In this document: positions 1 through 32,601 of the stretch, piece after piece
How the letters are laid out: each line of letters begins with the position of its first letter
Position numbering within the stretch: the first letter of the stretch is position 1
Position numbers and translations under genes: made by a program
Assembly (NCBI GenBank): GCA_027459465.1
Contig: DAIDIH010000198.1
Location: forward strand, 1 to 32,601
Source: Bryobacterales bacterium
GTDB lineage: Bacteria > Acidobacteriota > Terriglobia > Bryobacterales > Bryobacteraceae
Direction of reading: 5' to 3'
Length of the DNA stretch: 32,601 nucleotides
Notes under the pieces: model-generated
What the model was told of the DNA's origin: nothing
Databases searched by the model: none
The model's input: only the letters and a program-made list of their open reading frames with translations

Positions 1-120
1 GACGGCGGAGCGGTCGAAACCCTGGACGGAATATCCGCGGGCGGCGAGTTCGCGGACAAGCTCTACGCCGAGTTGGCCCCGGCAGCCGAAGACGACGGCC
101 TTCTTCTCACGTTGCGGCAT
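1..120 (-). CDS. dTDP-4-dehydrorhamnose reductase-like protein (RmlD family), N-terminal fragment
   Basis: Only the first 40 codons are in the window; the gene continues past the left edge. Translation from the ATG at 120 gives a Rossmann-type start in which a hydrophobic strand (residues 8-11) is followed by GCRGQLG and a helix, the GxxGQLG form seen in RmlD-type NAD(P)H-dependent reductases that make dTDP-L-rhamnose. The start codon lies inside the end of the upstream PilZ gene (14-base overlap, stop of that gene at 107), so the two are probably translated together. Rhamnose synthesis beside a PilZ protein would fit envelope polysaccharide production, but that is inference. Another SDR-type epimerase is possible because only the nucleotide-binding loop is visible. 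Confidence 0.7.
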   Translation of the reverse strand, partial: MPQREKKAVVFGCRGQLGVELVRELAARGYSVQGFDRSAV

Positions 121-484
121 CTAAGGGCAGAATAACATCGCGGTTCGGGTTGGCTTCCGGAAGCGATGGAGCCTTTTGTTCGCGGAGGAGGCTTTGGTGG
201 AGTCGCATGAGTTCGGAGAGGCCGGAGAGGATCTGATCGATTTTCAAGCCGGCCTGGAGCGAGCCGGCGTCTTGGGTGGTGTAGGCGACCTCGGCGAGGA
301 TCAGGGCGTCGCCGATTTCGATTTTGAGGGGTGTGCCGACGGGCACCGGGGAGGGGAGCGCGATTCGCATTCCGCGGCCGGAGACGTTCAGGAGGCGGCC
401 TTCGAGGACGGGCCTGGCGTCGCGGAGGACGGTGACGCGCGCGGGTTGGTTGAGCTGAAAGCGAGGTTCGCTGCGACGTTCCAC
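107..484 (-). CDS. PilZ domain protein, possible c-di-GMP receptor
   Basis: This 125-residue protein is essentially one PilZ domain. It has the N-terminal arginine motif (ERRSEPRF, residues 2-9) and the second motif NVSGRGMRI (33-41), which matches the (D/N)xSxxG signature used to wrap c-di-GMP. The rest is predicted beta barrel followed by a helical, acidic tail. There is no signal peptide or membrane segment, so it should act in the cytoplasm as a small adaptor. It sits 30 bases after the small membrane protein gene and overlaps the RmlD-like gene by 14 bases. Its partner is not evident from sequence; control of polysaccharide export or type IV pili are common roles in the family. Confidence 0.82.
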   Translation of the reverse strand: MERRSEPRFQLNQPARVTVLRDARPVLEGRLLNVSGRGMRIALPSPVPVGTPLKIEIGDALILAEVAYTTQDAGSLQAGLKIDQILSGLSELMRLHQSLLREQKAPSLPEANPNRDVILPLDAAT

Positions 485-514
485 GAAGGACTTATCGGCC
501 GGGATGTGAGGATC

Positions 515-880
515 CTAGAAGAACTTGTAGACGGCCCAGACTAGGGCGCCGAGGAGGGGAGGGAGCAGAAGTTCGAGCCAGGAATCGCGGAGGAATTGGG
601 TTGTGCGGAGGAGAGGGGAATCGCGGGGGATGGGTTCGCCGACGGGGTGGCTCTTGGCGAGGGGGGAGCGGACGGCGGCGGGCAAGCCGCGGATGGCGCG
701 GGCGATTTCCTGGCGGCCGCGGCGGTCGGCGATGAGGATGGTGGCGGAGTTGGCGCCGTTGGTGCTTTGTTCGAGGCGTTTGCGCAGGGGTGCGGGGATT
801 TCTTCGACGGAGCGGTAGACGCGGGTTTTGCCATCGACTGCGATGAAGATCGTCGACGTTTTCAAAGTTACGCGAGACAT
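515..880 (-). CDS. Small tail-anchored membrane protein of unknown function
   Basis: I do not recognise a family. From the ATG at 880 the product is 121 residues: a polar, mostly basic region (1-95) and a single C-terminal hydrophobic segment of about 20 residues (from WLELLLPP onward) ending KFF, so it looks tail-anchored with its bulk in the cytoplasm. The frame is open upstream to 967, but that would overlap the end of the LysR gene (stop at 921). The start at 880 is preceded by GGAGG about 11 bases away and leaves a 40-base gap, so it is preferred. It lies between a LysR gene and a PilZ gene on the same strand and may share their transcript. Confidence 0.6.
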   Translation of the reverse strand: MSRVTLKTSTIFIAVDGKTRVYRSVEEIPAPLRKRLEQSTNGANSATILIADRRGRQEIARAIRGLPAAVRSPLAKSHPVGEPIPRDSPLLRTTQFLRDSWLELLLPPLLGALVWAVYKFF

Positions 881-920
881 TTGCGAACCATCCTCCGGGC
901 CTGCAGCGCCGCGGACCGGC

Positions 921-1856
921 TCAACTGGTAGCCACGGCCTGTCCGTTGCGCGGGGGCGCCGGAGCACCTTCCGGCATGCCCGCCTGTTCCATTATTACCT
1001 GAATGAAGCCCAAGGCGGCTTTGGAAAGCGCCTTATCCTTGCGATAGATCAAACCGAGGCGGCGGATCATCGGTTCGGGGGCGAGCGAGACGGCGGCCAG
1101 TTTCCCGCTTCTGATTTCTTCCTTGCAGTGCGAGGCGGCGGAGAAGGCGTATCCGAGGCCGGCCATGGCGAAGCGCTTCATCATCTCGGTGGAGTCGAGT
1201 TCCATGGAGATTTGCAGTTGGCTTTCCACGGGCTCGAACCAGGCGTTGAGGCGCGTGCGCGTGGTGCCGGTTTTGGGAAGGAGGAGCGGCTTGCCAGCCA
1301 GATCGCGGCAGGTTACGGAGCGGCGCGAGGCGATGGGATCTCCACCGGGGACCAACAATTTAATCTCATCGGTGTGGAAGAGCGCGACCTCGAGGCGTTT
1401 TTCGCGGATGGGCAGTTGGGCGATGCCGAAGTCGGCGAGGTTGTCGGTGACGGCTTCGACGACGCGGGCGCCGTATGAGCGGTCGACGTGGATCTGGACG
1501 TTGGGAAACTGTTTTTTGTACTCGGAGAAGACGCCGGGGAGGATGTAGACGCAGGTGGCTTCGTTGGCGGCGATGAGGAGTTCGCCGCGGGGAACACGTT
1601 CGAGTTCGTTGATGGCGTCCTGGGCGTTGCGGCGGAGGGAGAGGATCTGTTCGGCGTAGGAGGCGAAGATTTTGCCGGCGGGGGTGAGGGCGATGCGGGT
1701 GCCGAGGCGCTCGAAGAGCGAGGTGTTGAGTTCCTGTTCGAGTTGGCGCACCTGTGCGCTGATCGCGGGTTGGGTGCGATAGCAGGTTTGTGCGGCTTTC
1801 GAGAAGCTCTTCAGCCGCACGATTTCGAGAAAGGTGTGTAGCTGGTCGAGGTCCAT
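921..1856 (-). CDS. LysR-family transcriptional regulator
   Basis: This is a full-length 311-residue LysR protein. Residues 1-60 form the winged helix-turn-helix (SFSKAAQTCYRTQPAISAQ, then RQLEQELNTSLFERLGTRIALTPAG). A linker helix follows, and from about residue 90 comes the periplasmic-binding-protein-like effector domain (GELLIAAN..., LADFGIAQLP, GLGYAFS). The last 20 residues are proline- and alanine-rich. It is transcribed away from purC across a 137-base gap. LysR proteins usually regulate the divergent gene and themselves, but a purC target would be unusual and the ligand cannot be told from sequence. Confidence 0.88.
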   Translation of the reverse strand: MDLDQLHTFLEIVRLKSFSKAAQTCYRTQPAISAQVRQLEQELNTSLFERLGTRIALTPAGKIFASYAEQILSLRRNAQDAINELERVPRGELLIAANEATCVYILPGVFSEYKKQFPNVQIHVDRSYGARVVEAVTDNLADFGIAQLPIREKRLEVALFHTDEIKLLVPGGDPIASRRSVTCRDLAGKPLLLPKTGTTRTRLNAWFEPVESQLQISMELDSTEMMKRFAMAGLGYAFSAASHCKEEIRSGKLAAVSLAPEPMIRRLGLIYRKDKALSKAALGFIQVIMEQAGMPEGAPAPPRNGQAVATS

Positions 1857-1993
1857 AGCCTGGGCGAATGCGTCTCCGCCGATCTAGATTAGTTTACCAG
1901 TTGTCCTAGTCTTCAAAATCGCGCACAACGGAGCCGTGCGGCCCTGTGCGCTCTGGCCGTGCCTGGCCTCGGCGTGGTACCTGTTTAGGAAGA

Positions 1994-2884
1994 GTGTCTG
2001 ACACCCCATTATTTGAAACCAACATGCCCGGTCTTCGGCTTCGGGGACGGGGGAAGGTCCGGGACATTTACGAAGCCGGGGAATACCTCGTCATTGTGGC
2101 GACCGACCGGCTTTCGGCGTTCGACTGCATACTGCCGACGCCGATACCGGGCAAGGGGCGGGTGCTGACGGCGACGACTTTGTTCTGGCTGGATTTGTTG
2201 AAGGACATTGTGCCGAATCATCTGGTGTCGCCGCGGGTGCAGGATTATCCGGCGGAGTTTCAGCGGTTCGCGGACCAGTTGGAAGGGCGGTCGATGCTGG
2301 TGCGGCGGCTGAAGATGATTGAGGTAGAGTGCGTGGCGCGGGGGTATCTGGCGGGGTCGGGGTGGAAGGATTACAAGAGGACGGGGGCGATCTGCGGGAT
2401 TGCGCTGCCGGGAGGGTTGGTGGAGAGCGACCGGCTGAGCGAGCCGATTTTCACACCGGCGACGAAAGCGCAGAGCGGGCACGACGAGAATGTTCCGGCG
2501 GCGGAGGTGGAGAAGTCGATTGGGGCAGAGTTGACGGGGAGGCTGCGGAGGCTGACGCTCGAGTTGTACAAGAGGGCGGCGGGTTATGCGCTGGAGCGGG
2601 GCATTCTGATTGCGGATACTAAGTTCGAGTTCGGGTTTCTGGACGGCGTGCTTCATCTGGGGGACGAAGTGTTGACGCCGGACTCGTCCCGGTTCTGGCC
2701 GAAGGAGACGTACAAGCCGGGTGGGCCCCAGCCATCGTTCGATAAACAGTTCGTAAGGGACTGGCTGGAGGCGAGCGGGTGGAACAAGCAGCCTCCGGCG
2801 CCGGCGCTGCCGGTGGAGATTGCGGCGCGGACGGCGGAGAAATATGCGCAGGCGTATCTGGCTCTCACGGGGAGAACGCTTTGA
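1994..2884 (+). CDS. purC: SAICAR synthase (phosphoribosylaminoimidazole-succinocarboxamide synthase)
   Basis: The enzyme joins CAIR and aspartate using ATP, the eighth step of purine synthesis, in the cytoplasm. The GRGKVRDIY start, ATDRLSAFDCILPTPIPGKG (nucleotide and CAIR site), SGHDEN and the ADTKFEFG motif are all present. At 296 residues it is the longer form of the family. The GTG at 1994 was chosen because an AGGA lies just upstream and the translation VSDTPLFETNMPGL leads directly into the conserved start; an in-frame ATG at 1946 would add residues with no family support. The GTG lies inside an 11-base palindrome (GTGTCTGACAC). The stop overlaps the TTG start of the next gene (TTGA). 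Confidence 0.93.
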   Translation: MSDTPLFETNMPGLRLRGRGKVRDIYEAGEYLVIVATDRLSAFDCILPTPIPGKGRVLTATTLFWLDLLKDIVPNHLVSPRVQDYPAEFQRFADQLEGRSMLVRRLKMIEVECVARGYLAGSGWKDYKRTGAICGIALPGGLVESDRLSEPIFTPATKAQSGHDENVPAAEVEKSIGAELTGRLRRLTLELYKRAAGYALERGILIADTKFEFGFLDGVLHLGDEVLTPDSSRFWPKETYKPGGPQPSFDKQFVRDWLEASGWNKQPPAPALPVEIAARTAEKYAQAYLALTGRTL

Positions 2885-3444
2885 ACGCGATCGACATCAT
2901 TCTCGTGTTGCTGATCTGCTTGTCGGCGGTGGCCGGTTTTATGAGCGGGTTTTCGCGGCTGATCATCGGGTTGGCGGCGACGATTGTGGGTATTTTTCTT
3001 GGGTTCTGGTTCTATGGGCTGGTGGGGGATGCGCTGTTGCCCTATGTGCGCCGGCCGGAGATTGCCAACGCGATTGGGTTTCTGGTGATTCTGGGGGCAA
3101 GCATCGCGGTGGGGGCGCTGCTGGGGAAGGCGTTGGCGGCGCTGTTCCGGTGGACGGGGCTTTCATGGCTGGACCGGTTTTTGGGCGGGTTGGCGGGACT
3201 TGTGCGGGGGGCGGTTATTGCGGTGGCGCTGATGACGGTGGTGCTGGCGTTCGCGCCGAATCCGCCGCCGCAGATGCTGATCGACTCGCGGAGTTTGCCG
3301 TACGTGATGCGTTCGGCCACACTGCTGGCGGAGGTGACGCCGCGAGAGTTGAAGGACGCGATCACCGCGACGCAATCGAAGATTCACGATATGTGGGATA
3401 CGGCGAAACCACACAAGGTGGCGGACGGGGACGAAAAACAGTAA
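2881..3444 (+). CDS. CvpA-family inner-membrane protein
   Basis: Read from the TTG at 2881, which overlaps the purC stop by four bases and follows a GGGGAG at seven bases, the product is 187 residues. It has about four hydrophobic segments in its first 120 residues (IDIILVLLICLSAVAGFMSG, then LIIGLAATIVGIFLGFWFYG, then AIGFLVILGASIAVGALLGKAL, then GLVRGAVIAVALMTVVLAFA) and a polar tail. The small residues and the GFLxG-like first helix fit the CvpA/colicin V production family, whose members often lie near purine genes (E. coli cvpA is next to purF). The exact role is unknown; an accessory role in envelope maintenance is likely. A longer in-frame start at 2779 lies inside purC and is rejected. 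Confidence 0.82.
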   Translation: MNAIDIILVLLICLSAVAGFMSGFSRLIIGLAATIVGIFLGFWFYGLVGDALLPYVRRPEIANAIGFLVILGASIAVGALLGKALAALFRWTGLSWLDRFLGGLAGLVRGAVIAVALMTVVLAFAPNPPPQMLIDSRSLPYVMRSATLLAEVTPRELKDAITATQSKIHDMWDTAKPHKVADGDEKQ

Positions 3445-4091
3445 TGCCTCTGGTTGTTTTTGATCTGGACGGGACGTTGATCGACTCGAAGCGGGACCTG
3501 GCGAACTCCGTGAATGCGATGCTCGAACATTTCGGGCGGGCGACGCTGACGGTCGAGACCGTGTACAGCTACGTGGGCAACGGGGCGCCGGTGCTGGTTC
3601 GGCGGGCGCTGGGAGGAGAGCCGAGCGAGCAGGAAGCGGCGGAGGCGCTTCAGTTTTTCTACGCGTACTATCGGGAGCACATGCTGGACTACACGGTGGC
3701 GTATCCCGGGGTGCGGGAGGCGCTGGAGTCGCTGCGGGAGTCCGGGGCGCGGATGGCGGTGCTGACCAACAAGCCGGTGCGGTTCAGCGAGGAGATCGTG
3801 CGCGGGCTCGAGTTGGACCGGTATTTTTTCCGTGTCTACGGAGGAAACAGCTTCGAGTACAAGAAGCCGCATCCGGTGGGGATTGAGACGCTGCTGAAGG
3901 AGAGCGGCGAGACGAAAGAGGGGGCGTGGATGGTGGGCGACAGCGCGGTGGATATCAAGACGGCGCGGAATGCGGGGATTGCGGCGGCGGGGGTGACGTA
4001 CGGGTTCCAACCGGAGACGCTGACGGCGGACCCACCGGACCTGTTGCTGGATGACCTGCGGGAGTTTGCGGCGGCGATATTGGCGTCGTAG
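3444..4091 (+). CDS. HAD hydrolase, phosphoglycolate phosphatase-like
   Basis: The ATG at 3444 shares a base with the CvpA stop (TAATG), so translation is probably coupled. The 215-residue product is a complete class IA HAD enzyme: motif I FDLDGTLIDS with the nucleophile Asp7 and Asp9, a helical cap, motif II TNKP near residue 110, a motif III lysine in the KKPHP stretch, and motif IV GDSAVDIKTARNAG. This pattern is typical of Gph, which dephosphorylates 2-phosphoglycolate, but related HADs act on other small phosphates and the substrate cannot be fixed from sequence. It is the last gene of the purC unit and converges on truA with only 14 bases between the stops. Confidence 0.85.
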   Translation: MPLVVFDLDGTLIDSKRDLANSVNAMLEHFGRATLTVETVYSYVGNGAPVLVRRALGGEPSEQEAAEALQFFYAYYREHMLDYTVAYPGVREALESLRESGARMAVLTNKPVRFSEEIVRGLELDRYFFRVYGGNSFEYKKPHPVGIETLLKESGETKEGAWMVGDSAVDIKTARNAGIAAAGVTYGFQPETLTADPPDLLLDDLREFAAAILAS

Positions 4092-4105
4092 GTTTTCACT
4101 GCGGG

Positions 4106-4879
4106 CTATTTGTACCGGACGCTTTCGAGGAGAAGGCCGGAGGAGGGGGCGGTCCAGGCGGCGACGTCGAGGTCCTTCCTTTTTTTGGCGGCGAGGAGTT
4201 CGGCGAAGTCGGTTTCGGTGATTTCGCCTTTGCCGAGTTTGACGAGGACGCCGGTGAGGCGGCGGACCATGCGCCAGAGGAAATGGGAGGCCTCGATGCG
4301 GAAGACGATGAGGGAGGCATCGGTTTCAATGCGGGCGGAGTCGACGACGACGAGGGTGGATTCGGTGGGGCGGGCGGGATCCTGGGCGCGGAAGTTGACG
4401 AAGTCGTGGCGGCCTTCGAGGGAGCGGGCGGCGCGGGCCATGGCAGGGACATCGAGAGCTTCCTTGACCCACCAGACGTAGCGTTTGGCGAAGGCGGTTT
4501 TGCGGGTGGAGATCTGGTAGCGATAGGCGCGGGATTCGGTGTCGTGGCGGGCGTGGAAGCGGGGATCGGCGCGTTCGGCTTTGAGGATGGCGATGTCGGC
4601 GGGGAGCAGGGAGTTTAAGGCATCGGCGAGTTCGGCGGGAGAGGGCGAGAATTTCAGCTTGGCGCGGAGGCTGGCGACCTGGGCGAGAGCGTGGACGCCT
4701 GCATCGGTGCGTCCGGCCCCTTGGAGATCGACGTCGGTGTGCAGGAACTCGGAGGCGGCGCGTTTCAGTTCGCCCTGGATGGTGCGGGCGTTGATTTGTT
4801 CCTGCCAGCCGCTGTAGCGGCCGCCGTCGTACTCGATGATGAGCTTCCAGTTGTGAACGGTTCCCGATTCTTTTCGCAT
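4106..4879 (-). CDS. truA: tRNA pseudouridine(38-40) synthase
   Basis: TruA turns uridines 38-40 of the tRNA anticodon arm into pseudouridine. The catalytic aspartate is in GRTDAGVHA (Asp59 counted from the ATG at 4879). WKLIIEYDGGRYSGWQEQ at the start, the RAYRY stretch, the HDFVNF motif and the ASHFLWRMVRRLTG motif are all in the right order. Length (257) is normal. No ribosome-binding site precedes the ATG. A GTG at 4858 starts the protein directly at VHNWKLIIEYDG, which matches relatives better, so the true start may be there. The gene diverges from the serine hydrolase gene. Confidence 0.94.
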   Translation of the reverse strand: MRKESGTVHNWKLIIEYDGGRYSGWQEQINARTIQGELKRAASEFLHTDVDLQGAGRTDAGVHALAQVASLRAKLKFSPSPAELADALNSLLPADIAILKAERADPRFHARHDTESRAYRYQISTRKTAFAKRYVWWVKEALDVPAMARAARSLEGRHDFVNFRAQDPARPTESTLVVVDSARIETDASLIVFRIEASHFLWRMVRRLTGVLVKLGKGEITETDFAELLAAKKRKDLDVAAWTAPSSGLLLESVRYK

Positions 4880-4937
4880 GATTTGTGTTTATCCGCGCGC
4901 GGCTCCGGTGCTACGCTTGGCGCAGAAGGGGGCGGTT

Positions 4938-6560
4938 GTGCGCATTGCCAAACATTTCTTCATTCTCGCGTTGTTCGTGGCGGCGTGCGTGGGGCAGGAA
5001 ACGGCGCGGATGGACGAGGTGGTGCGGTCGTATGTCTCGGGCGGGAAATTCATGGGCTCCGTGCTGGTGGCGCGGGGCGGGGAAGTGTTGTTCGACAGAA
5101 GCTACGGGTCGGCGGATCTTGAGTGGAACATACCGGACTCGCCGCGGACGAAGTTCCGGCTGGGGTCGCTGACCAAGCAGTTCACGGCGGCGTGCGTGCT
5201 GCTTCTGGAAGAGCGGGGCAAGCTGAAGACGTCGGATCCGGTTTCGAAGCTGATGCCGGACGCGCCGGCGGCGTGGCGGGAAGTTACGATCTACAACCTG
5301 CTGACGCATACGTCGGGGATTCCGAATTTCACGAGTTTTCCGGAGTACCGGAAACTGGAGCCGTTCCCGATGACGCCGGAGCAGATTGTGGCGACGTTCC
5401 GGGACAAGCCGCTGGATTTTTCGCCGGGGACGAAGATGAGTTACTCGAACTCGGGATACATCGTGTTGGGTTATCTGATCGAGAAGGCGGCGGGCGAGCC
5501 GTATGGGGAGTTCCTGGAGAAGAACATCCTGACACCGCTGGGGATGAAGGACACCGGACTCGATTCGAGCGCGATGATCCTGGCGCGGCGGGCCGAGGGA
5601 TATGTCAACCAGGGCGGGCAGATGGACCATGCGGGCTACATCAACATGACGATTCCGTATTCGGCGGGGGCGATGTATTCGACGACGCATGATCTGCTGC
5701 GGTGGGAAGAGGCGCTATATGGGGGGAAGTTACTCAAGCCGGAGTCGCTCAAGAAGATGACGACGCCGTTTCTCGACCACTACGGGTGCGGGATTTTTGT
5801 GGAGGAGAAGAGTGGGCGGATGGTGTATTCGCACGGGGGCGGGATCGAAGGTTTCAATACGTATCTGGCGTACTATCCGGCGGACCGGCTTGCAGTGGTG
5901 GCGCTGTCGAATGTGAACGGGACGGCGCCGCAGGATATTGGGGTGAAGCTTGCGGCGGCGGCGCATGGGGAGAAAGTGGTGCTGGCTTCGGAGCGGCGGG
6001 AGGTGACGGTACCGGGGGCGGTGCTTGATTCTTACGTGGGGACTTATGAGCTGGCTCCGAATGTGGAGGTTTACATCCGGCGGGCGGGGGACGGACTTAC
6101 GACGCAACTCAGCGGGCAGCCGAGTTTTCCGCTGTTTGCGGAGTCCGAGACGCGGTTCTTTTTGAAGGTGGTGGATGCGCAGATCGACTTTGAGAAGAGC
6201 CCGGCGGGCAAGGTGACGTCGCTGGTGCTGCATCAGAACGGGCGGGACATGCCGGCCCCGCGCAAGAGTGGGGCGACGCCGGAGCATACGGCGGTGGAGT
6301 TATCGCCGGAAGCGTTGGCGCAGTATCCGGGCAGTTACTCGATGGGGCAAGGGATGACGATCGAGGTGACGCTGGGCAATGGACAGCTTGCGGCGCAGCT
6401 TACGGGGCAGCCGAGTTTTCCGATTTACGCGGAGGCGCCGGACAAGTTTTTCTATCGCGTGGTGGATGCGCAGATTACGTTTGAGCGGAACGCGGCGGGC
6501 GCGGTGACGGGCCTGGTGCTGCACCAGGGAGGGCAGAGGATCGAGGGGAAGCGGCAGTAG
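4938..6560 (+). CDS. Secreted serine hydrolase, beta-lactamase/class C fold, with two C-terminal DUF3471-like repeats
   Basis: This is an exported penicillin-binding-protein-like hydrolase of 540 residues. The GTG at 4938 is preceded by AAGGGGG at about six bases and opens a signal peptide (basic RIAK, then a hydrophobic run ending ACVGQ); the frame is open to 4878 but that stretch reads poorly. The three catalytic motifs are intact: SLTK (Ser77-Lys80), YSN (Tyr169) and HGG (His299). After the hydrolase domain come two repeats of about 80-90 residues, each holding a TQLSGQPSFP or AQLTGQPSFP core, VVDAQI and LVLHQ, which resemble DUF3471. Substrates of this family include D-amino peptides, esters and lactams; none can be assigned here. 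Confidence 0.9.
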   Translation: MRIAKHFFILALFVAACVGQETARMDEVVRSYVSGGKFMGSVLVARGGEVLFDRSYGSADLEWNIPDSPRTKFRLGSLTKQFTAACVLLLEERGKLKTSDPVSKLMPDAPAAWREVTIYNLLTHTSGIPNFTSFPEYRKLEPFPMTPEQIVATFRDKPLDFSPGTKMSYSNSGYIVLGYLIEKAAGEPYGEFLEKNILTPLGMKDTGLDSSAMILARRAEGYVNQGGQMDHAGYINMTIPYSAGAMYSTTHDLLRWEEALYGGKLLKPESLKKMTTPFLDHYGCGIFVEEKSGRMVYSHGGGIEGFNTYLAYYPADRLAVVALSNVNGTAPQDIGVKLAAAAHGEKVVLASERREVTVPGAVLDSYVGTYELAPNVEVYIRRAGDGLTTQLSGQPSFPLFAESETRFFLKVVDAQIDFEKSPAGKVTSLVLHQNGRDMPAPRKSGATPEHTAVELSPEALAQYPGSYSMGQGMTIEVTLGNGQLAAQLTGQPSFPIYAEAPDKFFYRVVDAQITFERNAAGAVTGLVLHQGGQRIEGKRQ

Positions 6561-6561
6561 G

Positions 6562-7590
6562 TTATTTAACCGGCTGGAGGCCGCGGAGTTGATCGAGTTT
6601 GGCGCGGGCGGCGCCGGAGTCGATGGATTCGGCGGCGAGGCGCATGGCTTGGGCTGGGGAATCGGCGAGGCCGGCGGCGATGAGGGCGGCGGCGGCGTTG
6701 ATGAGGACGATGTCGCGGGCGGGGCCTTTGGCGCCGGCAAGGACGGCTTCGGCGATGGAGCGGTTGTGTTCGGGGTGTGCGCCGGCGATGTCGGCGAGGG
6801 AGGCGCGGGGGACGCCGAAGTCGGAGGGGAACCAGACGCGTTCGACGACTTGTCCGGGCGTGACTTCGAAGACGGCGGTGGAGCCGGTGGTGGTGACTTC
6901 GTCGATGCCGTCGGAGCCGTGGACGACGAAAGCGAAGTCGGCGCCGAGCGAGGCGAGGGCGTGGGCCATGAGGCGGGCGGTGTGAACGCTCGGAGCGCCG
7001 ATCAACTGGCGTTTGGCGCCGGCGGGATTGGTGAGCGGGCCGAGGAGGTTGAAGACGGTGCGGGTTTTCAGTTCGCGGCGGATGGGCTGGACGTGGCGCA
7101 TGGCGGGATGGAGGGCGGGGGCGAAGAGGAAGCCGATGCCGGTCTGGCGGATGGAGTGGGACATTTCGGCGGGATCGATGGGGATGCGGACGCCGAGGGC
7201 TTCGATGAGGTCGGCGCTGCCGCAGAGGCTGGAAAGAGACCGGTTGCCGTGCTTGGCGACGCGGACGCCGGCGCCGGCGGCGACGAGGGCGGCGATGGTG
7301 GAGATGTTGAAGGTTCGGGGGCCTTCGCCGCCGGTGCCGCAGGTATCGAGCAGGGGGCCGGGGGCGCGGTCGACTTCGACGCGAGTGGCGCGTTCGCGCA
7401 TGGCGCGGGCGAAGCCGGTGAGTTCGGCTTCGGTTTCGCCTTTCATTTTGAGGGCGACGGTGAAAGCGACGGTGAGGGTGGGATTGAGTTCGCCGTCGAG
7501 GATGGCGAGCATGGCCTGACGGGCGGATTCGGCGTCGAGGTTCTCGCGGCGGAGGACGCGGTGCAGGATTTCGAGAAACTGGGCGCTCAT
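6562..7590 (-). CDS. trpD: Anthranilate phosphoribosyltransferase
   Basis: TrpD transfers phosphoribose from PRPP to anthranilate in tryptophan synthesis. The 342-residue product has the PRPP loop CGTGGEG (residues 84-90), NISTIAALVAAGAG, the VAKHGNRS motif (112-118) and the C-terminal GSDGIDEVTTTG segment, so it should be active. Its ATG at 7590 overlaps the stop of the AsmA-like gene (ATGA). It is the last gene of a four-gene overlapping unit and the only tryptophan gene in the window, so the pathway is split in this genome or continues elsewhere. The stop is one base from that of the convergent serine hydrolase gene. Confidence 0.94.
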   Translation of the reverse strand: MSAQFLEILHRVLRRENLDAESARQAMLAILDGELNPTLTVAFTVALKMKGETEAELTGFARAMRERATRVEVDRAPGPLLDTCGTGGEGPRTFNISTIAALVAAGAGVRVAKHGNRSLSSLCGSADLIEALGVRIPIDPAEMSHSIRQTGIGFLFAPALHPAMRHVQPIRRELKTRTVFNLLGPLTNPAGAKRQLIGAPSVHTARLMAHALASLGADFAFVVHGSDGIDEVTTTGSTAVFEVTPGQVVERVWFPSDFGVPRASLADIAGAHPEHNRSIAEAVLAGAKGPARDIVLINAAAALIAAGLADSPAQAMRLAAESIDSGAARAKLDQLRGLQPVK

Positions 7591-9896
7591 TGCGCCTCCG
7601 GGGCGGGAGCGAAGTGCAAGCCGGCGGCGAGCGGATGGATTTGGCGGCGGGATGAGGCGAGTTCGAAGAGGATTTTGCCGTCGTCCTGTGTGTCGGCCTG
7701 ACCGGCGAAGACCTCGGCGCCCTGGGCAGCCTGAAGGTTTTCCAACCGCACGCGGGGGCGGCCGCCGGCGAAGGTGAGATGGAAGGTTCCGGTCATTTGG
7801 TCGAAGAGGGTGTCGGGGGCGAGCTGAATTCCTTCGGCGGCGAACGTGCCCTGTGCGAGGGCGGAATCGACGAGCGAGACTCCGGCGCCGGCGGCGGAGA
7901 GCGAGCCTTCGAAGCGCAGAGTGCCGTTGCGCCAGCTTAGACCATCGACACGGCCGGTGAGGCGGAAGCGGGGAACCGCGGCGAAGTTGACGGCGAGTTT
8001 TCCGGAGCCCTCGGCGTCCCCGCGCTGCCAGGTGATGTTGTCGAGGGCGAGGGAGGCGCCCTGCCAGTTCAGTTGCGCCTTTGCCGAGCCGAGCGAGACG
8101 CCGGAAGCGAGCAAGGAGGGGACATCGAGGGTTCCGGTGAGGTCGCGTCCGGCGAGCCATGCGGGTTCCGGATGGCGGCGGAGACGAAGACGCGCCAGCA
8201 GGCCCTCCTCGCCGTTGATGAGCGGGCGCATGGCGTGGGCAAGATCGGCGAGGTCGAGTTCGGGGACGACGAGGCGGAGGCGGGCGTTGTTGGGGCTGGA
8301 ATGGTAATCGCCTTCGAAATGAATTTTGCCGGCGCGGCCGCGCATACGGGTAATTTGCAGCCGGGTGTCTTCGAAGGACACGACGGCGGAGAGGCGCACC
8401 GGGGAGGCGAGGTCCGGGAGGGCGATTTCGGCGCCTTGCAATTCGTAGCGTCCGGTCCAGGCGATGTCCTCGCCCGGCGCGATGGTGAAGTTCGCCTCGC
8501 CGCTCCAGGTTCCGGCGCGGCAGGAGTTGAGCAGGGGAATGGGGGACGCGCCGAGGGCGTCGCTTAGCTGGCGGGCTTCGGTGACCGCGAGATGCGTTGT
8601 GGAAACGTGAATGGCCAGGGTTGGCGCGGTCATGTTGTATCGCAGGCTTGCCTCCGCGGTGTGCCCACCGGGAAGGGTGATCTCCGCGGGACCGAACGAA
8701 GCCTCGTCGCCGTCGAGGTTCAACTCGCCGCGCGGGATGGACATGCCGGCGACGGAAGCGGAGGTGAGGACGGCGCTGCCGCTCCAGCCTTTTGCGTTGT
8801 CGTATCCGAGGGTTCCGTTCCAGACGCCTGTGATGGGGACGCCATCGGGTATGGGAGCGCCGAAGTGGCGTGCGGCCGCGGCCATGGGATTTGCAGGAGC
8901 GTCCTTCATGGTGGCTTCGAGGCTCCACTTGGGCGTGCGGAGGAAGCCGTCCACGGCGAGATGGAGGCTCACGGGTTCGGTCTTGGCTTCGGCGGATTCC
9001 GTTTCGAGATCGAGCGTCTGGCCGGCGAGGTTGGCGGTGCCGCGGACGCGGAGTGGCCAGCCTTCGCCCTGGGCGGGCATGAGGTCCCAGCGGTGGACGT
9101 CCGCGAGGTTGAGGTTACCGGTGAGAGCGAGTCCGGAGAGGGAGCCGTCGAGGTGGAGGGAGGCGTCGACGAGTCCGTGCACGCCGGGGTCGTGGCCGAG
9201 GAGGAGGGTCATCAGGTCCGAGATGTGGCTTTGTTCGAGTTGCAGGCCCATGCTGAGGCGGTTGCGGCCGTCGGGGCCGGGTAGGAAGAGGCCGCGGGCG
9301 CTGACGGCGGCGAAGCCTTCGGCGGGACGGTCCGTGCGCGCGGGGGAACCGGAGAAACGGACTCCGATGGCGCTGTTGGGGGCGGGGTAGATATCTACGT
9401 CGGCGTCACTCAAGTAGAAGATGGACATCGTGTCGCCGAATTTAAAGTTGAGGCGGGTGGAACGAATTTCGATGGCGGGGACGTTTGCGGAGGCGGGGGC
9501 TCCGGTGAGGTACTCTTCGACGTTCCAGGGGCCGGCGGGGGTTTTGACGAGGTTGACGGTGGCGTCGTTGAGGCGGAGGGTGGAGAAGGAGAGGTGGCCG
9601 GTCCAGAGCGAGGTGAGGCGGACGACGGCTTCGAGGGAGCCGACGTAGGCGAAGGGTTCGGGGCCGGCGGCGGGGTTGTCGCCGATGAGGACGTCTTTGA
9701 TTTCGAACCCCGGGCCGCGGAAGAGGCTGTAGTGGGCCTCGCCGACTTTGACGGGGCGGTGGAGGCTGCGCTCGAGGGCGGCGCGGATGCGCTCGCGATA
9801 TGGACCGGCGTTGACCATGGGGGCGAGGAGTCCGATGGCGACGAGGGCGGCGGAGGCGGGGAGGACGATGCGGGTGAGGAGGCGTTTCCAGGTCAT
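7587..9896 (-). CDS. AsmA-like envelope protein with one N-terminal membrane anchor
   Basis: The 769-residue product starts at an ATG (9896) that overlaps the stop of the MocA-like gene (ATGA). After a short basic start comes one hydrophobic anchor (residues 9-30, LPASAALVAIGLLAPMVNAG), then the family entry region with RAALERSLHRPVKVGEAHYSLFRGPGFEI and VLIGDN. The remainder is a long series of beta-rich, weakly repeated stretches, as in AsmA/TamB-type proteins that bridge inner and outer membranes and are linked to lipid transport. The C-terminal region has no second membrane segment. The match rests on architecture and the N-terminal motif, so the subfamily is not assigned. An in-frame extension upstream to 10235 is antisense arginine/proline-rich noise. 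Confidence 0.8.
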   Translation of the reverse strand: MTWKRLLTRIVLPASAALVAIGLLAPMVNAGPYRERIRAALERSLHRPVKVGEAHYSLFRGPGFEIKDVLIGDNPAAGPEPFAYVGSLEAVVRLTSLWTGHLSFSTLRLNDATVNLVKTPAGPWNVEEYLTGAPASANVPAIEIRSTRLNFKFGDTMSIFYLSDADVDIYPAPNSAIGVRFSGSPARTDRPAEGFAAVSARGLFLPGPDGRNRLSMGLQLEQSHISDLMTLLLGHDPGVHGLVDASLHLDGSLSGLALTGNLNLADVHRWDLMPAQGEGWPLRVRGTANLAGQTLDLETESAEAKTEPVSLHLAVDGFLRTPKWSLEATMKDAPANPMAAAARHFGAPIPDGVPITGVWNGTLGYDNAKGWSGSAVLTSASVAGMSIPRGELNLDGDEASFGPAEITLPGGHTAEASLRYNMTAPTLAIHVSTTHLAVTEARQLSDALGASPIPLLNSCRAGTWSGEANFTIAPGEDIAWTGRYELQGAEIALPDLASPVRLSAVVSFEDTRLQITRMRGRAGKIHFEGDYHSSPNNARLRLVVPELDLADLAHAMRPLINGEEGLLARLRLRRHPEPAWLAGRDLTGTLDVPSLLASGVSLGSAKAQLNWQGASLALDNITWQRGDAEGSGKLAVNFAAVPRFRLTGRVDGLSWRNGTLRFEGSLSAAGAGVSLVDSALAQGTFAAEGIQLAPDTLFDQMTGTFHLTFAGGRPRVRLENLQAAQGAEVFAGQADTQDDGKILFELASSRRQIHPLAAGLHFAPAPEAQ

Positions 9897-10483
9897 GGGG
9901 CGAGCGCCTCGATGGCGGCGAGGTCTTGGGGGGAGTCGGCGTCGGTGACGGCGCCGGGGTCGTTTACGTCGATAAGCGAGTCCGGGGTGCGATGGCGGGC
10001 GATGATGTCGCGGGCGGGTTCGTTGGCGGGGGCGGCGAGGAGGTCGCGGGCGACGGCCAAGGAGATGCAGACGGGGTGGCCGCGCTTGCCGTTGAAGACG
10101 GGAACGGCGACGGCGACGCGGCGTTGGAGGAATGCGTCGAGGACGGCGCGGGCGGTTTCGGAGCGGACGGCGGGGCAGTCGACGACGGTGAACATGGCGC
10201 CGGCATCGGCGATGGGCGCGGCGGCGAGACCGCACTGGAGGGAAGAGAGCATGCCGCGGGCGGGGTCGGGATTGACGGCGATGCGGATGCCGGGGCGGCC
10301 GGCGAGGGAGGATTCGATTTCTTCGCGATGGAAGCCGAGAACGAGGACGAGGGGGTTGCAGAGCGGGGCGAGCAGGGCGATGGCGCGATCGAGGAAAGTG
10401 ACGCCGCCGAGGGTGAGCAGCGCCTTGGGGCGTCCCATGCGAACGGAGGCGCCCGCAGCGAGGATAATGCCGGCCGGGGTCAC
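9893..10483 (-). CDS. MocA/MobA-like nucleotidyltransferase
   Basis: The 196-residue product opens with the NTP-transferase signature GIILAAGASVRMGRPKALL and later has GMLSSLQCGL and FTVVDCPAVR, matching molybdenum-cofactor cytidylyltransferase (MocA) and its relatives. MocA makes the cytosine dinucleotide form of the molybdenum cofactor for xanthine dehydrogenase-type enzymes. The start is the GTG at 10483, which overlaps the xdhC stop (GTGA), and the gene's own stop overlaps the next ATG. Its position directly after xdhC supports a MoCo role. No molybdoenzyme structural genes are in the window. CTP versus GTP specificity cannot be read reliably by eye. Confidence 0.85.
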   Translation of the reverse strand: MTPAGIILAAGASVRMGRPKALLTLGGVTFLDRAIALLAPLCNPLVLVLGFHREEIESSLAGRPGIRIAVNPDPARGMLSSLQCGLAAAPIADAGAMFTVVDCPAVRSETARAVLDAFLQRRVAVAVPVFNGKRGHPVCISLAVARDLLAAPANEPARDIIARHRTPDSLIDVNDPGAVTDADSPQDLAAIEALAP

Positions 10484-11319
10484 TTTTCCTGCAGGATGGA
10501 TTTGCGATCGTCGCCGAAGATGGTTTTGGCGAGGCCGCGCCATGAGCCGTCGGGGGCGCGGCGGACGGCGATCATTTCGGCGACTACGGCGACGGCGATT
10601 TCCTCGGGTGTGATGGCGCCGATGTCGAAGCCCATGGGGGAGTAGATGCGGTCGAATGCGTCCGCGGGTATGCCTTCGGCGTGGAGATGCTTCACGACGC
10701 CGATGACCTTGCGGCGGCTGCCGATCATGGCGATGTAGCGGGCTGGGGTTTGGACGGCCCAGCGGAGGACGCGCATGTCGTCGCGGTGGCCGCGGGTGAC
10801 GATGACGACGTAGCTGGTGTCGCGGAGTTCGATTTTCGGGAAGACGTCTTCGTACTCTTCGGCGTAGATGGCTTCGGCTTCGGGGAAGCGGTCGCGATTG
10901 GCGAAGGCTTCGCGGTTGTCGACGATGATGGTGGAAAAGCCGGCGAGGTTGGCGGCTTTGGAGAGGCTGCGCGAGATGTGGCCGGCGCCAAAGATGTAGG
11001 CTTTGGGCGAGGGGATGACGGGTTCGACGAAGACGCTCAACTGTCCTCCGCAGATCAGGCCGTTGTCGTAGGCGGCGTCCTCGCCGAGGGTGAAGCGCAA
11101 CTGGCGGGGGCGTTCGGTTTGCATCACTTCGCGGGCGGCGTTCCAGACTTCGGCTTCGACGCAGCCGCCGCCGATGGTGCCGGCGATGGAGCCGTCTTCG
11201 CGAACGAGCATTTTGGCGGACTCGTAGCTGGGGATCGAGCCGTTGACTTCGACAATGGTCGCGAGGGCGCATTTCTGGCCCTGTCTGCGGAGACGCAGTA
11301 ACTCCTCGTAGACGTCCAT
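10480..11319 (-). CDS. XdhC-family molybdenum cofactor insertion/sulfuration factor
   Basis: XdhC-type proteins bind molybdenum cofactor and help sulfurate and insert it into xanthine dehydrogenase or CO dehydrogenase-type enzymes. The N-terminal XdhC/CoxI domain shows GSIPSYESAKMLV and the conserved IGGGCVEAEV around residue 50, whose cysteine is implicated in cofactor handling. The C-terminal half is the XdhC Rossmann domain (AYIFGAGHISRSL near residue 107, MIGSRRK, SPMGFDIGA). At 279 residues it is full length. It is the first gene of the xdhC-mocA-asmA-trpD overlapping unit and diverges from the PadR gene. Confidence 0.9.
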   Translation of the reverse strand: MDVYEELLRLRRQGQKCALATIVEVNGSIPSYESAKMLVREDGSIAGTIGGGCVEAEVWNAAREVMQTERPRQLRFTLGEDAAYDNGLICGGQLSVFVEPVIPSPKAYIFGAGHISRSLSKAANLAGFSTIIVDNREAFANRDRFPEAEAIYAEEYEDVFPKIELRDTSYVVIVTRGHRDDMRVLRWAVQTPARYIAMIGSRRKVIGVVKHLHAEGIPADAFDRIYSPMGFDIGAITPEEIAVAVVAEMIAVRRAPDGSWRGLAKTIFGDDRKSILQEK

Positions 11320-11416
11320 CGGATCTGAGATTTAGTTTAGCGCGGCGGGGTTGGGTGGGACGGACTCGAGCAAACCCGCGGTGTGGGCGCTTGGTGGGGA
11401 AATTGTGGGTTAAGCT

Positions 11417-11426
11417 AAGAATTCTT
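11417..11426. promoter_or_regulatory. Perfect 10-base palindrome just before padR
   Basis: AAGAATTCTT ends three bases before the padR ATG at 11430, where the ribosome-binding site should be and where no clear one is seen. PadR proteins usually repress their own operon through AT-rich dyads near the promoter, so this is a candidate operator; a 10-base dyad alone is weak evidence. Confidence 0.3.
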
Positions 11427-11429
11427 GGT

Positions 11430-11768
11430 ATGGGACGGAAGGCGCAAAAGAACGATTCGTTGCCCGCTTCCCTGGACATGTTGATTCTGCGGACGCTGTC
11501 GCTGCGCAACCTTCATGGATACGGCATAGTCCAGTTCCTGCAACGATCGTCCGACAACGAGCTCCTCGTGGAGGAGGGCTCGCTGTACCCCGCTCTCCAG
11601 CGGCTGGAGCTAAACGGCTGGATCGACGGTGACTGGGGCGTGACATCGAACAATCGCCGGGCGAGGATCTACAAGATCACTTCGGCTGGACGCAAACAGT
11701 TGGCGGTTGAGACCCGGAAATACGCGAAACTCACGCTGGCGATCGCCCGTGTGATGGGAGCGGAGTAA
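11430..11768 (+). CDS. PadR-family transcriptional regulator
   Basis: The 112-residue product is a single PadR winged-helix domain: LDMLILRTLSLRNLHGYGI (the family's first helix), the wing with VEEGSLYPALQRLELNGWI, and RRARIYKITSAGRKQL, then a C-terminal helix for dimerisation. PadR proteins of this size sit directly before ADOP permeases throughout Acidobacteriota, which is the arrangement here (six bases to the next start). It probably represses the pair. The frame extends upstream to 11355, but the ATG at 11430 starts in the expected place for the family. Confidence 0.92.
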   Translation: MGRKAQKNDSLPASLDMLILRTLSLRNLHGYGIVQFLQRSSDNELLVEEGSLYPALQRLELNGWIDGDWGVTSNNRRARIYKITSAGRKQLAVETRKYAKLTLAIARVMGAE

Positions 11769-11774
11769 CGAAAG

Positions 11775-12212
11775 ATGTTGATACGGCGACTGAGGTATTG
11801 GATGGAGAGCGCCAGGCGCGGCGAGGCGCTGCGTGAGGAAATGGAGCTCCACCTTGCGGAGAAGGCCGCGGAACTGGAAGCAGACGGAACGACGCCGGAG
11901 AGCGCGCGGGCGGAAGCGCGCCGGAGATTTGGGAACGTCGGCCTGAAGCACGAAGAGGCACGGGAGATTTGGATCAAGCGGTTTTGGCTCGAGCTGGGCC
12001 AGGATGTCCGCTATGGGTGCCGCGCCATGGCGGCCAACAAGGCATTCAGCGCGCTCGCGGTCCTGTTGCTGGCGCTGGGCATCGGGGCCAATACTGCGAT
12101 CTACAGCTTAATGGACTCGATTCTGTTGCGCTCGTTGCCGGTGGCCGATCCCGAATCACTGGTCGTTTTGAATTGGCATAGCCGGCCGCCCCAGGACGCC
12201 AGTGGGGAATAG
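11775..12212 (+). pseudogene. ADOP-type ABC permease, 5' part, ending at an in-frame amber codon
   Basis: This is the N-terminal 145 residues of an acidobacterial duplicated permease. Residues 1-75 are the soluble leader typical of ADOP proteins (EEMELHLAEKAAELEADG, then ARRRFGN), followed by RYGCRAMAANKAFSALAVL and the first membrane helix (about 91-115, LLLALGIGANTAIYS), then the start of the MacB periplasmic domain (SLVVLNW). The frame is stopped by TAG at 12210-12212, yet the same frame runs on without another stop to 14504. A single base change would restore the full protein, so this is a nonsense-interrupted gene, a readthrough case or a sequence error. Alone, this piece would be one anchor and a short tail. 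Confidence 0.85.
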
Positions 12213-14504
12213 GAACACGTCATACACGGGGTGCAAGGCATTCTCTGGCCGGGCGAGAGAGGCGACATGGTCAGCGGGATGTTCCCGTACGCCGCGTTCG
12301 AGACGCTTCGCGAGGAGAATCCCGTCTTTTCCACGCTCTTTGGATACTTTAATGGACAACACCATAACCTAGCCGTCCGCGGGCAGGCCACGAGCGCCAG
12401 GACGGAGTACGTCACCGGCGACTATTTCCGAGGCCTGGGCGTGACGCCGGCCGCGGGACGTCTGATCGATTCCGAAGACGACCGTCCCGGCGCGGCGCCG
12501 GTGGCCGTAATCAGTTTTGCTACGAGTCAAAATCGCTTTGGAGGACCGGCGAATGCGATTGGGCAGCCGATTCTCGTTGATAACACCTCCTTGACGGTGA
12601 TCGGGGTGGCGTCGGCGGAATTCTTCGGAGTGGACCCGGCGGCGGCGCCGGACCTTTACCTTCCATTGCACACGAATCTGCTCGTGGACGGCGCCCAAGC
12701 GGCTCGTATGTATCCCGACGGAAACTTCTACTGGATCGAAATGATGGGCCGTCTGCGTCCCGGCGTAAACATGGCCCAGGCTCAGGCATTGCTGGCTCCT
12801 CGTTTCCATCAATGGGTTGCCACCACCGCGAAGACCGCCGGTGAGCGCGCCAGGCTGCCCGCGCTGATTTTGAATCCCGGCGCCGCCGGTCTGGGCAGCT
12901 TGCGCCGCAGGTATTCCAAGCCTCTGTACGTGCTTCTGACGATGGTTGGATTGATTCTGGCGATCACGTGCGCGAACATCGCGAATCTGCTGCTGGCGAG
13001 GGCCGCCGCGCGACGCCGCGAAATGGCGGTCCGGCTCAGCCTGGGAGCGGGACGGTTCCGCGTCGTGCGGCAGTTGCTTACCGAGAGTGTGATGCTGGCG
13101 TCGCTGGGCGGAGCATTCGGGGTCTTGTTTGCGATCTGGGGCGTACGAGCGCTGATATTTCTGCTCTCCAACGGGCGGGAGAACTTTACGCTGCACGCGG
13201 AATTGAACTGGAACGTGCTGGGCGTGACGGCGGCGCTCTCCGTAGTTTGCGGCCTGTTATTTGGCCTCGCTCCCGCGATTCAGTCGACGCGTCCGGATGT
13301 CATGCCCGCGCTACAGAGTGGCCGCGGGGGTGGACCGCGCCGCCGCGCGCAGCATGTTCTGGTGGCCGCCCAAATCGCGTTCTCTTTTCTCATCCTGGCC
13401 GCCGCGGGTCTGTTTGTCCGGACACTCAACAAGCTGCACTCGGTCGAGCTGGGATACGCCCGCGAGAACATCCTTCTGTTTTCGTTGAATGCGCGCCAGG
13501 CCGGGCATCGCGACCCGGAGATCGGCACTTTTTACGAGGATCTGCGCAAGCGGTTCGAATCGATCCCCGGAGTGAGAAGCGCGACGCTTTCGCAATCGTC
13601 GATCATCAGCGCGGGCGAGGCTGGGGGCGCATACAGGGGAACAATGAAGATCGGCGCTGTGACCGTCCTGGGCGCAGGCGTCATGGTAGTGGGGCCGCGT
13701 TTCCTCACGACGATGCGGATTCCGATCCGGGCCGGGCGTGAGATTGACGACCGCGACCGGCCGGACTCCGCGCCGGTTGCAGTGATCAGCGAGCGGCTGG
13801 CGCGGACTTACTTCGGGAACGAGGATCCGGTGGGCCGCCGGATCACGTTCGTGGGCGACAATCGCGATCTCGAAATCGTCGGCGTGTCGGCGAACGTGCA
13901 CTACGGTGGTCTGAAACGGGAGAGTCCGATGACCGTGTTCGTAGCGGCCAGCCAGTTTTCTCCGGACCGGGTAACCTACGCGCTGAGCACCGTGGGCGAT
14001 CCGCTGGGGTATCTCAGGAGTGTGCGTGAGATCGTGCGGGAGGCAGATTCAGGCATACCCATCACAAACGTGGTCACACAGGCTGAGGAAATCGATCGGA
14101 CGATCAACCAGGAAGTCACGTTCGCGAAACTATGCACGGGTTTCGCGGTTCTCGCTTTGCTGATCGCGTGCGTGGGAATCTACGGGACGATGTCCTACAG
14201 CGTCGCGCGGCAGGCCGGCGAGATTGGGATCCGTATGGCTCTGGGTGCGCAACGCGGCGCCGTGGTTTGGATGGTTCTGCGCCGGGTTCTACTACTCGCC
14301 GGAGTGGGACTGGCGATGAGCGTGCCTGCCGCGTTCAGCGCATCCCGGCTTATCAAATCGCTTCTGTTCGAGACCCGGCCCAATGATCCGGGAACGCTGG
14401 CGCTGGCCGGCGCCGTACTGCTTAGCGCCGCGATTCTCGCCGGTTACGCGCCGGCGAGGCGGGCGTCGCGGATTGATCCGCTGGCGGCTCTTCGGCAGGA
14501 ATAG
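12213..14504 (+). pseudogene. ADOP-type ABC permease, 3' part (MacB periplasmic and FtsX domains, duplicated)
   Basis: This region continues the same frame after the amber codon, about 763 codons. If translated alone, a GTG at 12231 gives 757 residues. It holds the rest of the first MacB periplasmic domain (FPYAAFETLREENPVFSTLFGY, YVTGDYFRGLGVTPAAGR), the first FtsX domain (about residues 227-350 of the 757, with LLLARAAARRREMAVRLSLGAG), a second anchor (HVLVAAQIAFSFLILAAAGL), a second periplasmic domain, and a second FtsX domain near the C-terminus (IGIRMALGAQRGAVVWMVL) ending PARRASRIDPLAALRQE. Everything after the stop looks under normal constraint, so the lesion is recent or tolerated. 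These permeases are thought to export substrates with an ATPase encoded elsewhere; the substrate is unknown. Confidence 0.88.
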
Positions 14505-14863
14505 GACATGGCCCTTCGTCGCGTGATGAGGGACGAACATTTCCCGCGGCGGCGCACGTCAATTACGGGAACCGCTCGCGATAGAAGCAGAGCTACTCCG
14601 GCGCAGTGAACTGAGCAGTCCAGAATCGTGTCGCGACAGAGACGACGCAGTTCAGTTCGTTGGGATGGGATCGAGGAGGCGGACGCAGCGAAGTGCTGGA
14701 TGACACGCCACCCGGAATTTGGCCGGTTCTTCGTCGACTTGACGGATATAGGCGCAACCCGGCGATTGGACGAGGCCGGGTGGCGGCGATTCGGGCGGAG
14801 TGCGGTGTGGGCGATTGGTGGGACGATCGCTCGCTTGTAGGGGCGTTATGCGCCGGCGCCGCG

Positions 14864-14880
14864 GCTCACGGGGCGTGAGC
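14864..14880. repeat. Perfect inverted repeat (7-base arms, 3-base loop)
   Basis: GCTCACG, GGG, CGTGAGC form a GC-rich hairpin in the gene-poor stretch. No run of T follows on either strand, so it is not a standard intrinsic terminator. Its role is unknown. Confidence 0.45.
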
Positions 14881-15085
14881 GGGGCGTGGCCGTTTCGGTA
14901 GCGTGCCTGGACGGGCCGCCTCGAACCGGGGTCCGTTCCTGATTCCGCACCGGGACGTCTCAGCGACAAACCGTCCACTTGGGTTCAGGATCGCCGGCAA
15001 TGCGCCCGGAGTCCTTCTTTCAGATTCGCGGGTGGGGCGTTACGCAACCAGGTGGCGAAGCAAGCCGGTCGACTGACATCGCGGG

Positions 15086-15094
15086 TGATATGAT
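15086..15094 (+). promoter_or_regulatory. Extended -10 promoter candidate for the toxin-antitoxin pair
   Basis: TGATATGAT combines the TGn extension with a TATGAT -10 box; no well-spaced -35 is seen, as is common for extended -10 promoters. The expected start, near 15101, is only about six bases before the GTG of the PIN gene, so the message would be nearly leaderless. The surrounding AT-rich GATATGATAT repeat could also serve as an operator for the antitoxin. Confidence 0.4.
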
Positions 15095-15106
15095 ATTGTA
15101 TGCGAT

Positions 15107-15529
15107 GTGAGATTGGTGTTGGACACCGACGTCGTCGTCGCGGCAATGCGCAGTCCGGCCGGCGCTTCGGCTGCTATCCTTCGCTCGATTCGCCGGGGAG
15201 AGGCGACGTTGCTCTTGAGTGTTCCCCTCGCCATGGAGTACGAAGCCATCTGCCAGCAAGGAGAGCATCGTTTCTCTGCCGGGTTGAGCCAGGCGCAATT
15301 GGATATCTTTGTGACGGCGGTGATCGCGATGGCTGAGCCCGTGCGAACCCATTTTCTGTGGCGTCCGCAACTCAGGGATCCCGGCGACGAGATGGTGCTG
15401 GAGGCGGCGGTCAACGGCCGCGCGGATGCGCTTGTCACATTTAACAGGCGGGACTATGGAGAGGCGCCCAACCGTTTTGGGGTGGAACTTCTGCTTCCGC
15501 GAATCGCAATTGGGAGGATCAGACGATGA
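15107..15529 (+). CDS. PIN-domain ribonuclease toxin
   Basis: The 140-residue product is a VapC-like PIN protein of the 'putative toxin component, PIN family' group. The acidic residues of the metal site are in RLVLDTDVVVAAM (Asp6, Asp8), in the central AMEYEAI segment (Glu near residue 45), in DPGDEMVLEAA (about residue 93), and in LVTFNRRDYG (Asp near residue 119). Such toxins usually cut RNA. The start is a GTG at 15107; the nearby ATGs are out of frame. Its stop overlaps the ATG of the antitoxin gene (ATGA), so the toxin comes first, opposite to the usual order but common in this PIN group. Confidence 0.85.
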   Translation: MRLVLDTDVVVAAMRSPAGASAAILRSIRRGEATLLLSVPLAMEYEAICQQGEHRFSAGLSQAQLDIFVTAVIAMAEPVRTHFLWRPQLRDPGDEMVLEAAVNGRADALVTFNRRDYGEAPNRFGVELLLPRIAIGRIRR

Positions 15530-15786
15530 AGGAGACTCAGACATATCCTTTAAGGCTTCCACGCTCGCTAAAAGCGGCGGTGGAGCGGCTCAGCCGGGAA
15601 GACCAGACCAGCATTAATCAATTTGTCGCCACGGCAGTGGCGGAAAAAGTGTCGGCGCTCCAGACCGCGGAATTCTTCGCGGACCGGAAAGCGCGGGCGG
15701 ATTTTGCCTCGTTCGATAAGATCATGCGGCGCCGCCGAGGGGCGGCGCCCCGTGACGGCGATGAAATGCCGCCACGAGCCAAATAA
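15526..15786 (+). CDS. Ribbon-helix-helix antitoxin-like protein
   Basis: The 86-residue product begins with a likely DNA-binding strand (TQTYPLRLP, residues 4-12) and two helices (SLKAAVERLSREDQTSINQF and VATAVAEKVSAL), the ribbon-helix-helix pattern of Arc/MetJ-type and HicB-like antitoxins. The C-terminal part (AEFFADRKARADFASFDKIM, then basic residues) would bind the toxin. It overlaps the PIN gene by four bases, so it is almost certainly the cognate antitoxin and, by family precedent, a repressor of the pair. Confidence 0.82.
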   Translation: MKETQTYPLRLPRSLKAAVERLSREDQTSINQFVATAVAEKVSALQTAEFFADRKARADFASFDKIMRRRRGAAPRDGDEMPPRAK

Positions 15787-15949
15787 GAACTGGCGCTGCG
15801 GTTTGGGCGTTAGGCGGCAAGTGACGGATCAGCGTTGCGAAACCGATTTCAGGCTCACTTTGACCAACTACCGGCAGGTCCATTCGTTAGTCCGAGTAAG
15901 GCAAAGACGCTCAATTTCTCCGGGCTCCCGGGCGCCCGTTTGAGAACAA

Positions 15950-16843
15950 ATGATCACGAAATCCAGAGACGCCGTAATCTTCGCCGCAACGTTGATACTC
16001 ATGGCTGGCAGCGTTGACGCGCAGACGCATCTGGATACGACGGAAATCGATCAGGCCGTGATCTCTAAACTGTCGGCCCAGTTTGGAATCAACTCCATAG
16101 TCATCACGCATCTGGATCTGACACAGCCGTTTCAAACGAAATCCCGGTGGAGCTTCGTCGCCGCTAAACAGCCTGATGAGGACAGTAGCGCCGAGGACGG
16201 AGCGGGCAACCGAAGAGGGGCGATATCTCTTTGCTTTGTGAAGAACGACGAGCCGGACTGTTCAGAGGAGATGTTCGTCGCGAAGTATCGAGAAGAGAAA
16301 ATTAGCTTCGATCCCGGGCCGGGGCCATTCTACGAACTCTTTGCGAGCGACGTTGTATTTGCGGGACCGGGGAGAACGCTCCCGTTGCTAAGGATAAAGA
16401 GCTGTACGATGAGCGGGGCGAATGGGAATTGCGGAGTTTCGACGTTCCTGTTCGCTTACGATCGAAGGGCGGACAGGTTTCGTGTCGTTTTCTTCAACAT
16501 GATGGGACGGAATAACAACCAGGAAGCGCGGCTTGTTGAGAACGGCCCGCTGCTTGGGAGTGTAATTGTCGCTTATCCGACAAACGATCCACCATTTACT
16601 TACTTCGTGGAGGTCTACAAGCGAATTTCCGACGGGGAGTATTCGAGGGTGTTGAGATATCGAGGTCACACCCGTTACGGCGACGGCAATCTTCTCGCGG
16701 TCATCGATTCAGAAATGCCAGAAACCCTTCGGCGGCTAGGTCTTTGGAAGGCAGGTGACGCGTTGCCAGTTCCGCCGAGAATGCCTCGAGTATGTACGCG
16801 GCTCGTGATGCGCAAGGGTGTCGAGTGGTGTGAACCGAATTAA
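15950..16843 (+). CDS. Secreted protein of unknown function
   Basis: I do not recognise a family. The 297-residue product starts at ATG 15950 with a signal peptide (basic KSRD, hydrophobic VIFAATLILMAG, cleavage likely after SVDA). The mature part has six cysteines (LCFVKNDEPDC at about 91-101, KSCTMSGANGNCG around 150-160, and a pair near the C-terminus, VCTRLV and VEWCEP), which suggests disulfides. No repeats or membrane segments follow the signal. Codon use is visibly less GC-biased than in neighbouring housekeeping genes, and the gene lies between two toxin-antitoxin-type loci, so horizontal gain is plausible. It should act in the periplasm or outside the cell. Confidence 0.7.
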   Translation: MITKSRDAVIFAATLILMAGSVDAQTHLDTTEIDQAVISKLSAQFGINSIVITHLDLTQPFQTKSRWSFVAAKQPDEDSSAEDGAGNRRGAISLCFVKNDEPDCSEEMFVAKYREEKISFDPGPGPFYELFASDVVFAGPGRTLPLLRIKSCTMSGANGNCGVSTFLFAYDRRADRFRVVFFNMMGRNNNQEARLVENGPLLGSVIVAYPTNDPPFTYFVEVYKRISDGEYSRVLRYRGHTRYGDGNLLAVIDSEMPETLRRLGLWKAGDALPVPPRMPRVCTRLVMRKGVEWCEPN

Positions 16844-16933
16844 TGCCGTGGAAATGAGGGATGCGCATCGGGTGACTTCGGCAACGGACTCATTAGGGAT
16901 TACTCCCGAGTAGCGATCGGGCATAATTGAGAC

Positions 16934-17140
16934 GTGCCGAGGGCAATTTCCGTGGACCCGGAGACGATGCACGACGTGCCCGTGTTCCGGGGGACGCGCG
17001 TGCCCGTCCAGACGCTGCTCGACTATCTCGAGGGCGGAGAGACGCTGGAGGATTTCCTTGAGGGGTTCCCAAGGGTTTCCCGCGAGATGGCTCTGGAGGC
17101 TCTTTTAGAGGCTAAGCGGCTGTTGTTGGCCAGCAGTTGA
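16934..17140 (+). CDS. DUF433 small DNA-binding-like protein (VapB-type antitoxin relative)
   Basis: The 68-residue product from the GTG at 16934 is a full DUF433 domain: VDPETMHDVPVFRGTRVPVQTLLDYLEGG, then TLEDFLEGFPRVSREMALEALL. These proteins are predicted winged-helix antitoxins, usually followed by a DUF5615 or PIN-type toxin. No such toxin follows here; the next frame is a HAD hydrolase, so this copy appears to be an orphan. Whether it still has a toxin elsewhere cannot be told. Confidence 0.85.
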   Translation: MPRAISVDPETMHDVPVFRGTRVPVQTLLDYLEGGETLEDFLEGFPRVSREMALEALLEAKRLLLASS

Positions 17141-17184
17141 GCGTTCGGGCCGACGCGGTTGCGGGCTCTGTTACGTTCGTTAAG

Positions 17185-17901
17185 GTGAGCCGGATTCAAC
17201 TTGCGCCGGGTGTAGCGCTGCTGTTTGACCTCGATGGGGTCATTATCGATTCGATGCCGATGCATACGCTGGCTTGGGAGAAGTATATGGAGAGCCATGG
17301 CGTGAACGTGGCGGACCTGACGCAGCGGATGCATGGGGCGCGAAACGATCAGATTGTCGAGCGTTTCTTCGGGCGGACGATGAGCCCAAAGGAGGTGTTC
17401 GAGCACGGGGCGGCAAAGGAGAGGCTGTTCCGCGAGATGATGGCGCCTCGGATTGAGGAGCATCTGGTGGCCGGGATCCGCGAGTTTCTCGCGGCGGTGG
17501 AGGGCGCGCCGATGGCGATCGGGTCGAACGCGGAGCCGGACAATGTCACGTTCACTCTGGATGGGGCGGGGATCCGGCGGTTCTTCCGCGTGATAGTGGA
17601 CGGACAGCAGGTGGCGCGGGGGAAGCCGCAGCCGGACGTGTATCTGCGGGCGGCGGAGCTATTGGGCGTGGATCCGGGGGCGTGTGTGGTTTTCGAGGAT
17701 TCGGCGCCGGGGGTGGAAGCGGGGCTGAATGCGGGGGCGAAAGTGGTGGGAGTGGCGACGCATGTGCGGGCGCTGAGCGGCGTGTCGCTGATGGTGGAGA
17801 ACTTTCTGGATCCGCGGCTGAAACCATTTCTCGAGTCGATTGTTCCAACGGCGGCAAAAACCGCTTCCGAAGACCCGGCATGCCAAAATGAAAGAACATG
17901 A
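17185..17901 (+). CDS. HAD hydrolase, beta-phosphoglucomutase/sugar phosphatase-like
   Basis: The 238-residue class IA HAD protein has motif I FDLDGVIIDSMPMH (Asp15 and Asp17 from the GTG at 17185), motif II IGSNAE, the motif III lysine in GKPQPDVYL and motif IV FEDSAPGVEAGLNAGA. The DGVIxDS and KPxPDxYL wording fits beta-phosphoglucomutases and sugar-phosphate phosphatases; the two cannot be separated here. The frame is open to a TTG at 17137 that overlaps the DUF433 stop, but those 16 extra residues have no family counterpart. Its stop overlaps the alaS ATG (ATGA), so it is co-translated with alaS, where it may act as a metabolite-repair enzyme. Confidence 0.85.
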   Translation: MSRIQLAPGVALLFDLDGVIIDSMPMHTLAWEKYMESHGVNVADLTQRMHGARNDQIVERFFGRTMSPKEVFEHGAAKERLFREMMAPRIEEHLVAGIREFLAAVEGAPMAIGSNAEPDNVTFTLDGAGIRRFFRVIVDGQQVARGKPQPDVYLRAAELLGVDPGACVVFEDSAPGVEAGLNAGAKVVGVATHVRALSGVSLMVENFLDPRLKPFLESIVPTAAKTASEDPACQNERT

Positions 17902-20489
17902 CGGGAAACCAGATCCGCCAGCAGTTTCTTGACTTTTTCGAGGCGCGCGGGCATCGCGTGGTGCGCAGTTCGTCGCTGGTGCCTGCCAACGACCCGACGC
18001 TGCTATTTGCCAACGCCGGGATGAACCAGTTCAAGGACGTGTTCACAGGCGTGGAGCAGCGGGCGTATTCGCGCGCGGCGAGCAGCCAGAAATGTGTGCG
18101 GGCGGGCGGCAAGCACAACGACCTCGACAATGTGGGGTACACGCGGCGGCATCACACGTTTTTCGAGATGCTGGGGAATTTTTCGTTTGGGGACTATTTC
18201 AAGGCCGAGGCGATTGCGTTTGCCTGGGAACTGATTACGCGGGACTGGGCGCTCGAGAAGGACAAGCTGTACGTGACGGTGTTCCGCGAGGACGATGAGG
18301 CGGCGCGGTTGTGGACGGAAGTGGCGGGTGTGCCGGCGAGCCGGATCTTCCGGATGGACGAGAAAGACAACTTCTGGCAGATGGGCGAGACGGGGCCGTG
18401 CGGGCCGTGTTCGGAGATTCACTACGACCTGGGTCCGGAGGCGGCGGAGCCGGGGCGGGAGCATGAAGAATTTCCCGAGGACGGCGGCGGGCGGTTCATG
18501 GAGATCTGGAACCTGGTGTTCATGCAGTTTGAACGCTCGGCGGATGGGGCGATGACGCCGCTGCCGCGGCCGTCGATCGATACGGGGATGGGGCTGGAGC
18601 GCGTTGCGAGCGTGCTGCAGGGGAAGACTTCGAACTACGAGTGCGACCTGCTGAGCCCGATTGTGGATCTGGCGGGGAGGCTGTTCGGGCCGGCGGCGCC
18701 GGTGGCGGCGTTGCGGATCAATGCGGACCATGCGCGTGCGGCGGCGTTTCTGGTTCATGATGGCGTGCTGCCGTCGAATGAAGGGCGCGGGTATGTGCTG
18801 CGGAAGATCATACGGCGCGCGCTGCGGCATGGGCGGCTGGCCGGGCGGACGGCGCCGTATCTGGCCGAGTTGACCGCGTTTGTGGCGCGGTTGATGGAGC
18901 CGGGGTATCCAGAGATGATCGAGAGCATTCCCCGCGTGAGCCGGGTGGTGACCGAAGAAGAACATCGGTATGCGTCGACGTTTCAGGTGGCCGAGAGGGT
19001 GTTCTTCGATGAGGCGCGGTCGGCGGAAGGCGGGCTGCTGCCGGGTGCGGCTTCGTTCAAGCTGTATGACACGTACGGCCTGGCGCTCGATGAGCAGCGG
19101 GACCTGGCGCGGGAGCATGGGCTGACGATTGACGAAGCCGGCTTCGAGGCCGAGATGGAGAAGCAGCGCACGCGGGCGCGGGCTTCGTGGAAAGGGGCGG
19201 CGAAGGCGGCGATTCCGGAGGTGTACCGGACGCTGCCAACGACCGAGTTCATCGGGCGGGAGACGTTGGAAGCGCCGGTGCGGCTGGAGCGGGTGATCGA
19301 GCGGGATGGGCGCGTGGAGCTACTGCTGGATGTGACGCCGTTTTACGCCGAAGCGGGCGGGCAGGTGGGCGACCGCGGGGTGCTGGTTTTTGCGTCGACG
19401 GGCGAGCCGGCGGCTGAGGTGGAAGATACGTACAAGCCGGCGCCGGGCGCAATTCTGCACAAGGCGCGGCTGCTAGCGCCGCTGAAGGGCGGGGAAAAGT
19501 TGATTGCGCGCGTGGATGGGCCGCGGCGCGAGGCGATCATGCGGAACCACACGGCGACGCATCTGCTTCATGCCGCGCTGCGGCGGGTGCTGGGCGGCCA
19601 CGTGAAGCAGGCGGGCAGCGTGGTGGATCCGAACCGGCTACGGTTTGATTTTACGCATTACGCTCCGGTGCACGCGGATGAGTTGGCGCAGATTGAGCTG
19701 CTGGCGAACCGGGAGATTTTAGAAAACATCGCGGTGCGGACCGATGTGATGGAACTCGATGACGCGCTGAAGACCGGGGCGATGGCGCTTTTCGGGGAGA
19801 AGTACGGCGAGAAGGTGCGTGTGGTGACGATCGAGGATTTCAGCCGCGAGCTTTGCGGCGGGACGCATGTCGATCAGACGGGGGACATCGGGGTTTGCAA
19901 GATCGTCAGTGAGGGCGGGATTTCGGCGGGCGTGCGGCGGATTGAGGCGATCACGGGCGGCGTGGCGCTGGAACGGTTCCAGGAAGCGCTGCAGTCGCTG
20001 GGGAGGGTTTCGTCGCTGGTGGGTTCGAGCGGGCATGCGGATCCGACGCCGCAGATTGAGAAATTGCTCGAGGAGAATAAGGCGCTGGAGAAGCAGCTTG
20101 AGCAGTTGAAGGCTCGGCTGGCGCAGGCGCGGGCGGGGCAACTGGAGCAGTCGGCGAGGACGTTGAAGGGAGTGAAGGTGCTGGCGGCGGAAGCTCCGGG
20201 GATGGACCGGGCGCAGTTGCGGGCGTTGGCGGATTCGCTGCGGGCGAAGTGGAAGACGGCGGTGGTGGTGCTGGCTTCGACGGAGGATGCGAGCGTGTCG
20301 ATTGTGACGGCGGTGACCAAGGATCTGACCGGGCGCGTGCATGCGGGGAAACTGGCCGGGGTGCTGGCGCAGGCAGTGGGCGGCAAGGGCGGTGGGCGGC
20401 CGGACATGGCGGAGGCGGGCGGGAAGGATCCGGCGGCGCTGGCGGGGGCGCTGGATCAGATTTACTCGTCGATTGAGGCGCAGCTTTAA
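17898..20489 (+). CDS. alaS: Alanine-tRNA ligase
   Basis: AlaRS charges tRNA-Ala and edits mischarged Ser and Gly. The 863-residue product is complete. The class II catalytic core is at the N-terminus (IRQQFLDFFEARGHRVVRSSSLVP, FANAGMNQFKDVFTG, the HHTFFEMLGNFSFGDYFK motif, and GCPC-like GPCGPCSEIHYDLG). The editing domain has its zinc ligands in HTATHLLH (His551, His555) and CGGTH (Cys653, His657). A coiled linker follows near 715-750 and then the C-Ala domain with a glycine-rich GGKGGGRPDMAEAGG. It lies between the HAD gene and ypdA with single-codon overlaps on both sides. Confidence 0.97.
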   Translation: MTGNQIRQQFLDFFEARGHRVVRSSSLVPANDPTLLFANAGMNQFKDVFTGVEQRAYSRAASSQKCVRAGGKHNDLDNVGYTRRHHTFFEMLGNFSFGDYFKAEAIAFAWELITRDWALEKDKLYVTVFREDDEAARLWTEVAGVPASRIFRMDEKDNFWQMGETGPCGPCSEIHYDLGPEAAEPGREHEEFPEDGGGRFMEIWNLVFMQFERSADGAMTPLPRPSIDTGMGLERVASVLQGKTSNYECDLLSPIVDLAGRLFGPAAPVAALRINADHARAAAFLVHDGVLPSNEGRGYVLRKIIRRALRHGRLAGRTAPYLAELTAFVARLMEPGYPEMIESIPRVSRVVTEEEHRYASTFQVAERVFFDEARSAEGGLLPGAASFKLYDTYGLALDEQRDLAREHGLTIDEAGFEAEMEKQRTRARASWKGAAKAAIPEVYRTLPTTEFIGRETLEAPVRLERVIERDGRVELLLDVTPFYAEAGGQVGDRGVLVFASTGEPAAEVEDTYKPAPGAILHKARLLAPLKGGEKLIARVDGPRREAIMRNHTATHLLHAALRRVLGGHVKQAGSVVDPNRLRFDFTHYAPVHADELAQIELLANREILENIAVRTDVMELDDALKTGAMALFGEKYGEKVRVVTIEDFSRELCGGTHVDQTGDIGVCKIVSEGGISAGVRRIEAITGGVALERFQEALQSLGRVSSLVGSSGHADPTPQIEKLLEENKALEKQLEQLKARLAQARAGQLEQSARTLKGVKVLAAEAPGMDRAQLRALADSLRAKWKTAVVVLASTEDASVSIVTAVTKDLTGRVHAGKLAGVLAQAVGGKGGGRPDMAEAGGKDPAALAGALDQIYSSIEAQL

Positions 20490-21484
20490 TGGCGGCCAGT
20501 TACGACGTTGTGATCATTGGCGCGGGGCCGACGGGGCTTGCGTGCGGGATTGAGATCGGGCGGGTGGGGTTGAAGGCGCTGATTCTCGACAAGGGTTGCG
20601 TGGTCAATTCTCTGTACAACTATCCGACGAACATGGTGTTTTTCACCACACCGGAGTTGCTGGAGATTGGCGGGCTGCCGATGACGTCGCTGAACGAGAA
20701 GCCGGGGCGGACGGAGGCTCTGAAATACTATCGGCGGGTGGCCGACCACTATAAGCTGAATGTTCGCCAGTACGAACTGGTGCTCGCGATTGAGGGTTCG
20801 GACGATAACTTCACGGTGGTGACGGATAAGGGGCGGTATGGGTGCCGGAAGGTGATTCTGGCGACCGGCTATTACGATGTTCCGAATCTGCTGAACGTGC
20901 CGGGCGAGGACCTGAGCAAGGTCATTCATTATTACAAGGAAGCGCATCCGTATTACAACCACGATGTGCTTGTGGTTGGGGCGAAGAATTCGGCGGCGAT
21001 CGCGGCGCTGGAACTGCACTGGACGGGGGCGCGGGTGACGCTGGTGCATCGCGGTGCGCGGCTATCGGAGAAGATCAAGTACTGGATCAAGCCGAATATC
21101 GAGAACCGGATCAAGAACGGCGAGATCCGGGCGTATTTCAACACGACGGTGCGGGAAATTCTGCCGAAGGAAGTGGTGCTTTCGACGCCGGAGGGGGAAG
21201 TGTGGCTCAAAAACGATTTTGTGTTTGCGATGACGGGCTACCGGCCGGACCTGGAGTTTCTTTCGGAGAACGGGATTGTGCTGGATGCGAAGACGCAGCG
21301 GCCCCGGACGAATCCGGAGACGTTGGAGAGCGACCGGCCGGGGGTGTATCTGGCGGGAGTGATTGTAGCGGGGATGCACACGAACGAGATTTTTATCGAG
21401 AACGGGCGATTCCACGGGGCGGCGATCGCCAAAGCGATCGCCGCCCGGGTTTCCCCTGCACCCTGCCCCTCAGCCCAACGCTGA
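20489..21484 (+). CDS. ypdA: YpdA-family FAD/NAD(P)-dependent reductase, putative bacillithiol disulfide reductase
   Basis: The 331-residue flavoprotein has an N-terminal FAD loop (VVIIGAGPTGLACG) and a central NAD(P) loop (VLVVGAKNSAAIAALEL), then the C-terminal FAD-binding GVYLAGV. It lacks the CxxC of thioredoxin reductases, as YpdA proteins do, and has the YpdA-like SLYNYPTNMVFFTTPELLEIGG, MTGYRPD and MHTNEIFIENGR stretches. YpdA reduces oxidised bacillithiol. Its presence implies bacillithiol or a related thiol in this organism; no bsh genes are in the window. The ATG shares a base with the alaS stop (TAATG), so it belongs to the HAD-alaS-ypdA unit. Confidence 0.88.
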   Translation: MAASYDVVIIGAGPTGLACGIEIGRVGLKALILDKGCVVNSLYNYPTNMVFFTTPELLEIGGLPMTSLNEKPGRTEALKYYRRVADHYKLNVRQYELVLAIEGSDDNFTVVTDKGRYGCRKVILATGYYDVPNLLNVPGEDLSKVIHYYKEAHPYYNHDVLVVGAKNSAAIAALELHWTGARVTLVHRGARLSEKIKYWIKPNIENRIKNGEIRAYFNTTVREILPKEVVLSTPEGEVWLKNDFVFAMTGYRPDLEFLSENGIVLDAKTQRPRTNPETLESDRPGVYLAGVIVAGMHTNEIFIENGRFHGAAIAKAIAARVSPAPCPSAQR

Positions 21485-21487
21485 GGG
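21467..21487. terminator. Hairpin at the end of ypdA, possible bidirectional terminator
   Basis: CCCTCAGC, a five-base loop, then GCTGAGGG give a perfect 8-base stem overlapping the ypdA stop, in the short gap before the convergent stress-protein gene. No T-run follows, so termination would be Rho-aided or weak. Confidence 0.45.
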
Positions 21488-21524
21488 CTTCCCGGCCAGA
21501 TGAGCGCCCGCCCCCGCTGTGCGC

Positions 21525-22583
21525 TCACACGCTGACCACGGGGCAATGGGACTGCCGGATCAGCGAATAGGAGTTGGTCAACAGCGCCCCGAAGGAGGAA
21601 CTGTCGACACTCCGCCCGATGACGAGCAAGTCTGCGTCCACGTTTTCCGCCGTCGAGGCGACGACGGCCGGCACCTCGCCGGTTTCCACGTGAACGTCCG
21701 CCCGCAAACCTAATTCGCTTACTCGCCTTTGCACCGCCTCTTGCGCTTCGCGCCGTAATTCGGCGGCCCAGCGCGCACCGGCGGCGAGGCGCTCACCCGG
21801 AGGAATGGCGTGGACTACCGTGACGGAGGCGCGAATTTTCCAAGTCAGCCGGCGGACCCAGCCGAGGACTTGCCGCGCCCGCGCATCGCGGTCCACGGCG
21901 CAAACGATACGGCGCAGGTTCATTCGCACGTGTCCGACACGCTGCTCGAGGTGGGCGCAGGTCCAGACTGGACAGGGCGCCGTTTGCAGAACACGTTCGG
22001 CGACTGCGCCGAGAATCAGCTTCCGGAAGGGGCTGGTTCCGCACGTCGGCATCAGAATCAGGTCCGAGTGCTCCCGCACGGCGCATTCGGCGATGGCGGC
22101 AGCGGGGTCCGTTCCGTACCGCACGACAGGCCGCACCTTCAAGCCATCCAACAGCGCGGGCCAGTTTCGATCGAGCCACTCGCGCTGAGTTGGCCGGCAT
22201 GCGGTTGACTTCACCATAACGCTGCGTTCGCCAGCGTGCGATGGCGCGGGGGAGAGCTTGCGTCCTTCCATTACGTGAAGCACGGTTATGGTGGAACCGA
22301 AATGCCGCGCCAAATCGGCAGCCTGGTGTGCCGCCTGCGAGGAACGCGACGAAAAGTCTATCGGCAGGAGAATTCTGGCGATGGCGTGAGAGGACTCGAT
22401 CCGGGCCGGCGCCTCGCACGCCGGCGCGTGGCTCGGCCCGGCTTCAGCCGGAGTTCTTTTGGCCGAAGTCCGGTCGATCCCGAATTGTGTGTGCGCTGCA
22501 ACCGAATGCAGCGCTCCGATGACCTGCCTGGATTCCGGGGAACGGATCACTACGGGGCTGCTGATAGGTTCTCTGACGGTCAC
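21525..22583 (-). CDS. Tandem universal stress protein (two UspA domains)
   Basis: Two UspA-type domains are fused. The first begins at about residue 68 of the 352-residue form (ARILLPIDFSSRSSQAA) and ends with TCGTSPFRKLILGAVAERVLQTAPCPV, close to the ATP-binding G-x-x-G-x9-G-S/T pattern. The second starts at LRRIVCAVDRDARARQV and ends with LLVIGRSVDSSSFGALLTNSYSLIRQSHCPVV. The frame is open to a GTG at 22808, and ATGs exist at 22649 and 22640. I chose the GTG at 22583 (GGA five bases upstream) because a sigma-54-type promoter sits at 22639-22624 and the residues before it resemble no domain. Cytoplasmic; nucleotide-binding stress adaptor. It converges on ypdA. Confidence 0.85.
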   Translation of the reverse strand: MTVREPISSPVVIRSPESRQVIGALHSVAAHTQFGIDRTSAKRTPAEAGPSHAPACEAPARIESSHAIARILLPIDFSSRSSQAAHQAADLARHFGSTITVLHVMEGRKLSPAPSHAGERSVMVKSTACRPTQREWLDRNWPALLDGLKVRPVVRYGTDPAAAIAECAVREHSDLILMPTCGTSPFRKLILGAVAERVLQTAPCPVWTCAHLEQRVGHVRMNLRRIVCAVDRDARARQVLGWVRRLTWKIRASVTVVHAIPPGERLAAGARWAAELRREAQEAVQRRVSELGLRADVHVETGEVPAVVASTAENVDADLLVIGRSVDSSSFGALLTNSYSLIRQSHCPVVSV

Positions 22584-22623
22584 GATCTTCCACGCCTCTC
22601 GTCTGGTATGCGGAACACGGAAG

Positions 22624-22639
22624 GGCAACCAGGTTGCCA
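22624..22639 (-). promoter_or_regulatory. Sigma-54-type -24/-12 promoter for the universal stress protein
   Basis: On the minus strand TGGCAACCTGGTTGCC places GG and GC exactly ten bases apart, as in TGGCACGNNNNTTGC. The start would be near 22613, about 30 bases before the GTG at 22583. The site is also a perfect odd palindrome (GGCAACC, one base, GGTTGCC), so it could be an operator or fire both ways. Confidence 0.55.
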
Positions 22640-22705
22640 TCCGCGTCATCTTTCGGCATTTACAAGGATTCGGCCCGCAGTGGCGTCCGGCTTGGTGCAC
22701 AAACC

Positions 22706-22734
22706 TTTGAACGCGACTCATTGGGGCGTTCAAA
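22706..22734. promoter_or_regulatory. Upstream activating element: 9-base inverted repeat
   Basis: TTTGAACGC and GCGTTCAAA are exact complements separated by 11 bases, putting the arms two helical turns apart (20 bases), as expected for a Fis-type regulator dimer. The centre is about 107 bases upstream of the predicted stress-protein start and about 231 upstream of the exported-protein start. It is the best copy of a half-site seen at three places. Confidence 0.6.
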
Positions 22735-22858
22735 CGATTTAACAAAGCGAGCCGAAACGGGCGAAAGGCCTCTGGGAACGTGGGGGATGGAGATGTAGGT
22801 TCGGTCACACTTGGGCGGTACGAATCTACGGACTTCGTGGGTGGGATATGTACGAAAA

Positions 22859-22885
22859 TTTGAACACTGGAGGGGGTCGTCTAAT
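22859..22885 (+). promoter_or_regulatory. Degenerate upstream activating element before the two-component operon
   Basis: TTTGAAC (22859-22865) is followed after a G-rich spacer by CGTCTAA (22878-22884), an imperfect match to the other arm (CGTTCAA). The centre is about 79 bases before the predicted start of the 22998 gene. The second arm is weak and may not be real. Confidence 0.4.
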
Positions 22886-22924
22886 GTAAGTCCCGTATTA
22901 TCAATGTCGATTGGAATTCGGGGG

Positions 22925-22940
22925 TGGCAGGAAGATTGCG
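22925..22940 (+). promoter_or_regulatory. Sigma-54-type -24/-12 promoter for the exported protein and two-component system
   Basis: TGGCAGGAAGATTGCG has GG and GC ten bases apart and TTGC at -12, close to TGGCACGNNNNTTGC. The predicted start, near 22951, leaves a leader of about 47 bases with a good AGGAAGAGAGGA ribosome-binding site before ATG 22998. Confidence 0.65.
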
Positions 22941-22997
22941 GGAGTCATAGCCGGATGGTCGGCACCGTTGTGTCGCCCTCCAGGAAGAGAGGACCAC

Positions 22998-23546
22998 ATG
23001 AGACCACTTCGCTCACTCACCAGTGGGCTAAATCTGGCGCTCCTGGCAACGGGCTGCCTTTTGGCGCCCGCCGCGATGCGGGCACAGCAGGCCGATGGGG
23101 AGCGGGTATTGAAGCTGCTCTCCGATGCGAAGGCAGAGGCTGTGCAGCTCAGAAATGACTCCGACGAGCTGTCGGCGATTACGCGTTCGTCGAAGGCGTG
23201 GCAGACCTATGGCGAGAAGATCGGGATGATCAAGGAGCACGTGAACGCGACGGGGAAACTGTTGACCGATATGCGGGAAGCGGAGGCGGTAGCCGATCCG
23301 TGGCAGAAGGCCGCGATGAACCAGATTGAGCCGCTGCTGCAGGAACTGGCGGCAAATACGGAGCGTACGATCAAGCACCTGAACGAGAATCAGAACCGGG
23401 TCCACATGCCGGAGATGAAGGATCTCGCGAAGGCGAATCTGGCTCTGGCACGCGATCTTGAGACGCTGATCCGGGACTACGTCGACTATGGCAACGCGAA
23501 GCAGACGTACGAACGGTTGGCGGGAAAGCTGAAGGTTGTTGACTGA
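22998..23546 (+). CDS. Exported helical protein of unknown function, first gene of the two-component operon
   Basis: I do not recognise a family. The 182-residue product has a signal peptide (RPLRSLTSG, then LNLALLATGCLLAPAAMRAQ); a cysteine at position 20 makes a lipoprotein conceivable but the lipobox is poor. The rest is charged, glutamate- and lysine-rich and almost wholly predicted helix, with heptad-like stretches (LLQELAANTERTIKHLNENQNRV), and has no cysteine. It lies 64 bases before the sensor kinase and after a sigma-54-like promoter. By position it resembles ZraP, a periplasmic helical protein made with the sigma-54 ZraSR system; this is an analogy of layout, not sequence similarity. 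Confidence 0.75.
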   Translation: MRPLRSLTSGLNLALLATGCLLAPAAMRAQQADGERVLKLLSDAKAEAVQLRNDSDELSAITRSSKAWQTYGEKIGMIKEHVNATGKLLTDMREAEAVADPWQKAAMNQIEPLLQELAANTERTIKHLNENQNRVHMPEMKDLAKANLALARDLETLIRDYVDYGNAKQTYERLAGKLKVVD

Positions 23547-23551
23547 AGTGA

Positions 23552-23574
23552 GGTTCCCGGCTAGAGGGGAAGCC
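23552..23574 (+). other. Weak hairpin between the exported protein and the sensor kinase
   Basis: TTCCC (23554-23558) and GGGAA (23567-23571) can pair around an eight-base loop in the 64-base gap. It could lower read-through so that the first gene is made in excess of the kinase, but the stem is short. Confidence 0.25.
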
Positions 23575-23610
23575 GCACGCCGTGGAGTATGAGAGCGGGG
23601 AGCGGTCACG

Positions 23611-24957
23611 TTGGCCGTAGCCGAGCCTGCTATGCTGATGGCGGACGTGTTTCGGCGGCTAGTTCGGGAATCGTCGCTGCTGGCGCCGGATGTTTGCTCC
23701 TTCCGGCGCCAAGAGACGGGGTTCCTGATCGTCAATTTGTTTGTCCTCGCTGCGCTGCTGCTGAGTCATGCCCTTTTCCCCTCTTATTTGGGCGTCCCTC
23801 CCGCGAGCCTCGTGGCTGTTCTGACGGCGGGCTTCCTGGCGAATGTGGTCGAACTTATCTGGATTCAGGGCGCCGAGACGCTTTCGGCCGGCGGTATGGT
23901 GGTGCTCACATGGATGTCGATCGGATTGAGCATGACGCTGGCTTTCGCGTTGGCGACGCTTTCCTACCGGCAAGATATACAGTACTTCGCGCTACTTGCC
24001 GTTCCGATCGTCCAGAGCGCATTCCGGTTTTCTCTCCGTGCGGCAGTCTTTGTTGTTCTCTTGAGCGACTTACTGCTTCTTTTCTGGGTGTGGAATTACT
24101 TCCGCCTGCATCCTCCAGCCGACGCGGTCGAGTACATCGAGGCGGTGACGATCGCGGCGATTTACTCGATGATTGGGATCCTGGTATGGATTCTGGTGAA
24201 CCATCTGAGGGACAGGCACAGCGAACTGCAAGCGAGCCTGGTGGCGCTCGACCAAGCCAAGGAGAAGCTGCTGGAGGAGGAGAAACTGGCCGCGATGGGC
24301 CGGTTGTCGAGCGCGATCGCGCATGAGATCCGCAACCCGGTGGCGATGGTGTCCTGCGCGTTGGCCACGGCCATGCGGGAAGGGCTGACCGAGCCCGAGC
24401 GCCGGGAGATGTTCGATATTGCGGCGCGGGAGGCTTCGCGGTTGGAGAAACTCACGACCGACTTTCTCCGGTACGCGCGGCCGAAACCTCCGGCCAAAGA
24501 GCCGGCCGATCTGGCGGATTCGATCGCCTATGTGGCGGACATCTGCCGGCCCCGGGCGGCGTGCCGTTCCGTGGAGATTCGACTGGAGCCTTGCGGACGG
24601 CTGCCGGCGGAGATGGACAGCGGGCAGATACACCAGGCGTTGCTGAACCTGGTGATGAATGCGATTGACGGGTCGCGCGAGGGCGACACGGTGACGCTGC
24701 GCGGGACCGCGCAGAACGGCGAGGTGAGGGTGGAAATCGAGAACACGAACGGACCGATTCCGGAAAACGCCGTGCAGCAGATTTTCGAACCTTTTTTTAC
24801 GACGAAGCCTTCCGGCACCGGGCTTGGTCTGGCCATTGCGCGCAGTATCGCGAGGAGTCATGGCGGGGACGTGGTGCTGGCCCGGAATGAACCGGAAGTG
24901 GTAGCGTTCCGCGCGACATTTCCCGCAGCCGCGGAGGCGAAGGAGAACCGTGGGTAG
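23611..24957 (+). CDS. Membrane-bound sensor histidine kinase (NtrB/ZraS-like)
   Basis: The 448-residue product has about six membrane helices in residues 35-198 with short loops and no large periplasmic domain, then a short coiled region (residues 201-225), a HisKA domain with the phospho-accepting His238 in SSAIAHEIRNPV, and a HATPase_c domain with the N box (NLVMNAIDGS, Asn350), FEPFFTTKPSGTGLGLAIA (G boxes, 392-410). The HEIRNP H box and membrane input module suggest the signal is sensed in or near the membrane. The start is a TTG at 23611 with GGGGAG eight bases upstream; ATGs at 23632 and 23638 lack such a site. Its stop overlaps the regulator gene by eight bases, so it is clearly its partner. 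Confidence 0.9.
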   Translation: MAVAEPAMLMADVFRRLVRESSLLAPDVCSFRRQETGFLIVNLFVLAALLLSHALFPSYLGVPPASLVAVLTAGFLANVVELIWIQGAETLSAGGMVVLTWMSIGLSMTLAFALATLSYRQDIQYFALLAVPIVQSAFRFSLRAAVFVVLLSDLLLLFWVWNYFRLHPPADAVEYIEAVTIAAIYSMIGILVWILVNHLRDRHSELQASLVALDQAKEKLLEEEKLAAMGRLSSAIAHEIRNPVAMVSCALATAMREGLTEPERREMFDIAAREASRLEKLTTDFLRYARPKPPAKEPADLADSIAYVADICRPRAACRSVEIRLEPCGRLPAEMDSGQIHQALLNLVMNAIDGSREGDTVTLRGTAQNGEVRVEIENTNGPIPENAVQQIFEPFFTTKPSGTGLGLAIARSIARSHGGDVVLARNEPEVVAFRATFPAAAEAKENRG

Positions 24958-26338
24958 AATTCTGATTGTCGACGACGAGCGCAATCTGCGCCGCATTCTT
25001 GCGGCGAACCTGCTGCAGGAGCACCACATCGTATCGGAGGCGGGCGGCGTGACAGAGGCGAAAGCCGCGCTGGCGGCGACGCAGTTCGACGCGGTGATTA
25101 CGGACCAGAAGATGCCGGACGGCGAGGGGCTGGAAGTGCTTGCGTTCGCGCACGAATCGGATCCGGCGCTTTCGGTGGTGGTGTTGACCGCGTTTGCGAC
25201 GGTGCAGCTTGCGGTGGAGAGCATGCGGCGGGGCGCGTTCGATTTTATCGTCAAGCCGTTCGAGCCGGAGACGGTGCGGGCGGCGATGCGGCGCGCGTGC
25301 GAGCACACGAACCTGCTGAGAGAAAACGGTCTGCTGAAGCTCACGGTAGACCGGCTGGAAGGGTCCTCGGAGATTTACGGAGAGAGTCCGGCGATCCTTG
25401 CGCTGCGGGAGATGATCAGCCGGGTGGCCCCGACGAACGCGACGGTGCTGATCAGCGGGGAAACGGGGACGGGGAAGGAACTGGTTGCGCGCGCGATTCA
25501 CAAGAGCAGTCCGCGGGCGCAGAAGCCGTTTTTGGCGATCAACTGCGCGGCGTTTACGGAGACGCTTCTGGAGAGCGAGTTGTTTGGCCACGAAAAGGGC
25601 GCGTTTACGGGCGCCGATCGGGTGCGGCCGGGCCTGTTCGAAGCGGCGCACGAGGGCACGCTCTTTCTGGATGAAGCGGGCGAGATGTCACCGGCCGCGC
25701 AGGCCAAGTTGCTGCGGGTTCTGGCGGAGGGGAAGGTACTGCGATTGGGTTCGACCAAGCCGCGGGATGTCGATACGCGGGTGCTGGTGGCGACGCACCG
25801 GGACCTGGCCGACGATATGCGGCGCGGCACGTTCCGCCAGGATTTGTACTACCGGCTTGCGGTGGTGCCGATCACGCTACCTCCGCTTCGTGCGCGGCGG
25901 GAGGATCTGCCTGGTCTGTGCGCTCTGTTCTGCCGGCAGGTGGCGCAGGAGCTGAAAGTGCCTCAGCGCGGAATAAGCGCGAAAGCGATCGAGAAGTTGC
26001 GGCGGTACGATTTTCCGGGCAATATTCGGGAACTGCGCAATCTCATCGAGCGGGCGTTAATTCTGTCGACGGCGAAGGAGCTTGGGCCGGAGGATTTTCC
26101 GCTGGCTCCGGCGCAACCCGTGGCTCCGGGCGTCAACAATTCGTACTCCTGGATCGATGGGATGCCGGAGTCGCTTGCTCTGCGCGAGTTTCTGGACGAC
26201 GTCGAGAAGCGTTTGATTCAGAGAGCGCTGCGATCGAGCGATGGCGTGCAGGCCGAAGCGGCGCGCCGGCTACAATTGTCGCGAAGCGACCTTTCGTACA
26301 AGCTCAGCAAGTTTGAGATTCGGGCGAGCAAGGACTGA
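24950..26338 (+). CDS. NtrC-family sigma-54-dependent response regulator
   Basis: The 462-residue protein has three domains. The receiver (1-120) has the acidic pair DD (8-9), phospho-acceptor Asp52, Thr80 or nearby and Lys102. The AAA+ domain (about 140-370) has Walker A GETGTGKE (170-177), the GAFTGA loop (217-222) that contacts sigma-54, Walker B LFLDEAGEM and the R-finger region. The Fis-type helix-turn-helix is at the end (VQAEAARRLQLSRSDLSYKL). All residues for sigma-54 activation are intact. It starts at a GTG with a strong AGGAG, overlapping the kinase. It probably binds the TTTGAAC elements found nearby. It converges on the DUF2231-like gene eight bases away. Confidence 0.95.
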   Translation: MGRILIVDDERNLRRILAANLLQEHHIVSEAGGVTEAKAALAATQFDAVITDQKMPDGEGLEVLAFAHESDPALSVVVLTAFATVQLAVESMRRGAFDFIVKPFEPETVRAAMRRACEHTNLLRENGLLKLTVDRLEGSSEIYGESPAILALREMISRVAPTNATVLISGETGTGKELVARAIHKSSPRAQKPFLAINCAAFTETLLESELFGHEKGAFTGADRVRPGLFEAAHEGTLFLDEAGEMSPAAQAKLLRVLAEGKVLRLGSTKPRDVDTRVLVATHRDLADDMRRGTFRQDLYYRLAVVPITLPPLRARREDLPGLCALFCRQVAQELKVPQRGISAKAIEKLRRYDFPGNIRELRNLIERALILSTAKELGPEDFPLAPAQPVAPGVNNSYSWIDGMPESLALREFLDDVEKRLIQRALRSSDGVQAEAARRLQLSRSDLSYKLSKFEIRASKD

Positions 26339-26346
26339 ACGGCGGC

Positions 26347-26886
26347 TCAGTCGCCGTTGGTGGAGGCGCGCACCTGGACGACATGCGGCGAGGCGGGCCC
26401 GGAGGCCGCCGCTTCGACTTCGCGAGATAGGTGGGCGCCTTGACGGGCCGTGTGAGCGAGAATCACGATGCCGGCCGCGTAGAGCAACAGGTAGACAACG
26501 GGCAGTGCCGCCGGAGCGGGCCGTGCCGCGCCGTTGTTGAGCCGCCGCGGGGCGAATACAATCGCGGCGAGGATCACGGTGAGCCCCGTGAAGGTGGTTC
26601 GCGTTAGCTCGGCCAGTTTGACATGTTCGTGCAGGACCGCGCGGAGACGGAAAGAGGCATCACCGAAATGTTCGAGAGCCGATGCGTTGCCGCCGGCCAG
26701 GTACAAAAGGATCGTGCCGGCGGCCACCAGCGCCAGCGCCGTCCGCAAGAATGGGAGGCTCGGCGCCTTGCGCCAGACAACCGCCCGCACGATGAACAGC
26801 GGCGCCAGCCCGAGCACCGGAATCGCGACATGCATCGCGATGGGGTGCAAGGCCTGCCAACCCGGGAGTGAAGGCAACGCCGCCAC
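26347..26886 (-). CDS. DUF2231-like integral membrane protein
   Basis: The 179-residue product has four hydrophobic helices: PIAMHVAIPVLGLAPLFIV, LALVAAGTILLYLAGG, TFTGLTVILAAIVFA and LPVVYLLLYAAGIVILAH. The LHPIAMHVAIPVL start near residue 13 is the histidine-containing entry motif of DUF2231 membrane proteins, which often accompany redox proteins; conserved histidines (His14, His19, and others in HEHVKL) could bind heme, but this is not shown. It begins 11 bases after the rubrerythrin stop, on the same strand, so it should share the rubrerythrin transcript. Confidence 0.7.
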   Translation of the reverse strand: MAALPSLPGWQALHPIAMHVAIPVLGLAPLFIVRAVVWRKAPSLPFLRTALALVAAGTILLYLAGGNASALEHFGDASFRLRAVLHEHVKLAELTRTTFTGLTVILAAIVFAPRRLNNGAARPAPAALPVVYLLLYAAGIVILAHTARQGAHLSREVEAAASGPASPHVVQVRASTNGD

Positions 26887-26897
26887 AGGAATCGCTC

Positions 26898-27506
26898 CTA
26901 TTTCACCTGCTCGAACTGCTCTTTGGGGGTGGCGCAGCTAGGACAGGAATCAAAGTTCAGCTCGCTGGCCGTGAATCCGCAGACCGGGCAGACGTAGAAC
27001 ACTTTGGCTTCCCTGAAGTTCTCGAGATTGTCGAGCGCGTTCTGGAAGAGTTTGGCGTGCTCGGTTTCGGCGGCCAAGGCGAGGGTGAAGGTCCGTTCGG
27101 CCTCCGCGTTGCCGTCGCTGCCGGCCTGGCGGAGGAAATCGGGATACATCTGGTCGCGCTCGTAGGTTTCGCCTTTGATGGCGACTTCGATGTTCTCGCG
27201 CGTCGATCTTACGACGGGTTCTTCCAATTGCACATCGGGCACGCCGCCGAACTTACGGATGACGGCGGCATGATTGGCCGCATGAATCTGTTCGGCGCGC
27301 GCTGCCGCGCGGAAAAGGCTGGCTACGCCGGAGTATTCTTCTTCGTCTGCCTTTTGGGCGAAGGCGAGGTAGCGCTGGTGCGCGTTGCTTTCGCCGCGGA
27401 AGGCCGCCTGGAGATTTTTCATGGTAGCCGCGGTGTTCCCGTTGTCCTGAGCCAGGCCAACGAGCGGAGCCGCCGCTATGGCAAGTAATACATGTGTCGT
27501 TCTCAT
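26898..27506 (-). CDS. Exported rubrerythrin
   Basis: A two-domain rubrerythrin of 202 residues. The ferritin-like domain has the diiron ligands expected of the family: Glu39, Glu72 and His75 (ExxH), Glu113 and Glu116, then Glu147 and His150 (ExxH). The C-terminal rubredoxin domain has CPVC (173-176) and CPSC (188-191) for one iron. Rubrerythrins reduce peroxide with electrons passed by the rubredoxin part. Unlike most, this one starts with a signal peptide (RTTHVLLAIAAAPLVGLA), so it should act in the periplasm. The ATG at 27506 has GAGGGA about nine bases upstream; the frame is open to 27581, which would overlap the sigma-54-like promoter. The DUF2231-like gene follows. Confidence 0.88.
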   Translation of the reverse strand: MRTTHVLLAIAAAPLVGLAQDNGNTAATMKNLQAAFRGESNAHQRYLAFAQKADEEEYSGVASLFRAAARAEQIHAANHAAVIRKFGGVPDVQLEEPVVRSTRENIEVAIKGETYERDQMYPDFLRQAGSDGNAEAERTFTLALAAETEHAKLFQNALDNLENFREAKVFYVCPVCGFTASELNFDSCPSCATPKEQFEQVK

Positions 27507-27564
27507 GGCTGTGAGTCCCTCGCACGAGCAGTTCGATGAAGCGGGCATCGCTGTCCGAATAGAA

Positions 27565-27580
27565 CGCAAGTGGAGCGCCA
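27565..27580 (-). promoter_or_regulatory. Sigma-54-type -24/-12 promoter for rubrerythrin
   Basis: On the minus strand TGGCGCTCCACTTGCG keeps TGGC and TTGC with GG and GC ten bases apart. The predicted start, near 27554, gives a leader of about 48 bases. Together with the activating element at 27644-27670 it mirrors the stress-protein promoter. Confidence 0.6.
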
Positions 27581-27643
27581 TGTTTTAAGTGCCTGCAAAT
27601 AAAAGGGACGCCGCGGCAGGCGCCGGCCGGGGGCGCGTGGATA

Positions 27644-27670
27644 TTTGAACGTAGCGGGAGGGCGGTTCGA
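27644..27670. promoter_or_regulatory. Upstream activating element before rubrerythrin
   Basis: TTTGAACG (27644-27651) and CGGTTCGA (27663-27670) form a near dyad with a G-rich spacer. The centre is about 103 bases before the predicted rubrerythrin start, almost the same distance as the perfect copy before the stress-protein gene (about 107). The second arm differs by one base from GTTCAA, and the spacing is one base shorter. Confidence 0.5.
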
Positions 27671-27690
27671 GGATTTGTATTCTGAATCGG

Positions 27691-28437
27691 CTAGAGGGGG
27701 GCTTCGGCGGCGCCGAGGACTTTGCCCTCCTCGCCCTGCGACTCGAAGGCGATGACGCGGAGACCGGCCTTGCCGGCGCCGGGCGGCACAGCGAACCGGA
27801 CGGTCTGCCGGTATTCGCCGTCCTTGCCGATCCGGCCCGCCTCGCGGAGTTCCCGCACGACGGCGACATGGCTGAGAGTTCTGCCAGCGTTCTCGCCGCG
27901 GCGCACCTGGGTCGCGGCGCGCGCATCGGCGAGGGCCACCATCACGCGCGTTCCTTTCTTTCCGCGGGCTGTCACAAGGAAGCTTACGCTGCCGTCAGCG
28001 CCGCGGGCCGCGCCGGCGATCTGGACATCGGGTGTGGCCCCAGCGATCGCCTTCATGATCTCCTGCTCCGCCTTCCGGCCGTCACTGCCCACGAAGGCGG
28101 ACTCGCCGTTGACGATCATCTCCGGCGTGAAGACGCCAAGATCGGAAAAACGCTGCGCGTAGCGTTGCTGCCGCTTGCTGAATTCGGCCGAGGAGTAGGG
28201 GTCGGTCCACCCATCGCTGTTCCAGTAATCGACGTGCTCGCTTAATACGATCAGGGCCGTGCCGTTCTGCTGGCCGATTTTGTCGATCCTTGCGAGGAGG
28301 TCGTCGGCCGGCGGACAGCTTGAACAACCTTCGCTGGTGAACAACTCGATCAAGACGCCGGGCCGCGCGGGCGGATCGGCGGCTTGGAGGAGGCAGGCAG
28401 GCGCCAGAGCCAGGGCCATCATCCATCGCAATGTCAT
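27691..28437 (-). CDS. DUF1223 exported thioredoxin-fold protein
   Basis: The 248-residue product has a signal peptide (TLRWMMALALAPACLLQAA) and the DUF1223 hallmark ELFTSEGCSSCPPADDLL with the redox pair Cys38 and Cys41, then LSEHVDYWNSDGWTDPYSS and TPEMIVNGESAFVGS, which are characteristic of the family. DUF1223 has a thioredoxin-like fold; its natural partner is not known to me. It should act in the periplasm. The start ATG at 28437 has GGAAGG at about six bases. It lies just upstream of the rubrerythrin promoter on the same strand, another redox-type exported protein in this neighbourhood. Confidence 0.9.
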   Translation of the reverse strand: MTLRWMMALALAPACLLQAADPPARPGVLIELFTSEGCSSCPPADDLLARIDKIGQQNGTALIVLSEHVDYWNSDGWTDPYSSAEFSKRQQRYAQRFSDLGVFTPEMIVNGESAFVGSDGRKAEQEIMKAIAGATPDVQIAGAARGADGSVSFLVTARGKKGTRVMVALADARAATQVRRGENAGRTLSHVAVVRELREAGRIGKDGEYRQTVRFAVPPGAGKAGLRVIAFESQGEEGKVLGAAEAPL

Positions 28438-28533
28438 TTTCGACCTTCCGTACTTTTTTAGGGTACGCCGATTCGGGCAGATTGTTTCAGGGGTCGCCGT
28501 GGGCGTGGACCGGCAGGGGTGAAGCGGCAGCGG

Positions 28534-29118
28534 CTATTTGCGGTGGGCTTGAATGAGGTAGCTGTAGTGGCCCACGTTCCGGTTCGTATCCACGCTCCAG
28601 CCGTTTCGAGAGAGTGAGGCCGCGACGTCCGCGGCCGCAAGGCGATGACCGTCCGGCGGCCCCGGGGGCGAGCTTCGATCGCTACGCCAATCGAGGATGG
28701 CCAGGCGGCCCGCGGGCTTTAGGATACGGCTTGCTTCCTGGAGCACCTTCGCCGGGTCGTCCACCTCATGCCAGATGTTGGCGAAAAACGCGAGATCGCA
28801 GTTTGCCTCGGGCAGGGAAGTGCGGTCCGCCGAACCTTCCACTAACTCGACGTTGGCCGGCGCGTCGGCCGCGTCGAGTTTGGCGCGGATGCGTGCGAGC
28901 ATCGCGGGCTGAAAATCGACCGCAAAGATGCGCCCGTTCGGGCCTACGGCTCGCGCCAGGGGAATCGTGAAATAACCGGTGCCGGCGCCGATGTCGGCGA
29001 CAATCGCGCCGGGTTGCACGGCCAGGCGGTCGAGCACTTCGGATGGGGGCAGATATTCGAGCCTTGCCGGATCGTCGAGTTTGTGGGCGTGGCCGGCTTG
29101 AAACGTTCTTTCGTTCAC
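28534..29118 (-). CDS. Class I SAM-dependent methyltransferase
   Basis: The 194-residue product has the SAM-binding motif I VADIGAGTGYFTIPLA (about residues 40-55), the acidic residue after strand 2 (IFAVDFQPAML), and motif IV LAFFANIWHEVDD with the following strand LKPAGRLAILDW. This is the small UbiE/Methyltransf_11 type. Substrate is unknown. It lies after the beta-barrel gene on the same strand (36-base gap) and may share its transcript. Confidence 0.9.
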   Translation of the reverse strand: MNERTFQAGHAHKLDDPARLEYLPPSEVLDRLAVQPGAIVADIGAGTGYFTIPLARAVGPNGRIFAVDFQPAMLARIRAKLDAADAPANVELVEGSADRTSLPEANCDLAFFANIWHEVDDPAKVLQEASRILKPAGRLAILDWRSDRSSPPGPPDGHRLAAADVAASLSRNGWSVDTNRNVGHYSYLIQAHRK

Positions 29119-29154
29119 GCCCTGATTCTAACGCCCACGGGCATATTCGCCCGA

Positions 29155-29796
29155 TCAGAACGTGTATGCGAGGCCGAAGCCTGGGACGAACTGCTGCAGC
29201 CAGCCTGAGATTTTGGCGCCGGGCGCGGGTGCGATGACGCTGGTGGGGAACGGCGACAAATAATCGTGCACCTCGATGCGGAACTGGAGCCGTTCCGACA
29301 GATTGAATTTGATTCCGGCGCCGACGGACACCAACCCGGTGGCCTGGTTTGTCTTGCTAAGCAGGGCAATCTGTTCGAGCGGCTGATAGGCCTGCTGCTG
29401 GCCGGTGCCGGTGTAGATCTTGACGCCGCCGCCGCCCGCCACGAACGGGCGGATGCGCGCTTCGCGGGGAGCGAAGTGATAGAGGAAGTCGTAGTGAAAA
29501 CTTTGGGTTATGGCCGCGAACTCGGCCGAGCCGCCGTTGCCGGATAGTTTCAGGCCACCGGTCGAAAAGTCGTATCGGAGTTCGCCTCCGAGGTGGTCGC
29601 CGGTGTTGTTACCCAACCAAGCGCTGCCGGTCACCCCGGGGGCGAGCGTTGCGCTGGCCGAACCGGCCGCGGACTGTGCCATCTGGCTGGTGTAGAAACT
29701 GCCTCCCACCGCGCCGCCAATTTCCCAATTCTGCGCGACGGCAGGGGGGACGGCGGCGAGGAGGAGAATGAGCGATCCAGAACGCCAATGCATCAT
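29155..29796 (-). CDS. Outer-membrane beta-barrel protein
   Basis: The 213-residue product has a signal peptide cleaved probably after AVA (residues 1-21) and then alternating beta strands: WEIGGAVGGSFYT, GGELRYDFSTGGLKLSG, FHYDFLYHF, RIRPFVAGGGGVKIYTG, and QFRIEVHDY, ending in an aromatic residue (AYTF) that the Bam machinery recognises. This is an OmpA/OmpW-sized eight-strand barrel of unknown role. It starts 22 bases after the beta-propeller protein gene on the same strand, so the two are probably one transcript. Confidence 0.82.
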   Translation of the reverse strand: MMHWRSGSLILLLAAVPPAVAQNWEIGGAVGGSFYTSQMAQSAAGSASATLAPGVTGSAWLGNNTGDHLGGELRYDFSTGGLKLSGNGGSAEFAAITQSFHYDFLYHFAPREARIRPFVAGGGGVKIYTGTGQQQAYQPLEQIALLSKTNQATGLVSVGAGIKFNLSERLQFRIEVHDYLSPFPTSVIAPAPGAKISGWLQQFVPGFGLAYTF

Positions 29797-29818
29797 GAAG
29801 GTTAGTGGGCTTGAGGGT

Positions 29819-32601
29819 CTAATTCAGCACCCGGACATTGAGGGAAGTCGATTCGCCGGCCTGCGAAACCTGCAACGGGATCGACATGCCGGCCGGAACG
29901 CCGCGCGGAACGCTGACGTTGATCTGGTAAACGCCGATCTCTCCCGGCGCGAGTCCGGAATAGATTACGGGCAGTTGTACGCCACCGAGAGTGACCAGGG
30001 GAGGCGCGATGGTGAGCGCCAGTGGGTTCGAGGGCGCGGGCTGGCCGGTGGCTACGGAGGGAAGCGTTGCGCCGAGGCCAGTCAGGTATATCGAGAGCTG
30101 GTCCTGCGGGTGGATCGGATTTGCGTTGGTGACAAGCTGGCCGTTGGAAATGCGGACGACGGTGGGAATGTTTGTCACGGGGCCGGCGGTTCCGGAACGG
30201 AACACGGCCGGGGCGCCGGGCAGCACCTGCAGGTTGTAGTTCCCGCTCACGCCTCCCGCGGTATGGAGCACGAGGGTCACGTCGCCGATCGCCTCGAACG
30301 GCATCTGCGCGTTGATCTGTGTATCGGAGACGAACAGGACGGGCATGGGAAATCCGTTTACCAGGAGGCAGCTCTCGCCGATGGCGGTGGAAAGCGGCAA
30401 CTCCGTGGAGCCCTGATTCACCGGGCTTAGGTTTTGGCCATAGACGCTCACGAGCCCGCCGGGCGCCAGGGCGGGGCTGCCATCGGCGGCGTTGACGACG
30501 CTTGCGATCACGGGTTGCGCCACGCCGGCGTCGAAGTTCCAGGGCACGACGGTGAAGCCGGAGACCGAAAGGCTCACAATCGCCTGCTGATTGGCGAGCG
30601 GGGCGACCGTTCGGGTGAAGCCGGACAGATTGACTGCGGTGATGGAGCCGAGCAGGGGCGCTTCGGCCAGGTGCGCCGAACTGACCATCGGCCCGACGCT
30701 CGTCCCGCTGGCAAGGGAAACGCGCTCCATCGTTCCCGGGGCGCTGCTCGGGGTGGAGACGGTGGTGGCGGGTCCCGTGCCGGAGCCGGACGTGCCGGTC
30801 GAGGCCGAGCCAGCGCCGGTTGTGGTGATCAACACCGGCACGGTGGAACGAAATCCGGTCTGGCCGGCGAAGGCAAAGCCGGAGGAGGTTCCGGTCCCAG
30901 TTTCCAGTTGGGTGGCCGGAACCAGCGAGGAATTCAATAAGTAATTTCCGGCGACGTATTGATGATAGTCGGAGGCGGCGTAGGCGCCGGATAAGGAAGC
31001 GAGGTCCTTGCGCGAAGCCACGAACGTGTCCTGCGTCGCGTCGTACAGCATCACGGTTCCATCCGAGCCGGCCACCAGAATGTTGGCGCCGTTGGGCGAA
31101 CTGGCGACGACGGTGTCGTTGCTTACCGTGTTTGTGAAGACGCCGAGCGAGGGCAGTACGGTCCCGGTGCGGCTTGGAACATCCAGACTGACAATGCGCG
31201 TGGTTCCGTCATAGAAATGTCCGACGGCCAGAATCCGCGTGGCGGAAGCGGCGACCGAGACCGCTTCGTAACCCGACGGCATCCGGATGGGGTCGAGGGT
31301 CTGCAGGGTCTGTAGGTCGAAGACGCTGACGACCTGAGCGCGCGCACACGCGACAAGAAGATATCGCCGGTCGTAGGTGATAGCCATTCCCGATGGGACG
31401 TTGTAGGTGGGCATGGAACCGATCTGGGCGTAGCTCGTGCCGTCAAAGACGAGCACTTCGTCGGTGTTCTGCCGCAGGATGTAGAACCGGTTCCGTCCCG
31501 GATCGGCGAGAACATCGACCAGCGTTCCGGGCACGTTGACGACCATCCCTCGCTGATCAGGTTCATGATTGTTCGCCAGGACCCGCACCGGGGAGGGAAG
31601 ATTCACGCCCGCGGCGCTGCTGAGATTGAGCATGGCGGTGACCGTGCCGCTCTGGCCTCCCATGCGTGCCGGGTCGACCGAAACCTGAATCGTGGCGGGC
31701 GTCATGCCGCTGGACGGGCTCACGGTGACGCCGTTGGCGGCGCCGGTGATCTGAAAATCGGAGTTACCGCCGCTGGGATCGACCACGGAGAAGTACTGCG
31801 TCTGGACGGTGCGCGAACAGGGCTGGCTTACGAAGAGCAGGTCGGAGGCGGTTGCGATGACCCGCGGCTGCTGATTCAACTCGCCCACCGGCATCACGAG
31901 CACACCGCTGTCGGAGACGGCGTAGAGCGTATTGCCGTCGGGGCTGAGCAGACTTTTTCCGCGCAGGTTCTCGGGCAACTGAAGCGACTGTTCCACGCTG
32001 AGGTTGTAGGCATTGGCGACCAGCAGCGTCGGCGTTTCGCCCGCTGTCTGGGGCATCTGCGCATAGACGAGACCGCGGGTGGTGTCGAACGCCGAGCTTC
32101 CGACGCCGGTTACGTTGCCGGCGGTCGCGAACCGGTTTGTGATCCGGCTGAGGGTGTCCACCTCTGCCCAGCCCGCCAGGAAGCTGGTTCCGTTCTGGTT
32201 GGCGCTCACCACGCGGGGCTGCATGGTCCCGCTGGCGAGCACGATCCCTCCGGGCATGACCGCATGGCCGTTGACCAGATAGCGGAAGGTAAAGGTGCTG
32301 GAGGCCCCGGCCATGCCATAAATCGTCAGCCCGTCGCCGGAGACTGCCATGGAAGCGCTTGTGATCTGCGTCGGCGGCGTACCGGCGGTCACCGGCAACG
32401 TCTGACTCGTCACGCCCGAGACGGTCGCGATCTGCTGTGCCGTTCCGAGCACGGGATCGAAGAGCAGGAACGCCGTGGTGGTGACAATCAACGCCTTGCC
32501 GTCGGCGCCGAATGCGACGCCGATGGGGCTGGATCCGAGAGCGAAGGTTTGGACGTTTTGGGCCGTGAGATCGACGATGGTCAGGGAGTTGGAGGGCGAC
32601 T
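29819..32601 (-). CDS. Secreted beta-propeller protein with TIGR03437 Solibacter-type C-terminal domain, partial at the 5' end
   Basis: The frame is open to the right edge of the window, so the N-terminus is missing; at least 927 residues are present. The N-terminal part is repeated beta-propeller blades (for example VDLTAQNVQTFALGSSPIGV and NRFYILRQNTDEVLVFDGTSY, VVSVFDLQTLQTL) with an inserted Ig-like stretch (SGGNSDFQITGAANGVTVS). A Ser/Thr/Gly-rich low-complexity linker lies around 30720-30840. The last 230 residues (about 29819-30510) match the TIGR03437 domain described from Solibacter (VVNAADGSPALAPGGLVSVYG, INAQMPFE, then VYQINVSVPRGVPAG). It is probably cell-surface or secreted. No catalytic residues are evident. 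Confidence 0.85.
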   Translation of the reverse strand, partial: SPSNSLTIVDLTAQNVQTFALGSSPIGVAFGADGKALIVTTTAFLLFDPVLGTAQQIATVSGVTSQTLPVTAGTPPTQITSASMAVSGDGLTIYGMAGASSTFTFRYLVNGHAVMPGGIVLASGTMQPRVVSANQNGTSFLAGWAEVDTLSRITNRFATAGNVTGVGSSAFDTTRGLVYAQMPQTAGETPTLLVANAYNLSVEQSLQLPENLRGKSLLSPDGNTLYAVSDSGVLVMPVGELNQQPRVIATASDLLFVSQPCSRTVQTQYFSVVDPSGGNSDFQITGAANGVTVSPSSGMTPATIQVSVDPARMGGQSGTVTAMLNLSSAAGVNLPSPVRVLANNHEPDQRGMVVNVPGTLVDVLADPGRNRFYILRQNTDEVLVFDGTSYAQIGSMPTYNVPSGMAITYDRRYLLVACARAQVVSVFDLQTLQTLDPIRMPSGYEAVSVAASATRILAVGHFYDGTTRIVSLDVPSRTGTVLPSLGVFTNTVSNDTVVASSPNGANILVAGSDGTVMLYDATQDTFVASRKDLASLSGAYAASDYHQYVAGNYLLNSSLVPATQLETGTGTSSGFAFAGQTGFRSTVPVLITTTGAGSASTGTSGSGTGPATTVSTPSSAPGTMERVSLASGTSVGPMVSSAHLAEAPLLGSITAVNLSGFTRTVAPLANQQAIVSLSVSGFTVVPWNFDAGVAQPVIASVVNAADGSPALAPGGLVSVYGQNLSPVNQGSTELPLSTAIGESCLLVNGFPMPVLFVSDTQINAQMPFEAIGDVTLVLHTAGGVSGNYNLQVLPGAPAVFRSGTAGPVTNIPTVVRISNGQLVTNANPIHPQDQLSIYLTGLGATLPSVATGQPAPSNPLALTIAPPLVTLGGVQLPVIYSGLAPGEIGVYQINVSVPRGVPAGMSIPLQVSQAGESTSLNVRVLN

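What the first reader, a model, noticed from the sequence alone, without database searches (positions are those of the whole stretch)
26347..27506. Rubrerythrin with a signal peptide, paired with a DUF2231 membrane protein
Rubrerythrins are normally cytoplasmic. This one has complete diiron and rubredoxin ligands but starts with a clear signal peptide, and the next gene, 11 bases on, is a four-helix histidine-containing membrane protein. A periplasmic peroxide-reducing system fed with electrons through the membrane partner is conceivable. Iron-sulfur-free rubredoxin sites can be loaded outside the cytoplasm, or export could be by Tat after folding, but no twin-arginine is seen.
Basis: partly seen in the sequence, partly recalled or inferred. 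Interest (0 to 1): 0.55.

Follow-up and report, generated by a model that had tools for sequence, protein, structure and literature searches.

The report
Exported rubrerythrin with membrane redox partner
A peroxide-destroying iron enzyme normally found inside bacteria is here apparently sent outside the inner membrane, beside a conserved membrane protein that may feed it electrons, and the pair seems to be switched on by its own two-component sensor system.

Summary
In detail: a 202-aa rubrerythrin (26898-27506, -) with diiron and four rubredoxin ligands, a Sec-type signal peptide, and a DUF2231-related four-helix gene 11 bases downstream.

In its clade (90 nonredundant loci, several phyla) 83 carry a signal peptide or lipobox, against 1 of 35 ordinary rubrerythrins. 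Of 79 exported members with room downstream, 60 have DUF2231 next; 0 of 7 unexported clade members and 0 of 35 ordinary ones do. Where it is missing, a ferric-reductase-type flavocytochrome (9 loci) or a Rieske protein (6) follows in 15 of 22 named cases. This swap is the best evidence for electron feeding.

A membrane histidine kinase with a sigma-54 regulator accompanies the pair (kinase in 38 of 51 named loci, 0 of 26 others). Sigma-54-type sites precede 40 of 61 paired and 4 of 64 unpaired rubrerythrin genes. The window's three best such sites precede Rbr, a small exported protein and a universal stress protein.

Location, activity and electron transfer are inferred. Heme in this window's partner is doubtful: two of five family histidines are arginines.

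The parts
26898..27506 (-). Exported rubrerythrin, 202 aa: signal peptide (about residues 1-19), diiron four-helix domain, C-terminal rubredoxin domain
   Evidence: Pfam PF02915 92 bits; diiron ligands invariant in 21 aligned sequences; AlphaFold model pLDDT 92.5, best PDB match nigerythrin 1yux, rmsd 1.5 over 175 columns; signal peptide conserved in kind across the clade
27450..27506 (-). Signal peptide region (MRTTHVLLAIAAAPLVGLA), predicted by eye and by an own simple scorer
   Evidence: no twin-arginine motif
26347..26886 (-). DUF2231-related four-helix membrane protein, 179 aa, GTG start, 11 bases after the rubrerythrin stop
   Evidence: Same-strand downstream gene in 60 of 79 exported members with room; Pfam DUF2231 in 22 of 24 aligned family members, not in the window copy itself; model of the L021 relative with four helices, pLDDT 84; charge pattern puts both ends outside
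27566..27580 (-). Sigma-54 type -24/-12 element TGGCGCTCCACTTGC, 59 bases before the rubrerythrin ATG
   Evidence: Only match of TGGCNCN5TTGC in the window, though 24 of 100 shuffles have one too; comparable sites in 40 of 61 DUF2231-paired and 4 of 64 other nonredundant loci
24950..26338 (+). Response regulator with sigma-54 activator and Fis-type DNA-binding domains (NtrC type)
   Evidence: Pfam Response_reg, Sigma54_activat, HTH_8; such a regulator beside the pair in at least three gene orders
23611..24957 (+). Sensor histidine kinase with a hydrophobic, multi-helix N-terminus (by eye)
   Evidence: Pfam HisKA and HATPase_c; homologue of its N-terminal 222 residues in 40 of 80 named loci, 38 of 51 nonredundant DUF2231 loci and 0 of 26 others
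22998..23546 (+). Small protein of unknown family, 182 aa, with an apparent signal peptide; likely same regulon
   Evidence: No Pfam match; homologue in 19 of 80 named loci; sigma-54-type site ahead in 10 of 18 nonredundant copies, against 3 of 40 kinases and 3 of 37 regulators
22925..22939 (+). Sigma-54 type element TGGCAGGAAGATTGC, 58 bases before the small exported protein
21525..22583 (-). Tandem universal stress protein, possibly same regulon
   Evidence: Pfam Usp, two stretches; GTG start at 22583 chosen by comparison with the L069 copy, inferred
22625..22639 (-). Sigma-54 type element TGGCAACCTGGTTGC, 41 bases before the chosen start of the universal stress protein
   Evidence: One of the three best sites in the window; same position in the window, L068 and L069

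Best explanation
The locus encodes an extracytoplasmic peroxide reductase module. A nigerythrin-like rubrerythrin is exported by Sec and works in the periplasm, or tethered to the membrane as a lipoprotein in some relatives. Its diiron centre reduces H2O2 (possibly O2) to water, and its rubredoxin domain takes the electrons. The DUF2231 membrane protein, whose conserved histidines lie on the periplasmic side, passes those electrons from the membrane, most likely from quinol. In other lineages the same job is done by an NAD(P)H-driven ferric-reductase-type flavocytochrome, or in cyanobacteria by an exported Rieske protein. A membrane histidine kinase and its NtrC-type regulator switch the operon on through a sigma-54 promoter, together with a small exported protein and, in this genus, a universal stress protein, probably when oxygen or respiration falls. 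Shown by computation: gene family, signal-peptide-like N-termini, conserved pairing, partner exchange, kinase and regulator neighbours, promoter-like elements. Inferred: location in the cell, peroxidase activity, electron transfer by DUF2231, promoter use, the signal sensed.
For: Branch between the clade and six ordinary rubrerythrins supported at SH-aLRT 99 (quick tree). Signal peptide or lipobox in 83 of 90 nonredundant members, 1 of 35 others. DUF2231 next door in 60 of 79 exported members with room, 0 of 7 without a signal peptide, 0 of 35 ordinary ones. Among 77 nonredundant named loci: exported+DUF2231 51, exported+flavocytochrome 9, exported+Rieske 6, exported+none seen 7 (3 of them cut by a contig end), not exported+none 4. 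Flavocytochrome domains (Ferric_reduct, FAD_binding_8, NAD_binding_1) confirmed by Pfam on one example and Rieske PF00355 on two. Kinase homologue in 38 of 51 DUF2231 loci, 0 of 26 others, in at least three gene orders. Sigma-54-type sites 40 of 61 against 4 of 64; rpoN present in the genome. Charge pattern over 61 partners: K+R mean 2.18 and 3.10 in the short loops 1-2 and 3-4 (D+E 0.18 and 0.64), 0.00 in the N-terminus; outer loop and tail K+R 2.05 and 1.80 but D+E 5.62 and 4.61. Genus comparisons (six pairs of four sequences): Rbr dN/dS 0.11-0.28, partner 0.26-0.57.
Against: No biochemical evidence. The DUF2231 model is a generic four-helix bundle without a diagnostic fold match, and no cofactor site could be tested. 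In the window's genus two of the five family histidines are lost. In exported lineages the fourth rubredoxin ligand can be Ser or Asp (7 and 5 of 61 paired members), and four cyanobacterial members have a degenerate site, so the rubredoxin route cannot be identical everywhere. Four exported members with sequence downstream show no redox neighbour (L133, L136, L142, L146). The test that signal peptide and partner go together on the tree has no power (1-3 independent pairs). The signal-peptide codons themselves evolve faster in the genus (dN/dS 0.13-0.78), as signal peptides often do. The number of strong sigma-54-type sites in the window is no more than in shuffles.
Confidence: 0.5

Rival explanations
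1. The exported rubrerythrin is a periplasmic peroxidase, but DUF2231 only anchors or stabilises it, or delivers metal; electrons come from a soluble carrier.
For: DUF2231 shows no diagnostic redox fold; the window genus lost two histidines yet keeps the gene with dN/dS 0.26-0.57; histidines and acidic residues on the outer side could bind metal.
Against: Where DUF2231 is absent the neighbour is a redox protein in 15 of 22 exported named loci, of two different kinds, which suggests an electron-supply role.
Confidence: 0.2
2. The module handles iron: an exported ferroxidase-like diiron protein with a membrane reductase, serving iron oxidation, storage or reduction rather than peroxide removal.
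For: Ferritin-like fold (PF00210 also matches, 35.4 bits against 24.5); a ferric-reductase-type neighbour in 9 loci.
Against: The rubrerythrin ligand set including E113xxE116 is invariant in 21 sequences, and a rubredoxin-like domain is matched in 18 of 21 members, with altered ligands in some; the closest solved relative is nigerythrin, for which a paper title seen in a reference list reports peroxidase activity.
Confidence: 0.13
3. Rubrerythrin and DUF2231 form a periplasmic redox sensor that signals to the adjoining histidine kinase.
For: Close linkage to a kinase and regulator in at least three gene orders, 38 of 51 loci.
Against: The sigma-54-type site lies in front of the rubrerythrin gene, which makes it look like an output; the flavocytochrome and Rieske loci lack this kinase (none of the 26 loci without DUF2231 has it).
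Confidence: 0.08
4. An ordinary cytoplasmic rubrerythrin with a misplaced start; the signal peptide is an artefact.
For: An in-frame ATG exists just before the conserved core, also in L021 and L044.
Against: Signal peptides or lipoboxes of differing sequence recur in 83 of 90 clade members; the internal Met is Leu or Val in 22 of 28 aligned sequences.
Confidence: 0.03

Closest known systems
Nigerythrin of Desulfovibrio vulgaris (1yux)
   Same: Best solved relative by profile (E 3.6e-47) and by structure (rmsd 1.5 over 175 columns, 36% identity); same domain order and a similarly long loop before the third core helix
   Different: 132 bits against a cut-off of 340 for the nigerythrin equivalog; no signal peptide or membrane partner for nigerythrin was seen in what I looked at (listing of 13 papers; passages), which is little
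Classical rubrerythrin
   Same: Diiron and rubredoxin domains, complete ligands in the window
   Different: A passage on delta-proteobacteria places the Sor/rubrerythrin system in the cytoplasm on the basis of signal peptides (PMC545781, passages); members of this clade look exported and, in many, sigma-54 controlled
DUF2231 (PF09990)
   Same: 22 of 24 aligned partners match
   Different: The window's own copy falls below the model; one paper in the library names DUF2231 and none names it with rubrerythrin
MsrPQ (periplasmic MsrP fed by the membrane heme protein MsrQ); recalled, no call
   Same: Works-like comparison: exported oxidoreductase with a membrane electron feeder of ferric-reductase type, as in the flavocytochrome lineages
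   Different: Different enzyme, substrate and partner family
Anabaena RbrA with FNR (PMC6616624, passages)
   Same: Rubrerythrin peroxidase needing a dedicated reductase
   Different: No signal peptide is mentioned for it in the passages shown (12 of 22 places), and its donor is NADPH through FNR

Membership tests
Rubrerythrin superfamily (PF02915) | Curated Pfam score | tested here: met
   92 bits against 22.8; 21 of 21 aligned members match at E<=0.01
Rubrerythrin superfamily (PF02915) | Diiron ligands E, ExxH, ExxE, ExxH | tested here: met
   Invariant in 21 sequences
Rubrerythrin superfamily (PF02915) | Rubredoxin domain with four Cys | tested here: inconclusive
   Four Cys present in the window but RUBY_RBDX 26.2 against a cut-off of 26.5; ligand replaced in some relatives
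Rubrerythrin equivalog NF045767 | NCBIfam cut-off | tested here: not met
   106 bits against 200
Nigerythrin equivalog NF045783 | NCBIfam cut-off | tested here: not met
   132.4 bits against 340
DUF2231 (PF09990) | Curated Pfam score, window protein itself | tested here: not met
   No hit at E<=0.1; near copy on C306 16 bits against 26.4
DUF2231 (PF09990) | Homology to members that match the model | tested here: met
   Full-length alignment, 34% identity to L021; 22 of 24 rows match PF09990 at E<=0.01
Sec-exported protein | n- and h-region and cleavage site; no twin arginine | tested here: met
   Own scorer: 83 of 90 clade members against 1 of 35 controls; cleavage site by eye; no trained predictor available
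Sigma-54 dependent operon | GG-N10-GC element, NtrC-type activator, rpoN | tested here: met
   (consensus recalled); transcription itself not testable
Rubrerythrin peroxidase | H2O2 reduction with rubredoxin-domain electron supply | not testable with these tools
   Needs biochemistry

The most novel reading that the evidence does not exclude
DUF2231 is a new family of small transmembrane electron feeders (quinol to periplasmic rubredoxin domain), making this a quinol-driven extracytoplasmic peroxide or oxygen reductase under sigma-54 control; flavocytochrome and Rieske partners are replacements in other phyla.
Probability: 0.3. Interest if true: 0.78.

Novelty: new variant of a known kind. Interest (0 to 1): 0.62.

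Why it matters
Rubrerythrins are generally treated as cytoplasmic enzymes. A whole exported clade across several phyla, with interchangeable redox partners and, in Acidobacteriota, its own sigma-54 two-component control, would add an extracytoplasmic peroxide-reducing system, offer a first testable function for DUF2231, and give these bacteria a defined stress response that may be linked to low oxygen.

Tried and rejected
Internal start: rejected; Met in 6 of 28 aligned sequences only. Tat export of the rubrerythrin: no RR-x-hydrophobic-hydrophobic motif in 83 N-termini. Fold search with the DUF2231 model: only generic four-helix bundles; no Foldseek match at E<=0.001; cytochrome b561 4o6y (Z 10.6) and the hemerythrin-like DcrH domain (Z 11.2) lie among unrelated rows, so no cofactor can be read from it. 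Sequence search of solved structures with the DUF2231 alignment: one match, E 0.068, to an antiporter subunit, not meaningful. Enhancer motif for the regulator: the dyad TGTC-N10-GACA occurs in 9 of 54 upstream regions of DUF2231 loci and 0 of 61 other regions; the commonest dyad in five shuffles of the 54 averaged 3.8; GTCA-N8-TGAC, nested in it, 8 of 54 and 0 of 61. The window itself has instead a GAAC-N14-GTTC dyad shared with L068 and L069 (N15 in L110). A promising lead, not pursued. Joint loss of signal peptide and partner on the tree: no power. Sigma-54-type sites ahead of the universal stress protein outside this genus: not clear. A first count used unreliable starts (3 of 15); a second filter kept one gene; in the third, 16 nonredundant cluster members were taken, 5 dropped for lack of the motif used, and 4 of 11 scored at least 9, three of them the window, L068 and L069, against 0 of 11 inside-gene controls. 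Whether Acidobacterium capsulatum carries this clade could not be resolved.

Full report
OBSERVATION. The rubrerythrin matches PF02915 at 92 bits. Its diiron residues are invariant in 21 aligned sequences, and the model (pLDDT 92.5) matches nigerythrin best (rmsd 1.5 over 175 columns). The N-terminus MRTTHVLLAIAAAPLVGLA-QD is a Sec-type signal peptide by inspection and by my own simple scorer; no trained predictor was available.

IS THE SIGNAL PEPTIDE REAL? Searches of 396 phylum genomes and 200 family genomes gave two groups: close relatives, most with an N-terminal extension, and ordinary rubrerythrins that start at the core. A scan of genome contigs with patterns taken from the mature core, so not selecting for signal peptides, gave 80 named loci, the best of 232 confirmed relatives. 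After merging copies at 96% identity, 145 loci became 125. Of these, 90 belong to the clade (own profile score at least 230; the profile was built on A1, whose rows all have the N-terminal extension) and 35 do not. 83 of 90 carry a signal peptide, of which 15 show a lipobox by a loose pattern that may include a few false ones. Among the 35 others one does (L045). The seven clade members without are L025, L036, L037, L091, L093, L113 and L123. L025, L091 and L113 have a hydrophobic N-terminus that my scorer rejects for lack of positive charge, so they are ambiguous. Where the window has the internal Met, 28 aligned sequences (near copies included) have Met in 6, Leu in 20 and Val in 2.

IS THE PAIRING REAL? 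Of 86 clade members with more than 300 bases downstream, 60 have a signal peptide and a same-strand DUF2231 gene within 1 kb, 19 have a signal peptide without DUF2231, 7 have neither, and none has DUF2231 without a signal peptide; 0 of 35 others have DUF2231. In one counted case (L090) only an N-terminal fragment of 22 bits remains. Pfam finds DUF2231 at E<=0.01 in 22 of 24 aligned partners, though the window's own protein is too diverged to be recognised.

WHAT REPLACES IT. In nine loci of Lentisphaerota, Hydrogenedentota, Auribacter and one unnamed bacterium the next gene encodes a 445-484 aa protein; the one example tested has ferric-reductase membrane, FAD-binding and NAD-binding domains. 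In six cyanobacterial loci a Rieske protein follows (two tested); its N-terminus (RRTFLAW... in L128) looks like a Tat signal by eye. Of the 22 exported named loci without DUF2231, 9 have the flavocytochrome, 6 the Rieske protein, 3 are cut by a contig end and 4 show no redox neighbour. Both DUF2231 (L102) and the flavocytochrome (L117) occur in loci titled Hydrogenedentota. On the quick tree the flavocytochrome group is one branch (support 94), the Rieske rows need three changes, and the window's five-row DUF2231 group sits beside three Rieske rows (support 83). That different membrane or exported proteins take the same place, two of them redox proteins, is the main argument that DUF2231 supplies electrons. 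It remains an inference.

PARTNER ANATOMY. The model of the L021 partner has four helices (pLDDT 84). Over 61 partners, the short loops 1-2 and 3-4 carry K+R 2.18 and 3.10 with D+E 0.18 and 0.64; the N-terminus carries no K or R; the 2-3 region and tail carry K+R 2.05 and 1.80 but D+E 5.62 and 4.61. By the positive-inside rule both ends face out. Family histidines H14 and H19 (61 of 61), H88 (59 of 61), and the positions of window residues 148 (His in 51 of 61) and 155 (His in 55 of 61) then lie on the outer side (one search prints numbers two lower because its rows start at residue 3; depth inferred from helix positions). In the window and its genus residues 148 and 155 are arginine, or at 155 glutamine in one copy. 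Fold searches were not diagnostic. In the genus the partner's dN/dS is 0.26-0.57 (six pairs of four sequences), so it is not simply decaying.

REGULATION. The kinase and NtrC-type regulator next to the pair in the window recur in at least three gene orders (the call's clustering is loose and includes some other two-component genes). The stricter test uses the kinase's own N-terminal 222 residues: homologues in 40 of 80 named loci, in 38 of 51 nonredundant DUF2231 loci and in 0 of 26 others. Some loci without it have short contigs. With a recalled consensus, sigma-54-type elements scoring at least 9 lie within 250 bases of the start in 32 of 40 DUF2231 loci with the kinase, 8 of 21 without it seen (nine of these 21 had only about 1.5 kb of flank), 2 of 23 exported without DUF2231 (one of them, L079, is cut by its contig end) and 2 of 41 not exported; 38 of the 40 sites in the first two groups begin 50-90 bases before the start. 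The Fisher value (1e-12) overstates certainty because rows are related. Before merging copies, 48 of 81 paired loci reached a shuffle p of 0.01 or less, against 0 of 23 and 0 of 41. The small exported protein shows such a site in 10 of 18 copies, against 3 of 40 kinases and 3 of 37 regulators. In the window the three best sites on either strand precede the stress protein, the small protein and Rbr, although the number of strong sites is no more than in shuffles (5 against 3-5) and the exact pattern at Rbr occurs in 24 of 100 shuffles. The genome has rpoN.

PHYSIOLOGY. In Acidobacterium capsulatum, on a shift from 10 to 0.1 umol O2 per litre, rbr was among genes rising up to 13-fold, one uspA rose 56-fold and a sensor kinase 84-fold (PMC11636273, section 13 read). 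Whether those genes belong to this clade is not known. The composition of the cluster (kinase, stress protein, Rbr) makes low oxygen a sensible first hypothesis for the signal.

RUBREDOXIN SITE. The fourth ligand is Cys in 49, Ser in 7 and Asp in 5 of 61 exported paired members. In 22 exported unpaired ones it is Cys in 17, Ser in 1 and not found by the motif in 4, all cyanobacterial. All 7 clade members without a signal peptide have Cys, as do all 28 ordinary rubrerythrins with the motif (7 lack it). In this set, site changes are confined to exported members.

LITERATURE. All ten paper searches: rubrerythrin with signal peptide and periplasmic, DUF2231, rubrerythrin with DUF2231, with lipoprotein and Rieske, 'periplasmic rubrerythrin', with ferric reductase and periplasm, with Acidobacteri, oxidative stress and operon, with rpoN, nigerythrin and COG4244. 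No description of such a module was seen in the listings or in the passages read of six papers; most listed papers were not opened, and the library holds open-licence papers only. One paper places the Sor/rubrerythrin system of its organisms in the cytoplasm (PMC545781, passage).

VERDICT. It is a new variant of a known kind; its chemistry and electron path are open and testable.

Noticed in passing
G000 contig C306 (L003, L013): A second copy of the locus, rubrerythrin 96% identical with the same neighbours; with 7.27% contamination reported for the assembly it is probably a related strain mixed into it rather than a duplication.
   Followed up: partly
L019, L024, L027, L029-L034, L106, L112, L120, L125-L127, L130, L131, L137: Fourth rubredoxin ligand replaced by Ser or Asp in exported rubrerythrins; four cyanobacterial members (L135, L139, L144, L145) have a degenerate site. 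Natural variants of an iron site that may work outside the cytoplasm.
   Followed up: partly
L045; probably also G548 C347: A different, diverged rubrerythrin-like lipoprotein (lipobox, rubredoxin motif not found, no DUF2231 in the 1.5 kb beside it) in the same family of bacteria: possibly a second exported rubrerythrin type. The G548 copy is inferred from its similar match and was not read.
   Followed up: no
window 20489-21484 (+): Pyr_redox_3 flavoprotein (pyridine nucleotide-disulphide oxidoreductase) next to the universal stress protein; may or may not belong to the cluster.
   Followed up: no
window 27691-28437 (-): DUF1223 protein with an apparent signal peptide (by eye) directly upstream of the rubrerythrin promoter, same strand.
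   Followed up: no
L001 979-1935 (-), G000 C279: Rubrerythrin-like domain joined to a multi-helix membrane part, resembling the erythrin-VIT iron transporters (recalled name, no family scan run beyond PF02915).
   Followed up: no
L077, L079, L087, L088, L089, L103, L122: A P-type metal ATPase-like gene lies within 7 kb of the module in seven named loci (family recognised by eye).
   Followed up: no
upstream of Rbr in DUF2231 loci (54 regions): Dyad TGTC-N10-GACA in 9 of 54 upstream regions and 0 of 61 others, a candidate binding site for the NtrC-type regulator; no TGTC is visible by eye in the 330 bases before the window's own gene.
   Followed up: partly
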